Positions 1 to 64,000 of a DNA stretch of 64,000 bases are shown here, in pieces; position 1 is the stretch's first letter; each line of letters starts with the position of its first letter. The stretch is taken from assembly GCA_028285525.1 (NCBI GenBank), contig JANQOZ010000027.1:124001-188000 (forward strand), in the 5' to 3' direction. This stretch comes from Lysobacterales bacterium (GTDB lineage: Bacteria > Pseudomonadota > Gammaproteobacteria > Xanthomonadales > SZUA-38). The translations under genes were made by a program, and so were the position numbers. Below the pieces are notes generated by a model. That model searched no databases. It saw only the letters and a list, made by a program, of their open reading frames with translations, and had not been told where the DNA came from.

Positions 1-1266
1 CCGGACTCACCGATCAATCGCTACCACCAGGTTGAAGACTCCCTGGTTGAACACAACACGATTATCGACAGCGATCACGTGGAGTTTGCCGCTGGCAGTG
101 ATGACGAACGAAGCGCGGTTCCGATTTCCACGGCTTTTCGCCAAAACCTTATCGTGCACCGTCAGCCGACGGCGATGATCGCCGTTCATGACGATATCAG
201 CGGCATTCGTTTTGAAGGCAACATCGTGTCGGGTTCTAAGAACACACCCGCAATCAGCGGCCTCGTAGACGAAGCAGTCACCCTGACCAGATCGACGAAC
301 GGCCTGCTCTATCCCCGACAAACGAAACCGGTTGGCGCAAGGCCGGACCTAAGAGTTCTCGAACGCGACGAGACCGGCGTTGCGTGGTATCCAAAAGCAG
401 GATTCGGCGACCGGTTCGACACAGGCCAGATCCACACGATCAGCCCCGGACAGGACACCCTTGCCGCAGCGGTTGCGGAGGCGGAGTCAGGCGACATTAT
501 CGAGCTGGAGGCTGGTGAGTACGTCAGCTCGCGGCTGATTGCGATCGACAAACCGCTGACCGTAAGGGCTGCAACCGGCCAATCAGTAAGGCCCATACTT
601 CGCTTTGAGCGAACCACGCTATTTGAGATCAGCGAGGGCGGCAGCCTCAAGCTTGAGGGACTGGCGGTTGACGGTTCCGCTGCGCCCGATGCTTACGACA
701 ACTCGGTCGTTCGCACGAGCCGGTACTCGATGTTGTCCAACTACGAGCTCGTGGTGAACGATGTCCACGTAGCCAATCTCAACACCAACCACTCCTTCAA
801 TTTTCTCAAGGTCTCGAAGCACACCTTCGCCGACAGGATTGACATCCGGGCATCACGCTTTTCAGAGATCTCGGGGCACGTTGTCGCACTCGATCAGGAA
901 ATCGACGACCTTGGGATTTACAACGCTGAGTACATATCGATCGCGGACTCAAGCTTTGAGAACATCGAGAAAAGTGTGGCGAGCGTCTATCGGGGCGGAA
1001 CCGACGAGAGCACCTTCGGCCCGCACTTTCTGTTTACCGGGAACCGCCTGAGTAACGTAGGCAACGGTAAGCGCAACAAGAACCAGGCTGCCGTTTTTCT
1101 GCACGGGGTGCAGGTCGCAACGTTGAGGCAGAACTCGCTCAGCAGCAGCCAGCCTGTTCGGGTGGTCGAAACGGTCGGCGACCCCATTACCCAGCTTTCA
1201 GACAACCAGTTTAATCAAACCAAGGTGCCTGTGATCCAGCCGTTTGGCAGCAGCCGCACGAACTGA
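1..1266 (+). CDS. PL6 family polysaccharide lyase (alginate lyase / chondroitinase B-like), 3' part
   Basis: The frame is open from the first base, so the gene begins outside the window and only about 421 C-terminal residues are present. An early stretch (NRYHQVEDSLVEHN, then FAAGSDDERSA) and later repeated strands with short loops (FLFTGNRLSNVG, IADSSFENIE) resemble the right-handed parallel beta-helix of polysaccharide lyase family 6, whose members cut alginate or dermatan by beta-elimination in the periplasm or outside the cell. A GTG at 79 could be mistaken for a start, but the upstream codons read as the same protein. The SDR gene follows after 35 bp, consistent with one catabolic operon. 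Family assignment is from sequence impression; the substrate is inferred. Confidence 0.75.
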   Translation, partial: PDSPINRYHQVEDSLVEHNTIIDSDHVEFAAGSDDERSAVPISTAFRQNLIVHRQPTAMIAVHDDISGIRFEGNIVSGSKNTPAISGLVDEAVTLTRSTNGLLYPRQTKPVGARPDLRVLERDETGVAWYPKAGFGDRFDTGQIHTISPGQDTLAAAVAEAESGDIIELEAGEYVSSRLIAIDKPLTVRAATGQSVRPILRFERTTLFEISEGGSLKLEGLAVDGSAAPDAYDNSVVRTSRYSMLSNYELVVNDVHVANLNTNHSFNFLKVSKHTFADRIDIRASRFSEISGHVVALDQEIDDLGIYNAEYISIADSSFENIEKSVASVYRGGTDESTFGPHFLFTGNRLSNVGNGKRNKNQAAVFLHGVQVATLRQNSLSSSQPVRVVETVGDPITQLSDNQFNQTKVPVIQPFGSSRTN

Positions 1267-1301
1267 AACCAGTCGGCACCGACAAAAAGGGGAAACAACA
1301 C

Positions 1302-2054
1302 GTGGATCTTAAGGACAAAGTAGCCGTCGTTACGGGTGGCTCACGCGATATCGGGAAAGCCGTCTCGCTGAAGCTTGGCGCGGCGGGCGCCAAGGTTGTC
1401 GTTAACTACTACAACAATCAGGCAAAAGGCGCCGAAACCGTCCAGGAGATCACGGACGCCGGAGGTACGGCTATCGCGGTCGGGGGTGACATGACTCAAG
1501 CAGGTGACGTGGACAGGCTCGTGGAAGAGACGACCAGCGCCTTCGGCGACAGCGTAGCTGTGCTGGTGAATGTTGTCGGCGGACTGGTCGCCCGAAAAAC
1601 GCTTGCCGAGATGGATGAAGCATTCTTCGATCACGTCATAAGGCTCAACCTCAACAGCGTCTTTCTCGCCTGCAAGAAATTTGTGCCCTTGATGACCGAC
1701 GGCGGATCGATCGTGAATCTGTCCTCACTAGCGGGACGAGACGGCGGCGGCCCCGGGGCGATTGCTTATGCAACCTCAAAAGGCGCGGTTATGACCATGA
1801 CCCGTGGGCTGGCCAAGGAGCTGGGGCCATCGGGAATTCGGGTGAACTGCGTATGCCCCGGCATGATCAGCACCACCTTCCATGATGAGTTCACCAAAGA
1901 TGAGGTGAGAAAAAACGTCGCCGCGTCGACGCCGTTACGCCGCGAAGGACAGGCCGAGGAGGTCGCGGATCTGGTGACCTATCTCGCCTCCAGTGAGTCT
2001 AGCTTTCTTACCGGCACCAGCGTGGATATCAACGGCGGGTTGGCTTTTTCGTAA
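1302..2054 (+). CDS. SDR-family NAD(P)-dependent oxidoreductase
   Basis: A 250-residue classical short-chain dehydrogenase with a GTG start behind the purine-rich site AAGGGGAAA. Visible motifs are the nucleotide-binding loop TGGSRDIG (residues about 11-18, with Asp where the second Gly usually sits), NVVGG in place of NNAG, the catalytic Ser in the SSLAG segment near 140, and YATSK near 155. The C-terminus ends with the usual INGG segment. Placed 35 bp after a PL6 lyase, it could be the reductase of 4-deoxy-L-erythro-5-hexoseulose uronate, the monomer made from alginate; that role is inference from context only. A hairpin lies downstream. Confidence 0.85.
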   Translation: MDLKDKVAVVTGGSRDIGKAVSLKLGAAGAKVVVNYYNNQAKGAETVQEITDAGGTAIAVGGDMTQAGDVDRLVEETTSAFGDSVAVLVNVVGGLVARKTLAEMDEAFFDHVIRLNLNSVFLACKKFVPLMTDGGSIVNLSSLAGRDGGGPGAIAYATSKGAVMTMTRGLAKELGPSGIRVNCVCPGMISTTFHDEFTKDEVRKNVAASTPLRREGQAEEVADLVTYLASSESSFLTGTSVDINGGLAFS

Positions 2055-2132
2055 CACCCTGGACCCTGCCCATCTGGCTGTTCCCGCAATGGTGCGGGCC
2101 CCAAGGGTTTCAATTTCGCGGCGTTGCCTATG

Positions 2133-2160
2133 ATTGGGTGCCCTTTTTGGGGCACCCAAT
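2133..2160. terminator. Hairpin between convergent genes
   Basis: A perfect 11-bp inverted repeat, ATTGGGTGCCC and GGGCACCCAAT, with a 6-base loop rich in T, lies between the SDR gene (+) and the secreted-protein gene (-). There is no U-run after the stem, so it is a likely but not canonical bidirectional terminator. Confidence 0.55.
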
Positions 2161-2173
2161 TGAGCCGGTCATA

Positions 2174-2806
2174 TCAGTAACGACCACCCCGAGCCGGCGG
2201 TTCCGGTTGCGGATCAAAACCGAAAACTTCGATGCCGCTGGGCAACCTTGCGGCGCTCGCCCGTCCGATGGACACGGTTTGCTTACCGCCCCCGATCGTG
2301 CCAAGAATCACTGCAGTCAGGTCGCCGGCTTCCGTGTTGCCGTCGATGGCTGCGGTGATGGATAAACGCGCAGAACCACGGCGTTCCGTCACGACGGCGG
2401 TAAAGGCCTGAATGGGCAGCCCGACCTCACCAAACTCGGCAGATTCCAGTACGGCCTTCACGCCGCAGCTGCGGAAGTAGCGTACCTGCAGGGAGGCATC
2501 TTCGAGCTGAAAGCACTCGGCCGGAATAACCAGCCTGAACGGCGTTGGCTCAATCCCACCAGCAATTTCCCAGGTTGTGATGATGTCATCCGCGACGGTC
2601 TCAATACCGCTTAATTCCGCATTGGCGGAGAAATCAATGTAGGAAGCGCCACTGTCTTCGTCCGGGACGACGTAGGCTGCTCGCGTGCTGGTTTGCCCCA
2701 GTTCCAGGGCCTGTACCGGGGCAGCCAGCACCAGCAGGCTCAGGCTGGCCAGGGGCAACCGGGCCCAGGTGGAAAAGCGGGAAAGAGTAATCTTTGCGGA
2801 GTTCAT
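2174..2806 (-). CDS. Exported protein of unknown function
   Basis: The ATG at 2806 is preferred over a GTG three codons earlier because GAGG lies 8 bases before it. The product of about 210 residues starts with a signal peptide (charged N-terminus, then LPLASLSLLVLAAPVQA, cleavage predicted before LELGQ). The mature part is beta-rich and carries two cysteines (ECFQL, RSCGV) that could form a disulfide. It ends in a proline-rich tail, GFDPQPEPPARGG. I recognise no family. It is divergent from the MarR operon, so the two may share the control region at 2807-3020. Confidence 0.6.
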   Translation of the reverse strand: MNSAKITLSRFSTWARLPLASLSLLVLAAPVQALELGQTSTRAAYVVPDEDSGASYIDFSANAELSGIETVADDIITTWEIAGGIEPTPFRLVIPAECFQLEDASLQVRYFRSCGVKAVLESAEFGEVGLPIQAFTAVVTERRGSARLSITAAIDGNTEAGDLTAVILGTIGGGKQTVSIGRASAARLPSGIEVFGFDPQPEPPARGGRY

Positions 2807-2960
2807 ATTGTGCACCTCATCTGCTCAGTGATATTCCATGTGCGTGCGGTTCTTCGCAGGCTCTTGGGTGGCACGCAGCCAGTAAAAGGTTCACTGGCCC
2901 GTACCGCTCTCCCCATAACCAATGCCAGGCAATCAAAAAACCGAACATATTGTCGGCCAC

Positions 2961-2986
2961 TTGCATTTATGCAATTTATTGCGCAA
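2961..2986. promoter_or_regulatory. Putative MarR operator repeats
   Basis: Two adjacent palindromes built on TTGC/GCAA occur just before the MarR gene: TTGCATTTATGCAA (6-bp arms, 2-base spacer) at 2961-2974 and TTGCGCAA at 2979-2986. A further ATTGC follows at 2990-2994. MarR proteins bind AT-rich palindromes of this size and usually repress their own operon. The position between two divergent genes fits autoregulation; binding is inferred. Confidence 0.45.
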
Positions 2987-3020
2987 CATATTGCTAAACA
3001 CACATCGCCCGAGACTCATC

Positions 3021-3500
3021 ATGATTCAGTTTCTCGACACCAAAGCCGCATTCGCCTGGCGCGTTACCCAGTTGTCCGACCGGCTGTACGCCCAGATGGC
3101 CGATGCCATGGCCGCACGCGGCATCCGTATCGTGACCAAGACGATGGGTATCGTGCAGTTCCTCTTCTCGGAGGGGCCACACTCACAAGCGGACATTGCC
3201 CAGCGCCTGCGGTACTCACATCAACTGACGGCGCAGCGATTGAGCTGGCTGTACAAACACGACTTTGCGGTGTCGACACCTGACCCGAGCGACAGGCGAC
3301 GCAGCCTGATCGAACTGACTGATGCGGGGCGCTTGGAGGGCGAAAAGCTGCAGCAGTTTTTGCCGCTGTTGATGGAATCCTACGAGCATCTGTTCAAAGA
3401 GCTGGCCATGGATCTTGATCAGATCGTGCAGCAGGCCGACCAGCTCCTGGTTGCCACCCCACTGTCTGAGCGGATGGCGGAAGAGCTCAGTGAGATCTGA
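3021..3500 (+). CDS. MarR-family transcriptional regulator
   Basis: A 159-residue winged-helix regulator. The ATG at 3021 gives the usual MarR length; further upstream the frame runs into the control region. The central HTH (SQADIAQRLRYSHQLTAQRLSWLYKHDFA) and the wing PDPSDRRRSLIELTDAG are typical of the family, including the Asp-Arg-Arg of the wing. It is followed after 15 bp by the ABC ATPase gene, so it probably represses the downstream transporter/peptidase operon and responds to a small ligand. The ligand cannot be read from the sequence. Confidence 0.9.
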   Translation: MIQFLDTKAAFAWRVTQLSDRLYAQMADAMAARGIRIVTKTMGIVQFLFSEGPHSQADIAQRLRYSHQLTAQRLSWLYKHDFAVSTPDPSDRRRSLIELTDAGRLEGEKLQQFLPLLMESYEHLFKELAMDLDQIVQQADQLLVATPLSERMAEELSEI

Positions 3501-3515
3501 GGCTTCCCGCTCCCC

Positions 3516-4409
3516 TTGGCCACCCAGGAAACCTGCACCTTGCTAGCAATTTCCTCGGTCACAAAGACTTACAAGAACGGGCCAACCGCTCTGGACCAGG
3601 TAAACCTGAACATCGGTCCGGGCCTGTTCGGTCTGCTGGGCCCGAATGGTGCGGGCAAGTCGACCCTGATGCGCACGCTCGCCACCTTGCAACAGCCCAC
3701 CAGTGGAACGATCCGCTTCAACGACATCGATTTACTCGAAGACCCGGAATCGGTCAGACAATCCCTGGGATACTTGCCGCAGGACTTCGGCGTCTATCCG
3801 AGAATCAGCGCGGTCAAGCTGCTGGAGCACCTTGCCATCCTCAAAGGATTGACCGAGAAATGGCGCCGTCGCGACCACGTGGACGAACTGCTGCATCGCA
3901 CCAACCTTTTTGATCAGAGGCATCGGCCGGTCAGCGCTTTCTCCGGGGGCATGCGTCAGCGCTTTGGCATCGCGCAGGCTTTGCTCGGTGATCCGAAGCT
4001 GATCATTGTCGATGAACCGACGGCGGGGCTCGACCCGGCCGAGCGGAATCGTTTTCATGCTTTGCTGGCAGAACTCTCCCGCGACAAGGTTGTGATTCTC
4101 TCGACCCACATCGTCGACGACGTGGAAGAGCTATGTTCGGAGGTGGCGGTACTTGTTCAGGGACGCGTCATGCAATCGGGATCACCGCCTGCTTTAGTCA
4201 ATCAGCTTCGCGGCAAGCTGTGGTGCAAGCATGTGTCGCACCAGCAGCTCGAAGCGGCGGTCGCTGACCCTCGTTATATTGCGACGCGCCTTCGGGCTGG
4301 TGAACCGGTTGTGCGATTTCACGCTGATCGACTGCCTGGGGAGGGTTTCCTGCCAGCTGAGCCTGACCTTGAAGACGTCTATTTTCATACGCTAAGAACC
4401 GCGCAATGA
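3516..4409 (+). CDS. ABC transporter ATP-binding protein
   Basis: A 297-residue ATPase of the drug/antibiotic export (CcmA/NatA-like) type with a TTG start. Walker A GPNGAGKST (about 43-51), Q-loop LPQDFG, signature FSGGMRQR (about 142), Walker B LIIVDEPTAGLDP (about 165) and the H-loop STHI are all intact. The last about 60 residues form the extension seen in this subfamily. Its stop overlaps the start of the permease gene (ATGA), which indicates translational coupling, and together they should form one membrane transporter at the inner membrane. Confidence 0.93.
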   Translation: MATQETCTLLAISSVTKTYKNGPTALDQVNLNIGPGLFGLLGPNGAGKSTLMRTLATLQQPTSGTIRFNDIDLLEDPESVRQSLGYLPQDFGVYPRISAVKLLEHLAILKGLTEKWRRRDHVDELLHRTNLFDQRHRPVSAFSGGMRQRFGIAQALLGDPKLIIVDEPTAGLDPAERNRFHALLAELSRDKVVILSTHIVDDVEELCSEVAVLVQGRVMQSGSPPALVNQLRGKLWCKHVSHQQLEAAVADPRYIATRLRAGEPVVRFHADRLPGEGFLPAEPDLEDVYFHTLRTAQ

Positions 4410-7400
4410 CACAGTTTCTCGAGCTGTTTTGGTTCGAGGTTCGTTATCAGACGAAGCAACCGGCGTTTGTCGTGACTTTCCTGCTGCTTCTCACTGCCGG
4501 ATTTTTTGCCAGCTCGTCAGAAGACATTCAGCGAGCGCGCGGGATCACCACGCTGATCAACGGCCCTTACGCCGTCGCCATGACGCACCTGACGCTCAGC
4601 GTTATCGCCATGTTCATGGTCGGCCACTTTGTCGGCCGCGCTGGCACCCGGGATCGTTCACACCGCATGGAGGGCCTGGTACTGGCAACGCCCGTCCCCG
4701 CACCGGCAAGGCTCTGGGGACAGCTTTTGGGCGCGACAGCCGTATGCTTCCTCGCCTTCCTCGCCGTTTCGATCGGCAGCTTGGCAGGCACCTACTGGCC
4801 CGAAGTATCGCCGGACCAGCGAGGCCCGTTCACGCTCACTCCTATGGTCTGGACCTACCTCCTCTTTGTTCTTCCTAACCTCTGGTTTTGCGCGGTCATG
4901 CTTTATGCCCTCGCCCGGACGCTACGTTCGATCATGGGGATGTATCTCGGGTTGGTCGGCTTTTTTGTAGTCTACGAAGTGTCGAGCGTGCTGCTGGATA
5001 ACCCGAATACCCGCTCGCTAGCCGCGCTGCTTGACCCCTTTGGCTTCAGCGCGTTCGCGGAAGCGACCCGCTACTGGACCGCAGAGGAAAAGAACGCGAG
5101 GCTCGTTTCGTTCTCCGGTTTGGTCAGTCTCAACCGGTGGATCTGGTTCAGCGTTGCCGGCGGCACGCTGTTTCTCCTGACTCGATTTCACAACGAGCGC
5201 AAAGAAAGCGCCAGCGGCCGAACACGCACTCGACAGCCTAAGAGCCGCACGGCGCGAAGCGCCCCAACGACAAAAGCAAACCGCGCCAAGGCGTGGCCAA
5301 AGGGATGGGTTCAGTTTGTGGCCCGAACGCGACTCGAGGTGGCTCAGTTGATCGGCAGCCCCTCGTTTCTGATCCTCAGCCTGCTCACAGGCTTCATGCT
5401 GATTGCCGCGCTGATGGCGGGCGACAGCTACTACGCCACGCGCAGCTGGCCCCTGACAAGAATGCTTTCCGAGACGATCCAGGGATCGATGTCCCTGTTG
5501 ATTCTGATCGTGTTGAGCTACTACGCAGCGGAAACCACCTGGCGTGAACGACAAACGGGCATGGCCCTGCTGATCGACGCATCACCGGTGAAGAACCGGC
5601 TGCTTTTCCTGCCAAAGCTCGCGTCGCTCTGGTCGGTGATCATCGGCCTGCTGTTGGTGGGTGTCGCGATTGCCGCGGTGTATCAGACGGCAGCAGGCTG
5701 GCGTCACTATGAATGGTCGGTCTATCTGCAGACCCTCACGCTGCAATATCTGCTGCCAGCGATGCTGATTGCGGTGCTGTCGCTTGTGATCCAGACCCTT
5801 AGCCCGGGAAAGTACGTGGGCATGGCGATCTTTGGCGGGTACGTGATCGCCAGTCTGGTAGGCCCTCAGCTAGGTCTTGAACACCACCTTTGGCGTTTTT
5901 CCGAAGGCCCCGAAGCGATCTATTCGGACATGAACGGGTTTGGTCATTTCATGCCCTCGCTCGTCGCCTACAACGTTTACTGGTCGTTCGTCGCGGGAGG
6001 GCTGGCGATCGCCGGCTATGGCCTGTGGCCAAGAGGTGTGGACCAACCCTTCACTCTGCGACTCCGCAGCGCGAGATACTCGTTAGGCCGGCAAGGCATG
6101 CTCACTTTCTCTGCCCTGCTCGGCCTGGCTCTAGTTACCGGCGGTTACATCTTCTACAACACCAATATCCTCAACGACTATGAGGGCACTGACAGCGTGC
6201 TCGACAGGCGCGCGGACTATGAACGTACTTTGAAACGGTTCGAAGCGCTGCGCCCACCCATCATCAGAGAAGTGAGTATCAACGTCGACCTGTTTCCAGA
6301 ATCGCGCCGAATTGCGGTTGAGGGCCAGTATCTCCTGCGCAACGAAGGTGACGTGCCGCTCGAAGAAATGCTGCTCAGCTGGGACCGCAGGAACATGGTC
6401 GAGTACAGTCTTAAGGGGAGCACGACCGCAATAAACTTCGACCACCTTGCCGCCGCCCATATTGCACTGACGGAGCCGCTGATGCCGGGCGAGGAACGTG
6501 CGCTGAAGTTTTCAGTTCGCCGAACGGCTCACGGGTTCAAGGAAAGTCAGGTTGATAACCGCTCGGTAGGTAACGGCACCTTTATCAACAATCAGGAGCT
6601 ACTGCCCCGCATCGGCTACGACTCGGATCAGGAGCTCACCGATCGCAGCGAGCGCGCGATGCGGGGGCTCGATGAATCGCAAGGACTGGCGGCACTCGAA
6701 GACGACTCACAGTATTGGCGCACCTACCTCGGTGCTGATGTGCATCAAGTGCGTCTCCACGCCACGCTGTCTACCAGCAGTGACCAAACCGCCATAGCGC
6801 CAGGCCAACTGGTTCGCCAATGGGAGGAGGCGGGACGCCGGTACTTTGAGTATCGAACGCAGACGCCGGTCTTCAACTATTTTTCGATTCAGTCCGGCCG
6901 CTATGCGGTCCATCGCGAATCTCACAACGGTGTATCGATCGAGGTATACCATCATCCCAAGCACCGGATGAACGTCGAGCGGATGGTTGAATCCGTCAAG
7001 CACTCGCTGGACTTCTTTGGCGCAGCCTTCGGCCCTTATCAGTATCCGCAGCTACGCATCATTGAGTTCCCTCGCTACGTTCGGTTTGCACAGAGTTTTG
7101 CCAACACCACCCCGTACTCGGAGGATATCGGGTTCGTGGCAGACCTTCGGAGCCCCAGCGCGATCGACTATGTGTACTCGGTAACGGCGCATGAGCTGGC
7201 CCATCAATGGTGGGGCCACCAGCTTGCACCAGCAAACGTTCAGGGCGGCACGGTGCTGTCTGAATCGTTGGCCCAGTATTCCGCCTACATGCTGATCCGC
7301 GATCGCTATGGCGACGCCTACCTCAGGCGTTTTCTCAAGTGGGAACTCGATCGCTACCTGAGGGGTCGCAGCAACGAAGTCGACAAAGAGCAGGTGCTGA

Positions 7401-7978
7401 TGCGGGCAGAAAACAAGCCCTACATCCACTACCAGAAGGGCGGGCTTATTCTTTATGCGCTGCAGGACATGCTGGGAGAAGAACGCATGCACCGCGCCTT
7501 GCGCCGACTGCTGCATGAGTTTCGCTACGAGGACGGAAGATTTGCGACGGTACTCGACCTGCTTGATGAGCTCAGGCTCGAGGCCGATGCACCGACACGT
7601 CATTTCATCTCCGACAGCTTCGAACATATCACCCTGTACGACTTCAGCGTTAAATCCGCGGTCGGCCACCAGCTTCCAACCGGGCGCTATCAGATCGACG
7701 TAACGATCCAGTCGGAGAAACTCCAGGCTTCGGGTTCTGGGCGCAGCACGGAAGTTGAAATGAACGAGCTGATTGACGTTGGCCTGCTCAACGTGCACCC
7801 GGACGCACCGCTTTCTTCTTCAGACGCCGTAGAAATAAGCCGACATCAACTCACCGGCGGCGAAGTAACGCTGACGCTGTCTAGCGATAGCCGCCCGGCG
7901 TTCGTCACCATAGACCCTTTCCTCAAGCGAATTGATCGCAATACCCAGGACAATACGGCGGCGGTGACCTGGCGCTAG
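4406..7978 (+). CDS. ABC transporter permease fused to M1-type metallopeptidase domain
   Basis: An 1190-residue fusion. Residues 1 to about 570 carry two blocks of membrane segments separated by a basic Lys/Arg/Ser/Thr-rich linker (about 270-300), as in ABC-2 type permeases. Residues from about 600 form a large soluble domain with the zinc motif HELAHQWWGHQ near 929-939 and a downstream Glu in LSESLAQY, as in M1 aminopeptidases. It overlaps the ATPase gene by four bases. Such permease-M1 fusions are known, especially in Bacteroidota, but their substrates are not defined. A plausible role is export or maturation of peptides at the membrane (inference). A 14-bp palindrome covers the stop codon. 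Confidence 0.88.
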   Translation: MTQFLELFWFEVRYQTKQPAFVVTFLLLLTAGFFASSSEDIQRARGITTLINGPYAVAMTHLTLSVIAMFMVGHFVGRAGTRDRSHRMEGLVLATPVPAPARLWGQLLGATAVCFLAFLAVSIGSLAGTYWPEVSPDQRGPFTLTPMVWTYLLFVLPNLWFCAVMLYALARTLRSIMGMYLGLVGFFVVYEVSSVLLDNPNTRSLAALLDPFGFSAFAEATRYWTAEEKNARLVSFSGLVSLNRWIWFSVAGGTLFLLTRFHNERKESASGRTRTRQPKSRTARSAPTTKANRAKAWPKGWVQFVARTRLEVAQLIGSPSFLILSLLTGFMLIAALMAGDSYYATRSWPLTRMLSETIQGSMSLLILIVLSYYAAETTWRERQTGMALLIDASPVKNRLLFLPKLASLWSVIIGLLLVGVAIAAVYQTAAGWRHYEWSVYLQTLTLQYLLPAMLIAVLSLVIQTLSPGKYVGMAIFGGYVIASLVGPQLGLEHHLWRFSEGPEAIYSDMNGFGHFMPSLVAYNVYWSFVAGGLAIAGYGLWPRGVDQPFTLRLRSARYSLGRQGMLTFSALLGLALVTGGYIFYNTNILNDYEGTDSVLDRRADYERTLKRFEALRPPIIREVSINVDLFPESRRIAVEGQYLLRNEGDVPLEEMLLSWDRRNMVEYSLKGSTTAINFDHLAAAHIALTEPLMPGEERALKFSVRRTAHGFKESQVDNRSVGNGTFINNQELLPRIGYDSDQELTDRSERAMRGLDESQGLAALEDDSQYWRTYLGADVHQVRLHATLSTSSDQTAIAPGQLVRQWEEAGRRYFEYRTQTPVFNYFSIQSGRYAVHRESHNGVSIEVYHHPKHRMNVERMVESVKHSLDFFGAAFGPYQYPQLRIIEFPRYVRFAQSFANTTPYSEDIGFVADLRSPSAIDYVYSVTAHELAHQWWGHQLAPANVQGGTVLSESLAQYSAYMLIRDRYGDAYLRRFLKWELDRYLRGRSNEVDKEQVLMRAENKPYIHYQKGGLILYALQDMLGEERMHRALRRLLHEFRYEDGRFATVLDLLDELRLEADAPTRHFISDSFEHITLYDFSVKSAVGHQLPTGRYQIDVTIQSEKLQASGSGRSTEVEMNELIDVGLLNVHPDAPLSSSDAVEISRHQLTGGEVTLTLSSDSRPAFVTIDPFLKRIDRNTQDNTAAVTWR

Positions 7979-7983
7979 CGCCA
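7970..7983. repeat. Palindrome over the stop codon
   Basis: TGGCGCTAGCGCCA is a perfect 14-bp palindrome containing the TAG stop of the permease-peptidase gene. It has no T-run, so it may be a weak terminator or chance. Confidence 0.35.
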
Positions 7984-8204
7984 CCTGGTCTACAGGAGGA
8001 TTAACGCCGAAACACCGACTCCGCGCGCGGCAAAAATATCGACATGCCCGACGACAGCGGATTGCGTTTATCATAGGTGCGCGCTAGTTCTCAGAGAAAT
8101 GGAAGCAACCTTGCCGCAGGCCTTGGTACACGCAGAAAGATCTAGAAAAACCCTCCGAATTCGCTCGCTCAGCCACCTTAGCTACCGGTGGATGGATCCG
8201 CTCT

Positions 8205-10556
8205 ATGGCTGACGTTTTTATCTCCTACGCCCACGACGACCGCAGCCGCATCGTCCCGCTGGCAGACGCGCTGGCGGAGCACGGCTTCTCTGTCTGGTGG
8301 GATCGAGAAATCCATGCCGGATCGGAGTTTTCCGACGAGATCGAACGCGAACTCACGATCGCCACGCACGTGATTGTCTGCTGGTCTGAGAGAGCCAACC
8401 GTTCGAACTGGGTCAGAGACGAAGCAACGATCGCAGCCCGCGCCGGAAAACTAAAAGCCATTTCGCTGGACGGGCGCGAGCCTCCCATGGGCTTTATGCA
8501 GCTACATGCGCTGGATTTTTCCCAGTGGCGCGACTCAGGAAGTGACGACACCTCTGCCGCGCTGGTGCAGACGCTAAAGGGCGGCTCGGCGCGACACAGC
8601 AAGCGGGTTGCAGCGCCAAAATCCGGCTCAAAAAGCAAGACCTGGATGGCTGGCGCCCTCCTTTTGCTGCTGAGTGCCGCCGGCGCCGGCTGGTTTGTCT
8701 CCCGCGACGGCGAAACCCAGCCGCAGGGCCAGACCGCGCAGCCTGCTCCAGCCGAGAAAACCTACCGGTCGATTGCGGTGCTGGCTTTTGCAGACCTGTC
8801 ACCCGACGGCGATCGGGATTACTTTTCGGACGGCCTCGCCTCAGAGGTCCTCTACCTGCTGGCCCGCGAGACCGATCTGCATGTCGTTTCGCGCACCTCG
8901 TCGTTTTTCTACAAGGGCAAAGACACGCCCCTGTCGGAGATTGCTAAAGCACTGAACGTCGACACCGTGCTCGAGGGCTCCGTCAGAAAAGCCGGCAATC
9001 GCGTGCGGATCGATACCCAGCTGGTGGACGCGGCGTCGGGAGAGAGCTTGTGGGGTGTACAGTTCGATCGAGAGCTGGCAGACATTTTTGCCATCCAGGA
9101 TGAAGTGGCGCAGGAAGTCACCAGAGCCCTGGCCTCCGGCGGGGACGTACCAGCGATTCAGTCGCCGACCACCGATCCGGAGACCTACGATCTTTACCTG
9201 CGCGCCCAGTACCAGTTTGCTCAACGCGGCAAGGGCATCGCCACCGCCGAGAAACTGGCGGCGCAGGTCACGGAGCGTGACGCAACATTCGCGCCGGGCT
9301 GGGCCTTGCTGGCGATGACGAAGATGTTCCAGTACAGCCGGTCTTTGGGATTGACGAAAGGTGAGTTCGCCCTCGCGGCAAAACCCCATATTGATTTAGC
9401 GCTGGAGCTTGCCCCGAAGCTGGCAGAAGCCTTTGTGGCGCGGGGCTATCTGCAGGGAATGCAGGGAAACCAGCTGAAGTCGATCGCGGCCTATCGACAG
9501 GCCCTCGACCTTAACCCTAACGTCGCCGACGCTCGGCATCTTTTGTACATCGAGCTGCTCAACTCGGGCGCCTGGCAAGAGTCGTTTCAGGTGATCGACC
9601 AGGCGTACATTCTTGACCCGCTATCGCCGAGCGTCAGCAGCAACTACGTTTTTTCGCTGATGCGCCGGGGACGCGGAGAAGAGGCGCTGGCGGCGGCCGA
9701 ACGGGCGTCGTCACGATTTCCTGACTACACCCATTTTTCCAGTGTCCTGGGTTCCGCTCTGCGATTCCAGGGCCGGCTGGCTGAGGCTGCCCGGATCCAG
9801 GTGGACCTATGGGAGGCCACCCAGAACCCCCGGTATCAGGTCCAAAGCGCCATCTACCTCTCCGACCTGAAACTGCTGGATTTTCCGCTGCCTGAAATGG
9901 CCCCGATCAGTGGCCAGGCTTTTCAAACGCTGTTGGGCGGGGACAAGCAGGCCGCCGCCGAGAAGCTGCTTGCCGCCCTGGAGGCTGATCCGAGTTTTGC
10001 GAAATGGGATGCCTGGGCCGGAGAGCTGCTGTGGTGGTCTGGCCAGGAGGCGGCAGCGCTGGAGTTCTTTCTTAACGCCTATACGGCTGAACTGGACAAC
10101 TTTTTCTCGCAGGGCAACGACTGTAATTATTCGTTAGCCGCGGCCGCGCTGTTTCGGCGCGCCGGCGAAATCCAAAAAGCCGAAGCGTTGCTCTCAGAAT
10201 GCGAGACTATCCATGAAATCCGGAGGACTCAGGGGGTGGGGGGTATTGAAGACCCGGACGAGTACGCTGAGCTGCTCGTGCTGAAGGGCGACCACGAAGG
10301 CGCCATTCGGGAACTGGAACAGGTGTTCGAAGGCGGTTTCCTCTTCGACTGGTGGTTTCACCTGAACCCGATCTACGATCCGATCCGCGATGACCCCGCT
10401 TTTACGGCCGTAGTTGAGTCACTCAACGAACAGGCGGATCGAGAGCGCGAAAAGTATCTGTCGATGTGGCTCACCCCATGCATCGGAACCGAGACAACGT
10501 GCCTCAAGAAAACCGTCTTCAAACAGACGGCCCATTTGCGCCCAGCCCATGCGTAG
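8205..10556 (+). CDS. TIR domain - TM - TolB/FlgO-like - TPR protein
   Basis: A 783-residue protein. Residues 1 to about 110 form a TIR_2-type domain (MADVFISYAHDD, HGFSVWWDREI, SEFSDEIEREL, NWVRDE). A single membrane helix lies near 146-167 (WMAGALLLLLSAAGAGWFV). Residues about 187-320 match the TolB/FlgO-like module found in adenylate-cyclase-type signalling proteins (SIAVLAFADLSPDGD, LNVDTVLEGSVRKAGNRVRIDTQLVD). TPR repeats fill the remainder. The TIR part should be cytoplasmic and the C-terminal part periplasmic. TIR domains can be adaptors or NAD-consuming enzymes; the conserved Glu cannot be assigned without a structure. Its gene stands alone. The function is unknown. Confidence 0.85.
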   Translation: MADVFISYAHDDRSRIVPLADALAEHGFSVWWDREIHAGSEFSDEIERELTIATHVIVCWSERANRSNWVRDEATIAARAGKLKAISLDGREPPMGFMQLHALDFSQWRDSGSDDTSAALVQTLKGGSARHSKRVAAPKSGSKSKTWMAGALLLLLSAAGAGWFVSRDGETQPQGQTAQPAPAEKTYRSIAVLAFADLSPDGDRDYFSDGLASEVLYLLARETDLHVVSRTSSFFYKGKDTPLSEIAKALNVDTVLEGSVRKAGNRVRIDTQLVDAASGESLWGVQFDRELADIFAIQDEVAQEVTRALASGGDVPAIQSPTTDPETYDLYLRAQYQFAQRGKGIATAEKLAAQVTERDATFAPGWALLAMTKMFQYSRSLGLTKGEFALAAKPHIDLALELAPKLAEAFVARGYLQGMQGNQLKSIAAYRQALDLNPNVADARHLLYIELLNSGAWQESFQVIDQAYILDPLSPSVSSNYVFSLMRRGRGEEALAAAERASSRFPDYTHFSSVLGSALRFQGRLAEAARIQVDLWEATQNPRYQVQSAIYLSDLKLLDFPLPEMAPISGQAFQTLLGGDKQAAAEKLLAALEADPSFAKWDAWAGELLWWSGQEAAALEFFLNAYTAELDNFFSQGNDCNYSLAAAALFRRAGEIQKAEALLSECETIHEIRRTQGVGGIEDPDEYAELLVLKGDHEGAIRELEQVFEGGFLFDWWFHLNPIYDPIRDDPAFTAVVESLNEQADREREKYLSMWLTPCIGTETTCLKKTVFKQTAHLRPAHA

Positions 10557-10583
10557 GACGGCCGTCTTGAGCTGCGACCCAAG

Positions 10584-11375
10584 ATGGTTCTGACAGGAGG
10601 AAAAACCACCGGAGACACACTGGTTCGACGCCGCGTTGCGAGCGGGGTTATCAGCAGTGCGCGCTATCTAAAGGACACGGCGGACTGTCGCTGGCACTGC
10701 CATGAGAGTATTCATCTAACTTACGTGTTCAGCGGTAGTGGTCGCTCGGAGGCCAAGGGCGCCGGTGACCCGAAAAGTCCAGATGAGGTTTGCTGGTATC
10801 GCGCGGGAGAGATGCATCGCTGGATCCCCCAAACCTCGGTATGTCGGTCTATCAACGTGGAGTTTGCGGATCAATTCGCCAACGAGGCTACGACCAGGCT
10901 CAGCGACATCGAAAACGCTCTGTCCAAGCGTCAGGACAGCAAATTTCTGATGCTAAAGATCCAGAGTGAAATGGCGCTTGATGACGCAGTCACCGAGGCT
11001 TCGCTCACCACACTACTGCAGGAGCTGGCATATCCGTCGATACAAGACCACTCAACGCAGCAACCGGATTGGGTAGCGATCATCGAGCAAATGCTGAAAG
11101 ACGAATGGAACGCCCAGCCAAGGCTGGACCGTCTCGCGCATGCTGCCGGCGTTCACCCGGTAACCATTTCCCGGTCGTTTCGACGACATTTTTCCTGCAC
11201 GCTGGGCGAATACGTTCGTAAGCAGAAGATCGAACGGAGCCTGCCGCTCCTCCAACACACCAACCTCTCTTTGAGCCAGATTGCCCAGGAATGTGGCTTC
11301 GCCGACCAGAGCCATTTCAGTCGATGCTTCCGGCAATTGACCGGGTTTACCCCAGGACGCTATCGCCGGCTCTAG
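10584..11375 (+). CDS. AraC-family transcriptional regulator
   Basis: A 263-residue protein with a cupin-like sensory N-terminus (HCHESIHLTYVFSGSG) and a C-terminal AraC/XylS double HTH of about 95 residues (LDRLAHAAGVHPVTISRSFRRHF, then LSLSQIAQECGFADQSHFSRCFR and GFTPGRYRRL). ATG 10584 is taken as the start; an AGGAGG at 10597-10602 lies within this reading and may point to a slightly later non-ATG start. The next gene, an S41 peptidase, lies 143 bp downstream on the same strand and may be a target. Confidence 0.88.
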   Translation: MVLTGGKTTGDTLVRRRVASGVISSARYLKDTADCRWHCHESIHLTYVFSGSGRSEAKGAGDPKSPDEVCWYRAGEMHRWIPQTSVCRSINVEFADQFANEATTRLSDIENALSKRQDSKFLMLKIQSEMALDDAVTEASLTTLLQELAYPSIQDHSTQQPDWVAIIEQMLKDEWNAQPRLDRLAHAAGVHPVTISRSFRRHFSCTLGEYVRKQKIERSLPLLQHTNLSLSQIAQECGFADQSHFSRCFRQLTGFTPGRYRRL

Positions 11376-11518
11376 CACTCGGAGAAACCGGACCCGAGCC
11401 AGAATACTAAGCTTCCACCAGCGCTAAATCTGTTCTATCGCCAAAAGCACTGATCGCTACGCTTACGTTGGCAGGTCGCCTGAATCCAGGTGACACCAAC
11501 GATAAGAGGTCATTTGCC

Positions 11519-12631
11519 ATGCGCTCTAATCCTTGCCGGTTCCATGCTGGCTCTTCGAGAATATCGGGAAGCCTGATTAAACGTACCGGCTTGTCCTCCC
11601 TCGCCATTGTCAGCCTTTTGATGTTTCCCGTCTTTGGATGGTCTCAGACGGTCAGTGAGCCTGAGAGCACTTCGCCGCCTTTGGACCACAGTGCCGTGAT
11701 TGCCGAACTGCAGCAGCTGCTGCTCGAGCACTATGTGTTCCCGGAGCTTGCCAAGGAAATTTCTAAATACCTGGCTAAACAGCTGGCTAGCGGACGCTAC
11801 AGCCCGGCGAGCGACCTGCAGTCTTTTGCAGACGCGCTGACTGAGGATCTGCGCAGCACAAGCGGTGACAAACATCTGATGGTGTGGCCAACCCCACCGC
11901 GATCGCCCTCCGATGAGACCAACCTGGGCACAGCCATGTCCGAAGCGCGAGGTAAAAAAAGCAACTATGGGTTCAGGCGGGTGGAGATTCTTCCGGGCAA
12001 TATTGGCCTGATCAAGCTATCCAGCTTTTCGCTGGATCAGCTTTATGAGGACGCGATCCCAACCCTGGATGCCGCGATGGCCATGGTCGCAAACGCCCGC
12101 ACACTGATCTTTGACGTGCGCGGTAATCCTGGCGGCAGCCCAAGAATCGCCAGGCGGCTGGCCAGCTACCTATTTCCCGCCGAACCGGTGCATCTCAATG
12201 ATTTCTATTTTCGTAGCTCAGACACGGTTTTGTCCTATTGGACCGAACAGGACCTCCCTGGCACCCTGCTGCCCGATCTGCCGGTGTACATACTGGTGGA
12301 CAAGGACACTTTTTCGGCAGCCGAGGGGTTTGCCTACAACCTGAAACATCTTGGTCGCGCGCTGGTTGTCGGGCAGACGACAGGTGGTGGATCCCACGGT
12401 GGATCAACACGTCCTCTAGGACCACATCTGCAGGCCTATATCCCCTACTCGCGCAGTATTCATCCGGTGACCAAAACGGATTTCGAAGAGGTTGGTGTCA
12501 TCCCCCAGCTCGAAACTGAACCCGACCAGGCGCTTTGCGAAGCACTCCATCACCATAAAGGCGTGACCGACCAGATGCTGGATGGCAACAGACAGCCATG
12601 TCAGCAAACCACAAAGGGCACCGGGTACTGA
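11519..12631 (+). CDS. S41-family (IRBP/tricorn-core type) peptidase, exported
   Basis: About 370 residues. The ATG at 11519 has AAGAGGT at a good distance and opens a signal peptide ending near VFGWSQT. The N-terminal helical part (ELQQLLLEHYVFPELAKEI) is the IRBP-like segment. The core follows: GNIGLIKLSSF, RTLIFDVRGNPGGS, and the nucleophile region DKDTFSAAEGFAY with Ser near residue 263, then GQTTGGGSHGG. No PDZ domain is evident. It should act in the periplasm or outside; the substrate is not known. Small S41 members of this type are often accessory hydrolases near regulators. Confidence 0.85.
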   Translation: MRSNPCRFHAGSSRISGSLIKRTGLSSLAIVSLLMFPVFGWSQTVSEPESTSPPLDHSAVIAELQQLLLEHYVFPELAKEISKYLAKQLASGRYSPASDLQSFADALTEDLRSTSGDKHLMVWPTPPRSPSDETNLGTAMSEARGKKSNYGFRRVEILPGNIGLIKLSSFSLDQLYEDAIPTLDAAMAMVANARTLIFDVRGNPGGSPRIARRLASYLFPAEPVHLNDFYFRSSDTVLSYWTEQDLPGTLLPDLPVYILVDKDTFSAAEGFAYNLKHLGRALVVGQTTGGGSHGGSTRPLGPHLQAYIPYSRSIHPVTKTDFEEVGVIPQLETEPDQALCEALHHHKGVTDQMLDGNRQPCQQTTKGTGY

Positions 12632-12801
12632 ACCTTGGCCACACTTGCGGCCAGTGCTGGGCGCTCGCTTCAGCGTGTATCGGCATCCGCACAGGATGAC
12701 TACAATAATAAGGCGCGCGCGCTGATCGGATTCTGCTGTTCTGGCAGTGTCGTTGACTCAGCGGCTAACGCGCGCCAAATAATGCTTGGGAGACAGTCAA
12801 T

Positions 12802-14154
12802 ATGAATCGTCGTGATGCCCTGGGATCGATCACCGCTGCAGGACTAGCCTCCACCCTGCCCGTCTCCTTCGCCGCTGACGCGTCCACAAACCCATCGGCG
12901 GTGCACCCGCCGGTCCTCGGGCCTCGCATGAATTTTGCGCAGGCGGATCGAGTCATGGCCGAACTCGGTATCGACGCCCTGATCCTGGGTGATGGAGCCA
13001 ATTTTCAGCAGGCTACGGGCAGTCGGCCGGTTGTGACCCGCATGGGCTACCCGCCGAGCAGCCTGGCCATCGTCACTCGCCGAGAGAGCGAACGCCTGGC
13101 GATTGTTACGCCGGCCTTCAGCTATTACTACACGCTTTCGGACGTGCTGAAAAATTCAGACATTCCGGCCTACATTTTTGCGTTTCCCGGGGAGGCTCCA
13201 GACAAAGGGCAGTCTCCAGGCGCTTCGCTGGACCTGTTTCCCGACCGCAGCGAGGTTGCGCTTGACCACATCGAGCGCGGCCGGCTGGGCGCAACCCATG
13301 CTCAGGTCAGCGAACTGGGCAGCTTTGCCAGCATGGACAAAGCACTGGCCAAAGCGCTGCAGGATCTCGGCCTGACCCGTGGCCGGATCGCCGTGGACCA
13401 CTCGCAGGTCGAAGCAGCGCTGGCGAAGGCTGCAGAAGAGGTAACCGCGGTGAGTGCCGAGGACGCCCTGCGTCGAATTCGACCGGTGAAATCTGAAACC
13501 GAAATTCAGCTGATGCGGATGGCCTCGGCAGGCAATGTAGCGGCCGCCATCGAAGCGGTGAAGACCGTGCGGGCCGGCGGCAGCTACCGGGACCTGCGGG
13601 CGGAGTTTTTTGCCGCCGCGGCGCGCCGGGGTCAGCGGGGCGTTTTTATGGTGGTAGACCGAACCAGCGATGAGCTCTATGAGGACACCTTCCGGGATGG
13701 CCAGGCGTTTCTCATCGACTGCGTCAGCGAGTATCAGGGCTACCACGGTGATTACGGCCGGACGGTTTTTGTCGGTGAGCCGCGCAAGTCGATGCGTGAC
13801 GCGGCCAGCGCCTTGGCGATCGGCTGGGACAGCATCCGCGAGAAACTGCGGCCCGGCATGAAGTTTTCGGAGATCAATGCGCTGGGTACCAAAGCGCTGC
13901 GCAGCGCCAACAAGCGGTATAACGTCCCGTTTGCGCCGCATAGCGTTGGTATGTATCACACGGATCATGTTGGCTACGGAAGCCTGCCCCCTCGCGAGGA
14001 CATCGTCCTGGAACCCGGCATGATCCTCAGCATCGACTGCCCGCTGATTGAATCCGGCGTCGGTGGTTCTGCTCACCTCGAAGATCTGATGTTGATCACG
14101 GCCGATGGCAGCGAGCCGATTCACGACATCGGCAATCAGACGATCACGGTTTAG
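12802..14154 (+). CDS. M24-family (Xaa-Pro peptidase-like) metallopeptidase, exported
   Basis: 450 residues. The N-terminus MNRRDALGSITAAGLAST contains twin arginines followed by a hydrophobic stretch, suggesting Tat export. A creatinase-type N-domain is followed by the pita-bread fold. Metal-site segments are FLIDCVSEYQGYHGDYGRT, the His segment HSVGMYHTDH, LEPGMILSIDCP (Asp where Glu is usual) and SAHLEDLMLIT. The site is therefore recognisable but departs from canonical prolidases at two places, so specificity may differ. RBS TGGGAGACAG precedes the ATG. It may process proline-containing peptides. Confidence 0.82.
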   Translation: MNRRDALGSITAAGLASTLPVSFAADASTNPSAVHPPVLGPRMNFAQADRVMAELGIDALILGDGANFQQATGSRPVVTRMGYPPSSLAIVTRRESERLAIVTPAFSYYYTLSDVLKNSDIPAYIFAFPGEAPDKGQSPGASLDLFPDRSEVALDHIERGRLGATHAQVSELGSFASMDKALAKALQDLGLTRGRIAVDHSQVEAALAKAAEEVTAVSAEDALRRIRPVKSETEIQLMRMASAGNVAAAIEAVKTVRAGGSYRDLRAEFFAAAARRGQRGVFMVVDRTSDELYEDTFRDGQAFLIDCVSEYQGYHGDYGRTVFVGEPRKSMRDAASALAIGWDSIREKLRPGMKFSEINALGTKALRSANKRYNVPFAPHSVGMYHTDHVGYGSLPPREDIVLEPGMILSIDCPLIESGVGGSAHLEDLMLITADGSEPIHDIGNQTITV

Positions 14155-14227
14155 CGAGGTGGAACGTTTCTCCAGCAAGCGAATGCCGCTTGCCAACCAC
14201 CGTCGATGATGAGTGATCAGTGGCTGA

Positions 14228-14752
14228 ATGCAGGAGCTGATACTCAACGAGGCGCACTACGGCAAGGTCATAACTGAGGTTGTCCCGTCAGCGCAGCGAT
14301 TCCTGTGGATCGCCACGGCCGACATCAAAGACCTGCATGTGGCTGGCACCGGCAAAAGGTTCGTGCCCTTTCTTTCTGTGCTCGCGGACCTGGTTTCCAG
14401 AGGTGTCGACCTGCGCCTCATCCACGCCAAAGAGCCAGGACCCCGGTTTCGCGAGGACTTCGATCGCTTTCCCGAGCTGATCGAAAGCGATCGGTTCGAG
14501 CGAATCCTCTGCCCTCGCATGCACATGAAGGTCATCATCGTGGACGCCCAAGTGGCTTACGTGGGCTCCGCCAATTTGACTGGTGCCGGCATCGGGGCGA
14601 AGTCAGCTCACCGGCGCAATTTTGAGGCGGGCATACTGACCGACGATCCGCAGGTAATCAGTGGGTTAATGGCGGAACTGGATCAGCTTTATCTGGGAGA
14701 TCATTGCGTCGGGTGCGGCCGACGCGAGTACTGCCCGGACCCGGTGCGCTAG
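14228..14752 (+). CDS. Phospholipase D-like domain protein (single HKD)
   Basis: 174 residues with one PLD motif, HMKVIIVD...GSANLTGAGIG, around residues 98-118 (the His-x-Lys and the Gly-Ser-x-Asn parts are both present). PLD enzymes with a single motif act as homodimers on phosphodiesters of lipids or nucleic acids (Nuc-like). The C-terminus has a short cysteine cluster, HCVGCGRREYCPDP, that could bind a metal. There is no signal peptide. It sits alone between an M24 peptidase and a histidine kinase. The substrate is unknown. Confidence 0.75.
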   Translation: MQELILNEAHYGKVITEVVPSAQRFLWIATADIKDLHVAGTGKRFVPFLSVLADLVSRGVDLRLIHAKEPGPRFREDFDRFPELIESDRFERILCPRMHMKVIIVDAQVAYVGSANLTGAGIGAKSAHRRNFEAGILTDDPQVISGLMAELDQLYLGDHCVGCGRREYCPDPVR

Positions 14753-14837
14753 TAGGCTAGCAGACCAACCCAGCAGTATCGATGCGCCTCGTCATACAAG
14801 GTGCTAACATCTCGCGCAGCCTCAGACCGGATAAGAA

Positions 14838-17543
14838 ATGCACGCTCTACAAGGAGCCACAGTGCCGATCCATGGGCTTCCCCATAAAACGATACTGACC
14901 CAGTCATTAAGCTCGTCCAGGCGCGTGTCGACCGCCAGCGTTTGGCTTGTCTTTAGCCTGCTGTCGCTCTGTCTGTGCCTGTCGTCGTCGGCAACCGCCG
15001 CCTCGCTGGAGGAGCTTGAGACTGCGGTCGAAGAGGCAATCGCCGAAAAAAGACCTGACTACGAGGAACGGCTTGTTCTTGTAAAGCAGGTCTACGAGTT
15101 GGTCGGTGAGACTCTCTCAAGCAACGACCCACTGGTGCTGAAGACAAACTTTGTCGAAGCGATGGCGAATATGCGTCTGGGCAATTTCGACAGCAGCCGC
15201 GAACAGATCCAATCTCTTGCGCCTAAGATCAATCGTGATCTGATGCCGGCGTTGGCGTTTCGAACTGACGCGCTGGGCGCCGTGTTACTTGTCATTGGTG
15301 GAGAGCGCGAACAAGGTCTTGCAGCGTTTGAAGCGCTGTTTGATCGCCCCAATAAGAACGTCCCCGCCGATTTGCTGGCGCGAAACCGAATTGGTTATGC
15401 GATTGCCCTGAATGAAAACGGCAAGGCGGCGCAGGCGGTTGATATGTATGAACAGCTGCTACTCAACGCGATTCGTCGGCAGGATGATGAAATTACCCTG
15501 ATTGCCGGCAACAACCTGATAGTCATATTGATCACGCTGAAAGACTACTCTTCCGCCAGGGAGACGTTGGACCAGCTGCGGCCTGTCATCGCCCGAAACC
15601 CCGATTCTTTGGTTTTTGGATCGCTGATGCTGCATGATTTCGAGCTCATTAGAGTGGCGGGAAATCCGCTGGAGGCCGCCGCAGGACTCAAGAATTTTAT
15701 TGAAAAGCAAATCGACCCTACGCCGCTGATGCTTGGATCTGCGCACCTGATTTTCGCGGATTCACTCCGCGATCTTGGCAGACTGGATGAAGCAATTTCG
15801 CAGGGTGAGATAGCGCTCGACATGTTAGGCGATCAGGCGCACGAGGTGACTGCGGCCCACCTAAGCCTGGCGCAGACGCTGATTCTCCAGGGCCGCTATG
15901 ACTTGGCGATCGAGCAGCTTGGCAACGTCAATCCAGCGGTGGAGCCGGTTCCGGCAAAACGCGTGCGGTATAACCAACTGCTGTTGGAGGCCACGCTGCG
16001 CCGGGCTGGTAACGAAAACGCGGCCGCTATCCTGGATGCCTACGTCGCGGCGGAACAGAACCGTGATGAGCTCGGCTCAACCACGCGAGCGGAATTCTTT
16101 GAAGCCAGGCTGACAGCGGCCAAACAGACTCTTGAGTTGCAACAGGCTGAAGAGTTCGCGCAAAGCCAGGCGGAGCAGCGAGAGGCGGAGCGACGAACCA
16201 ATCGATTACTCCTGATCATGGTCATCGCAGCGTCGTTGCTGACTCTACTGGTGATCGTGCTGCTGATCCGTCGATCTGCGCAACGAAGGCGCCTTGAAGA
16301 AAATACGGCGCGCAACAAAGAGCTACAGCAACAGGTTGAAACCAAGACGGCCGAACTGCGTCGGAACCTGGAAGAGCAAGCGAACATCGCTCGTGAGCTT
16401 GAGCGCAGGAAACGCATCGATGCTATTGGCATGCTGGTAGGCAACGTTGCTCATGACTTCAACAACCTGCTGCAGGTTGTCGCCAGCAGCAACGAAATTG
16501 TTGGCAGTGACTCAGCCACACAAGAGGACAAGAACCGTGCTTTGCTGCTATCGGAGCAGTCTCTCGATCACGGCGCAAAAATACTTCGTCAGCTCTTGAC
16601 CTACACAAGGCAGCAGGAACTTGAGGCGAAACGGGCGGTTTTCAGCGAGTACCTCGAGAATACGGAAACCTTGCTTTCCTTCGCGCTCGGCGAAGAGCGA
16701 ACGCTTGTACTCGAAGATCACAGCAACGGTTCAGCCGTGGTGGTTGATACCGCTCTTCTTACGACATCTTTACTCAACCTTATTAGCAACGCCGCCGACG
16801 CGATGCCCAACGGAGGGACGGTCACCATGTCCGCCGACGTGATCTCTGTGCCAAGCGCCAACGAAAGCTGGTCAGAGAGCTTGGGTCAAGGAGAGTATCT
16901 ACGCGTACGTCTTGCGGACAGTGGCACCGGCATGAGTGAAGAAGATCTTGAGCATGCGATTGAGCCCTTTTTCACTACCAAGGATCTGCATTCGGGGTCC
17001 GGTCTCGGACTCAGCTCCGTGTATGGATTTGTGAAGCAAAGTGGTGGAGATTTGCGAATATCGAGTGCGCTGGGAACTGGCACCACCGTGGAGATTTTGC
17101 TTCCGATTGCCTCGCCCGAACAATCGGCAGTCCCTGAGAAAAACACTGCTGCCCCGACCGAACTGGAAGGCATGCGCCTGGTTTTGGTAGAGGACAACGA
17201 CATGGTTGCCGGAGTCCTGGAACGCATGTTGTTAAAGCTCCAACTGGAAGTCACACGCGCCGCTTCTGGCGATGAGGCACAGCAATTGCTGGAAAACGAT
17301 CATCAATTCGATCTTCTGCTGACTGACATTCGTATGCCGGGCAGTCTGAACGGCCTTGAATTGGCACGCTGGGTAAAAGCCTCTTACCCACAGATGGGGA
17401 TCATGCTGATGAGTGGGTTTATCGACAACGAAAAAGACTTTTCGGAATTCACCTTGATCCAAAAGCCTTTTACTGCCGTTGAGTTTGCCGCCGCCTTAGC
17501 CAACCTCCGTAACGGCAACGATACTCGCCATATCGGAGCCTAG
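14838..17543 (+). CDS. Hybrid sensor histidine kinase with periplasmic TPR domain
   Basis: 901 residues. An N-terminal signal/membrane segment is followed by TPR-like helical repeats (about 60-440), a membrane helix near 456-478 (LLLIMVIAASLLTLLVIVLL), a coiled coil, and a HisKA domain with the phospho-accepting His in GNVAHDFNNLL (about 537). The HATPase domain has SNAADAMPNGG (N-box) and SGLGLSSVYGFV (G-box). A C-terminal receiver has LVLVEDNDM and LLLTDIRMPG (Asp near 828). TPRs in the periplasm suggest it senses a protein or peptide partner. No separate response regulator gene is adjacent, so the output partner is elsewhere. Confidence 0.9.
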   Translation: MHALQGATVPIHGLPHKTILTQSLSSSRRVSTASVWLVFSLLSLCLCLSSSATAASLEELETAVEEAIAEKRPDYEERLVLVKQVYELVGETLSSNDPLVLKTNFVEAMANMRLGNFDSSREQIQSLAPKINRDLMPALAFRTDALGAVLLVIGGEREQGLAAFEALFDRPNKNVPADLLARNRIGYAIALNENGKAAQAVDMYEQLLLNAIRRQDDEITLIAGNNLIVILITLKDYSSARETLDQLRPVIARNPDSLVFGSLMLHDFELIRVAGNPLEAAAGLKNFIEKQIDPTPLMLGSAHLIFADSLRDLGRLDEAISQGEIALDMLGDQAHEVTAAHLSLAQTLILQGRYDLAIEQLGNVNPAVEPVPAKRVRYNQLLLEATLRRAGNENAAAILDAYVAAEQNRDELGSTTRAEFFEARLTAAKQTLELQQAEEFAQSQAEQREAERRTNRLLLIMVIAASLLTLLVIVLLIRRSAQRRRLEENTARNKELQQQVETKTAELRRNLEEQANIARELERRKRIDAIGMLVGNVAHDFNNLLQVVASSNEIVGSDSATQEDKNRALLLSEQSLDHGAKILRQLLTYTRQQELEAKRAVFSEYLENTETLLSFALGEERTLVLEDHSNGSAVVVDTALLTTSLLNLISNAADAMPNGGTVTMSADVISVPSANESWSESLGQGEYLRVRLADSGTGMSEEDLEHAIEPFFTTKDLHSGSGLGLSSVYGFVKQSGGDLRISSALGTGTTVEILLPIASPEQSAVPEKNTAAPTELEGMRLVLVEDNDMVAGVLERMLLKLQLEVTRAASGDEAQQLLENDHQFDLLLTDIRMPGSLNGLELARWVKASYPQMGIMLMSGFIDNEKDFSEFTLIQKPFTAVEFAAALANLRNGNDTRHIGA

Positions 17544-17681
17544 TACCCTTAAACTCGAATCAGGTCTCAGGGTCCGGGACTCGAGGGTTTAAATCGTCTT
17601 TGTCATTGGGCTACTTCCCCGGAGTGTATTGCCATCGGCAGGCCTCGGAGATTTTGCTGGGCCATTAGGAGAACTCCATAC

Positions 17682-19058
17682 ATGATGCTGACTGCCTTAG
17701 CAGTGTACGTGCTAGCCCAACTCGCCATTTCGGTGTGGGCGGCACGGAAGACGAAAAGCGCCACCGACTATCTCGTAGCCGGCAGATCGTTAGGCTCGGT
17801 CTCCATTGGCATCTCGGTGTTTGCAACGTGGTTCGCCGTGGAAGGAATCGTGGCAACCAGCGGTGCCGTGGCGTCCGAAGGGATTCCCGGAGCGCTTTTT
17901 GATCCGATCGGACTTGGGGTCGGCATACTACTTTTTGGAATTCTCGTGGCGGGCCCTATTCGACAGGGAAAGCACGTGATGCTGTCAGGTTTTCTTGGCG
18001 CGCGGTTTGGCGGTATCACCGAGGAACTTGCCGGCGTCATCGTCTGCATGTCGGCGATCATCTGGTCCTCGGTCCAGCTGCTGGCTCTTGGACTGCTGCT
18101 CGAGTCTCTGACTGATTTGTCGCTAACGTCAGCGCTCGCCATTGCCACGTTCCTGGTCCTCGCCTATACGCTACTCGGTGGACTTTTGGGCGACGTCATC
18201 ACCGACGTTGTTCAAGGCTTTGTGCTGGTTTTGGGGCTCGCCATCACGCTCGGGCTCCTGATTGAGGTTGCCGGCGGGCTTGAGACCGTCGTTGCCGGGA
18301 TTTCACTGGAGCAGGTCTTTCCTCCAGATCAAAATGCTTTGACGGGATTTGAAACGCTTTTTGCCGCCCTGGCCGCATCGGTTGCGGGCACCGAGCTGGC
18401 CGGGCGCACGCTCGGGGCCCGGTCCCCGCGTGTCGCCAGGAATGGCGCGATCTTTGGAGGCCTGCTTTATCTGGCCGTAGGCATTATGCCGGTATCGTTT
18501 GGACTGATCGGGCCACAGCTCGGGGTAGAGCTTCCGACGGGTGACGGCTATCTGCCGGCGATGATCGAAGCACTGTTACCAACCTGGCTTCGAATCATTC
18601 TGACGGGTGCACTGCTTTCAGCGATTTTCTCGACCATCGATTCCGCCCTGCTGGCCGTATCGGCGGTGGCCACCCAAACCGGCTATCGGCGACTTAGACC
18701 CGATGCTGACCCCGAAGAGTGTCTAATGGCCGCCCGAGTTGCCACCGTCATTGCCGGGCTGGTGGCATTTGCCATTGCGGCGTCGGGTGAGTCAATCCGA
18801 GCACTCGCCATCCAATCGGCCTCCGTCGGCGGCTGCATCCTGGTGCCGCTGCTACTGGGCGTACTGACCGGCTCAAAGGGCCGCTGGGGCGCGCCCGTCT
18901 CGATCATCACCGGCTTTGTCCTACTGCTGATCCTGGAATGGATTCTGGAGGTAGCGGGGGCATTTGTGCTCGCAATCCTGGGAGCGCTTCTCGCCTATGG
19001 CGCAGCCGAAATGCTTCGGAATCGGATCGCACCCAGCACCCGATCAGCGTCGTCTTAG
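17682..19058 (+). CDS. Sodium:solute symporter (SSS) family transporter
   Basis: 458 residues with about 12 to 13 hydrophobic helices and the SSS core patterns (TDYLVAGRSLG after TM1, FATWFAVEGIVATSG, and the LLSAIFSTIDSALLAVSAV segment late in the protein). The ATG at 17682 has GGAG 10 bases upstream. These inner-membrane proteins couple uptake of sugars, amino acids, nucleosides or carboxylates to sodium; this one cannot be assigned a substrate. It has no obvious operon partner and lies just left of the insertion-sequence-interrupted attachment site. Confidence 0.85.
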   Translation: MMLTALAVYVLAQLAISVWAARKTKSATDYLVAGRSLGSVSIGISVFATWFAVEGIVATSGAVASEGIPGALFDPIGLGVGILLFGILVAGPIRQGKHVMLSGFLGARFGGITEELAGVIVCMSAIIWSSVQLLALGLLLESLTDLSLTSALAIATFLVLAYTLLGGLLGDVITDVVQGFVLVLGLAITLGLLIEVAGGLETVVAGISLEQVFPPDQNALTGFETLFAALAASVAGTELAGRTLGARSPRVARNGAIFGGLLYLAVGIMPVSFGLIGPQLGVELPTGDGYLPAMIEALLPTWLRIILTGALLSAIFSTIDSALLAVSAVATQTGYRRLRPDADPEECLMAARVATVIAGLVAFAIAASGESIRALAIQSASVGGCILVPLLLGVLTGSKGRWGAPVSIITGFVLLLILEWILEVAGAFVLAILGALLAYGAAEMLRNRIAPSTRSASS

Positions 19059-19140
19059 CGGACCGCGGGACAACACGAAGACCACCTCGGCCAGCTCGAA
19101 TCGAAGCCGGCTATGCGCCCATAAGCTGCTAAGAAAAAAG

Positions 19141-20438
19141 TGTGCTTCCCGGCACATAGGTAACGGCTTATTCCGGGCACATAGGTTACACATTTCAGCA
19201 TTTGAGGAGGTTCCTCGAATGCCTTGGAAAGAGTGTAGCCGTATGGATGAAAAGCTTCGTTTTGTGGCTCGCCTTTTAGAGGGCGAGAAGATGGCAGTGG
19301 TTTGCCGCGAGTTTGGGATCTCGCGGAAGACCGGATACAAAATCTTCAATCGGTATAAGGAAGAAGGTCTACGGGGTCTGGAAGAGCGAGCCCGTAACCC
19401 ATATCGACATCCCAACAAACTGCCCTTTCAAGTTGAGAGCGCCATTCTCCGGATCAAGAAGCAGTATCCCGACTGGGGAGCGCCCAAGATTCGCGATAAG
19501 TTGAAGAAGCTCTATTCATCGATTCGACCACCGGCGGCGAGCACGATCCACGCCTTATTGGATCGACATGGCTTGGTGAAGCGACGCAAACGGCGCCGCC
19601 ACAAGGCTCGTGGGACGCCATTGAGCAAGGGTCTCGAGCCCAATGCCCTTTGGTGCGCGGACTTCAAAGGCGAGTTTCGTCTAGGCAATCGGAAGTACTG
19701 CTATCCGCTAACGATTACGGACTATCGCTCACGGTACCTGCTGTCGTGCGAGGCATTGGAGTCAACCAAGACACCGGGCGCCACGGCAGTTTTTGAGCGG
19801 ACTTTCAAAGAGTTCGGGATTCCAGAAGCCATCCGCACCGATAACGGCACACCGTTCGCCTCACCTCACGCACTGTTTGGATTGAGCCGATTATCCGTCT
19901 GGTGGCTGCGCCTGGGCATCGCCATTGAACGGATCAAGCCAGGACACCCTCAGCAGAACGGCCGTCATGAGCGTATGCACCTGACACTCAAGAAGGAAGC
20001 GACCAAACCGCCCAGCTTCAACTTTCTGCAGCAGCAGGATCGGTTTGACGAGTTTCAGGGGGTATACAACGACGAACGACCCCACCAGGGCCTGAACGGA
20101 CTGTATCCCGGCGAAGTGTATACACCTTCACCGCGACCGTACCAGGAGCCTGACCTGCCTGAATACCCACTTCACGAACGGGTGATCCGCGTCACGCAAT
20201 GCGGCCGAATCTGCATCGGTCGACGCAAAATCAACCTCAGTACCGTGTTTGCAGGCCAATTTGTTGGGGTTCGGGAAGAAGCTGACGACGTCTGGCTGGT
20301 CAGCTTCATGGAATATGACATAGGATTCTTCGATCGACAGGACGACCGGGTGGAACCAGTGGGCCAAAACCCATTCGCCCCAAAAGTGTTACCTATGTCC
20401 TCGGAATAAAGTGTTACCGATGTGCCCGGTAAGCACCC
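19141..20438 (+). mobile_element. IS481-family insertion sequence
   Basis: About 1.3 kb. Left end TGTGCTTCCCGGCACATAGG and right end (reversed) GGGTGCTTACCGGGCACATC are imperfect inverted repeats. Each end holds two copies of the motif GGCACATAGGTAAC (left about 19151-19164 and 19175-19189; right 20391-20429 in reverse), probably transposase binding sites. One transposase gene with a DDE core fills the interior. A target duplication of at most 2 bp (AG) can be seen, so exact ends are uncertain by one to three bases. Confidence 0.88.
19219..20409 (+). CDS. IS481-type transposase
   Basis: 396 residues from the ATG at 19219, which has a strong GAGGAGG 9 bases upstream. An N-terminal HTH (EGEKMAVVCREFGISRKTGYKIFNRYKEEG) is followed by an rve-type integrase core with Asp in LWCADFKGEF, Asp in IRTDNGTPF and Glu in HPQQNGRHERMH, giving the DDE triad. 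The length is normal for IS481 transposases and the frame is intact, so the element may be active. It catalyses cut-and-insert transposition of the surrounding IS. Confidence 0.95.
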   Translation: MPWKECSRMDEKLRFVARLLEGEKMAVVCREFGISRKTGYKIFNRYKEEGLRGLEERARNPYRHPNKLPFQVESAILRIKKQYPDWGAPKIRDKLKKLYSSIRPPAASTIHALLDRHGLVKRRKRRRHKARGTPLSKGLEPNALWCADFKGEFRLGNRKYCYPLTITDYRSRYLLSCEALESTKTPGATAVFERTFKEFGIPEAIRTDNGTPFASPHALFGLSRLSVWWLRLGIAIERIKPGHPQQNGRHERMHLTLKKEATKPPSFNFLQQQDRFDEFQGVYNDERPHQGLNGLYPGEVYTPSPRPYQEPDLPEYPLHERVIRVTQCGRICIGRRKINLSTVFAGQFVGVREEADDVWLVSFMEYDIGFFDRQDDRVEPVGQNPFAPKVLPMSSE

Positions 20439-20492
20439 AGCGAAAATTGGTGGGCCCTGTAGGACTTGAACCTACGACCAAGGGATTCACGT

Positions 20493-20893
20493 TCTAACCA
20501 AAATCAACTTCAACTCAATTATTTCAATCAGTTAGCGGCGGCCGCTCAATCACCCGCTACTTTAAACGTCAGCGTACGAGTGCTCGATTGGACCAAACTC
20601 GGCTCAATACTCGTCTACACAAACTAGACACTCGAAAAGGTTGTTAGGGATCGTCCCTGTCTGGCCAGACATCGCGCGATCTAGCTATGCAAACAGTCAA
20701 CATCCCATGAAGCGACAACCTAGCCAAGCGTCAAACGCCAAGGTGAGTTACTTGCCCATATTGCAACTCTCTGCTTTTACTGCGTTTTTCTCTTAAGACA
20801 ATAGGGTCCGATTACATCCACTGCGGGTATCGACAAAATGGTGTTAAATATCGGAGAAAATGTCTGAAGCTAAAAGTGACACGGAAAAGTAGC
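20493..20893. other. Non-coding left arm of the integrative element
   Basis: No gene is supported here. Directly after the repeat, TTC TAA gives the stop that would end the integrase reading frame in the excised circle. A ten-codon reading frame with GGAG (20860-20892) ends one base before the ATG of the next gene and could be a leader peptide. Confidence 0.4.
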
Positions 20894-22882
20894 ATGTTGG
20901 TTCAAATTCGTTCGTTTAGAACAGTTCTTGGTCGACTGGCGAGGAAGTTGGTAAGCGTTGTCCGATGGCCATTCGCGGCACTTGGCAGTTTTTGGGAAAC
21001 GCGAAAAAACGCCTGTTACAGCTGGCTGAGAGGCCGGAGAGCGACTCTAGCAGCACAAGCTGCCGAAAGCTCCGCTATTGCGGGAAAAGCAGCGCGCCAC
21101 TTCGCAAGGACTGTTCTCCTGCTCCCAGAGTTTTTTTTCGGCCTGAAGCGGCTGAATCAAGCGGTCGTAGTCCTTATAGTAGGAGGAGCGACTTTTGCAA
21201 CAGTGGCGAGCGGGTCTTGGTTTGAGCAGCGCTACGGGTTGGGGCCAGGTGAATTCGCACTCAAGCGGCTGTCCTGCTCCAGAATGGCGCCAAAGTGGGA
21301 CTTCGTACTGAATTCGTGTACCAATCTCACCGAAAAACAGACAAGAACTGCCAAACAAATTGAGCGGAATATCCTTCAAGATCAAATCAATGCCGAAGAC
21401 GCTGCACGAGATGCAGAGCACGAGAAAAGAATACGTGATCTCGCCGCGAACGGCGCCAAGCGTGACCAAAAAGCTCAAGAAGAAGCGGAGAGAACCGCTT
21501 TGCGGGACGCGCAGTTGGAAATGCTATTGGCGTCGAACGGGCGAATCGAGAAATTGCTCGCAGAGAGTGTGAATTTGCAACGAGATCAAAACCTCGCTGT
21601 AAAAACCCTTAACGAACACTTGAGCGGTGCCCGGTCCATGTCGAAAACGGAGCAGACGACGCTAGTAGCCGAGCTATCGGACAACCGTGCGAAAGATATC
21701 GAGTTGAGAAAACGTTATGCGGACGAGATGAAAGAGAATGAGAGGCTCCGTGCTTCTATTGCTGAAGAAGCGCAGCTGACCTCAACGATGGCGACCGCCG
21801 ATAGCAACAATATTCAGTCCAGTCAGTCAGGTGACACTGAGCTTGACCTAATAGAAGCGGCCAGCTTGTACACGACTCCGCCACTACTACCCTTACCCGC
21901 ACGAGGATCGGCAGTCGTTCACGTTTCGAATGGAACACAAATTGATGTCAACGATGCGAGCCCTGAGGATATACGGGCATTGCTGGACGAGATTTTCGCT
22001 TCTACCGATGGTGTGGCGAGCTTATCAAGCTATAACGCGAGCGATTCAGATGCCATACACCAGAATGCACCGCGGATCAGCGATGATGGCGCAAGCCTAG
22101 ACCCAACAGCGCTTCTGGAGACGCAGAATGAAGCCCTAACGTCTCAACGTGCGCTGACAAGCGCACAAATCGAAGATCTTCGAGCGCGAACGGCCGACAG
22201 AATTCAAGACTCCGCTGAGGCTCTTGAAACCACGCAGGAGCAATACGCACGACGACGTGACGAACAACTCAGCGAGTTTGCTGACTTACCGAACAGCCCA
22301 GCGACTCCAACTGATTTCGACATCGGCGAGGAAACCACGGTCCCTCTGGAGTCACCGCGACCGTTTGATAATGAGTCTTTGGCCAGCGATCTTGCCGAAC
22401 GCATCGAAAATGCAACTGAGACAACGCTCAATCGAAGTGGCTTCGCATTCGAAGCTGAGCCCGATTTCGCGAATCCAACAAACCCTGGAAACCCGCCGCC
22501 TCCTGGTCAAGCAGGCCAGTACGGTGGACGGGCGGGTGCGCTACGGCAGGAATACTTTGGTTTTTCTCAGGAAGACTATGGCTTTTCCAACCCGCAAACT
22601 GGCTTTGACGATTTTTCGCAAGACGGTTTTGACACGACATCGCCGGTAAGCCCCCAATTGCGTCCACAGATGCTCTATGGCGTTGACCCGAGTTCGCGAA
22701 TGCTGAATGGCTCATCGAATTTGCTTACGCCAGGATTTGACATGCCACAGCAAAATTGGGGTACTTTTCGAAACGGGGTAAATCCCGGCTCATTCGATTT
22801 CACCTCACCTATGAATAATGGTGTGATTTCTCCACATCTCAATCAGCCAATAATCAATACTCAACGAGGCGACGATAACTAA
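20894..22882 (+). CDS. Unknown membrane-anchored coiled-coil protein (island cargo)
   Basis: About 662 residues from ATG 20894 (GGAAAAG upstream); GTG 20876 would add six. The N-terminus is basic and amphipathic. One strong membrane helix follows (QAVVVLIVGGATFATVAS, near residues 90-110), then an acidic/basic coiled-coil stretch (about 140-310; AKQIERNILQDQINAEDAAR, DAEHEKRIRDLAANG). The second half is low in complexity and rich in Asp, Ser, Asn, Pro, Phe and Gly (repeats of GFSQEDYGFSNPQ, GFDDFSQDGFD). No family is recognised. It is convergent with the nuclease/NTPase gene. The codon after the stop continues in frame for 37 more sense codons. It could be a surface or stalk-like protein; its function is unknown. 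Confidence 0.6.
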   Translation: MLVQIRSFRTVLGRLARKLVSVVRWPFAALGSFWETRKNACYSWLRGRRATLAAQAAESSAIAGKAARHFARTVLLLPEFFFGLKRLNQAVVVLIVGGATFATVASGSWFEQRYGLGPGEFALKRLSCSRMAPKWDFVLNSCTNLTEKQTRTAKQIERNILQDQINAEDAARDAEHEKRIRDLAANGAKRDQKAQEEAERTALRDAQLEMLLASNGRIEKLLAESVNLQRDQNLAVKTLNEHLSGARSMSKTEQTTLVAELSDNRAKDIELRKRYADEMKENERLRASIAEEAQLTSTMATADSNNIQSSQSGDTELDLIEAASLYTTPPLLPLPARGSAVVHVSNGTQIDVNDASPEDIRALLDEIFASTDGVASLSSYNASDSDAIHQNAPRISDDGASLDPTALLETQNEALTSQRALTSAQIEDLRARTADRIQDSAEALETTQEQYARRRDEQLSEFADLPNSPATPTDFDIGEETTVPLESPRPFDNESLASDLAERIENATETTLNRSGFAFEAEPDFANPTNPGNPPPPGQAGQYGGRAGALRQEYFGFSQEDYGFSNPQTGFDDFSQDGFDTTSPVSPQLRPQMLYGVDPSSRMLNGSSNLLTPGFDMPQQNWGTFRNGVNPGSFDFTSPMNNGVISPHLNQPIINTQRGDDN

Positions 22883-23097
22883 ATCGAGGAGCTCTTCCGA
22901 GAGGAAAGCGATGGTGGCCAGTATCTCGGCGAAACTGTGTTTCCGATGCGTCCGGTACGCGCCGGAACTCTAGGACTTGATCCTGCAATCAATTAGCGCT
23001 GCTCCCTCGGGGCTGTCGCTAAAACAGACAACAATCCGCAACAGCTCGAATGGGCCACTCAGGAGTAGCTCGCTTTTATCGCCCTCAAACAGCGGAA
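22883..23097. other. Intergenic region between convergent island genes, with in-frame readthrough tract
   Basis: After the TAA of the membrane protein the same frame stays open to 22996 and reads protein-like residues (IEELFREESDGGQYLGETV). It has no start codon with a ribosome site of its own at its beginning. Either the protein was once longer or this is a remnant. Nothing else is seen. Confidence 0.3.
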
Positions 23098-26019
23098 CTA
23101 GGTCCCGAGTATCCGCTTGACCTGCAACCCTTGACCGTTTCTTGATGCTCCAATCTTTGCCTTAAAGGTGGCCCCTACTGCCAATGTATTGCGCATCCCA
23201 GCTGGAACTACTGAATAATGAAAGAAAGCATCATCTCGACCGCCCTCGATTCTTACAAAACCGTAACCTCGACTTTCAAACACTCTAATTACGTAGCAAG
23301 TTGCAGTGCTTACTGTGGTTGGATCAGTCTCAATTTCATGAATCTTGCTGACAAATAGACCTCTTGGACCCTGTTCAACGTCGCACAAGATGTCGTCACC
23401 GTCGTCAAGCTGATCCAGCCTAGAATTTCGAAGCCGGTCACCGTGCACGAAAACGCGACCGTCCACATCATCGACTTCTACGAAACCAAATTTTTTCTCT
23501 GGGTCGTACCAGTCCACAGTACCTATGACACCGCTAGCCACCAGCCCTAGATTTGGGGCGTCCGGAACCTTGTAGTCTTCGCCTCCATCCGGTGGTGCCG
23601 CCATCTGGTCGATTTTTTCGCTTAGCTCCGCTTGACAAGAATACTGAGCATGACCCGGAGGAATCATGAGATGACTTCCATCTTCAGCGAGCAGGTGTTG
23701 AGAGAACAACCTCCGTATTTGTATCATTCGACCCGAAAGATCGGATTTCGCGCGAGCTAGGCTTCGAATTTTGCTAGCAACTTCCTCGTTGGCCAATGGG
23801 GTGGTTATCGCCATTTGTTCGAAAAAAACCTCGTTCTCGATTGCTAGGCGGAGATGGGCCCTACCACTGAAAGAAATGGTTACTCGCTGGCCATGCGAAA
23901 GTTTCCTAACTGAAGGATCGTACGCCTCGATTAAGCCGGCATTCAGCAGAGAGAGGAGGGTGGTATCCAGTGCCACCTCCGAAGCACCCATAGCCTCGAC
24001 ATATCCAAATATCGACTCAATCGTTAAGTATCTGTCCTCGACGTCGCGATTACTTATTCGAGTTAAATCGAGAAACGCCAGAATTCGAACGGCCAGCAGC
24101 GGAGACTGAAGGATTGAGGGTTCGATGCGAAATACAGGGAAGATCTCGTGCGCGTCTATTTGCCTGTAATGATCGTAATCACCCTTCATGAGCGCATTCA
24201 TGAACTTGATGTAACTTGGCGTAATTGGCTTTCGAGTTATGAACGAAGTCAACAGTTCTTCAATCGCGAAAACCGCGGAGGTGATAACTCGTTTGGACAG
24301 GGCCAGAGTTCTGCGAATGTTGTAGTTTGCGAGCTCTCCTAGTGTTTTCGAAGCATACTCATGGTCTACAAAAACACTCTCAACTGCCTCGGCGAACGCC
24401 CCTAGCTCCTTGATTGAAATTCGAATTCCCTTTCCAGCAAAATACTGCTTGCGATGGTCTTTGGACCATTTTTCAGATAACTGGGCTTTCAGAAACTCAA
24501 TTCGCTTTCTGAATACTTCTCGCGGTGGAGGGGTAGGTAGATAAAAAGACCGAGATTGATAGATCCCATAGATGTCAGTTTTCGAGAAAGACCACGCAGA
24601 TTTGTCCGTAACTGGAAAGATCAGCAAGCAATGATTTGCCTCGCGGCGAAGCGCTTGCGCGAACTGAAAAATGTTCCTCTTTATGTCAGAAGAGAACTCA
24701 TCTGTGTTGTCCAACAACATTATTGGGAGTAGCTGTCGATTCGTGACCACATCTTTGAGCAATCTCCGCAAGTACCCTTCGCGGTCTGTCTCGACTGCTT
24801 TTTCCAATATTCTCCCGAACTTTTCCCGGAACGCAGCTTTATCCCGTCTGTAAAGCTCGGCGTCTACTCCTTTTACGCGCCTAAGGTATTCATGGTGATA
24901 AAGACCCTGCAAATCCCCCCATTCTGGAATCCCGTCATTGAATAGGCTGCTTTCGAGTCCCTCAATGATAGCCTCGGTCAACCACACCAGAATAGTATCT
25001 TCCCGTCCTGTGCAATTTAGACAGTCTATTCGGCACACAAGGCAGCGCTTTCTAATAGCTGTCGATAGAGTTTGTTTGAAAAATCTTTCGAGAAACGTAG
25101 TTTTTCCAGCACCAGTGGGTCCAACTACGAATACCGTCTGCCCCCCATCAACATCCACGGCGGATTCAACTAGTGTGCGCAATTCCGCGTTTACATCCTT
25201 TTCCGCCGGGGCAAGATTTCCAAGGACATTCGCTGTGAGTTTCTCCATCGCGAAATCGGCTATCCTGCTCTCGCGCGTCTCGACGAAACAGTTGATCAGA
25301 AAGTCGTCGTCTTGGTCTCCGGTCAGGGCGCTAAAAAACTTGTCGAAAACTGGATCTAGATCAAACGCCAAGGGAGATTTTTGGTCTAGCTTTACTTCAC
25401 CCTCTTCAACTGCCGGGACAAGCTTTCGCTCGAGATACGTTCTTTGATTGTGCAAGTGATCAAATAATCGGTTGTAAGTCCTCTTCTGAAACTCAGTCTT
25501 ACTAAGCAACTCCCAAAACGTTTCAAAGTCATTCAAGATCGAACTGAAAGACGGGAAAACAAACGCCTGCTTATCCCGGTAGTTTGCGCCAGGAACGAAG
25601 GTCTTGAAGACTATCCACACTAGGCCGTCTGTCAGGACTGCTACGCTGAGACCAGCAGGAGCTGCGTACCCAGCAGCCTGTTTTATACCCTCAAGCGCAG
25701 GTTTTAAGCCCGCCCCATTGGGTTTGAGCTTTCTGACTTTGTCCGTTGCTGTGCCGCCCAGTGGGATTGCCCCAACTCTCTTGGCTTCGACCACCAATGC
25801 TGGTGCCTCTCGGTTGGACAGGATGAAGTCACAAAAACCATCTTCCACCCGTCGCTCGGAACCGATATCCGTTACCGACCATCCGAGGCACTCAACGAAA
25901 ACGCGAGTAATGATTTGTAATTTTGCGTCCTCCTCAGAGAGGATTTGATTCATGTTTTCGGCTACGGCAACTGCCAAGTCTTTCGCTTTGGAGAACGCCG
26001 CATCGAGCAAGCCGCTCAT
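23098..26019 (-). CDS. HsdR_N-like nuclease + P-loop NTPase + two cold-shock domains (candidate defence protein)
   Basis: 973 residues from ATG 26019, which has GGAG 8 bases upstream; a GTG at 26073 has no better site. Domain order: a restriction-type PD-(D/E)xK fold at about 30-160 (ERRVEDGFCDFIL with Asp64, LVVEAKRVG with Glu78 and Lys80, then IKQAAGYA); a P-loop NTPase with Walker A GPTGAGKTT (about 300-308) and Walker B LLPIMLLDNTDEF (Asp near 437); a helical region; then two cold-shock (OB) domains, about 827-895 (KKFGFVEV, VFVHG) and 907-973 (RGYGFVRI, AFFHY). The known families suggest nucleic-acid sensing coupled to cleavage. Antiviral function is inferred from architecture and the mobile context. 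Confidence 0.75.
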   Translation of the reverse strand: MSGLLDAAFSKAKDLAVAVAENMNQILSEEDAKLQIITRVFVECLGWSVTDIGSERRVEDGFCDFILSNREAPALVVEAKRVGAIPLGGTATDKVRKLKPNGAGLKPALEGIKQAAGYAAPAGLSVAVLTDGLVWIVFKTFVPGANYRDKQAFVFPSFSSILNDFETFWELLSKTEFQKRTYNRLFDHLHNQRTYLERKLVPAVEEGEVKLDQKSPLAFDLDPVFDKFFSALTGDQDDDFLINCFVETRESRIADFAMEKLTANVLGNLAPAEKDVNAELRTLVESAVDVDGGQTVFVVGPTGAGKTTFLERFFKQTLSTAIRKRCLVCRIDCLNCTGREDTILVWLTEAIIEGLESSLFNDGIPEWGDLQGLYHHEYLRRVKGVDAELYRRDKAAFREKFGRILEKAVETDREGYLRRLLKDVVTNRQLLPIMLLDNTDEFSSDIKRNIFQFAQALRREANHCLLIFPVTDKSAWSFSKTDIYGIYQSRSFYLPTPPPREVFRKRIEFLKAQLSEKWSKDHRKQYFAGKGIRISIKELGAFAEAVESVFVDHEYASKTLGELANYNIRRTLALSKRVITSAVFAIEELLTSFITRKPITPSYIKFMNALMKGDYDHYRQIDAHEIFPVFRIEPSILQSPLLAVRILAFLDLTRISNRDVEDRYLTIESIFGYVEAMGASEVALDTTLLSLLNAGLIEAYDPSVRKLSHGQRVTISFSGRAHLRLAIENEVFFEQMAITTPLANEEVASKIRSLARAKSDLSGRMIQIRRLFSQHLLAEDGSHLMIPPGHAQYSCQAELSEKIDQMAAPPDGGEDYKVPDAPNLGLVASGVIGTVDWYDPEKKFGFVEVDDVDGRVFVHGDRLRNSRLDQLDDGDDILCDVEQGPRGLFVSKIHEIETDPTTVSTATCYVIRVFESRGYGFVRIEGGRDDAFFHYSVVPAGMRNTLAVGATFKAKIGASRNGQGLQVKRILGT

Positions 26020-26144
26020 AAGACCGACTCCGCCCTGTCGGCTCGAAGTTTGAACGTATTGCCGCGGGCACACCTCGACCTACAAGTAGCGGAGGGTAAT
26101 CTCATGCGAATATTTCTCGTTCCATGCTAAAGCCTGCACCTGTT

Positions 26145-26178
26145 GCAAGGCCCCCGGATCGCCACTTGCTGGGCCTTT
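26145..26178 (+). terminator. Rho-independent terminator
   Basis: Arms AAGGCCC and GGGCCTT separated by about 16 bases are followed by a run of six T on the plus strand. No plus-strand gene now ends just upstream, so it may be left from a lost gene. Confidence 0.55.
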
Positions 26179-26225
26179 TTTCCAATTGTAACCGCTCCTA
26201 TTGGGCCACGATTGTTGGTAGTTGT

Positions 26226-26259
26226 CGCGTCACTACAGCCCGAAATCTGTAGTGACGCG
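26226..26259. repeat. Perfect 13-bp inverted repeat
   Basis: CGCGTCACTACAG and CTGTAGTGACGCG with an 8-base loop (CCCGAAAT). There is no T-run, so it is not a standard terminator. It may be an operator for the island's HTH protein, an origin hairpin of the excised form, or a recombination site. Confidence 0.6.
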
Positions 26260-26719
26260 CTTTGTCAAGCGTTTACCCCGGCTACTTCTACCCGGACTTT
26301 TCGCGGGACGAGCGAGTGATCTGCTGATACCGTACAAATCACAACCGGCGCCTTAGCGGAACTGAGGCACTTTGGGACTTCGGTCCTAACGCGGCTTTGG
26401 CCGGGTTCTAATTCGCCGCAATGCGGCTCTTTCAATTCGATTTCGATCAACTTCTTAAGGAGGTCAATACGCTTTTGCCACTACTCAATTTCGCCAGCTC
26501 GCAACTATGGCTGGTCATAAGGGCGGACAATATGTCCTACGGGCAGCATCCGCCTGGCCTGATACTCAGGCCCGTCAGGTGACTGGGATTGGTGTCCCAC
26601 AGACCATCACTGCCTCGGCAGGGATTCGTTTTTCTCGAATGCGGATCGGTCAGAAACACTAACCAACTTGATTTAGCACCATAGAAGACCTGACACCCAC
26701 TTCTAATTCGCTCCCTACC

Positions 26720-27043
26720 GTGGGAGTTGCCGAGGCAGCACGGCTCCTTCATTGCTGTAGCGAGACCGTCAAGCGTCATGCGCGGGCTGGCCGATTGCCG
26801 GGTCGTCGCGTCGGGCGGTCATGGGTATTTCTGCGCGACGACGTGCTGGATTTCGTGCGGGGCTATACTGGCCCAGAGCGGTCGCCGCGCCGATCAAGAA
26901 GGAGAATGCAATCATGCAAATCTACCAACGAGGGAAACGCGGCACCTGGTGGGTCCGGTTCACGGCGCCGGATCACCGACGCATACACCAAAGCCTTGGG
27001 ACTACCGACAAAAAGCAGGCTGCGGAACTCGCAGACAAGCTGA
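26720..27043 (+). CDS. HTH (excisionase/MerR-like) DNA-binding protein
   Basis: The first about 50 residues (VAEAARLLHCCSETVKRHARAGRLPGRRVGRSWVFLRDDVLDFV) match the HTH_17 excisionase-type fold, including the wing with GRSW and the closing FLRDDV. Start GTG 20 to 30 bases from any clear ribosome site is tentative. The frame runs on to 27043, overlapping the integrase gene by 130 bp, and its last part is basic and probably little constrained. Small HTH proteins directly before a tyrosine integrase usually act as recombination directionality factors; that role is inferred from position. Confidence 0.65.
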   Translation: MGVAEAARLLHCCSETVKRHARAGRLPGRRVGRSWVFLRDDVLDFVRGYTGPERSPRRSRRRMQSCKSTNEGNAAPGGSGSRRRITDAYTKALGLPTKSRLRNSQTS

Positions 27044-28131
27044 AATCGGAATCTTGGCGAGTATGCCGGTTGGGCGAACGCCCGCGCCGCACGTGGCAGG
27101 AGGCCGTCCTGCGATTTTTGGGTGAGACTCAGCACAAGCGGAGTCAGGACAAGGACATTGCTCGGCTGAAATGGCTGGACCGATATCTAGGCGCGCGACA
27201 CCTGGATGAGGTCACCGCCGACGTTTTGGCCACGATCCGATCTGACATCCTGGCGGGCAAAACGCCTCTGGGCGGGAACGCCCCGGCCAACCTCAATCGC
27301 TATCTGTCCGTGATTCGCACCATTTTGCGAAAAGCGGTCTTCGAGTGGGAGTGGCTGGATCGGGCTCCGGTCATCCGCCCGATGAAAGAAGGGGCCAGAT
27401 TGGGTCACGACATTCGCTGGCTCACCTATGAAAAAGCGATGAGGCTTTTGGACACACTGGATAGCCAACGACTCACCCACACCGCCGATAAGGCTCGACT
27501 CACCTTGGCAACCGGACTGCGGGAAACCAACGTCACCGGGCTGTCCTGGGATCGGGTGGATCTGTCTCGGCACGCGGCGTGGATCGGCGGCCAGCAGTCC
27601 AAGTCGGGCCGAGCGATATCGGTGCCTTTGAACGACGATGCAACGAAGGTTCTTCAGCGGTGGCGTCACCGCCACCCGAGCCGGGTCTTTGTCTTCAAGG
27701 GAAAGCCGGTGGCTCGGGCCAACACCAAAGCCTGGCGAGACACACTCAGATCAGAAGGGCTCAGGCCACACGATGGCCGCCACCCTGACAACTTCCGTTG
27801 GCACGATCTGAGGCACACCTGGGCGAGCTGGCACGTGATGGCGGGAACCCCGCTGGAAGTGTTGCAGCGCCTGGGCGGTTGGGCCAGCCTGGATATGGTG
27901 ATGCGGTACGCTCACCTGGCGCCTGGCCATATTGCTCGCTATGCATCCAATGTCAGTGGCCCAAACTTGACCCAAGTTGCCGGAGGGGTCTCGAACCCAA
28001 CGCGGCAACGCGCCTATAAACCACTGAGAAAAAAGCGAAAATTGGTGGGCCCTGTAGGACTTGAACCTACGACCAAGGGATTCACGTGCCCCGGTGTTTC
28101 CACCGGGCGTTGGACTATCTCACCACCCTGA
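26914..28131 (+). CDS. Tyrosine-type site-specific integrase
   Basis: 405 residues from ATG 26914 (AAGAAGGAG upstream). An Arm-type N-terminus (QIYQRGKRGTWWVRFTAP) and a SAM-like core-binding domain precede the catalytic domain: Arg in ATGLRETNVTGLSW (about 201), HDLRHTWASWHV (about 297, His and Arg), GGWASLDMVMRYAHL with the nucleophile Tyr near 331. It should catalyse insertion at the tRNA. The last about 30 residues (LVGPVGLEPTTKGF and on) are encoded by the tRNA 3' exon and intron read on the opposite strand. In the excised circle the frame would end TTC TAA directly after the repeat. Confidence 0.93.
   Translation: MQIYQRGKRGTWWVRFTAPDHRRIHQSLGTTDKKQAAELADKLKSESWRVCRLGERPRRTWQEAVLRFLGETQHKRSQDKDIARLKWLDRYLGARHLDEVTADVLATIRSDILAGKTPLGGNAPANLNRYLSVIRTILRKAVFEWEWLDRAPVIRPMKEGARLGHDIRWLTYEKAMRLLDTLDSQRLTHTADKARLTLATGLRETNVTGLSWDRVDLSRHAAWIGGQQSKSGRAISVPLNDDATKVLQRWRHRHPSRVFVFKGKPVARANTKAWRDTLRSEGLRPHDGRHPDNFRWHDLRHTWASWHVMAGTPLEVLQRLGGWASLDMVMRYAHLAPGHIARYASNVSGPNLTQVAGGVSNPTRQRAYKPLRKKRKLVGPVGLEPTTKGFTCPGVSTGRWTISPP
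28027..28087 (+). repeat. attR: right copy of the attachment repeat
   Basis: 61 bp covering, on the minus strand, the last five bases of the group I intron (ACGTG), the complete 40-base tRNA 3' exon with CCA, and about 16 bases downstream (ATTTTCGCTTTTTTCT). It reconstitutes the tRNA 3' end next to the intact 5' part, and matches attL without mismatch over 20439-20492. Confidence 0.92.
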
Positions 28132-28367
28132 GCTCGGTTGCCAGGGTGCGGGACGCTCTAGCCTGTGATTAAGGGCGCTCGGCGGCGGGCGCCAGCCCTC
28201 AGGTAGTCTCTGCACCTTCCGCGGGTGTACCCGCGGCTTGGCTCAGGGTTGCCAGCGGCCTGCTGCCGTGAAGGTTTCCCTGAATTCATCCCGTTCATCC
28301 TGCCTGTTACCAGACAGGCGCACCATGAAGATGAGTCCCCTGCTCTAACCAACTGAGCTAAGGGCCC
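28043..28367 (-). tRNA. tRNA-Ile(CAU) interrupted by a group I intron
   Basis: The 5' exon 28367-28331 reads acceptor GGGCCCT, TA, D arm GCTC...GAGC, A, anticodon stem GGGGA and CTCAT. The 3' exon 28082-28043 reads AA, TCCCT, variable TGGTC, T arm GTAGG TTCAAGT CCTAC, acceptor AGGGCCC, A, CCA. Joined, the exons give a normal 77-base cloverleaf with anticodon CAU and loop CTCATAA. The body resembles tRNA-Ile2 (lysidine-modified, AUA-reading; for example the GACTCATAATC loop) more than elongator Met, and the intron position is the same as in Azoarcus tRNA-Ile(CAU). Without modification data Met cannot be fully excluded. Confidence 0.93.
28083..28330 (-). ncRNA. Group I intron (IC3-like) in the tRNA anticodon loop
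   Basis: 248 nt between U36 of the anticodon CAU and A37. Conserved core elements appear in order: P (AATTCAGGGAAACC), Q (CCCTGAGCCAAGCC), R (GTGCAGAGACTACC), S (GGTGAGATAGTCC), with GACTA/TAGTC forming P7. P2 is CCTGTCTG-GTAA-CAGGCAGG, P6 CCGCGGG-TACA-CCCGCGG, P8 CACCCTG...CAGGGTG, and P9 CCCGGTG-GAAA-CACCGGG. The exon CAU can pair with GUG near the 5' end to give the U-G splice site, and the last base is G. It carries no homing endonuclease. The Azoarcus intron is 205 nt, so this one is somewhat larger. Self-splicing is expected, not shown. Confidence 0.93.
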
Positions 28368-28371
28368 GACC

Positions 28372-28384
28372 AGCGCGTATTGTA
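28372..28384 (-). promoter_or_regulatory. Promoter -10 region of the tRNA
   Basis: TACAAT at 28384-28379 on the minus strand lies 12 bases before the mature tRNA 5' end. No convincing -35 hexamer is seen at the ideal distance. Confidence 0.45.
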
Positions 28385-28421
28385 CCCGAATGCCTCTCGT
28401 CGGGGCATCCGGGCACTGCGC

Positions 28422-29183
28422 CTAGACAGCTGCGGCCCCTCGATAAAACTGGTGCAGCTGGCCGTAGACGTCGGGGTAGACATCCTGCAGGCGCTCCGGG
28501 TTTTCGAAATAGTATTCGGAGGTCACGGCAAAGAATTCCGCTGGCTCCGTGGCGCCGTAGGGATCGATACCGGGTCGACCGCGACGGGCCTTATCGTTCA
28601 GGTCCTCAAACGCCGACTGCATGACCTTGGCCCATCGCCCTCGCGACATACCCTTGTGCAGTGCCGGGTAGCCGTCAGCCGGCCCGTTACGCATGTCGAT
28701 CTTGTGGGCGATCTCGTGAATGATGACGTTGTTGCCGTCGTCAGCATCCGCCACATCAAAGGTGACGTTGTTCCAGCTCAGCACCATCCCGCCTTTTTGG
28801 TAGGCGACGCCGGCCAGCACGCGCTTGTCGTCATCCACCAGCCCCATGTGGTTGCGCCAGCTTTGCCGGCTGCGAAAAGCGCCGGGAAACACAAAGACGG
28901 AGTACCAGCCTTCCAGCCATTCGTAGCCGATGTTGAGCACCGGCAGGCAGGACTGCGCGGAGATCAGAAGCTCCACCGGTCGGATCACGTCCATGTCACC
29001 GCCGGCGTAGAAGTCTTTTTCCGCCATGAACCACGTTGCCATCGCGCGCAGCTCAGCGAGCTGTCCCGGTTCCAGCTGCTGAAGCAGCGGCAACCCGGCG
29101 ACCGTGTCCGCCCACTCGCCGTCAGCAATCGGATGCTCCTCGAGAATCTTCTGTCGACGACGGCGTTTCCACCAGCTGAACAT
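28422..29183 (-). CDS. mtfA: M90-family zinc peptidase, MtfA homologue
   Basis: 253 residues with the zinc-binding motif HEIAHKID at about 153-160 and flanking patterns of the MtfA (DgsA anti-repressor) family: N-terminal FSWWKRRRR, the region GVAYQKGGMVLSWNNVTFD, and PAEFFAVTSEYYFENP near the end. In enterobacteria MtfA binds Mlc and affects glucose transport, and has peptidase activity; whether Mlc exists here is unknown. No signal peptide, so cytoplasmic. The gene ends 38 bp before the tRNA promoter. A truncated second copy lies at 35138-35292. Confidence 0.9.
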   Translation of the reverse strand: MFSWWKRRRRQKILEEHPIADGEWADTVAGLPLLQQLEPGQLAELRAMATWFMAEKDFYAGGDMDVIRPVELLISAQSCLPVLNIGYEWLEGWYSVFVFPGAFRSRQSWRNHMGLVDDDKRVLAGVAYQKGGMVLSWNNVTFDVADADDGNNVIIHEIAHKIDMRNGPADGYPALHKGMSRGRWAKVMQSAFEDLNDKARRGRPGIDPYGATEPAEFFAVTSEYYFENPERLQDVYPDVYGQLHQFYRGAAAV

Positions 29184-29313
29184 GCGTTAAGAACTCCAGT
29201 GCCTCGAATTACTGATATGTGGCCGGTCGTGATGAACAAAAGCCATCACGCTGTTTGAAGGATCCGGCACCGCTGGTGCCGCCGATTCCCGGCTAGGCGT
29301 CAGGAACGTTGGT

Positions 29314-30753
29314 TCAGGGCGATGCCGCGGTGAGCGCGCTCATGGTTTTTGTGAGCCGATCCTCGTCAGCCCCGCCGCCGAGGGCCCGATAGAGCTCGAT
29401 AAAGCGCTGGACGCGACCAAACTCTGCGGTCGCCAGATCGAGGCGAGCTGCCAGCAGCTGGCGCTCTGCATCGAGCACCTCAAGATAAGCCACGACACCC
29501 TGGCGAAAGCGCAGTCGCTGCAGGCGCAGGACTTCCGACGCCGCGTTGGTGCGGTCCCGGTTGTGGACGATGATTTCGCTCGCGGCGTCCAGACCGACCA
29601 GCGCATCCGCCACCTCCCGTAGCGCCAGCAGCACGGACTGACGGTAGACCTGGGCGGATTGAACCAGCAGGGCGTCGGCAATCTGCACGTTGGCGTCCGC
29701 CCGGCCCAGGTCGATCAGCGGCACCGATCCGGTTGGCCCCCAGGAAAAGGCATCGACAGCGTCGTCATCATCCACCAGATCTCCCAGGTCGGGCGAAAAG
29801 CGTGCTGCCAGCGAGGTCAGGCCCAGCGTTGGAATCGGGAACCGGTTGGCAATCGCCACGCCCACTCGATCGGTGGCCGCACGCAGGCGCTGCTCGGCCG
29901 CGCGAACGTCCGGCCGATCAGCCAGCAGCTCGACGGGCAGGTCAACGGTGAAGTCGGGGAGCGCCGGCGCGGGCTTGACTGCGTCACTAGGCACCAGCGA
30001 TTGGGGTATCCGCCCGAGCAGAAACGACAGCCCGTTCTCGGTGGCGGTCCGGGCTCGGCGAAGCTCGGGCAAAGAAGCTCGCGTGCTGGCGAGCAGCGCG
30101 GCGGCCTGGTTCTCTTCGGCCGCAGAACTTACCCCGTTTTCTCTCAGTTCGCTGACGAGGTTCAGCGAATCGGTCTGGCTCTTGATCGTTTGCTCAACGA
30201 TGTCGATGCGCTGGTCGAGTTCGAGGAGCTGGACATAAGCTGAAGCAACGGAAGCGACCAGCGACACGGTCACCGCACGAGCGCCCTCTTCGCTGGCCAG
30301 CGCCTCGGCGGCAGCGGCGTCAGCCGTTCGGCGAAGCTTGCCGAAAAAATCCAGCTCCCAGGCAAAGGCAACGCCGAGCGAGTAGTTGGTATCGTTGCTG
30401 CCCACGCCGGGCGCCGGGCTGCTCCCGAGCGCGCCGCTGATGTTAGGCCAACGTCCTGCGTTGGCCAGGCGAGCCCGCTGACGGGCCTCAAGGACACGAC
30501 CGAGCGCCGTGCGCAGCTCGAGGTTGTCGTCAAGCGCCGCGCCGATCAGCGTTTCCAGCAGCGGATCTTCAAACAGTTCGAACCACGCGATGTCGGCCAG
30601 CGCCGCTCCGGTCTCGCTGTCGAGCGTCGTGGGGTAAGCCTCGGGAAGCTCTAGCTCCGGGCGTTCGTAATGCGGACCCACGACACAGCCGCTAAGCAGC
30701 AACACCACCAGCGCCATCGCACTGTGGCCACAATGTCTTCCGAAGGTCCTCAC
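29314..30753 (-). CDS. RND efflux outer membrane factor (OprM/NodT family)
   Basis: 479 residues with a lipoprotein signal (MALVVLLLSGCVVGPHYERPE; Cys after LLSG). Two repeats of the outer-membrane-efflux fold follow, with the helical patterns ALVGLDAASEIIVHNRDRT and RLRFRQGVVAYLEVLDAERQLLAA. It forms the trimeric TolC-like duct of the tripartite pump. The start overlaps the pump gene's end by four bases, so the three genes adaptor-pump-duct form one operon transcribed leftward. Confidence 0.93.
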   Translation of the reverse strand: MRTFGRHCGHSAMALVVLLLSGCVVGPHYERPELELPEAYPTTLDSETGAALADIAWFELFEDPLLETLIGAALDDNLELRTALGRVLEARQRARLANAGRWPNISGALGSSPAPGVGSNDTNYSLGVAFAWELDFFGKLRRTADAAAAEALASEEGARAVTVSLVASVASAYVQLLELDQRIDIVEQTIKSQTDSLNLVSELRENGVSSAAEENQAAALLASTRASLPELRRARTATENGLSFLLGRIPQSLVPSDAVKPAPALPDFTVDLPVELLADRPDVRAAEQRLRAATDRVGVAIANRFPIPTLGLTSLAARFSPDLGDLVDDDDAVDAFSWGPTGSVPLIDLGRADANVQIADALLVQSAQVYRQSVLLALREVADALVGLDAASEIIVHNRDRTNAASEVLRLQRLRFRQGVVAYLEVLDAERQLLAARLDLATAEFGRVQRFIELYRALGGGADEDRLTKTMSALTAASP

Positions 30754-33700
30754 GACATCTGACCTGCCGGGGCGGATGGCGGTGGACCCTCACCTCCGGG
30801 CGTGGGTTGAGGATTTTCTTTGCCCTGTTCCATAAGCACAAACAGGGCGGGGACAAAAAAGACCGCCAGCACGGTAGCTGCCAGCATGCCGCCGAAGACC
30901 GCGGTGCCCACGGCATGCTTAGACGCCGCGCCGGCGCCGGTGGCGATCACCAGAGGCACCACGCCCAGGATGAACGCAAACGAAGTCATGATGATCGGCC
31001 GAAGGCGCAGGCGAGCCGCTTCGAGCGCCGCCTCGATGACCCCCTTGCCCTGCTCATGATTCAGCTTGGCAAACTCAACGATCAGGATCGCGTTCTTGGC
31101 GCCGAGGCCCACCAGGGTCACCAGGCCGATCTGCCCGTACACGTCGAAGTTAAGACCTCGGATCTGCACCGCCGCGAAGGCGCCGAGAATGCCGAACGGG
31201 ACGGCCAGGATCACCGCCAGGGGAATCGACCAGCTCTCGTACAGCGCCGCCAGCAGCAGGAATACAACCACCGCCGACAAGACCAGGACCAGCGTCGCCG
31301 TATTGCCGGCTTCGCTCTCTTCGAGACTCTGACCCGACCACTCAAAGCCGTAGTCGGTCCCCAGCACCTCGGCCGCCGTCTCGGTCAGGGCAGCCATGGC
31401 CTGGCCCGAGGAATAGCCGGGTGCCGGTACGCCGGAAAGCTCTGCCGCCGGGAACAGGTTGTAGCGCAGCGTGAACCTTGGCCCGGTGCCCGGCGTGACC
31501 GTAACCAGCGTATTGATCGGCACCATTTCCCCGGCGCTGCTGCGAACAAACAGCTGTGCCAGCGAGTCGATCGTGTCGCGATACGGGCCGTCTGCCTGGA
31601 GGATCACGCGGTAGTTCTTGCCGAAGCGCGTGAAGTCGTTCACCTGATAGCTGCCGAGCATAATCTGCAACGTGCCGTAGACGTCACTGATCGGCACGCC
31701 AAGCTTCTTGGCTTTCTCGCGGTCGACTTTAATCTCGTAGTTAGGCGTGGAGGTGGTAAAGCTGGTGCTGATGCGGCCGATCTCGTGCCGCGCGCCGGCG
31801 GCCCGGATGAATTCCTGGGCTTTGGCGCTGAGCTCCTCCGAATCCTGACCTGCCCGCGCCTGCAGCATCAGCGAGAAACCCGAGACGGCGCCAAAACCCG
31901 GCAGGGCCGGTGGATTGAATGCATAGCTCAGCGCCTCCGGTCGACCGAATCCCAGGAATGTCGCGCGCTGGATCAGGCTCGCGGCCTGGTCCTCGTCAGC
32001 GGTGCGCTCTTCCCAGGGCAACAGCTTCACGATCATCAGGGCGGTGTTGGCAGCCGCCGTGCCAGAGATCAGATCAAAGCCCGTAATGGCCAGCACCGAC
32101 TCGACGCCGGGCATGCTCTGGAGGTCCTGGGTGTAGTCCTGGACCACCGCGTTGGTGCGGGCGAGCGTCGACGCTTCCGGCAGCGAAACGGTGGCGAAGA
32201 AGGTGCCCGTATCCTCGTCCGGCACAAACCCTGTCGGCGTAGCGCGCATCAGTACCACCAGCCCGCCGATGATCAGCAGCAGCACCAGGAATATCCGCCG
32301 CGGCGCGTGAGCGCCCACGCTGGCGAGGCGAACATAGCCGCCGGTGAGCCGCTCGAAACCCCGGTTGAACGCGTCAAAAAATCGGGCCAGCCAGCCGGTC
32401 GACTCAAGGCGCGGCCGCAGCATCTTCCCGCACAGTGCCGGGGTCAGGGTCAGCGCCACCACCGTTGAGAACGCGACCGAAACCGCGATGGTGAGCGCAA
32501 ACTGTTTGTAGAGCTGACCGATGACGCCGGGCACCAGGGCCATCGGAACAAAGATGGCGGCCAGCACCAGGGAGGTGGCGATGATCGGGCCGGTGACCTC
32601 GTCCATCGCTTCGCGCGTGGCGTCCCGGACGCCCTTGCCGCCGGCCACCTTGTGTTCCACCGCCTCAACCACCACGATCGCGTCATCCACCACAATCCCG
32701 ATGGCCAGCACCAGGGCAAAGAGCGACAGCGTGTTGATAGAAAAACCCAGCATCTGGTAGCTGATGAACGTTGCCAGCAGCGAGACGGGCACCGCAATCA
32801 TCGGGATGACGGTCGCACGCCAGTTCTGCAGGAAAATAAACACCACCACCAGGACGAGGACGAGGGCCTCGAAGAAGGTGTGAATCACCTCCTCGATAGA
32901 GGCTTCCACGAACAGGGAGTTGTCGAACACCACCTCGTACGCAAGACCCGGCGGAAACGCATCCGCCAGGTTTTCGAGGGTCGACTTGATCGCTTCAGCC
33001 GACTCCAGCGCGTTGGCCCCGGGGCTCAAGGATACGCCGATGGCCGTGGCGTCTTTGCCCTGGAAGCGACTGCCAAAGCCATAGTCCTTCGCGCCGAGTT
33101 CGATGCGCGCAACGTCAGAGAGGCGCAGGAAAGAGCCGTCGGGGTTCGCGCGCAGGATGATGTTGCCGAACTCTTCCTCGGTCTTGAGGCGGCCGGACGC
33201 CCGCAGGGAAAAGGTGAATCCCGAATCCATGGCTCCCGGCGGCTGGCCCACCCGCCCGGCGGCGGCCTGCTTGTTCTGTTCCTGCACCGCCGCAATCACG
33301 TCAGCCGGGGCAAGACCCAGGGCAGCCATGCGGTCGGGCTTCAGCCACACCCGCATGCCGTATTCGGCGCCAAACACCTTGACGTCGCCGACGCCCACGG
33401 TGCGCTTCAGGGGGTCAACCAGAAAGCTGTAAACGTAGTTGCTGAGGAAATCCTGGCTGTACTGATCTTCCGGGGAGTAGATTGCCAGGTACAGCAGCGT
33501 GTCCGGCGTGGCCTTGGCCACGGTGACGCCGATGGCGCCGACCTCAGCAGGCAGGCGGGGCAGCACCTGCGACACCCGGTTTTGGGTTTCGACCGCCGCG
33601 ATATCCGCATCGCGCTCAAGCGCAAACGTCACGGTGATGGCGGTGCTGCCGTCATCGCCGGAGATCGCCTTCAGGTACCGCATGTCGCTAACGCCGTTGA

Positions 33701-33905
33701 TCTGCGAATCCAGCGGCGTCGTCACCGCCTGGTTAACGGTCTCGGCACTCGCGCCGGGATAAGCGGTCGTGACCTTGATGGTCGGGGGTGTGATTTCGGG
33801 GTATTGCGCAATCGGCAGGCCGAGGAGGCTGAGGACACCCCCCAGCACGAGCAGCAGGGAAATCACGATCGCCATGATCGGCCGGTCGATGAAAAACTTC
33901 GCCAT
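30750..33905 (-). CDS. RND efflux pump, HAE1 family (AcrB/MexB-like)
   Basis: 1051 residues, the usual length. N-terminus AKFFIDRPIMAIVISLLLVLGG, the docking/pore loops, and the proton-relay Asp pair in TM4 (AIGIVVDDAIVVVEAVE) are present, and the TM10 Lys region lies in the conserved GLGAKNAILIVEFAK segment. HAE1 members export hydrophobic and amphiphilic drugs, bile salts or solvents using the proton gradient. It overlaps the outer membrane factor gene and follows the adaptor gene by 14 bp. Confidence 0.96.
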   Translation of the reverse strand: MAKFFIDRPIMAIVISLLLVLGGVLSLLGLPIAQYPEITPPTIKVTTAYPGASAETVNQAVTTPLDSQINGVSDMRYLKAISGDDGSTAITVTFALERDADIAAVETQNRVSQVLPRLPAEVGAIGVTVAKATPDTLLYLAIYSPEDQYSQDFLSNYVYSFLVDPLKRTVGVGDVKVFGAEYGMRVWLKPDRMAALGLAPADVIAAVQEQNKQAAAGRVGQPPGAMDSGFTFSLRASGRLKTEEEFGNIILRANPDGSFLRLSDVARIELGAKDYGFGSRFQGKDATAIGVSLSPGANALESAEAIKSTLENLADAFPPGLAYEVVFDNSLFVEASIEEVIHTFFEALVLVLVVVFIFLQNWRATVIPMIAVPVSLLATFISYQMLGFSINTLSLFALVLAIGIVVDDAIVVVEAVEHKVAGGKGVRDATREAMDEVTGPIIATSLVLAAIFVPMALVPGVIGQLYKQFALTIAVSVAFSTVVALTLTPALCGKMLRPRLESTGWLARFFDAFNRGFERLTGGYVRLASVGAHAPRRIFLVLLLIIGGLVVLMRATPTGFVPDEDTGTFFATVSLPEASTLARTNAVVQDYTQDLQSMPGVESVLAITGFDLISGTAAANTALMIVKLLPWEERTADEDQAASLIQRATFLGFGRPEALSYAFNPPALPGFGAVSGFSLMLQARAGQDSEELSAKAQEFIRAAGARHEIGRISTSFTTSTPNYEIKVDREKAKKLGVPISDVYGTLQIMLGSYQVNDFTRFGKNYRVILQADGPYRDTIDSLAQLFVRSSAGEMVPINTLVTVTPGTGPRFTLRYNLFPAAELSGVPAPGYSSGQAMAALTETAAEVLGTDYGFEWSGQSLEESEAGNTATLVLVLSAVVVFLLLAALYESWSIPLAVILAVPFGILGAFAAVQIRGLNFDVYGQIGLVTLVGLGAKNAILIVEFAKLNHEQGKGVIEAALEAARLRLRPIIMTSFAFILGVVPLVIATGAGAASKHAVGTAVFGGMLAATVLAVFFVPALFVLMEQGKENPQPTPGGEGPPPSAPAGQMS

Positions 33906-33919
33906 CGGTCGGGCCTCGG

Positions 33920-35065
33920 CTACCCTTGCGCTTCCGACGCCTCGGCAGGCAAAGCGCGCACCGTGGCTCCCGGTCGAGCCTTCTGGATGCCGTCGACAAC
34001 GATGGTCTCGCCGGCTTCTAGGCCCGACTCGATGACCCAGTCGCCGTCGATCCGCGTGCCCAGGACAACCGGGCGGTGTTCAACCGTCTGATCCGTGCCG
34101 ACAACACCCACAAACGACTGATCGAGCACCTGCAAAACAGCACGGGCAGGCACCACAATCGCGCCTTCAAACACGTTGCTCTGCAGGCGCACCCGCGTGA
34201 ACTGCCCGGGCAGCAGGCGTGAGTCAGGGTTCGGAAACTCCACCCGCAGCCGATAGGTTCCGGTCACCGGGTCGAGCGCCCGGTCTGCAAAGTTGATCTG
34301 TCCCGGTTCGCTGTAAAGCTCGTCGTTGCCGAGCACCAGGCGGGCATCGCGCGACAGCTTCGACATCTTCTCCGGCTGCTCCCGCCGACGTCGTTCAAAT
34401 TCGAGCAGTTCATTTTCCGACGGGCTGAAATACACCCACAGGGGGTCGTCGACGGCCACGGTGGCAAGCTCCGTGTTGCCGGCGCTGATGAGGTCGCCCT
34501 CGGCAACGCTGGCCGCTCCCATCCGCCCGGTGAGCGGTGACAGCACGCTGGCATATTCGAGCGCGAGCTCCGCCTGGCGCAACAGCGCCTCCTGAGCGTC
34601 GACGCCGGCTTCGGCCGCTTCATAGGCCGCAACCGCATTGTCGTAAACCTGCCGGGCAATGGCCTCGTCAGCGAGCAGCGGCTGATAGCGGTCGACGTCC
34701 GCTTTGGCGCTCGCCAGCTGCGCCTGGGCCGCGGCGAGCTGCGCCCGGGCCGCCTCGCGCTGTTCCGCAGCGTTGCGATCGTCGATCGTGAAAAGCAGGT
34801 CGCCTTCGTTTACCAGTGCGCCGTCAGGGACGTGCTTCTTGACCAGGATGCCCGTCAGGCGTGAACGCAGGGCCACCTCCTGGGCGGGGACGAGTTCGCC
34901 GATGTATTCCCGGTAGGTGGACACGTCACGCGGTTCGATCTTGGCGACCTTGACCGGCACCGGCGGCATCTGGGGCGCAGGCGCTTCGCCACAGCCCGCG
35001 AGAAGAAAGAGAGAGGAAACGACGAGAAATTGCTGTGCCCGGCACAAGGTTTTTGCTGGGTTCAC
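33920..35065 (-). CDS. RND efflux periplasmic adaptor (MFP)
   Basis: 381 residues. A lipoprotein signal ends LFLLAGCGEAPAPQ, so the protein is anchored to the inner membrane. The lipoyl/barrel-sandwich halves (VALRSRLTGILVKKHVPDGALVNEGDLLFTID; and SPLTGRMGAASVAEGDLISAG) enclose a coiled-coil hairpin rich in Ala, Gln and Lys (about 95-150). Beta-barrel and membrane-proximal domains follow. First gene of the pump operon. No dedicated regulator gene is adjacent, which is unusual for this class of pumps. Confidence 0.94.
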   Translation of the reverse strand: MNPAKTLCRAQQFLVVSSLFLLAGCGEAPAPQMPPVPVKVAKIEPRDVSTYREYIGELVPAQEVALRSRLTGILVKKHVPDGALVNEGDLLFTIDDRNAAEQREAARAQLAAAQAQLASAKADVDRYQPLLADEAIARQVYDNAVAAYEAAEAGVDAQEALLRQAELALEYASVLSPLTGRMGAASVAEGDLISAGNTELATVAVDDPLWVYFSPSENELLEFERRRREQPEKMSKLSRDARLVLGNDELYSEPGQINFADRALDPVTGTYRLRVEFPNPDSRLLPGQFTRVRLQSNVFEGAIVVPARAVLQVLDQSFVGVVGTDQTVEHRPVVLGTRIDGDWVIESGLEAGETIVVDGIQKARPGATVRALPAEASEAQG

Positions 35066-35093
35066 GAAACTGGCCGGGAATTGAACAACGCGC

Positions 35094-35122
35094 AGTATAA
35101 GGCAGTCAGCGGGGTATTCCAG
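35094..35122 (-). promoter_or_regulatory. Possible promoter of the RND operon
   Basis: On the minus strand TATACT (35099-35094) is a near-perfect -10, with CTGGAA 17 bases upstream as a weak -35. It lies about 30 bases before the adaptor start. Confidence 0.4.
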
Positions 35123-35137
35123 TGACCCATCCTAGCT

Positions 35138-35292
35138 GGCCTACATATGGCGCGAAGCTGAGCAATCTGGGCCGGTTCAAGCTCCTGAAACAACGGCAAA
35201 ACCGCAACGGTGTCCGCCCACTCGCCCACAGCGACCGGGTGCTAGCGACGAATATTCTTTCTGGGCGGCTTTTCCACCAGTCGAATATTTGT
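35138..35292 (-). pseudogene. Truncated, frameshifted mtfA copy
   Basis: On the minus strand two frames together match the first about 50 residues of the intact MtfA at 28422-29183: FDWWKSRPERI in one frame, then HPVAVGEWADTVAVLPLFQ and ELEPAQIAQLRAI in another. The corresponding intact protein reads FSWWKRRRRQKI, HPIADGEWADTVAGLPLLQ and ELEPGQLAELRAM. The match stops abruptly at about 35138 just before the RND operon promoter. The copy is broken by a frame change and lacks the zinc site, so it cannot be functional. Confidence 0.8.
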
Positions 35293-35406
35293 TTCTCGGG
35301 ACTGAACTGATCTGTAGGCGGGTCTTGCTCGGCTGGCCCGCGTGCATTCGAGCCCAAGCATAAGTGTGCTAGCCTTTTCGCGTCTAGCGTGGCAGGCTTC
35401 ATCATA

Positions 35407-36477
35407 ATGCGGCTCCTTGCTATCTTGCTGCTCACAGCGTTTGCTGTAGCCTCGTGTCAGCGCCCATCACCCTCATCATCACTCAACGAACGGGTTGACA
35501 GTCTCTTTGGGGCCTACGAAGGGCACCGCCCAGGCTACGCAATTGGGATTGTCCGTGGAGGCGAGCTTGTTCACGCCACAGGGTATGGGTCAGCGCAGCT
35601 GGTTCCATTTCGACCGATCGGCGCCGATACGCCGTTTAACGTCGCGTCATTGTCCAAACAGTTTACTGCGGCAGCGGTGGCCCTTGAGGTGGAACGAGGA
35701 CAGCTCTCGCTTGACGATGCGCTAGCAGTTCATTGGCCCGACTTACCCGAATTCATGCATGGCATAACGATTGCTCATCTGGTGTATATGACAAGCGGGC
35801 TGCCGGAGTACTACACCCTTACGTCACCGAAAGGAGGTTGGAATTCGGAAGATCGATTTACCGTCGCTGATTCCATTGATGCGGTTCTCAATTCTGGTGA
35901 GCTGCTATATGAACCTGGCACTCAATGGTCTTACTCCAATATCAATTACCAGCTGCTTGCCGAACTGGTTGCGAGACTGAACAACGTGCCCTTCTCCCAG
36001 TTTATGAAGACCGAAATCTTTGATCCACTGGACATGGACAACACGTGGGTTGACGCTCCGCTGCAAGATCGCGCGGCAGCCGCGACCGCATACGTGTGGG
36101 AAAAGGGCTGGAAGGCCGCACCGCGCCTTTCGCCGCACTACGGCGGAAGCGGCGTATTTACCACGCTGAATGACTTAGCAAAATGGGACCGCGCTCTTTA
36201 CACAGATCTGGCTTTTGGCGCGTCCTTCAGTCGGCGAATGCTGTCTACACGGCGGTTTGAGCACGATAAGGACAACGATGCTTTCGGGCTAGTACACGGC
36301 TCTTACCAGGGCCAAAGCACGATCTGGTACGAGGGCGGTGACTACGGAGTGTCCAGTTACATGAGCCGACTGCCGCAGCGGGACGAGACGGTTATTTGTC
36401 TGTCAAATTTTGGAAACGGGCGATGTTTTGACAAGGCGCACGCAGTAATTGATTTACTGATAGCGTTTGATCCGTAA
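35407..36477 (+). CDS. Serine hydrolase (class C beta-lactamase-like), lipoprotein
   Basis: 356 residues from ATG 35407; a GTG at 35389 would add six. The N-terminus LLAILLLTAFAVASCQ is a lipoprotein signal. Catalytic motifs of the beta-lactamase/transpeptidase-like family are S-x-x-K in NVASLSKQFTA and Y-x-N in WSYSNINYQL. The third motif may be in YEGGDYGVSSY (HxG or KTG replaced). Such proteins may be esterases, D-aminopeptidases or cell-wall enzymes; true beta-lactamase activity is not implied. It stands alone. A second, unrelated member occurs at 62504. Confidence 0.88.
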   Translation: MRLLAILLLTAFAVASCQRPSPSSSLNERVDSLFGAYEGHRPGYAIGIVRGGELVHATGYGSAQLVPFRPIGADTPFNVASLSKQFTAAAVALEVERGQLSLDDALAVHWPDLPEFMHGITIAHLVYMTSGLPEYYTLTSPKGGWNSEDRFTVADSIDAVLNSGELLYEPGTQWSYSNINYQLLAELVARLNNVPFSQFMKTEIFDPLDMDNTWVDAPLQDRAAAATAYVWEKGWKAAPRLSPHYGGSGVFTTLNDLAKWDRALYTDLAFGASFSRRMLSTRRFEHDKDNDAFGLVHGSYQGQSTIWYEGGDYGVSSYMSRLPQRDETVICLSNFGNGRCFDKAHAVIDLLIAFDP

Positions 36478-36614
36478 GCGCTCAACAGTGCGGTTGGGCA
36501 TTGCTAGGTCCCGAACCGACCCACTACAGCAGTTTGTCCGGAAACCTTGATGTGCATGTGAGTGTGTTGCGCCCGCCAGGGCCAGACCTCCGGGGCCTGA
36601 CCCTGGTTTAGGGT

Positions 36615-38417
36615 TCACTCCAGGTCGAGGAAGCTCCGCAGCTGCTCGGACCGGGAAGGGTGACGCAGCTTGCGCAGCGCCTTGGCTTCAATCTGGCGGA
36701 TCCGCTCGCGGGTCACGTCAAACTGTTTGCCCACCTCTTCCAGCGTGTGGTCGGTGTTCATGTCGATACCAAACCGCATGCGCAGCACCTTCGCCTCGCG
36801 CGGGGTCAGGCCTGACAGGACGTCGCGCACGGTCCCGGAGAGACCGGACCCGGTGGCAGACTCCACCGGCGAGGCGATGTTGGCGTCCTCGATGAAATCG
36901 CCCAGATGCGAATCTTCATCGTCGCCGATCGGCGTCTCCATGGAGATCGGCTCCTTGGCGATCTTCAGCACCTTGCGGATCTTGTCCTCCGGCATCTCCA
37001 TGCGCTCGGCCAGCTCCTCCGGCGTTGCTTCCCGACCCATCTCCTGTAGCATCTGCCGCGAGATGCGGTTCAGCTTGTTGATGGTCTCGATCATGTGCAC
37101 CGGAATCCGGATGGTGCGCGCCTGGTCGGCAATCGACCGGGTGATGGCCTGCCGGATCCACCAGGTGGCGTAGGTGGAGAACTTGTAACCGCGCCGGTAC
37201 TCGAACTTGTCCACGGCCTTCATCAGACCGATGTTGCCCTCCTGGATCAGATCCAGGAACTGCAGACCACGGTTCGTGTACTTCTTGGCGATGGAGATCA
37301 CCAGACGCAGGTTTGCCTCAACCATCTCTTTCTTGGCCCGACGCGCCTTGGCTTCACCGATCGACATCTCGCGATTGAGATCCTTGAGATCGGTGATTTC
37401 CACCTTCAGCGACTCTTCCAGATCAGCCAGCTTCTGCTGAAGCTCGCGGATTTGATCGGCACGGGCCTTGATCGGCGCTGAATACTTCTGCTTGGCGCGG
37501 ATGTGCTGATCCACCCACTTCTGATCGGTCTCGTGGCCGACAAAGCTCTTGATGAAGTCTTTGCGCGGCATCTTGGCTTCCACCACGCACAGCTCCATGA
37601 TCGCCCGCTCGAGCGTGCGGAGCATGGCCACGTCGCGACGCATACGGATCGTGAAAAAGTCGACGATGCGCGGCGCCAGCTTGATGGTCAGAAAACACTC
37701 TTCGAGCTCTTTGCGTGCCGCCAGCGAACGGGCATGACCCAGGCCATTGCGGGAAGCGGAGCGCAGAAACTTCTGAAACAGCTTCGTCTGCTGGTTGAAC
37801 TTGGCCGCAACCTCCTCAGGATCCGGACCGGTGTCCACCGGCGTGTCGTCATCGTCCTCGCCGGCTTTCTTGACGACCGGCGTGGGGATATCGACAGGCT
37901 CCAGATCTTCAGGGCTGACAAAGCCAACCATGATCTCGTTGAGGCGTCGCTCGCCGCCCACGTAGGCAGCGTATTCGGTCAGCAGCATCTCGGACGTAGC
38001 GGGGTAACGACCCAGCGAGCCCAGCACCTGCTGCAGACCTTCCTCGATCCGCTTGGCGATGGCGATCTCACCCTCGCGGGTTAGCAGCTCCACCGTGCCC
38101 ATCTCGCGCATGTACATGCGGACTGGGTCAGTTGTTCGGCCGATTTCGGCATCCACTGCGGCGAGCGCGGCTGCGGCTTCGTCAGCGGCTTCGTCGTCCG
38201 AGGAGTCGGAGTCATTCAGGATCATCGAATCGGTATCCGGCGCCACTTCGTGCACCTGGATGCCCATGTCGTTGATCATGTTGATGATGTCTTCAATCTG
38301 TTCCGGATCGACAATTTCGTCCGGCAGATGGTCGTTCACCTCGGCGTAGGTCAGGTATCCCTGCTCCTTGCCGCGGGTGATCAAGACTTTCAGTTTGGAT
38401 TGCTGATTTTCCTGCAT
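36615..38417 (-). CDS. rpoD: RNA polymerase sigma factor RpoD (sigma70)
   Basis: 600 residues, close to the 613 of E. coli. Region 1.1 is at the N-terminus ([24 protein letters not shown]). Region 1.2 holds [21 protein letters not shown], region 2 the -10 recognition block [17 protein letters not shown], and region 4 [32 protein letters not shown]. It directs transcription of housekeeping genes. Last gene of the rpsU-yqeY-dnaG-rpoD cluster, with 327 bp upstream that can hold its own promoter. Confidence 0.98.
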
Positions 38418-38744
38418 ATTTTCCTGCCGTCACTGCTGCGGAATCGGGCCCTTACCTATATAAACGTAATCGAGCACCAAAACCGCGCATTTTTCCGTGC
38501 CAACGACAACACGCACGCGGCCGGGGAGGGCGCGGGCGAACAGCGTTGGTTATTGGGGTCGCTTCAGCGGGAATGACGCTATGGCGTCTCAATTCGTCTC
38601 AGGTTTACTCCGGCAACCGCCGGTTTGAGCGCTTTTTATTCGGGTCAGCGACTGCTTATTTGTAGGCAGGGTCCAGCGCCTGCCTCGCTATGGCTCTAAA
38701 TCTAGGGGATATAGAGGAAATTTCAAGCTTCTGAGCACAATTTA
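38418..38744. other. dnaG-rpoD intergenic region
   Basis: No gene seen. On the minus strand TATATA at about 38463-38458 could be the -10 of an rpoD promoter. A short hairpin CCGGC-GGTT-GCCGG near 38610-38625 is the only other structure and may attenuate dnaG readthrough. Confidence 0.4.
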
Positions 38745-40523
38745 TTACGATTTCGGCACATTTGGCCTGCTTTGCGTACCGCCGGCCATCAGATTCCGGT
38801 AATGCGCCTTTTCGTCGGCACTGAGGCTTGCATAGCCACTCGCTTCCACCTTGGCCGTCAGCTCCGCAAGCTGCGCCACCCGCAGATCGCGATGGTACTC
38901 ACCCAGCAACCGCTCGATCGCACCGGCAAATTCCGCCTCCCGGTTGTGATTGACGGCCAGAGGATCAGGCAGATTGGCCAGCTTGCTCAGCGCGTTGTGG
39001 TCCGGACGCCCCTCCCAGTTAAACAGCAGCTGCGCGGTCACGGCACCGGGGTGAGACCGGCACCATTGATAGAGCTCAATCAGCAGCGGTACACCTTCGC
39101 GCTGATAGTCGATCAGCTGCTCAACCGGCGCCGGCACCGCCGCCAGCCCGGGGTGATGTACCAGGAGGGTGACCGCCTGACGCACCAGCGACGGTTGAGC
39201 GGGTGAGGCAGGCCTTCTGAACTGAAGTTCCCGCTCGGGCGCCTGAGGCAGGGACGGTGGTGGCGGCGCCACCGTGCTGCTGCGCGCGAGCTCACCAAGA
39301 CGCTCAAACATCATGTCCCGGAACGCACCGTCTGGGATCTGCGCCAGCAGCGGTTTGGTCAGCTCCACCAGCCGCGCCCGGCCGTCGAGACTGTTCAAAT
39401 CAACCTGCGCCTGGTGGCGGGAGAAAAACACCTCCGACAGGGGCCGCGCGGCCGCCAGAAGGGCTTCGAATTCTTCCAGGCCCCGCTGGCGGATCAATGT
39501 GTCAGGATCTTCACCGTCCGGCAGGAAGAGGAACTTCGCCTGTCGGCCGTCCTTGAGCCTCGGCATGACCGATTCCATGGCGCGGTGTGCCGCCTGCCGG
39601 CCCGCTCGATCGCCGTCAAAACAGAAGTAGATTTCCGGCGCGGCGCGGAACAGGATCTCGGCATGATCGCCGGTCGTGGCCGTTCCAAGGGTCGCCACCG
39701 ATTCGGTTAACCCAAACTGCGCGAGCGCCACCACGTCCATATAGCCTTCGACCACAAGCAGCCGGGTCAGCTTTTTCTGCGCCTGGCGCGCCTGATAAAG
39801 GCCGTAGAGCTGCCGGCCCTTGTGGAACAGCGGCGTCTCCGGCGAATTGAGGTACTTGGGTCCGTCCGCGTCGCCCATGATCCGCCCGCCGAAAGCGATC
39901 GGCCGGCCGCGGGTGTCGTGAATCGGAAACATGATCCGGCCCCGGAACTTGTCATAGACCCCGCCGCTGCTCCGCGCGCTGATGAGCCCAGCCTTGTCGA
40001 GGATCGCCTCGCGCTCCCGGTTTCCGCCGGCCCAGCGCGACACGGTATCCCACGCGTCGGGGGCGAAGCCGATATGGTAGTCGCGGGCGATGGTGCCGGA
40101 GATGCCCCGCTGCTTCAGGTAGGCGATGGCTTCGGGGTTGTTCTTCAGCGCGGTCTGATACGTCTGCTGGGCCTCAGCCAGCACGGCGTAAACGTCCTGA
40201 AGCCCGTCGTCGCGGCGCGACTGGTCGCGCGGCACGGTCATGCCGGCTTTCTGCGCCAGCTCCTCGACCGCGTCCACGAAGCCGATGCGGTCGTACTCCA
40301 TCACAAACCCCACCACGTTGCCGTGCGCGCCACAGCCAAAGCAGTGGTAGAACTGCTTGTTGGGGCTAACGGTGAAAGACGGGGTTTTTTCGTCGTGGAA
40401 GGGGCAGCACGCTTGGTACTCCCGGCCCGCCTTTTTCAACGAAATGCGGCTCGAGACCACCTCGACAATGTCGGAGCGTGCGATCAGCTCATCGATGAAA
40501 GACTGGGGGATGAGGCCGGACAT
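38745..40523 (-). CDS. dnaG: DNA primase DnaG
   Basis: 592 residues. The N-terminal zinc ribbon is CCPFHDEKTPSF...FYHCFGCGAHGNVVGF. The catalytic Toprim core begins with LLVVEGYMDVVALAQFG and continues with the acidic cluster FCFDGDRAGRQAA, and a C-terminal helicase-binding domain follows. It synthesises RNA primers on the lagging strand. The position between yqeY and rpoD is the conserved macromolecular-synthesis arrangement. Confidence 0.98.
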   Translation of the reverse strand: MSGLIPQSFIDELIARSDIVEVVSSRISLKKAGREYQACCPFHDEKTPSFTVSPNKQFYHCFGCGAHGNVVGFVMEYDRIGFVDAVEELAQKAGMTVPRDQSRRDDGLQDVYAVLAEAQQTYQTALKNNPEAIAYLKQRGISGTIARDYHIGFAPDAWDTVSRWAGGNREREAILDKAGLISARSSGGVYDKFRGRIMFPIHDTRGRPIAFGGRIMGDADGPKYLNSPETPLFHKGRQLYGLYQARQAQKKLTRLLVVEGYMDVVALAQFGLTESVATLGTATTGDHAEILFRAAPEIYFCFDGDRAGRQAAHRAMESVMPRLKDGRQAKFLFLPDGEDPDTLIRQRGLEEFEALLAAARPLSEVFFSRHQAQVDLNSLDGRARLVELTKPLLAQIPDGAFRDMMFERLGELARSSTVAPPPPSLPQAPERELQFRRPASPAQPSLVRQAVTLLVHHPGLAAVPAPVEQLIDYQREGVPLLIELYQWCRSHPGAVTAQLLFNWEGRPDHNALSKLANLPDPLAVNHNREAEFAGAIERLLGEYHRDLRVAQLAELTAKVEASGYASLSADEKAHYRNLMAGGTQSRPNVPKS

Positions 40524-40617
40524 AGTGGCAGTTTACCTCCCCTGCCCGGTTAATCGGCCGGCGTTGGCGCGCCGGTAGCTCAATCGGTCGCCCAGCGTGA
40601 AGTGGAGACCGCAGGCC

Positions 40618-41067
40618 TCAGCCGAGGCGGGCTTTGACCAGCGAGCTGACCTGCTGCATGTCGGCTCTGCCGGCGACTTTGCCTTTGACCTGCCCCATCA
40701 CCTTTCCCATGTCCTTCATGGAGCTGGCGCCGGTGTCGGCAATCACCGAATCGATCACCGCGATGAGCTCATCGTCGCTCATCTGTTCGGGCAGGTAGGC
40801 AGCCAGCACCTCGATTTCGGCCTTTTCCTGGTCGGCCAGATCCTGACGGCCCGCGTCGGTGAACTGACTCAGCGCGTCTTTGCGCTGCTTGACCATCTTT
40901 TCGATCAGGCCGGTGATCTGTGCGTCATCCAGGTCGGCACGATCGTCCACCTCGCGGCGCTTGATCTCAGCCAGAGCCATGCGCACCGTTCCGAGGCGCT
41001 GCTTGTCGCCCGCCTTGAGGGCGGCTTTCATGTCGTCGGTGAGACGTGTCTTCAGAGAGGCTATCAT
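40618..41067 (-). CDS. yqeY: GatB/YqeY-domain protein
   Basis: 149 residues, all in the YqeY domain (LKTRLTDDMKAALKAGDKQRLGTVRMALAEIKRREVD, then AYLPEQMSDDELIAVIDSVIADTGASSMKDMGKVMGQVKGKVAGRAD). It resembles the tail domain of the GatB amidotransferase subunit, which contacts tRNA, but its own role is not settled. It lies between rpsU and dnaG, as in many beta- and gammaproteobacteria. Confidence 0.95.
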   Translation of the reverse strand: MIASLKTRLTDDMKAALKAGDKQRLGTVRMALAEIKRREVDDRADLDDAQITGLIEKMVKQRKDALSQFTDAGRQDLADQEKAEIEVLAAYLPEQMSDDELIAVIDSVIADTGASSMKDMGKVMGQVKGKVAGRADMQQVSSLVKARLG

Positions 41068-41162
41068 GATGTTTCAGGCGGGCCGACCCACAACAGTAAG
41101 GGCCCGGTCACTGGTGCTGCTGACGCACCGGCCATGGCGCCGGCGCGGCGGATTGAGGGCTG

Positions 41163-41378
41163 TCAGTAAAGCCGGGTGCGACGGGTCACTTCGCGCGACA
41201 TACGGCGCAGATGACGCTTCACCGCTGCTGCCTTCTTGCGCTTGCGCTCCTGCGTCGGCTTTTCATAATACTCACGACGGCGGGTTTCCGAGAGGATCCC
41301 GGCTTTCTCACAAGAGCGCTTGAAACGACGCAGGGCGTACTCAAACGGCTCGTTCTCACGAATTCTTACGCTTGGCAT
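41163..41378 (-). CDS. rpsU: 30S ribosomal protein S21
   Basis: 71 residues, the exact family length, with [30 protein letters not shown] and the basic C-terminal tail [24 protein letters not shown]. Binds the 3' domain of 16S rRNA near the anti-Shine-Dalgarno. First gene of the leftward cluster. Confidence 0.98.
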
Positions 41379-41449
41379 TACAACTCCAACTGACTATTCG
41401 AAAAGCCCGGACTGCCGGCGCGGAGCCACAATCGCGGACAAAGACGCCC

Positions 41450-41479
41450 ATTATAGCTTGATTTCTTCCGGTCACGCAA
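41450..41479 (-). promoter_or_regulatory. Sigma70 promoter of rpsU
   Basis: On the minus strand TTGCGT (41479-41474) and a perfect TATAAT (41455-41450) are separated by 18 bases, about 70 bases before the rpsU start. It should drive the rpsU-yqeY-dnaG cluster. Confidence 0.65.
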
Positions 41480-41672
41480 AGCGCTAAACGCTCCTGCCAT
41501 CTGTCGGCACGCAGCGGCAGCAGCGCAGAGCGTGCGTTTTGCTCAGCGCTCCGCGAACCAGGGAGGTGATTGATGACGGGACGATGGCGATTTTCAGGCG
41601 ATTCAGCGTGGCGCTGGCGCTCCCGAAAGTCCTTTGCGACACTGCGCGCTCACTGACCAGCAACCCAAACCG

Positions 41673-42695
41673 ATGCCAGCCGTTCTTGGTGTAGAAACCT
41701 CCTGTGACGAATCAGCCGCTGCGGTCTACGACACGCAGCGTGGGCTGCTTTCGCACGCCCTGTACAGCCAGGTCGACGAGCACGCCAGGTATGGCGGGGT
41801 GGTGCCGGAGCTAGCGGCGCGCGACCACGTTCGCAAGCTGCCGGGGCTGATCCGGCAGGTGCTTGAACAAGCTGACCTGCGCCCTGCCCAGCTCGACGCG
41901 GTAGCCTACACGGCAGGTCCCGGGCTGGTGGGGGCGCTGCTGGTGGGTGCCAGCACCGGCCGCGCGCTGGCCTATGCCGCCGGCATCCCGGCACTGGCCG
42001 TACACCATATGGAGGGCCATCTGCTGGCCCCGCTGCTGGAGCCCGACGCGCCGGAACCGCCGTTCGTGGCGCTGCTGGTGTCCGGCGGCCATACGCAGCT
42101 CGTTGCCGTTCGCGGCCTGGGCCGTTACGAACTGCTGGGCCAAAGCCTCGACGACGCCGCCGGCGAGGCGTTCGACAAGACCGCCAAGCTCCTCGGCCTC
42201 GGTTACCCCGGTGGCCCTGCGCTGGCGGCGCTGGCCGAGACGGGATCGCCCGACACGTTTCGCCTGTCGCGCCCCATGACCAACCGTCCCGGACTGGACT
42301 TCAGCTTCTCCGGCCTGAAAACACAGGTGCTGACCACATGGGAGCAGTCCGACCAGAGCGAGCGCTCCAAGGCTGACCTGGCGCATGCGTTTCAGGAGGC
42401 GGTAGCCGACACCCTTCGCATCAAATGTGCCCGGGCGCTGGATCAGACGGGGTTCGACCGCCTGGTCGTCGCTGGCGGGGTCGGCGCCAACCGGCGTCTT
42501 CGACACGTGCTCGACCACATGACCAAACAGCGTGGCGCGCGCTGCTACTACCCGGGTTTTGAGTTCTGCACCGACAACGCTGCCATGATTGCGCTCGTTG
42601 GCGCTCTCCGGCTGACACAGGCCGATCGGGATGAGCTGGCGGTGGACGTGCGCGCGCGCTGGGACCTGACCACCCTTAAGCCAGTGGCGGCATGA
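41673..42695 (+). CDS. tsaD: tRNA N6-adenosine threonylcarbamoyltransferase TsaD
   Basis: 340 residues from ATG 41673, which places the family N-terminus [17 protein letters not shown] at once. Metal-binding His pair in [37 protein letters not shown] and [12 protein letters not shown]-like ([12 protein letters not shown]) are intact. With TsaB/TsaE it transfers threonylcarbamoyl to A37 of ANN-decoding tRNAs. A37 is also the base that directly follows the intron in the interrupted tRNA of this window. Divergent from rpsU. Confidence 0.97.
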
Positions 42696-43051
42696 TGGAC
42701 ATCCTGCTGATCGAAAATCTGACCGTCGACGCGCTTGTCGGCGTGCACCCCCACGAAAAACGCATTCGTCAACAGCTTCGGCTGGATCTGGAGCTGGAGC
42801 TCGACATGGCCGCGGCCGCCGCCAGTGATGAGCTCACCGACGCGCTGGACTACGTCTCGGTCTGCGACCACCTGCGCGACCATATCCGGCAGAGTCGCCG
42901 GCAGCTGATCGAGGCACTCGCCCAAAGCTGCGCCCAGACGCTGCTGAAGCACTACCCCATAACGGCGGTGACGCTGACCCTTCGCAAACCCGGGGCGCTG
43001 GCCGGCACGCCTGTGGTAGGTGTGAAGCTTCGCCGCGAACGGCAAGCCTGA
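42692..43051 (+). CDS. folB: Dihydroneopterin aldolase
   Basis: 119 residues with [50 protein letters not shown], the RQLIEALAQ segment and the C-terminal [19 protein letters not shown]. Catalyses release of glycolaldehyde from dihydroneopterin in folate synthesis (the family often also epimerises). It overlaps tsaD by four bases. Confidence 0.95.
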
Positions 43052-43059
43052 GCCACGCA

Positions 43060-44217
43060 ATGCCCGGTCGACCGCACGGCGACGAGCTGTCGCTCCCAGC
43101 CCCCGAACCGGAGGCCCTCGCGCTCAGTCAGGCGCTGAGCCAGGAGATCAAAGAACACATCGCGAGCACCGGTCCGCTCAGCTCGGAACGGTTCTGGCAG
43201 CACGCGCTCTACCACCCGACGCACGGGTACTACCACAACGGGCTGGCCAAGTTTGGCGCGGGCGGTGATTTCATCACGGCGCCCGAGCTGGGTGACGGCC
43301 TTGCGTACTGTCTGGCCCGCTGGTGTGCGCCGCTGCTGGCCGAACTCTCAGCGCCCGTCATCCTGGAACCCGGTGCCGGCACCGGAGCGCTCGCGGCGAG
43401 CCTGCTGTCTGCGCTCGATACGCAAAACTGCCTGCCCGACGCCTATTGGATCCTGGAGGTCAGCGGCTCGCTGCGAGACCGCCAGCGGGCAACCATCGAA
43501 GCACGGGTGCCGCATGTGCTCGAGCGGGTGCGCTGGCTGGACACCCCACCCGAAGAAAGCTGGACCGGGCTGATCGTGGGCAACGAGGTGGTCGACGCGC
43601 TCCCGCCCCGGCGCCTGACCTATTTTGAAGATCGGTGGCACGAGCTGGTGGTCACCACCGATTCGGATGAACTCGTCTGGGTCCGCGGCGAGGCCGTTGA
43701 GGCTGACCTACCCGTCGAGGCCTGTCAGCCGGGCTACGTGACCGAAGACGTGCCGATGCTGGCGCCCTGGGTCAAGGCGATCACCGACCACCTGGAGCGC
43801 GGAGCCCTGGTCCTGATTGACTACGGCTACACGCGGCGTGAGTACTACCACCCGCAGCGCACCAGCGGCACCGCTATCGCCCACTACCGGCATCGCGCGC
43901 ACGACGATCTTCTGTGGATGCCGGGGCTGCAGGACCTGAGCGTCAGCGTCGACTTCAGCGCACTGGCGCAGGCGCTGCACGCAGCCGGCATGGCGCCGGC
44001 CGGTTTTACGTCCCAAGCGCAGTTCCTGATCGCGTTTGGGCTGGCCGACTACGCGGCGGCGGCCGGCATGGACGGCTCGCCGCAGTCGCTCGCGACGCTG
44101 CAGGAGGTCAAGCAGCTGACGCTGCCGTCAGAAATGGGCGAGCGTTTCCAGGTCCTGCTGGCCCAGCGCGGCCTCGAGCTGCCGTCGCTCCCCCTCAACC
44201 AGCTCCATCGGCTATGA
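43060..44217 (+). CDS. MidA/NDUFAF7-like SAM-dependent methyltransferase
   Basis: 385 residues of the DUF185 type: ALYHPTHGYYHNGLAKFGAGGDFITAPELGDGLAYCLARW, then the SAM-binding EPGAGTGALAASLL and LIVGNEVVDALPP. The mitochondrial homologue NDUFAF7 methylates an Arg of a complex I subunit; the bacterial target is not established. Lies 9 bp after folB and ends in an ATGA overlap with the next gene. The nearby NDUFA9-like gene at 45834 is another complex I relative. Confidence 0.88.
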   Translation: MPGRPHGDELSLPAPEPEALALSQALSQEIKEHIASTGPLSSERFWQHALYHPTHGYYHNGLAKFGAGGDFITAPELGDGLAYCLARWCAPLLAELSAPVILEPGAGTGALAASLLSALDTQNCLPDAYWILEVSGSLRDRQRATIEARVPHVLERVRWLDTPPEESWTGLIVGNEVVDALPPRRLTYFEDRWHELVVTTDSDELVWVRGEAVEADLPVEACQPGYVTEDVPMLAPWVKAITDHLERGALVLIDYGYTRREYYHPQRTSGTAIAHYRHRAHDDLLWMPGLQDLSVSVDFSALAQALHAAGMAPAGFTSQAQFLIAFGLADYAAAAGMDGSPQSLATLQEVKQLTLPSEMGERFQVLLAQRGLELPSLPLNQLHRL

Positions 44218-44579
44218 ACGGCCTGTCGGAGCGGCCGCACCCGCTGGGCGTTTTGATCGGCTGGGCGCTGGTCGGCGGCATCTGGTCGGCATCGCTGCTG
44301 ACCGCGCCGCAAACCGGGCTCGAGATCCCTCAGGAGGACAAGTGGGGACACCTGCTGGCCTACGGACTGCTGATGTTCTGGTTTTGCGGCCTGTATCGCG
44401 CCAATCGAACCCGACTTTGGTACTTCGCGGGCTTTGCCGTGATGGGCGGCGTGCTTGAGCTGATTCAGGGTACGCTGCCGCATCGCCAGGCCAGCTTCGC
44501 CGACCTCACCGCCAACGTGACCGGTCTTACACTGGGCTGGCTGGCTGCCAGCGCGCTCTGGTCTCGGCGATCGCGCTGA
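44214..44579 (+). CDS. VanZ-like family membrane protein
   Basis: 121 residues with about four hydrophobic helices and the VanZ-like signature: EDKWGHLLAYGLLMFWFCGLY, then GVLELIQGTLPHRQASFADLTANVTGLTLGW. The ATG overlaps the methyltransferase stop (ATGA), fixing the start. The 3' end overlaps the convergent cca gene by 53 bp. Function of chromosomal VanZ-like proteins is mostly unknown. Confidence 0.85.
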   Translation: MNGLSERPHPLGVLIGWALVGGIWSASLLTAPQTGLEIPQEDKWGHLLAYGLLMFWFCGLYRANRTRLWYFAGFAVMGGVLELIQGTLPHRQASFADLTANVTGLTLGWLAASALWSRRSR

Positions 44580-45771
44580 CGCGGGCCCGACGCAGGGCGG
44601 CGGCCAGGTCGAGTCCTTCCAACCCCTGTTCCCTCAGCGGTGCGTTGGGCACCGCAGCCACGGCCGCCATCGTCGCCGTCAGGTAGGCAGCCTGCGGGTA
44701 AGGCGCCGTGGCCTTGTCACCTTCCCGGCCTCGATAGTCGGCCTCGCAGGCGCGCAGCATGTCGGCAAAACGCTCTGGCCGACGCAGGCCGTCCGCAGCC
44801 TCGATCAGCTTCATCACCGTTGTCGGCTTAAGGGTCAGCGCCTGATGAACCTGGAGGTGGTAACGGCAGACCAGCTCCGCCAGGCGGCGGTGCTCCTTCG
44901 GCACCCGCAGCCGATCACACAGGTCTGCCAGCGGCTTCAGCCCGGCCGCCTCGTGGCCGTGGTGTTTCGGCAACTCATTCGCCGGCGTCAGGGCTTTGCC
45001 GAGGTCATGCGTCAGGCAGGCAAAGCGCGCCGCGCTGGAGAGGTCCATCCGGGCCGCCTGCGCCAGCACCAGCTTGAGGTGGACGCCGGTGTCGATCTCC
45101 GGATGGTGTTCGACGGGCTGCGGCACGCCGAACAGCGCATCGACTTCAGGCAGCACTACCGCGAGGGCCTGACATTCCCGAAGCACCTCCACAAAAATCT
45201 CCGGATGGGCGGTCATCAGAGCTTTTTCGGTTTCGGTCCAGACCCGTTCCGGCACAAGGGCATCGAGCTCGCCGGCGGCGGCCAGCTGACGGGCCAGCGC
45301 TATGGTCTCGGGCACTACGGTAAACCCCAGCCCCGCCAGGCGGGCGGCAAAACGCGCCAGGCGCAGCACCCGGACCGGGTCTTCCGCGAACGCATCGGTG
45401 ACGTGGCGCAGCCGGCGGGCTTCGATATCCTCGGCGCCACCGAACGGATCGATCAGCGTTCCGTCGGCGGCCCGCGCGATTGCGTTGATGGTGAGGTCCC
45501 GCCGCGATAGATCTTCTTCCAGCGTCACCTCGGGCCCGGCATGAAACTCAAAGCCCCGATAACCGGCTGCGACCTTGCGCTCGCGGCGCGCCAGGGCGTA
45601 TTCCTCGGCGGTCTCGGGATGCAGAAAAACCGGGAAGTCTTTACCGACGGGTCGGTAGCCCTGCGCGACCATGTCCTCGGGGGTTGCCCCGGTGACGACG
45701 TAGTCGCGGTCGACAACGGGCCGCCCCAGCAGCTCGTCTCGCACCGCACCTCCGACCAGGTAGACCTCCAT
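44527..45771 (-). CDS. cca: CCA-adding multifunctional tRNA nucleotidyltransferase
   Basis: 414 residues, the gammaproteobacterial type: YLVGGAVRDELLGRPVVDRDYVVTG (GGAVRD, catalytic Asp-x-Asp), EEDLSRRDLTINAIA, EDPVRVLRLARFAARL, then the HD domain with LTHDLGKA and PKHHGHE. Adds or repairs CCA at tRNA 3' ends; the HD part has phosphohydrolase activity in E. coli. Convergent overlap with the VanZ-like gene. Confidence 0.97.
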   Translation of the reverse strand: MEVYLVGGAVRDELLGRPVVDRDYVVTGATPEDMVAQGYRPVGKDFPVFLHPETAEEYALARRERKVAAGYRGFEFHAGPEVTLEEDLSRRDLTINAIARAADGTLIDPFGGAEDIEARRLRHVTDAFAEDPVRVLRLARFAARLAGLGFTVVPETIALARQLAAAGELDALVPERVWTETEKALMTAHPEIFVEVLRECQALAVVLPEVDALFGVPQPVEHHPEIDTGVHLKLVLAQAARMDLSSAARFACLTHDLGKALTPANELPKHHGHEAAGLKPLADLCDRLRVPKEHRRLAELVCRYHLQVHQALTLKPTTVMKLIEAADGLRRPERFADMLRACEADYRGREGDKATAPYPQAAYLTATMAAVAAVPNAPLREQGLEGLDLAAALRRARVSAIAETRARWQPASPV

Positions 45772-45833
45772 CGGCAGACCTCAACCGTGCCGGCTGGCAG
45801 CACAAGCCGACGCGCGCATGGCGTGACCCGACA

Positions 45834-46766
45834 TTACCGCCCGGCGCGACTGCGGGCGTCATCAAAGCGATGGGCCCGCTGCTGGCGGCCGAGGTAGCTC
45901 GGGGCGATCGCCTCCAGCGGCGTCGGGGTGACCCCGAGCGACTCCAGCGCGTTGTTCTCCGACACGCTGTCGAGCTGAAGCGACCGATAGTTGTCCGTGG
46001 AAAACGGTTTGCCGGGCACCAGGTTCATGGCCAGCGCCTGCAGATAGCTCACAAAGCCGGGCAGCCCGATCACCTTCAGCCGCCGGCCCTTGAGCGCGAT
46101 GACGTACTCCACCAGCTGCTTGAGGGTGTACGTGCCGGGCCCGACGAGGTCCAGCACTCGCCCCCCACCGCCCTGCTCGATCACGTTGGCGAACGCATCA
46201 GCCACGTCGCCCACGTAGACTGGCTGAAAGCGGCTTCCGGCGCAGGCGAGCGGCATCACCAGCGGCGTCAGGGCAATCAACGAGGCGAAGCGATTGAGAA
46301 AACTGTCCGCCGGCCCGAAGATCACCGACGGCCGCAGGATGGCCCAGTCGAGCGCGCTGTCGCGCACCAGCGCCTCAGCCTCACCTTTGGACTTGAGGTA
46401 GTGGCTGGTGCCTTCGCCAGCTCGCAGGGCGCTCATCTGCACGTAGCGATTGACCCCGACCTTGCCGCACGCCTCCAGCGCGTTGGCCGTCACCTCAACG
46501 TGTGCCTTGCGAAAGCCGCTGCCATTGAAGCCCTTCTCATTCAGGATGCCGACGAGGTTCACCAGCACGTCAGCGCCTTCAATCGCCTCCAGCAGACTGT
46601 CCACGCGATACGGATCGGCGATCCGCACTGTCATGTTGGGACGCGCCGTGCGCCGCGTTGCCGGATTGCGGCAAACGATCGTGACCTGCTCGCCGCGCGT
46701 GGCCAGTTCGTTGGCCAGGGCGTCACCGACAAACCCGCTGCCGCCCAGTAAAACCGTGTGTGTCAT
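45834..46766 (-). CDS. NDUFA9-like NAD(P)-binding protein (atypical extended SDR)
   Basis: 310 residues with GGSGFVGDALANELATRG at the N-terminus and LVNLVGILNEKGFNGSGFRKAHVEVTANALEAC, as in the complex I NDUFA9 family of atypical SDRs. The Tyr-x3-Lys is shifted (HYLKSKGEAE). Known relatives bind NADPH and may stabilise quinone-linked complexes; no reaction is assigned. Starts 11 bp after the transglycosylase stop, so likely co-transcribed with it. Confidence 0.88.
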   Translation of the reverse strand: MTHTVLLGGSGFVGDALANELATRGEQVTIVCRNPATRRTARPNMTVRIADPYRVDSLLEAIEGADVLVNLVGILNEKGFNGSGFRKAHVEVTANALEACGKVGVNRYVQMSALRAGEGTSHYLKSKGEAEALVRDSALDWAILRPSVIFGPADSFLNRFASLIALTPLVMPLACAGSRFQPVYVGDVADAFANVIEQGGGGRVLDLVGPGTYTLKQLVEYVIALKGRRLKVIGLPGFVSYLQALAMNLVPGKPFSTDNYRSLQLDSVSENNALESLGVTPTPLEAIAPSYLGRQQRAHRFDDARSRAGR

Positions 46767-46776
46767 CTGTTACCCC

Positions 46777-48762
46777 TTACGAGGGGCAGCGCGGGACGAC
46801 TCGCCCTCGGATTCCGTAGTCGGTGACCCCGGGCCGAAGATCGAGCGCCGGCATGCGCTGCGCCAAAGGCACCATTTTACCCTCACGACGCCAGTCATAG
46901 AGCGTCGTGAACGCCAGCACCCGCATCAGATAGTCCCGGGTCTCGTAGTACGGCAGGCTTTCGATCCAGCGATCGGGCTCTTCCGGCAGGTCCAGCGCCT
47001 CCCAGCGGGCAACGGCGTCGGGCCCAGCGTTGTACGCCGCGAGCACCATCAACGGATGGCTGTAGCGTTCGAAGAGGCTGGCCAGGTAGGCGCTGCCCAG
47101 CCGCAGGTTGACGTCCTGGCGCAGCAGGCCGCGGCGACCGGGATTGGACTCACCGAGGCTCGAAGCGACCTCCCGGCCGGTCTGGGGCGTGAGCTGCATC
47201 AGTCCGCGGGCGCCCGCTCCGCTCACCGCATCTACGACGAGTGCGCTTTCCGAGCGCATCACCCCGTAGATCAGGCTGGCGTTGAGTCCAAAGCGTGCGG
47301 CGTTGCGGGTCACCTCCGAATGCCAGGCCAGCGGGAAGCGCATAGCGTACCGGTCGGTATGCCCGGTATCAGCGAGCGTCAGGATCGCTCGGCCAAACCA
47401 GCCGCTGCCGTCAGCGAGGACCGCGGCCTGGCGGCGCTGCTCCCGGCTCAGGTTGCGCGTGGCGACGTTCCACTCCGAGCGAGCGTCGCGCCATTCACCC
47501 AGGGCGTGCAGCTCCAGCGCCCGCTGCATCGCAGGCCTTGCCATCAGCGCGTTCAGTACCTGAGGATCGGGGTCGCGCGGCGCCGGGCATAGTGCGTACG
47601 GCTTGCTGACGCGGTCCGCGGCCGCAAAGCCGAAGTAGTTGGGCTGTCTGGCGAGCTGCTCGAACAGCGCCAGCGCCTCGCTGCCGCTGCCGCTTTCGGC
47701 CAAGGCCCGCGCCCGCCAGTATTGCCAGCGGTCGCGATCGCGAAGCTCAGCCGGCAGGCTGTCCAGCGCGGCCAGCAGTGCCGGCCAGTCACCCTCCTTG
47801 ATCGCCACCCGCGCCCGCCACTCGACGATCTGCGGATCCTGAATGCTCAGCGCCGTCAGCCTGCGCTGCGCGTCCGGCGGATAGTCCGTGGCGTAAAACA
47901 GCACGAGGTTCCGATCGACCTCCGCCTTCTGATCGAGGCTGAAGGAGTAGTGATCACGCAGGTTCGGCCAGGCGGACAGCGCCAGCGTGTTTTTGCGCGC
48001 TTTGATGCGGTCCAGCGTGCTGAGCACCATCTCCCGGTGAGGCGGGGAGTCCGACCAGCGGCTCGCCGCCGCCAGCTGACGCGCCGGATCGCTACGCAGC
48101 GCGGCCCAGCGCTTGATCTCGCCCTGGCGCGGTCCGCTCAGCCGCCGGCCCAGGATGCCGGCGAATTTCGCCTCCCCCGCCTTGGCCGCCAGCACGGCAC
48201 GCTCAAAGTACCGGTCGTTGGTGAGCCAGCCCTGCCCACGCCAGTGGGCAAAAACCGGGTCGCAGGCGTCCGGTTGAGATTTGCCCACCAGCCACAGGCC
48301 GGGATCGTAGTCCACGGCGCCGCGCACCCGGAGCGTCGCCAGCGCGTGCTGACACCGCAGCTCCATGTCGCGTTGCGGACGATAGTCGGCCAGAAACGCC
48401 TCCCAGCTTTCCCGGCGGGCCAGCTCACGCAGCCAGCTGCGCCGCAGCCGATAGCTGGGGGGGAGATTCGGATACTGCTCCAGCAGTGCCCGCACCTCCG
48501 CTGGTTTGACGGTCTTCAGACTGCTGCTGACGCGGGCGATACGCAGGTAAGGGTGCAGCGGGTAGTCCTTGAGCTGATCGTCCAGCTCGTCGAACCGGTC
48601 CAGGCGCTTCTGCTCAAGCGCTTTTAACGCAGCGCGATAAGCCTGGCGTGGATCGGATGAGTCGCCTTCAGCCGCGTGTACCGCCCCCCCGGCGCTGAGC
48701 ATGAGCAGCGCGGCAAGCAGCAGGGTCGGTGAGAAGCAGCGGACGCGAGCCCGTCGGGTCAT
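46777..48762 (-). CDS. Soluble lytic murein transglycosylase (Slt70-like)
   Basis: 661 residues. A signal peptide (LLAALLMLSAGGAVHAAEG), a long superhelical U-domain, then the catalytic domain with the active Glu in YGVMRSESALVVDAVSGAGARGLMQLTPQTG, and AYNAGPDAVARW near the end. It cleaves peptidoglycan in the periplasm. Its first base is shared with the last of the EEP gene, so they are translated together. Confidence 0.94.
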   Translation of the reverse strand: MTRRARVRCFSPTLLLAALLMLSAGGAVHAAEGDSSDPRQAYRAALKALEQKRLDRFDELDDQLKDYPLHPYLRIARVSSSLKTVKPAEVRALLEQYPNLPPSYRLRRSWLRELARRESWEAFLADYRPQRDMELRCQHALATLRVRGAVDYDPGLWLVGKSQPDACDPVFAHWRGQGWLTNDRYFERAVLAAKAGEAKFAGILGRRLSGPRQGEIKRWAALRSDPARQLAAASRWSDSPPHREMVLSTLDRIKARKNTLALSAWPNLRDHYSFSLDQKAEVDRNLVLFYATDYPPDAQRRLTALSIQDPQIVEWRARVAIKEGDWPALLAALDSLPAELRDRDRWQYWRARALAESGSGSEALALFEQLARQPNYFGFAAADRVSKPYALCPAPRDPDPQVLNALMARPAMQRALELHALGEWRDARSEWNVATRNLSREQRRQAAVLADGSGWFGRAILTLADTGHTDRYAMRFPLAWHSEVTRNAARFGLNASLIYGVMRSESALVVDAVSGAGARGLMQLTPQTGREVASSLGESNPGRRGLLRQDVNLRLGSAYLASLFERYSHPLMVLAAYNAGPDAVARWEALDLPEEPDRWIESLPYYETRDYLMRVLAFTTLYDWRREGKMVPLAQRMPALDLRPGVTDYGIRGRVVPRCPS

Positions 48763-49601
48763 TACAGCGCGGCCACCTTCGCCTGTAAGGGCATTGCCGC
48801 GGGAGCGGCCGGATGATGCAGCATGGCGCTTACCGGAACGCTCACGTCAGCCGCGACCGGACAGTGGTCGGAAAGCTCGATCGGCAGCACCGTGGCCGCG
48901 TTGAGCTGAACGTCCGGGCTGAAAAACATGTGGTCGATGCGCCGCGCCGGCCGCCAGCTCGGAAAGGTCGACAGGTCGCAGGGCAAGCTCAGCAGCTCGC
49001 TGCGTTCCAGAAAGGCCTGAATTTCCGGCGCGTGCAGCGGCGCGTTGAAGTCACCCATCACAATGGCGTAGCGGCATCCGGCGAGGCGTTCGGCCAGGAA
49101 ATCAAGCTGGCTGCGACGCGCGCGCCGGCTCAGCGCCAGGTGGACGTTGGCGATGGTCAGCCCGAGCGCGGCGTCGCCGAAGCGTGCGACCAGCGCCCCT
49201 CGACCGGACGTTCGCCCCGGCACCCGTCCGGGAAGGCGGTGGTCCTCCACGGCCTGCGGCCGAATTCGGCTCAGAAGCGCATTGCCGGTGCTGGCCAGGC
49301 GGCTGACCCGGCGGTTCGACTGCTGGGAGAAATAGGGGAAGTCGCCGTGTTCTGCGACAAATTGAGGCTGGTTGAGGAACGCGCTCCGCAGGGAGCCGTG
49401 GTCAGCCTCCTGCAGCCCGACAACGTCGTAGCTGCGAACAGCCTGTCCGACGGCGGCGACCACCGCGCCTCGGCCTCGAAACGGCAGGACCTGCTGCCAG
49501 CCGCGCGTCACGTAGTCGGCATACTGTGTCGTCTGTGCCCCCGCCTGAATGTTGTAGCTCAGCAGGCGAAGATCGACGTTTGGGTCGGGACGCGCATCCA
49601 T
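48762..49601 (-). CDS. Endonuclease/exonuclease/phosphatase (EEP) family protein
   Basis: 279 residues with LLSYNIQAG (Asn), VVGLQEADHG (metal Glu), ANVHLALSRRARRSQLDFLAERL, VMGDFNAPL and the closing LSDHCPVAADV (catalytic His). The fold hydrolyses phosphodiesters of DNA, RNA, lipids or phosphoinositides; the substrate is unknown. No clear signal peptide. Starts about 136 bp after the DsbA gene's end on the same strand. Confidence 0.9.
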   Translation of the reverse strand: MDARPDPNVDLRLLSYNIQAGAQTTQYADYVTRGWQQVLPFRGRGAVVAAVGQAVRSYDVVGLQEADHGSLRSAFLNQPQFVAEHGDFPYFSQQSNRRVSRLASTGNALLSRIRPQAVEDHRLPGRVPGRTSGRGALVARFGDAALGLTIANVHLALSRRARRSQLDFLAERLAGCRYAIVMGDFNAPLHAPEIQAFLERSELLSLPCDLSTFPSWRPARRIDHMFFSPDVQLNAATVLPIELSDHCPVAADVSVPVSAMLHHPAAPAAMPLQAKVAAL

Positions 49602-49736
49602 ATCGTCAGTTTAGCAATAACTCCCGATCCAAATCGTGCCCCGCCACTCGCAAACCGACCGACGCGGCAAAAAAAAGCGCCGGGTGGCGATGACGGCCAC
49701 CCGGCGCTTGATCTCTCAGTTCGGCGAAGACGGCCT

Positions 49737-50426
49737 TCAGGGTGAAGACTCTGCCTCGGCTGCGCCTTCCGCGGCCGGCTCATCAGCGACCGGCGGCAGC
49801 GAGGCCAGCTCCTGGGCCACCAGGTGGTCGACGATCTGGATCAGGCGCTCATAGCTGCCCGCCATCGAACCGTTGGCCAGATACTTGCCGTTGATGACCA
49901 CACTCGGCGTGCCGGTCACCCCCCAGCGGCGGGCCTGATTGACGCCCCGGGAAAGCTTGGTTTGTACGGTGAAAGACTTTGCCGTGTTGTCGAACTCTTC
50001 GCGCGTCACGCCAAAACTGGTGAAAAAGTTGGCCAGATCGTCGGTGTTGCGAAGCGGGCGCCGCTCGGTGTGAAGCGCTCGAAACAGCGCGTTGTGCGAC
50101 TCTTCCAGGATGCCGAGGGCTTCGGCGGTGTAGTAAGCCCGTGCCAGAGGCTCCCAGCTCCGCTGAAATACGACGGGAACCCGCTGATAGGTGACCCGGT
50201 CAGGCCGGTTCTTTGACCACGGCTCGATATAGGGTTGGAAGGTTGCACAGTGTGGGCACAGGTAACCAAATACCTCGACCACCTCGACCTGCGTAGCGTC
50301 ATCGGTCGGCTGGGCGGGCTCGATGAGCTTGTAGTCTTTACCGGGCACGTAGTTGCCACCCTGGCCCATCGCCGGGGCGAAAATTCCGGTACCGAGCAGC
50401 AGCGCTGCCAGCGTAATCCATCTCAT
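49737..50426 (-). CDS. dsbA: Thiol:disulfide interchange protein DsbA/DsbL
   Basis: 229 residues from ATG 50426, which opens the signal peptide MRWITLAALLLGTGIFAPAMG and has GGAG 11 bases upstream. Active site FGYLCPHCATFQPYIEPW (CPHC as in E. coli DsbA) and the cis-Pro loop GVTGTPSVVINGKY. Introduces disulfides in periplasmic proteins. An acidic, Ala-rich tail (ADEPAAEGAAEAESSP) is added. Next to cytochrome c4, a common arrangement in gammaproteobacteria. Confidence 0.95.
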   Translation of the reverse strand: MRWITLAALLLGTGIFAPAMGQGGNYVPGKDYKLIEPAQPTDDATQVEVVEVFGYLCPHCATFQPYIEPWSKNRPDRVTYQRVPVVFQRSWEPLARAYYTAEALGILEESHNALFRALHTERRPLRNTDDLANFFTSFGVTREEFDNTAKSFTVQTKLSRGVNQARRWGVTGTPSVVINGKYLANGSMAGSYERLIQIVDHLVAQELASLPPVADEPAAEGAAEAESSP

Positions 50427-50574
50427 GTTGGTTTTACTCCGATCTGTCACCCGCCGCCGCTGGCGAGCACTCCCGTAACGTCCGACCCCGACGGCAGCCG
50501 TTGGTTCAGTCTGCAATCCGGCACCGGACCAACGGCGGCAAAGCCGCGCTCGGCGGCCGCCGCCCGATCCAGGA

Positions 50575-51204
50575 TCAGTGCAGGCCTTCGATATAGCTGG
50601 CCAGAGCGGTGATTTCGTCGTCGGTCAGACGTCCGGCAATCGAGGCCATAATCGCGTTCGCGTCGTCGCCTTCACCCCAGACTTTGCCGCCCTGAAAACG
50701 CGTCAGGACCGAGGCCGTGTAGGTGGCATGCTGGCCGGTGACAGACGGGTACTTGGCGCCCGGGTTGCCGCGACCGCCCGGGCCATGGCACGCCATGCAG
50801 GCAGGGATGCCGCGACCGGCGGCGCCGCCCATGTAGAGCCGCTTGCCCACGTCAACGAGCGACTCGTCAGCGGTTCCCGGCTTAACCTTTTGCTGCGCAA
50901 AGTAGGAGCCGATATCGGCCGCGTCCTGCTCAGTCAGGTTGACGATCATCGGATACATCAGCGCGTTATTGCGGTTTTTCGACTGGAAATTTTTGACCTG
51001 GCGCACGATGTACTGCTCGTGCTGCCCGGCCAGCTTCGGCCATTCGCCGAACGTGCTGTTACCATCAACGCCGTGGCAGCCCGCGCAGACCGTTGCCTTG
51101 GTCTTGCCAGCAACCGGGTCGCCGACAACCTGGGCCGCCAGCGGAGAACTCAGTAAAACGCAGCCGGCAAAGAGAAGGGCCAGCGTCTTGCGGTGGGGCG
51201 ACAT
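50575..51204 (-). CDS. Diheme cytochrome c4
   Basis: 209 residues with signal peptide (LALLFAGCVLLSSPLAAQ) and two heme c sites, CAGCHG and CMACHG, in two homologous halves, each with a Met-containing ligand loop (NALMYPMI, NAIMASIA). Donates electrons to terminal oxidases in the periplasm. The ATG has AGGAG upstream. Divergent from engB. Confidence 0.95.
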   Translation of the reverse strand: MSPHRKTLALLFAGCVLLSSPLAAQVVGDPVAGKTKATVCAGCHGVDGNSTFGEWPKLAGQHEQYIVRQVKNFQSKNRNNALMYPMIVNLTEQDAADIGSYFAQQKVKPGTADESLVDVGKRLYMGGAAGRGIPACMACHGPGGRGNPGAKYPSVTGQHATYTASVLTRFQGGKVWGEGDDANAIMASIAGRLTDDEITALASYIEGLH

Positions 51205-51272
51205 GCTCTAAACTCCTGTTTTATGCGGCAAAAAGCATCCGGCTTGCCGCAGCACTTTTCCAAAACGGCGCC

Positions 51273-51278
51273 TATAAT
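51273..51278 (+). promoter_or_regulatory. Likely -10 element for engB
   Basis: A consensus TATAAT lies 59 bases before the engB start in the divergent intergenic region; no clear -35. Confidence 0.4.
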
Positions 51279-51336
51279 CGCCGGAAGAACGTCATACCGC
51301 CGTGAAAGACAGCCGGTTCTTATAACAAGCGAGACT

Positions 51337-51987
51337 ATGAGCGTCAACGAATATCAGCGCTTTCGCGCCGCCCGCTATGGCCTCAACGCACACCGGGTCA
51401 ACCAGCTGCCCGACGACAGCGGCGGTGAGGTGGCCTTTGCCGGGCGCAGCAATGCGGGCAAGTCCACCGTCATCAACGCTTTGACCGACCAAAAGTCGCT
51501 GGCCCGCACCAGCAAAACGCCCGGTCGAACTCAGCACATGGTTGTCTTTGACCTCGACGGCGGTCAGCGCCTGATCGATCTGCCGGGCTACGGCTATGCC
51601 AAGGTTTCTCAGAAGCTTCGTGAGCACTGGGACCAGGAGCTGGATCGCTACTTTCGCAGCCGGCGCAGCTTGCGCGGCCTGATCCTGATTATGGATATTC
51701 GCCACCCGCTGAAGCCGTTCGACCTGCAGTTCCTCAAGTGGTGCCAGCGGGTTGAGCTGCCCTGCCACGTGCTGCTGAACAAGGCCGACAAACTCAAGCG
51801 CGGCCCGGCCAATAACGTGCTGCAGAAGGTCCGGTCGGAGCTGAAGAAGCACAAGCTGCGCGCGTCGTGCCAGACGTTCTCAGGCCACACGCGCGCCGGA
51901 ATCGAGCAGACTTACGAAGTGCTGGAAGAATGGCTCGGCCCGCCGGAGCCGCAGCAGGCCCCGTCAGCCGTGCCCGCCGGATCCTGA
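51337..51987 (+). CDS. engB: Ribosome biogenesis GTPase EngB (YihA/YsxC)
   Basis: 216 residues from ATG 51337. G1 AGRSNAGKSTVINAL, switch ARTSKTPGRTQHM, G3 DLPGYGYAKV, G4 LLNKADKL and G5 QTFSGHTRAGIE. Essential for 50S subunit assembly in many bacteria. The 3' end overlaps the convergent PAS-GGDEF-EAL gene by 24 bp. Confidence 0.97.
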   Translation: MSVNEYQRFRAARYGLNAHRVNQLPDDSGGEVAFAGRSNAGKSTVINALTDQKSLARTSKTPGRTQHMVVFDLDGGQRLIDLPGYGYAKVSQKLREHWDQELDRYFRSRRSLRGLILIMDIRHPLKPFDLQFLKWCQRVELPCHVLLNKADKLKRGPANNVLQKVRSELKKHKLRASCQTFSGHTRAGIEQTYEVLEEWLGPPEPQQAPSAVPAGS

Positions 51988-54549
51988 CGACTGATCCCCG
52001 GCCGCCGGCGGCCGCTGCGCCTCGAGCATCGCGTCGAGATCGAGCGTATCGAGCAGCATGGGCTCACCCAGGTAGTGGCCCTGGACAAAATCCACCTCTG
52101 CCAGCCGAACCGCCTCGAGCGTCTCCTCCGAATCGACGTGCTCGGCGATTGTCGCCAGCCCGAGAGCGTGCGCCATGGAGGTAATCGAGTTGACCATCGT
52201 TCGATCGACGTCGTCATTGACCATCGCCTGAACAAACATGCCGTCGATCTTGATGAAGTCGACGGGCAGATGCTTTAAATGCGTAAATGAGCTGAAGCCG
52301 GTGCCGAAGTCGTCCAGCGCAAAGCGACAGCCCAGCTTGCGCAGTTCGAGCATGAACTTGCGGGCGCTGTGCAGGCTCGCCATCTCGGACGTCTCGGTGA
52401 CCTCAAATATCAGCCGGTTGGGCTCCATGCGACGAGATTCGATCACGTCGCGGATCAGCCGCAGTGCGTCGAGGTCCTGGAGGGTCACGTTGGAAATATT
52501 CACCGTCAGACAAACGTTGTAGTTCTCTGCGGCCATCTCCTCGAGCTTGATCAGCGCATTGCGGATCACCCACAGATCCACCTCCTGCACCATGTTCACC
52601 CGCTCGGCGAGCGGCACAAACACGTTGGGCGATACCCACTGCCCGTCGCGCGAAACCATTCGCAGCAGCAGCTCAAAAATCAGCTCACGCGGCTCCTCTT
52701 TCACCACGTTGCCGGCCTCATCCACCAGCTGCAGCGTCGGCGATGAGTCGATCGGCGTGATCGGCTGCGCGAGAAACACAAACCGGTCGTTCCGAATCGC
52801 GTCTTTGAATCGGTCTTCCCAGCCCGACTCCAGCTCCCGCGCCGTGCGGGTATCTTCCTCGGACAGGTAGATGTGTGTCTGGTTGCGCCCCTTTTTCTTC
52901 GCGTGGTCGCAGGCGATCCGCGCGTGTTCGAGAGCGTACTCCGCTGACGGCGTCATGCGGGTCAGAATCACCACGCCGATAGATCCGGTGACCGGCCGAC
53001 GGACGCCAAACCGCTCCGCCTGCACCTCCGCCAGCACGCCGCGGAATTCGTCGGCGATGGTAAAGAGCGTGGAAAGCTGGATGCGCGACAACAGCAGCGC
53101 AAAGCGATCCGCTTCGAGCCTGGCGAGCAGATCCCGATCGCGCAAGCGTGTCCCAAGCCGTTCGGCCACCTCGGCCAGCACGCGATCGCCTTCCGCCTCA
53201 CCCCCCGATTCGATGATGTCGCGGAACCGGTCGATATCGACGCACAGCAGCGCGTCGTAGCCGCCTTCTTCATGCAGACGCTCGAGCTGTCGATCCAGGT
53301 GCTGACTGAAATGGCGCCGGTTGGCGAGTCCGGTCAGCGAATCGTGGGAGACCTCCCAGCGAAGCTGATCCACCGACTTGCGTTCCGAAATGTCGCGAAA
53401 CACCACCACCGCTCCCTTGCGCTGCTGCTTGATCGACAGCGGAAAGACGGTGCATTCAACCGGCAGCGGGTGGCCGCGCCGGTGTTTGAACATGGTTTCC
53501 ATGCCGCTGAGCGCGTGACCGCTGCGGTAGCAGTCCTCGAGCCGATCGTTGTGATCGGCGTCGTCGTGGTGGAGGCTGTCAGCCGCGAGCTCCCCAACCA
53601 GCTCCGCCTCCTCGGCGTAGCCCAGCAGCCGTACGCCGGTGGGATTGATAAAGGTGATCTCACCGCTGGTGCTGACGCCGTAAACGCCGTCACCAACCGA
53701 ACCGAGGATCCCGTCGAGGCGCTGGCGCTCCGCCTCCACCGACTTGCGGGTCAGGATCCCGCGAGCGATCGACGCGACTCGCGTGATAAACAGCTCCTTG
53801 GCCTCGTTTTTGAACATGCACTCGATGGCGCCGGCCTCGAGACAGCTCTTGATAATCGTCTCCCGATAGCTGCCGGTGATGATGGCGAGCGTCGCGCCGG
53901 CGCAGTTGGGAAGATTGCGGATGCGTCGGCAAAGCTCATCGCCCGTCCCGTCGGGGAGGTAGTAGTCGACGATCATCAGATCGTAGTCGCCCTGCGCCGC
54001 CATGGTCTCAGCGCCGGCCACGGTGCTTGCAACGTCCACCGGAAAGCCGCGGCTTTCCAGCAATTGCCGATACGCATAGCGCGCGCTCTGGGAATCGTCG
54101 ACAAACAGCACGCTGACGGCGCTGGCGTCCGGTTCGTCGGAGGCGCTGGCTTTCTTGGGCGTCGGCTCGGGAATCATGCCGGTGAGGATGGCCGGGATCT
54201 GCGAGAACCGCTGCCAGGGAACGATGGCGCTGTGGCCGCGGTTGTCAGCCCAGCGCTCCAGGATCACGTGCTTGTCATGGATCACGAGAAGGAACGGGAT
54301 CTTGCTGGCCGGCCCCTGACGCTGCAGGAACTTGAGCAGCGGCTTGATGGGATTGGCGACCCGCGGCGGCACGCCGAGAATGATCGCGTCGAACGGGCGC
54401 TCCCGCTCCACCGACTCCTTGATCAGCGTCAGCGCCTCTTCGAAGTCGTGAGTCACAGACGTAAGGCTGTAGCTGCCGGCGCTAAGCGTGCGCACCAGCA
54501 GGTTCGACAACGTCGCCGACGGCTCTATGACCAGAACGCCCTGAGACAT
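51964..54549 (-). CDS. Double-receiver PAS-GGDEF-EAL protein
   Basis: 861 residues from ATG 54549 (GGGGGA upstream). First receiver-like domain (1 to about 120; VLVIEPSATL, AIILGVPP) has lost the phospho-accepting Asp. The second (about 145-265) is intact: VLFVDDSQS, LMIVDYYLPDGTG. Then PAS, a GGDEF domain whose signature reads LEADRF, thus probably inactive as cyclase, and an EAL domain with ELLLRM in place of EALLR but retaining NISN, EVTETS, LDDFGTGFS, KIDG and FVQGHYLGEP. It is likely a c-di-GMP phosphodiesterase controlled by phosphorylation (inference). Confidence 0.88.
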   Translation of the reverse strand: MSQGVLVIEPSATLSNLLVRTLSAGSYSLTSVTHDFEEALTLIKESVERERPFDAIILGVPPRVANPIKPLLKFLQRQGPASKIPFLLVIHDKHVILERWADNRGHSAIVPWQRFSQIPAILTGMIPEPTPKKASASDEPDASAVSVLFVDDSQSARYAYRQLLESRGFPVDVASTVAGAETMAAQGDYDLMIVDYYLPDGTGDELCRRIRNLPNCAGATLAIITGSYRETIIKSCLEAGAIECMFKNEAKELFITRVASIARGILTRKSVEAERQRLDGILGSVGDGVYGVSTSGEITFINPTGVRLLGYAEEAELVGELAADSLHHDDADHNDRLEDCYRSGHALSGMETMFKHRRGHPLPVECTVFPLSIKQQRKGAVVVFRDISERKSVDQLRWEVSHDSLTGLANRRHFSQHLDRQLERLHEEGGYDALLCVDIDRFRDIIESGGEAEGDRVLAEVAERLGTRLRDRDLLARLEADRFALLLSRIQLSTLFTIADEFRGVLAEVQAERFGVRRPVTGSIGVVILTRMTPSAEYALEHARIACDHAKKKGRNQTHIYLSEEDTRTARELESGWEDRFKDAIRNDRFVFLAQPITPIDSSPTLQLVDEAGNVVKEEPRELIFELLLRMVSRDGQWVSPNVFVPLAERVNMVQEVDLWVIRNALIKLEEMAAENYNVCLTVNISNVTLQDLDALRLIRDVIESRRMEPNRLIFEVTETSEMASLHSARKFMLELRKLGCRFALDDFGTGFSSFTHLKHLPVDFIKIDGMFVQAMVNDDVDRTMVNSITSMAHALGLATIAEHVDSEETLEAVRLAEVDFVQGHYLGEPMLLDTLDLDAMLEAQRPPAAGDQSSGSGGHG

Positions 54550-54643
54550 CATTCCCCCGAATGAAATCAATGAAATACGAGCACTTCCCAAGCTCGAATC
54601 TCTCATCGTACAGCCGCATTGACAGTCCAGCAAGCAATGGTAA

Positions 54644-56439
<1,796 letters not shown>

Positions 56440-56521
56440 AGCATTGATCGGAATGAAATCTTGATCTGAGCTTCATCCAAACAGAACAGGCCATTAATGG
56501 CCGGGGGACTAGGATAGGAAC

Positions 56522-57259
56522 ATGAATAAATGGACGTTGTTCATCAGCGCGCTTGTGCTGACCGCCTCGGCTTCCGCCGAAACCGTCGTTAAGACGATGA
56601 CCGGTTACGCCACCGACGCAAAAACCGGCAAGCTCCTGTACCTGGAAGAACACGAGAGAACGGTCGAGGACGGCAAGACCACCAGCCAGATCATCCGTTA
56701 TCGCGTGCCGGAGGGCGATGTGTTTGCCCAGAAGGTGCTCGACTTCCGCGATAACCCACGGCGGCCGCTGTTTACACTTGAAGACACGCTGCGCAACTAC
56801 AGCGAGGGGCTGCGCGAAACAGAAAGCGGTCTTGAAGTCTTCAGCGCTGCACCAGGCGATCTCAAGAGCGACACACTCAAGAAGAACCAGTTTGTTGCGG
56901 ATGCCGGCTTCGACCGCGTTATCGAGAACGACTGGAGCACGCTGGTGACCGGCAAGCCGGTCAAGTTCGACTTTCTGGTGCCGGCCCAGACGCGCACGGT
57001 GAAGTTTCGCGTCAAGAAAACCGGCGAGCTCGAGCACGAGGGCCGCGACGCAGTCGAGTTTACGATGGAGCCCGCCAGCGGCCTGCTTCGCTGGCTGGTC
57101 GATCCGATTGTCGTGCTCTACGACGTCGAAGAAAGGACCCTGATGAAATATGACGGCATGTCCAATCTGCGCAATGAGCAGATGAAGAACTACGACGTCG
57201 ACATCAGCTTTCCGCCGGCAGAACGCAAGACCGTCAACGGCGGCCTGACCGCCGACTGA
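56522..57259 (+). CDS. Exported protein of unknown function
   Basis: 245 residues with signal peptide (MNKWTLFISALVLTASASA, cleavage before ETVV). The mature part is beta-rich with conserved-looking segments (YRVPEGDVFAQKVLDFRDNPRRPLF, VKFDFLVPAQTRTVKFRVKK, EPASGLLRWLVDPIVVLYD). RBS AGGATAGGA precedes the ATG. I recognise no named family. It lies between aroE and the histidine kinase on the same strand and may be periplasmic or outer-membrane-associated. Confidence 0.65.
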   Translation: MNKWTLFISALVLTASASAETVVKTMTGYATDAKTGKLLYLEEHERTVEDGKTTSQIIRYRVPEGDVFAQKVLDFRDNPRRPLFTLEDTLRNYSEGLRETESGLEVFSAAPGDLKSDTLKKNQFVADAGFDRVIENDWSTLVTGKPVKFDFLVPAQTRTVKFRVKKTGELEHEGRDAVEFTMEPASGLLRWLVDPIVVLYDVEERTLMKYDGMSNLRNEQMKNYDVDISFPPAERKTVNGGLTAD

Positions 57260-57356
57260 CCGATCCTGGGGTCGCCTGCGGCCCTCGCACGCCGCGGTCA
57301 CCGGCGGCCGGCGTTCAACCGGACATCCATGGCACAATCGTTGCTTGGGATTTGCC

Positions 57357-58778
57357 ATGACCCTACGCAACCGCATATTGATTCTCATCGCCGCGCTGCT
57401 CAGCGTGATGCTCGCGCTGGGCGGGCTGGGCTCACGCTGGCTGGCGGCTGAACTCTCCAATGAGCTGGACCAGCTCGCGCTGGGCGTCGGCCAGTCGCTG
57501 CTGGAAGTGATCGACGACGAAGAGCTGGGCGCGCCGGAAGAAAACAGCGACGTGGTGGTCCTCGTGGAACGGATTGTCGAGGACGACGAGGGCAAAATCG
57601 TTCGCACCGGGCACCGACAGGTCGGGCAGCAGATCACCCGGATTGCGGTGCAGGTGGACGACCAGCCGGCGCAGCTGCTGCAGCTCCCGCGCACGCCCTC
57701 GCTGACCCAGCTGCGTGCGCTGCAGGTTGAGGCGGTGACTCAGTCGCTCAGCTGGGAGTCCAGCAACGCCGATCTCCGGCTTGTCAGCGATACCCTCGAT
57801 CGGCGAATCCCGATCCCCAAGGCTGGGGTGGAGCAGGCCCTGCAAAAACATTCCCAGCGGCTGGCCGGTGGCCTTGCGGCCCTGCTGGTGCTCGGCGTGC
57901 TCGGCGCGCTGCTCATCGCCCAGCGGGTGGCCCAGCCGCTCCGGGAGCTGCGCAGCGCGGCCCGGGCCGTCGGTCAGGGCGAGCCGGGCGTGCAGGTGGC
58001 CACCGGCAGCGCGGTCTCCGAACTCAAAGAAACCGTCACCGCTTTCAACCAGATGTCGCGGGATCTCGAGGAGCTGGCCGCCGCCCGCGCACGCCTCGCT
58101 GATCGCGACTACCTGTCGGAGCTGGGGGAGATCGGGCGAGGGCTGGCCCACTCGCTGCGCAATCCGCTGAACAGCATCGGCCTGACCATCGACCGTCTTG
58201 CCACGGGCCGCGTCAGCGACGAGGAAAGCCGGCGGCTGGCGACCGAGGCGCGCGGCCAGATCAACCGAATTGACGCGCGCATCCGATCTTTTCTCACGCT
58301 CGCCAGCGCAACGCAGGCGGTTGGCGAACCGGTGGATCTGCGGGCCGTCATCAGAGACGTGGCGCTTGAGCTGATGCAGGGCGACAGCGGCGTGGAAATT
58401 GTCATCGAGGCCGCGGAGCCACTGCACCTCAGCGGCGTGTCCGGCGAACTCCGGGCCATGGTGCAGGCGCTGATGGTCAACGCCGTCGAGGCCAGCGAGT
58501 CGGGTCAGCGGGTCACCGTGACCCTGGACTCCCGAGGTGACGGCGCATCGATTCAGGTGATCGATCAGGGCAGCGGTATCAGCCCCGAGATTGCCGACCG
58601 GCTTTTCCTGCCGCACACCACCAGTAAAGCTGACGGGTCCGGGATGGGCCTCTACCTGACGCGTCGCCTTGTGGAGTCACACTACGGCGGCGAGGTGTCG
58701 CTGCGCCGCGACGACTCGGGTCAGACCACTGCATCGCTCCAGCTGCAGCCCCGCCAGGTGGGTGGCGATGAGCCGTAG
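57357..58778 (+). CDS. Sensor histidine kinase of a sigma54-linked two-component system
   Basis: 473 residues from ATG 57357 (a TTG at 57345 is alternative). Two membrane helices (LILIAALLSVMLALGGLG; LAGGLAALLVLGVLGALLIA) enclose a periplasmic sensor of about 150 residues. HAMP follows, then the phospho-accepting His in GRGLAHSLRNPLNSIGLTIDRL, N-box VNAVEASES and G-boxes IDQGSGIS, SGMGLYLT. The NtrB-like H-box fits its partner, an NtrC-type regulator whose gene overlaps its end by 11 bases. The sensed signal is unknown. Confidence 0.92.
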   Translation: MTLRNRILILIAALLSVMLALGGLGSRWLAAELSNELDQLALGVGQSLLEVIDDEELGAPEENSDVVVLVERIVEDDEGKIVRTGHRQVGQQITRIAVQVDDQPAQLLQLPRTPSLTQLRALQVEAVTQSLSWESSNADLRLVSDTLDRRIPIPKAGVEQALQKHSQRLAGGLAALLVLGVLGALLIAQRVAQPLRELRSAARAVGQGEPGVQVATGSAVSELKETVTAFNQMSRDLEELAAARARLADRDYLSELGEIGRGLAHSLRNPLNSIGLTIDRLATGRVSDEESRRLATEARGQINRIDARIRSFLTLASATQAVGEPVDLRAVIRDVALELMQGDSGVEIVIEAAEPLHLSGVSGELRAMVQALMVNAVEASESGQRVTVTLDSRGDGASIQVIDQGSGISPEIADRLFLPHTTSKADGSGMGLYLTRRLVESHYGGEVSLRRDDSGQTTASLQLQPRQVGGDEP

Positions 58779-60147
58779 CGGACAGAAACCTGGCACCGTG
58801 CTGGTGGTCGAGGACGAACCGGCGCAGCGTCAGCTGGTGACCGACATCCTGACCGATCTGGGACTGACCGTGACCCAGGCCGCCAGCCAGGCGGAGGCGC
58901 TGGCGGCGGCCCGGGCTGAACCTCCCCAGCTGGTCATTTCCGACTGGAAGCTGGAAAGCGGCGACGGCCTGTCGCTGCTGCGCGAACTTCGCGACAGCGG
59001 CGTGGACAGCAGCTTCATTATGGTCACCGCCTACGGCAGCATCGCCCACGCGATGGAGGCGATCCGTGCCGGCGCCGACGATTACCTGAGCAAACCGTTT
59101 GAGCGGCAGGCACTGCTGCTGGCGGTGGAGCGCACGCTGCGGGCGCGGGACCTGCAGGCCGAAAACCAGCGCCTGGCAGAGGAGGTCGGGGAACGCGATC
59201 GGCTCGTTGACCTGGTGGGCAAAGCGCCCGGCATGCAGCGACTGTACCGGCGCATCGAAAAGATCGCCGACACGCAGGCTTCGGTGCTGATCGGCGGCGA
59301 GAGCGGGACGGGCAAAGAGCTGGCGGCCCGCGCGGTTCACACGCTATCCGGCCGCAGCGACGGGCCGTTTATCGCGGTGAACTGTGGCGCCATACCCGAA
59401 GGCCTGATGGAAGCGGAGTTTCTCGGCGCCGAGAAAGGCGCCTATACCGGCGCCCACCAGCGGCGCATCGGTAAGTTTGAGGCCGCGAGCGGCGGCACGC
59501 TGTTTCTTGACGAGGTCGGGGAACTGCCCCTGGCGATTCAGCCGAAGCTGCTCCGGGCGCTCCAGGAGGGGCGCGTCACGCGGGTCGGGGGCAACAGCGA
59601 AATCCTCACCGACGTCCGGATCATCGCCGCCAGCAACCGGGACCTGGAAGAGGAGGTAACGGCCGGGCGGTTTCGCGAGGACCTGTACTATCGATTGAAC
59701 GTTGTGCCGATCGAGATGCCGCCACTGCGCGAACGGCGTGAAGATATTCCCGCCCTGATCGACCATTTTGTGGCCCGCACGGCTCGTCAGCATGCGCTGA
59801 AGCCCGCCGCGATTCCGGCATCGGTGCGGCGGCGCCTCGTGGACCACCACTGGCCCGGCAACGTCCGCGAGCTGGGCAACGTGGTCGAACGCCTGATCCT
59901 GCTGGCGGACGACTCCGGCGTCACCGCCGACGATCTCCCCGCGAGCTTTCGCTCAGCGCCGCCAGCGGGCAGCGGCTTCGCGCTGCCGCCTGAAGGCGTC
60001 AACTGGGAAGCCCTGGAGCACGCCGCGCTCAGCCAGGCCCTGTCCATGGCGGGCGGCAACCGCGCCAGGGCCGCCAAGCTCCTCGGCCTGTCCTACAAAG
60101 CCTTTCTCTACCGCCTCGGCAAACACGGTCTGGGCCAGGAGGAGTGA
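58768..60147 (+). CDS. NtrC-type sigma54-dependent response regulator
   Basis: 459 residues. ATG 58768 lies inside the kinase stop region. Receiver with VLVVEDEPAQ and phospho-accepting Asp in LVISDWKLESGDG; AAA+ domain with Walker A GESGTGKE, GAYTGA (the sigma54-contact loop, Tyr for Phe), FLDEVGELPL, and RLNVVPIEMPPLRER; C-terminal Fis HTH LSQALSMAGGNRARAAKLLGLSYKAFLYRL. It should activate sigma54 promoters by ATP hydrolysis; a consensus promoter lies 113 bp downstream of its stop. Confidence 0.96.
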   Translation: MSRSGQKPGTVLVVEDEPAQRQLVTDILTDLGLTVTQAASQAEALAAARAEPPQLVISDWKLESGDGLSLLRELRDSGVDSSFIMVTAYGSIAHAMEAIRAGADDYLSKPFERQALLLAVERTLRARDLQAENQRLAEEVGERDRLVDLVGKAPGMQRLYRRIEKIADTQASVLIGGESGTGKELAARAVHTLSGRSDGPFIAVNCGAIPEGLMEAEFLGAEKGAYTGAHQRRIGKFEAASGGTLFLDEVGELPLAIQPKLLRALQEGRVTRVGGNSEILTDVRIIAASNRDLEEEVTAGRFREDLYYRLNVVPIEMPPLRERREDIPALIDHFVARTARQHALKPAAIPASVRRRLVDHHWPGNVRELGNVVERLILLADDSGVTADDLPASFRSAPPAGSGFALPPEGVNWEALEHAALSQALSMAGGNRARAAKLLGLSYKAFLYRLGKHGLGQEE

Positions 60148-60175
60148 CGTGAGCGCTTCGGAAACGGTCGACGTA

Positions 60176-60209
60176 TCCCCATATGGGGAATCGATGGCGC
60201 AAATGGGGA
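60176..60209. promoter_or_regulatory. Putative activator binding sites upstream of the sigma54 promoter
   Basis: TCCCCATATGGGGA (60176-60189) is a perfect 14-bp palindrome. A second ATGGGGA half-site starts at 60203, exactly 20 bases after the first, two helical turns. The sites lie about 70-100 bases upstream of the promoter, where NtrC-type activators bind. Confidence 0.65.
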
Positions 60210-60260
60210 CGTCAGCGGCAAAAAATGGCCCGGTGAGCCCGTTTGGTGCGGCCCCAAAAG

Positions 60261-60276
60261 TGGCACGGCGGTTGCA
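60261..60276 (+). promoter_or_regulatory. Sigma54 (-24/-12) promoter
   Basis: TGGCACG-GCGG-TTGCA matches the sigma54 consensus TGGCACG-N4-TTGCA fully. Start of transcription is expected near 60288, about 22 bases before the ATG at 60310. Confidence 0.88.
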
Positions 60277-60309
60277 ACAGGCCACGCACAAACACCAAAG
60301 GAGCTTGTG

Positions 60310-60903
60310 ATGAATCTTTTTACCCTGCTGAACCCGGTTATCGGCATTGCCGGCCTGCTGGCCCTGACCCTCAGCGCCACGATCGCTTTTGCCGAGGTGC
60401 GGGAAACCCTGAAGATCAAGGTGAAGACCGACGACGGCATCTCAGAAACGGTGACGATCGAAAACCTGGCCGAAGGACAGTCGGAGGTTTTCACGACCGA
60501 CGGCGGCAACGAAGTGCTGGTGACCCGCCACGCTGACGGCCTGGAAATGGAGGTCGGTGGACGCGTTATCGACGTCAAGCTGCCGAACGTGATGGCGCAC
60601 TCGGAAGGGGCTCACGGCAGTCATGTTTTCCTGTCGGACAGTGAGCAGCTGCTGGAGGGTGACAACGTCTGGATCGAGCACGGCGACAAGGAAATCAAGG
60701 TCATCAACTCGAGCTCACATCGCGTGGTGATCGACACCCAGGGCGACTCGCTGAGCGAAGAGGAGATCACGGCGCTGATTCATGAACACACCGAAGGGAT
60801 GGATATCGAGGTGGACGTGGAAAGCGCCCTCGAAGGTGACGGCGATCAAGAGGTCATCATCATCAAGAAGGTTGTGACGGTGGAGGAAGACAGCGACGGC
60901 TGA
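60310..60903 (+). CDS. Exported acidic protein under sigma54 control, unknown function
   Basis: 197 residues from ATG 60310 (AAAGGAG upstream; a GTG directly before is less likely). Signal peptide ends near IAFAEVRE. The mature part is strongly acidic, with segments KIKVKTDDGISETVTIENL, WIEHGDKEIKVINSSSHRVVI and a tail of Asp/Glu (VESALEGDGDQEVIII...VEEDSDG). I recognise no family. It is monocistronic: a consensus sigma54 promoter in front and a strong terminator 50 bases behind. The dedicated kinase/regulator pair upstream suggests that it is a main output of that system, perhaps an envelope-stress or metal-binding protein (inference). Confidence 0.72.
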   Translation: MNLFTLLNPVIGIAGLLALTLSATIAFAEVRETLKIKVKTDDGISETVTIENLAEGQSEVFTTDGGNEVLVTRHADGLEMEVGGRVIDVKLPNVMAHSEGAHGSHVFLSDSEQLLEGDNVWIEHGDKEIKVINSSSHRVVIDTQGDSLSEEEITALIHEHTEGMDIEVDVESALEGDGDQEVIIIKKVVTVEEDSDG

Positions 60904-60950
60904 TTGCCACCAACCCGCGGAACGAGTGCTCTCGGCGCCGCACCCTGAAC

Positions 60951-60983
60951 ACGATCGCCGGCGCCTGCCGGCGGTCGTTTTTT
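60951..60983 (+). terminator. Strong rho-independent terminator
   Basis: GATCGCCGGC-GCCT-GCCGGCGGTC (10 bp with one G-T pair, extendable by one) followed by G and six T. Ends the sigma54-driven transcript. Confidence 0.88.
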
Positions 60984-61065
60984 CCGTCGAGCGGTACCGA
61001 CGGCACATTCATCAAACGATAGCGGCTGGCACATTCACCCCCTGGATCCGGATTCCCTTGCCATC

Positions 61066-61821
61066 ATGAAACGTCGATACGTCCTGAACTTAATGACCCT
61101 GCTGCTAACGGTGCTGCTCAGCACCGGTTCCGCCGCGCAAACCGCCCAGGGGGATCTGGGTGACCGGGTGATGCAGGGCATCCAGGACTATCCGGACATC
61201 GTGCACTACCGAGCCGCAGTGCGGTCCTACAAAGACGGATTCAACACGCACGCACGCGAGCAGTTTCAGCTCGCCGCCGGCTGGGGCAACAAAGAGGCCC
61301 AGTTCAATCTCGCACTGATGTATTTCGCGGGCATCGGAGTCGCGGTGGATCGCGTCAAGGGAGCCGCCTGGGCGCTGCTGGCCGACGAGCGGGGCGACGG
61401 CCGCTTCCGTAAGACGCGTCGCGAAATCATGGGCCTGCTGGCGCCTGAAGAAAAGCAGGCGGCGCTCGACCTGGCCCGCGAGCTCAAGACCGACTACGGC
61501 GACCTGCAGGCGCTGGAAAAACGCGCCAAGTGGGTTCGCAAACAAAAGCGCGAGCTGACCGGTTCGCGCACCGGCGCGCTGGCGAGCGCCGTTCGGATCA
61601 CCACGGTGGGCGGTCGCTTTGCCGGACGTGGGGACGAGTACCTGGGGTATCTCAATACCTTTGAGCAGCAGCTCCTGGATGTCGTCACTAGCGTCGAATA
61701 CAAAGACTTTGAGGTGCTGGACGATGACCCCGAGGCAGCAGCCGAGGACAGCGCGGCTGAGTCAGATGCAGGCAGCGCCGAAGCCGGCGCCCCGGCGCCG
61801 GATGAAACTGGCGAGAACTGA
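61066..61821 (+). CDS. Exported Sel1-repeat-like protein
   Basis: 251 residues. Signal peptide (LNLMTLLLTVLLSTGSAAQ). One clear Sel1/TPR-type unit, AAGWGNKEAQFNLALMYFAGIGVAVDRVKGAAWALLA, then a helical basic part and a low-complexity acidic tail (EDSAAESDAGSAEAGAPAP). Sel1 proteins scaffold other proteins. Separated from the preceding gene by a terminator, so it has its own promoter. Its stop is two bases from the convergent AhpD-like gene. Confidence 0.75.
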   Translation: MKRRYVLNLMTLLLTVLLSTGSAAQTAQGDLGDRVMQGIQDYPDIVHYRAAVRSYKDGFNTHAREQFQLAAGWGNKEAQFNLALMYFAGIGVAVDRVKGAAWALLADERGDGRFRKTRREIMGLLAPEEKQAALDLARELKTDYGDLQALEKRAKWVRKQKRELTGSRTGALASAVRITTVGGRFAGRGDEYLGYLNTFEQQLLDVVTSVEYKDFEVLDDDPEAAAEDSAAESDAGSAEAGAPAPDETGEN

Positions 61822-61823
61822 GG

Positions 61824-62384
61824 TCAGCCCTCTACCTGAGCCCACAGCGCAGCGGGGGCAGCCTCAAGATCGGTAGCCAGCGTGCTGTTCCAGCGGTTTA
61901 AAAAACCGAACATCGAGATCACCGCCACGATCTCCAGCTGAGCGTCCAGATCAAAATATTCGCCGAGCGCAGCAAAATCCTCATCCGTCACCCCGTTCGG
62001 TGACTGGCCCGCCTTGAGAGCCACCGTCAGCGCTGCCCTTTCAGCCGGGCTGTAAAGCGGGCTGTCGGCAAAAGTCCAAACCTCCCGCAGCTTCTCCTCG
62101 CTCACCCCCAGCCGGTGCGCCGAAAATCCGGTGTGGGCCTGACAGTAGCGACAGCCGGCGGCGGAGCTGGTGACCAGCCCCACCAATCGCTTGAGCTCCT
62201 GGCTCACCTTGCCCGGCGCGTAGATGGTCTGCACCAGCTTGAGGAACGCCTGCATCAAAGGCAGATTGTGCGCCATCAGCAGCCCATCATTCGGGCTGAA
62301 GCCGAGCATCTGCTCAGCCGCCAGCAGATTTGAGCGAGCGGCATCATTCAGCGTTTCCATATCGGCGACCGGAAGGCGGGCCAT
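61824..62384 (-). CDS. AhpD/carboxymuconolactone decarboxylase-family protein
   Basis: 186 residues from ATG 62384 (GGAG 7 bases upstream; a TTG at 62414 is possible). Core SSAAGCRYCQAHTGFSAHRLGVSEEKL carries the redox pair CRYC and the following His, as in peroxidase-related AhpD proteins. It should act as a small alkylhydroperoxidase-type antioxidant; the physiological substrate is unknown. Confidence 0.85.
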   Translation of the reverse strand: MARLPVADMETLNDAARSNLLAAEQMLGFSPNDGLLMAHNLPLMQAFLKLVQTIYAPGKVSQELKRLVGLVTSSAAGCRYCQAHTGFSAHRLGVSEEKLREVWTFADSPLYSPAERAALTVALKAGQSPNGVTDEDFAALGEYFDLDAQLEIVAVISMFGFLNRWNSTLATDLEAAPAALWAQVEG

Positions 62385-62503
62385 GGCTTGCTCCGTAAAA
62401 TTTTGTGACCCCAACCATAGCTCAAAAATCGGTCAGCTTCCGGCGCTCGCGCCGCTGGTATGATCGGCGCCATGAGTCTGTTCGTCACGTTGTTTAGCGC
62501 GCC

Positions 62504-63691
62504 ATGAAGAAGCTTGCGATCGCCGTCGGCGTGCTCCTGCTGGCAGCGGCTGTCGCCGCCGCAGCCAACTGGCGCTTTATGGAGCGGTACGTCAGCTATC
62601 TGTGGCTCGGGGCTGATCCACTGACCACACCCGTCGAGTGGTTTGATCCGGTGGTTGCGCTGGATACGGGCGAACTGATCGAGCTACCCACCACCGACAG
62701 GCCAACCATCCCGCCGCAGGCGCTGGAACAGGCGGCCGCCTACGCGCAGACCCAAAAATCGCTTGGGCTGCTGGTGGCCCGCCGCGGCATCATCGAATTC
62801 GAACGTTACTGGGAAGGCTTCAAGCGCGACGACTGGTTCAATCCGCAGTCCATGTCCAAAACGGTGCTGGGGATGGCGGTGGGCGTCGCGGTAGACGAAG
62901 GACTGATCAAATCAGTGGACGATCCGGTGGGGCGATATATCAGCGAGTGGGAGAACGACCCTCGCGGCGCCATCACGATCGAACACCTGCTGCAGATGTC
63001 GGGCGGCCTGGCCCAGATCTCCACCGACTACGCGCCGGTTCCCTGGTCGAAAGGGGTGTTACAGCATTTCGGCACCAACTTCGACTATTGGGCGCTGAAG
63101 CTGCCGCAGGTCGACCCGCCGGGCAGCCGCTGGGACTACAACAACAACGAAAGCAATCTCCTGGGCCTTGCGCTCGAGCGGGCCACGGGCATGAAATACC
63201 AGGACTTCCTGTCGCTGCGGCTCTGGCAGCCGATGGGGCTCGGTCCCGCCGCCATGTATCAGGACCAACCCGGCGGCCACGTGATGAAGTCTTGCTGCAT
63301 TCTGTCCCGCCCCATCGACTGGCTTTCCCTCGGGCAGCTTATGCTCAACCGGGGCCGCTGGAACGGCCAGCAGATTGTGCCGGAACCCTGGATCGATCGG
63401 ATGCTGACGCCCGCCTCAACAAGCGAGGGTTACGGGTACCAGATCTGGCTCGGCAACGGCAGCCTCTGGCATATCGGCAACCACCCGGGTCCCGATGTGT
63501 ACACCTGGTGGGGCTCAGAACCCTATGCCGCTGACGACATCTACGCGTTTGTCGGCCACGGGTATCAAAACGTCTGGGTGATCCCGTCACTCGAGCTGGT
63601 GATCGTCCGCGCCGCGCGCCAGTGGCCGCCACAAACCTGGGACGTCTCGCGAATTCCCAATCTGCTGATCAGAGCGCTTGCCGATACATAA
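62504..63691 (+). CDS. Serine hydrolase (class C beta-lactamase/6-aminohexanoate hydrolase type)
   Basis: 395 residues with an N-terminal membrane anchor or signal (LAIAVGVLLLAAAVAAAANW). Catalytic S-x-x-K is SMSK in NPQSMSKTVLGMAVG, and Tyr-x-Asn is YNN in SRWDYNNNESNLLGLALE. The third motif region is FVGHGYQNVWVIP (HGY). More like the EstB/nylB amidohydrolase branch than true beta-lactamases. Stands alone and ends at a strong terminator. Confidence 0.88.
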   Translation: MKKLAIAVGVLLLAAAVAAAANWRFMERYVSYLWLGADPLTTPVEWFDPVVALDTGELIELPTTDRPTIPPQALEQAAAYAQTQKSLGLLVARRGIIEFERYWEGFKRDDWFNPQSMSKTVLGMAVGVAVDEGLIKSVDDPVGRYISEWENDPRGAITIEHLLQMSGGLAQISTDYAPVPWSKGVLQHFGTNFDYWALKLPQVDPPGSRWDYNNNESNLLGLALERATGMKYQDFLSLRLWQPMGLGPAAMYQDQPGGHVMKSCCILSRPIDWLSLGQLMLNRGRWNGQQIVPEPWIDRMLTPASTSEGYGYQIWLGNGSLWHIGNHPGPDVYTWWGSEPYAADDIYAFVGHGYQNVWVIPSLELVIVRAARQWPPQTWDVSRIPNLLIRALADT

Positions 63692-63722
63692 AAAAACCCC
63701 GCGCGAGGCGGGGCTTTTTTGG
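63690..63722. terminator. Bidirectional rho-independent terminator
   Basis: A-run, CCCCGC-GCGAG-GCGGGG, then a T-run on the plus strand; the A-run serves the minus-strand gene that ends at 63742. Confidence 0.9.
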
Positions 63723-63741
63723 CCTGTACCGTAAGGTCCGG

Positions 63742-64000
63742 TCAGAAACGCTTGCGAAACGAAAGCTGCCAGAACTTCGGATCGTTGAGGTACGGGAAGC
63801 CCGCCAGCACCGAGACCACCTGAAGCCGATCGGTGCAGTTGTCGCACTCCAGCGTGAGCTGCCAGTTCGCCGGTTCGTTGGCCAGCGTCAGGCTGGCGTT
63901 CAGCAGCGTGTAGCCATCGACAAGACCGACGTCTTCGCCCGCGGTACCCACGTTGTGGTCACCGTAGTCGGTGACGCTGACGCTGGGGGTCAAGGTCAGA
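63742..64000 (-). CDS. TonB-dependent receptor, C-terminal part
   Basis: The frame is open to the window edge, so only the last about 85 residues are present. Alternating beta strands and the final FWQLSFRKRF with C-terminal Phe are typical of outer membrane beta barrels and of TonB receptors (YTLLNASLTL, WQLTLECDNCTDRLQV). A Cys pair (CDNC) lies in an extracellular-type loop. Substrate unknown. Confidence 0.8.
   Translation of the reverse strand, partial: LTLTPSVSVTDYGDHNVGTAGEDVGLVDGYTLLNASLTLANEPANWQLTLECDNCTDRLQVVSVLAGFPYLNDPKFWQLSFRKRF

Follow-up and report, generated by a model that had tools for sequence, protein, structure and literature searches.

A 973-residue protein encoded in the window, the 64,000-nucleotide stretch of a Lysobacterales genome analysed here, is probably an undescribed phage-defence protein. 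It joins a predicted nuclease, an ATPase and two cold-shock domains (CSDs) in a single chain, and its gene lies on a small integrated element. We consider defence against phages or other mobile elements by an NTPase-controlled nuclease, carried as a single mobile gene, the likely function of this candidate. The preliminary description of the sequence had already suggested phage defence, and this is now backed by the exchange of the gene for the IetAS system in a sister species, by the placement of two homologues in a P2 prophage hotspot, and by defence genes that neighbour other homologues. The component domains are known already. We found their order in none of PADLOC (2023), Pfam, NCBIfam and the open papers, in agreement with the preliminary description, which knew of no defence system so arranged; later libraries or subscription papers could describe it.

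Domain architecture

The open reading frame is intact (Table 1). We prefer the ATG at 26019 as its start over an upstream GTG at 26073 because the starts of homologues agree with it. AlphaFold2 models the whole protein with a mean pLDDT of 84 and a pTM of 0.66, so the placement of the domains relative to each other is uncertain. No model in PADLOC, Pfam or NCBIfam spans the full length of the chain. Nevertheless, profiles, AlphaFold2 and conservation in an alignment of 62 full-length sequences, from which all conservation counts below are taken, uphold the earlier calls of a nuclease, a P-loop NTPase and two C-terminal OB folds, and the predicted structures contain both the nuclease and the OB folds, on which that description had staked its case. 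Chance occurrence of the motifs can be rejected, as the nuclease and Walker motifs are invariant across the 62 sequences.

Table 1 Features of the window and of the corresponding element in the sister species
Feature	Position	Strand	Details
Focal gene	23098..26019	(-)	973 aa; HsdR-like nuclease, ORC/Cdc6-like AAA+, winged-helix/helical segment, two CSDs
Nuclease domain, residues 1-200	25420..26019	(-)	Conserved E29, D64, E78, K80, Q114, Y118
Predicted catalytic E78-A-K80 codons	25780..25788	(-)	E78 and K80 invariant in 62/62 sequences
AAA+ ATPase domain, residues ~218-514	24478..25368	(-)	AAA_16/AAA_22 E ~1e-6; ORC/Cdc6/TnsC/RdrA/CED-4 folds
Walker A, G300-PTGAGK-T307	25099..25122	(-)	G300, G303, G305, K306 invariant
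Walker B region, P432...D437-N-T-D440	24700..24726	(-)	P432, D437, N438, D440 invariant
Helical/winged-helix-like segment, residues 568-805	23605..24318	(-)	Secondary structure; ORC/Cdc6 alignments extend to residues 728-805
Cold-shock domain 1, residues 825-896	23332..23547	(-)	Pfam, predicted structure, fold match
Cold-shock domain 2, residues 904-972	23104..23310	(-)	RNP motifs better conserved than those of CSD1
Integrated element, 7.6 kb	20439-28087		Bounded by perfect 54-bp direct repeat
Left attachment repeat, 54 bp	20439..20492		Perfect copy of 28034-28087
Right attachment repeat, 54 bp	28034..28087		Within 3' half of tRNA-Ile(CAU)
Second cargo ORF, 668 aa	20876..22882	(+)	Convergent with focal gene; no Pfam match
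Tyrosine integrase	26914..28131	(+)	Pfam PF00589 E 2e-28; start MQIYQRGK, ORF open from 26821
Right-end module	26249..27082	(+)	Upstream region and integrase N-terminus; 94% identical in sister species beside IetAS
tRNA-Ile(CAU) gene	28046..28367	(-)	Exons by eye 28331-28367, 28046-28082; Rfam intron 28090-28343
IetAS in sister-species element slot	L081 11108-14663

The nuclease domain is modelled with a pLDDT of 92.8. The Asp-Glu-x-Lys motif noticed earlier is present as D64...E78-A-K80, and its three named residues never vary. Neither do Q114 and Y118, which form the QxxxY motif of HsdR/RecB-type nucleases and were missing from the preliminary description; with the nearly invariant E29, the domain contains the full active-site set E...D...ExK...QxxxY. 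The best match among solved structures is HsdR 3h1t (Z 11.9, rmsd 3.6, 119 residues, 24% identity; Foldseek E 6.5e-4), and the HsdR of EcoR124I also shares the fold (Z ~7.9). In the sequence-profile comparison with the PDB, 3h1t again comes first, with an alignment across QxxxY and a marginal E (0.055). Pfam HSDR_N matches 18 of 52 family members (best E 1.9e-7), the window protein itself giving no match to this profile. Mitoribosomal proteins that match the domain with Z ~8 share a common nuclease-like fold and are uninformative on function. From sequence and modelled structure, the N-terminus belongs to the HsdR-type PD-(D/E)XK nucleases, with predicted activity.

By the same kinds of prediction, an ORC/Cdc6-like AAA+ ATPase occupies the middle of the protein, with winged-helix-like segments after it. 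The Walker A and B motifs reported earlier are real in the sense that the key residues of both are invariant across the family alignment. Structure comparison places ORC/Cdc6 first (Z ~13-14), followed by RdrA of RADAR (8hr8, Z 12.4), TnsC (7mcs, Z 12.1) and CED-4 (Z 11.7), with sequence identities to ORC/Cdc6, TnsC and RdrA of merely ~10-18%. The best PADLOC match is mad8 (E 2.1e-6), confined to the P-loop region, with no Avs model among the matches listed. An McrB profile is absent from the profile matches of the window protein and of the family members; Avs and McrB chains are likewise absent among the structure matches listed, which is no proof of different folds. Searching BFVD structures returned mainly clamp-loader AAA+ proteins, plus one phage HSDR_N protein. 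A match of residues 405-478 to neutrophil lipocalin was set aside, being short, low-scoring, inside the ATPase and in contradiction to the predicted fold.

Both C-terminal OB folds prove to be CSDs: Pfam CSD (PF00313, E 1.1e-17) matches two stretches, and CSD1 superposes on the RNA-bound CSD of YBX1 (Z 11.5, rmsd 2.0, 73 residues). Across 22 distinct tails, the Y/F-G-F core is retained in both copies, and the second motif, F-F-H, is better retained in CSD2 and degenerate in some copies of CSD1. CSD2 also weakly matches the retron Se72 effector family (NCBIfam NF038236; E 5.5e-4, best relative 2.3e-12). In one Acinetobacter pair, dN/dS is 0.16-0.21 for the CSDs versus 0.05-0.08 for the other domains; despite this faster change relative to the core, the CSDs are still under purifying selection. 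Their pace may reflect diversification of a sensor or merely weaker constraint.

The integrated element and its cargo slot

The gene had been placed on a tRNA-linked island, and we could delimit this island by a perfect 54-bp direct repeat whose right copy lies inside tRNA-Ile(CAU). The element contains the 668-aa ORF, the focal gene and the tyrosine integrase. The GC content of the focal gene is ~0.46-0.51, compared with ~0.61-0.65 just past the tRNA end of the element. A group I intron of ~248 nt (Rfam RF00028, E 5.9e-15) interrupts the anticodon loop of the tRNA, and ARAGORN reports no tRNA because this intron splits the gene. The attachment repeat overlaps the end of the intron by ~5 nt; the split tRNA gene is the integration site, and the split tRNA/intron region is ~86% identical in the sister species. 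Outside the element, a transposase with an integrase core (IS481-like, 18964-20409, plus strand) stops ~30 bp before the left repeat.

The product of the 668-aa ORF has a hydrophobic N-terminal segment and a coiled-coil-like, Gln/Glu-rich middle. Searches of 41 related genomes and of plasmids found no relatives of it, and a two-gene system is not supported, given that this ORF is without relatives and that homologues of the focal protein occur without it. Five related integrases (L100-L104, 60-68% identity), from the same and related genomes, each adjoin a different tRNA gene (Lys, Pro/Arg, Met, Thr and Met), and on this sequence evidence the integrase family has spread over tRNA sites. Those elements show no obvious defence cargo where the cargo is readable.

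The strongest single argument for a defence slot in this element comes from the sister species (genome G369, the other genome of the genus), in which the same element ends stand at the same tRNA site. Its right-end module is 94% identical to that of the window over 834 bp, and its left repeat with ~60 bp of adjoining sequence is 88% identical. Between these shared ends the cargo consists of IetA (E 2.8e-142) and IetS (E 1.4e-277), the last base of IetAS lying ~30 bp from the shared right-end module. Published lists of anti-phage systems include IetAS (PMC10732053; PMC9958689), and because it fills the same slot, the cargo slot of this element appears to be a defence slot. As a system IetAS, an AAA+ ATPase with a subtilisin-like protease, is not homologous to the focal protein; what the two have in common is their place as cargo. 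In the sister species the integrase is cut down to its N-terminal part, with an unrelated ORF resembling an exported protein in its place.

Family distribution and genomic neighbourhoods

We gathered 55 relatives from one scan of genome contigs, 6 from viral contigs and 7 nearly full-length ones from plasmids. Two CSDs are present in 24 sequences of the tree, all named ones from Alpha- and Gammaproteobacteria. Two planctomycetotal sequences have a single CSD and are set apart from the two-CSD rows by the tree; one further sequence is broken off by a contig end within CSD1. Members from cyanobacteria, Acidobacteriota, Chlorobiota, Bacteroidota, Omnitrophota and many proteobacteria carry no CSD. 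Many of these end instead in an Arg/Lys-rich tail of 19-47 residues (25-42% R+K), which is a possible alternative grip on nucleic acid; such tails were seen in L034, L037-L048, L051, L052 and L057, mostly alphaproteobacterial. The deep forks of the tree are weak, so repeated gain of CSDs and ancestral presence followed by loss are both compatible with it.

This distribution does not bear out the earlier proposal that the CSDs sense infection. Of the 62 full-length sequences, about 35 have no CSD and 2 have one. The nuclease and ATPase motifs of the CSD-less sequences are those of the CSD-bearing ones, and the core is therefore expected to be triggerable by means other than CSDs. Judged by sequence, the CSDs represent an add-on specific to certain lineages, with the look of a targeting module.

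The family spans at least seven phyla, and within the class of the window genome the gene occurs in 1 of 369 genomes. Plasmid-borne copies are found in many genera. The core sequence on an A. baumannii plasmid shows no difference from that in an A. ihumii genome, and near-identical cores occur in Pseudoalteromonas and Vibrio. Among phage records we found no close DNA relatives of the prophage-borne gene L064, and among E. coli genomes none of L066; the window protein likewise had none in phage records. The nuclease-ATPase core also has more distant relatives (22-29% identity; L105 3947-6451 and L106 3944-6388) on Klebsiella, Serratia and Enterobacter plasmids, where they are annotated as hypothetical or P-loop proteins.

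Several homologues are found in phage and defence contexts. In a P2-like prophage (L064) the order is terminase, gpQ (portal), focal homologue and gpA (replication protein), as in P2; the same protein adjoins gpA in L065. The gpQ-gpA interval of P2-like prophages has been reported as an anti-phage hotspot (PMC9122126). In L066 the homologue separates the tail-completion genes of a P2-like phage from its baseplate genes, and in L067 it adjoins the J tail operon. One locus (L010) is a defence island, with IetAS, AbiEi/AbiEii and PDC-M54A beside the homologue. Others adjoin a type I restriction-modification system (L007) or a C5 methyltransferase (L016), or lie, by our reading of the sequences, within a type I restriction-modification locus (L054). 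Other homologues are on plasmids or beside integrases, and several neighbourhoods resemble ordinary chromosome. Of the 18 CSD-clade neighbourhoods scanned, only 3 contain clear defence genes, a raw count with no background rate beside it, and a description as a universal defence-island gene is not supported.

Candidate mechanism and relation to known systems

How the protein might act is suggested by its structural relatives. The AAA+ module would bind ATP and assemble on nucleic acid, as ORC/Cdc6 and TnsC do; we infer this oligomerisation from fold kinship only. The winged-helix segment and the CSDs would take part in substrate choice: as a phage transcribes or replicates its genome, single-stranded RNA or DNA becomes exposed, and these modules would grip it. 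This CSD-gripping step, taken alone, is one that we would sooner doubt than assert. Assembly would then join the nuclease domains, the DNA would be cut, and either the invader would be destroyed or the cell stopped. The outcome may be that invader DNA is destroyed or that infection is abortive, and the CSDs may sense or merely anchor; the sequence is compatible with each of these. In its most specific form the model is tentative: a new single-protein defence family in which an ORC/TnsC-like AAA+ ATPase is licensed by CSDs on phage single-stranded RNA or DNA, the HsdR-type nuclease then cuts, and swapping the C-terminal grip (two CSDs, one CSD or an Arg-rich tail) retargets the core.

About as tentative as this specific form, and likewise within defence and overlapping with the explanation we favour, is abortive infection in the manner of STAND proteins, in which the NTPase is freed by a protein or nucleic acid of the phage, the chains oligomerise, and the nuclease degrades host and phage DNA alike. 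CED-4/Apaf-1 and RdrA are among the fold matches, and weak nSTAND_NTPase5 and NACHT profile matches occur in many members. The faster evolution of the CSDs is as expected of a sensor, and relaxed constraint would look the same. Against it speak the top fold matches, which are to the DNA-loading ORC/Cdc6 proteins. Avs proteins combine an N-terminal PD-(D/E)XK effector, an NTPase and a long C-terminal repeat (TPR-like) sensor. The focal protein resembles them in having effector and NTPase in this order in one chain, but what follows the winged-helix segment in its family is a pair of CSDs or a short basic tail, with no TPR-type repeat sensor. RADAR differs in that RdrA acts with the deaminase RdrB; a deaminase is absent from both the element and the focal chain.

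Rather unlikely is a different trigger, again within defence and overlapping with our preferred explanation, by which the winged-helix/AAA+ region recognises modified or foreign duplex DNA, much like type IV restriction, and the CSDs add non-specific affinity. An HsdR-type nuclease adjacent to an NTPase would suit this, one homologue is annotated as 'Predicted type IV restriction endonuclease', and the branch without CSDs retains all nuclease and ATPase motifs and has the Arg/Lys-rich tails, as if any nucleic-acid-binding tail sufficed. Yet the profile search of family members found no domain that reads modified bases, and the ATPase resembles ORC/Cdc6/STAND proteins, unlike the GTPase McrB or the SF2 motor of HsdR. 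HsdR of type I enzymes (3h1t, EcoR124I) has the same nuclease fold and D...ExK...QxxxY motif, but it combines them with an SF2 helicase motor and with HsdM/HsdS, in place of which the focal protein has the ORC-like AAA+ domain and CSDs; there is no helicase domain in the chain and no M or S gene in the element. CoCoNuT type IV restriction systems, predicted RNA-targeting defences, fuse CSD-like OB folds to an NTPase (PMC11090510). They differ in their McrB-type GTPase, in an N-terminal CSD with coiled coils and in separate nuclease subunits; the focal protein and its relatives gave no McrB match, and the element adds no more than the 668-aa ORF, itself without a Pfam match, and the integrase.

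It is improbable that the protein works for its carrier (in transfer, target choice or stability) in place of phage defence. Integrative elements, plasmids and prophages carry the gene, and TnsC is among the fold matches, but it has no constant partners across hosts and is dispensable for mobility, because IetAS replaces it in the sister element. From ORC/Cdc6, TnsC and RdrA alike, with which the focal ATPase has the AAA+ fold and Walker motifs in common (and with ORC/Cdc6 also the winged helix), it differs by fusion to a nuclease and CSDs. A housekeeping role in DNA repair or the cold response, which the CSDs and ORC-like ATPase might recall, is hardly credible for a gene so sporadic, horizontally moved, on mobile DNA and without conserved neighbours.

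CSDs occur in other conflict and defence systems, namely TOTE/TALON systems with TPR-CSD proteins (PMC12458937) and retron Se72, whose cold-shock effector is the weak match of CSD2. Here there is no reverse transcriptase and no TPR, and the CSDs are fused to a nuclease and an ATPase. CSDs have so far been seen in CoCoNuTs, TOTE/TALON and retron Se72; if confirmed, the protein would link them to a core of nuclease and ATPase in which their role as single-strand sensors is testable by domain swap. It would also show an ORC/Cdc6-like ATPase serving as a defence switch, and would add a compact one-gene defence family found in at least seven phyla, represented in this bacterium on a small tRNA-borne element with an exchangeable slot for defence cargo.
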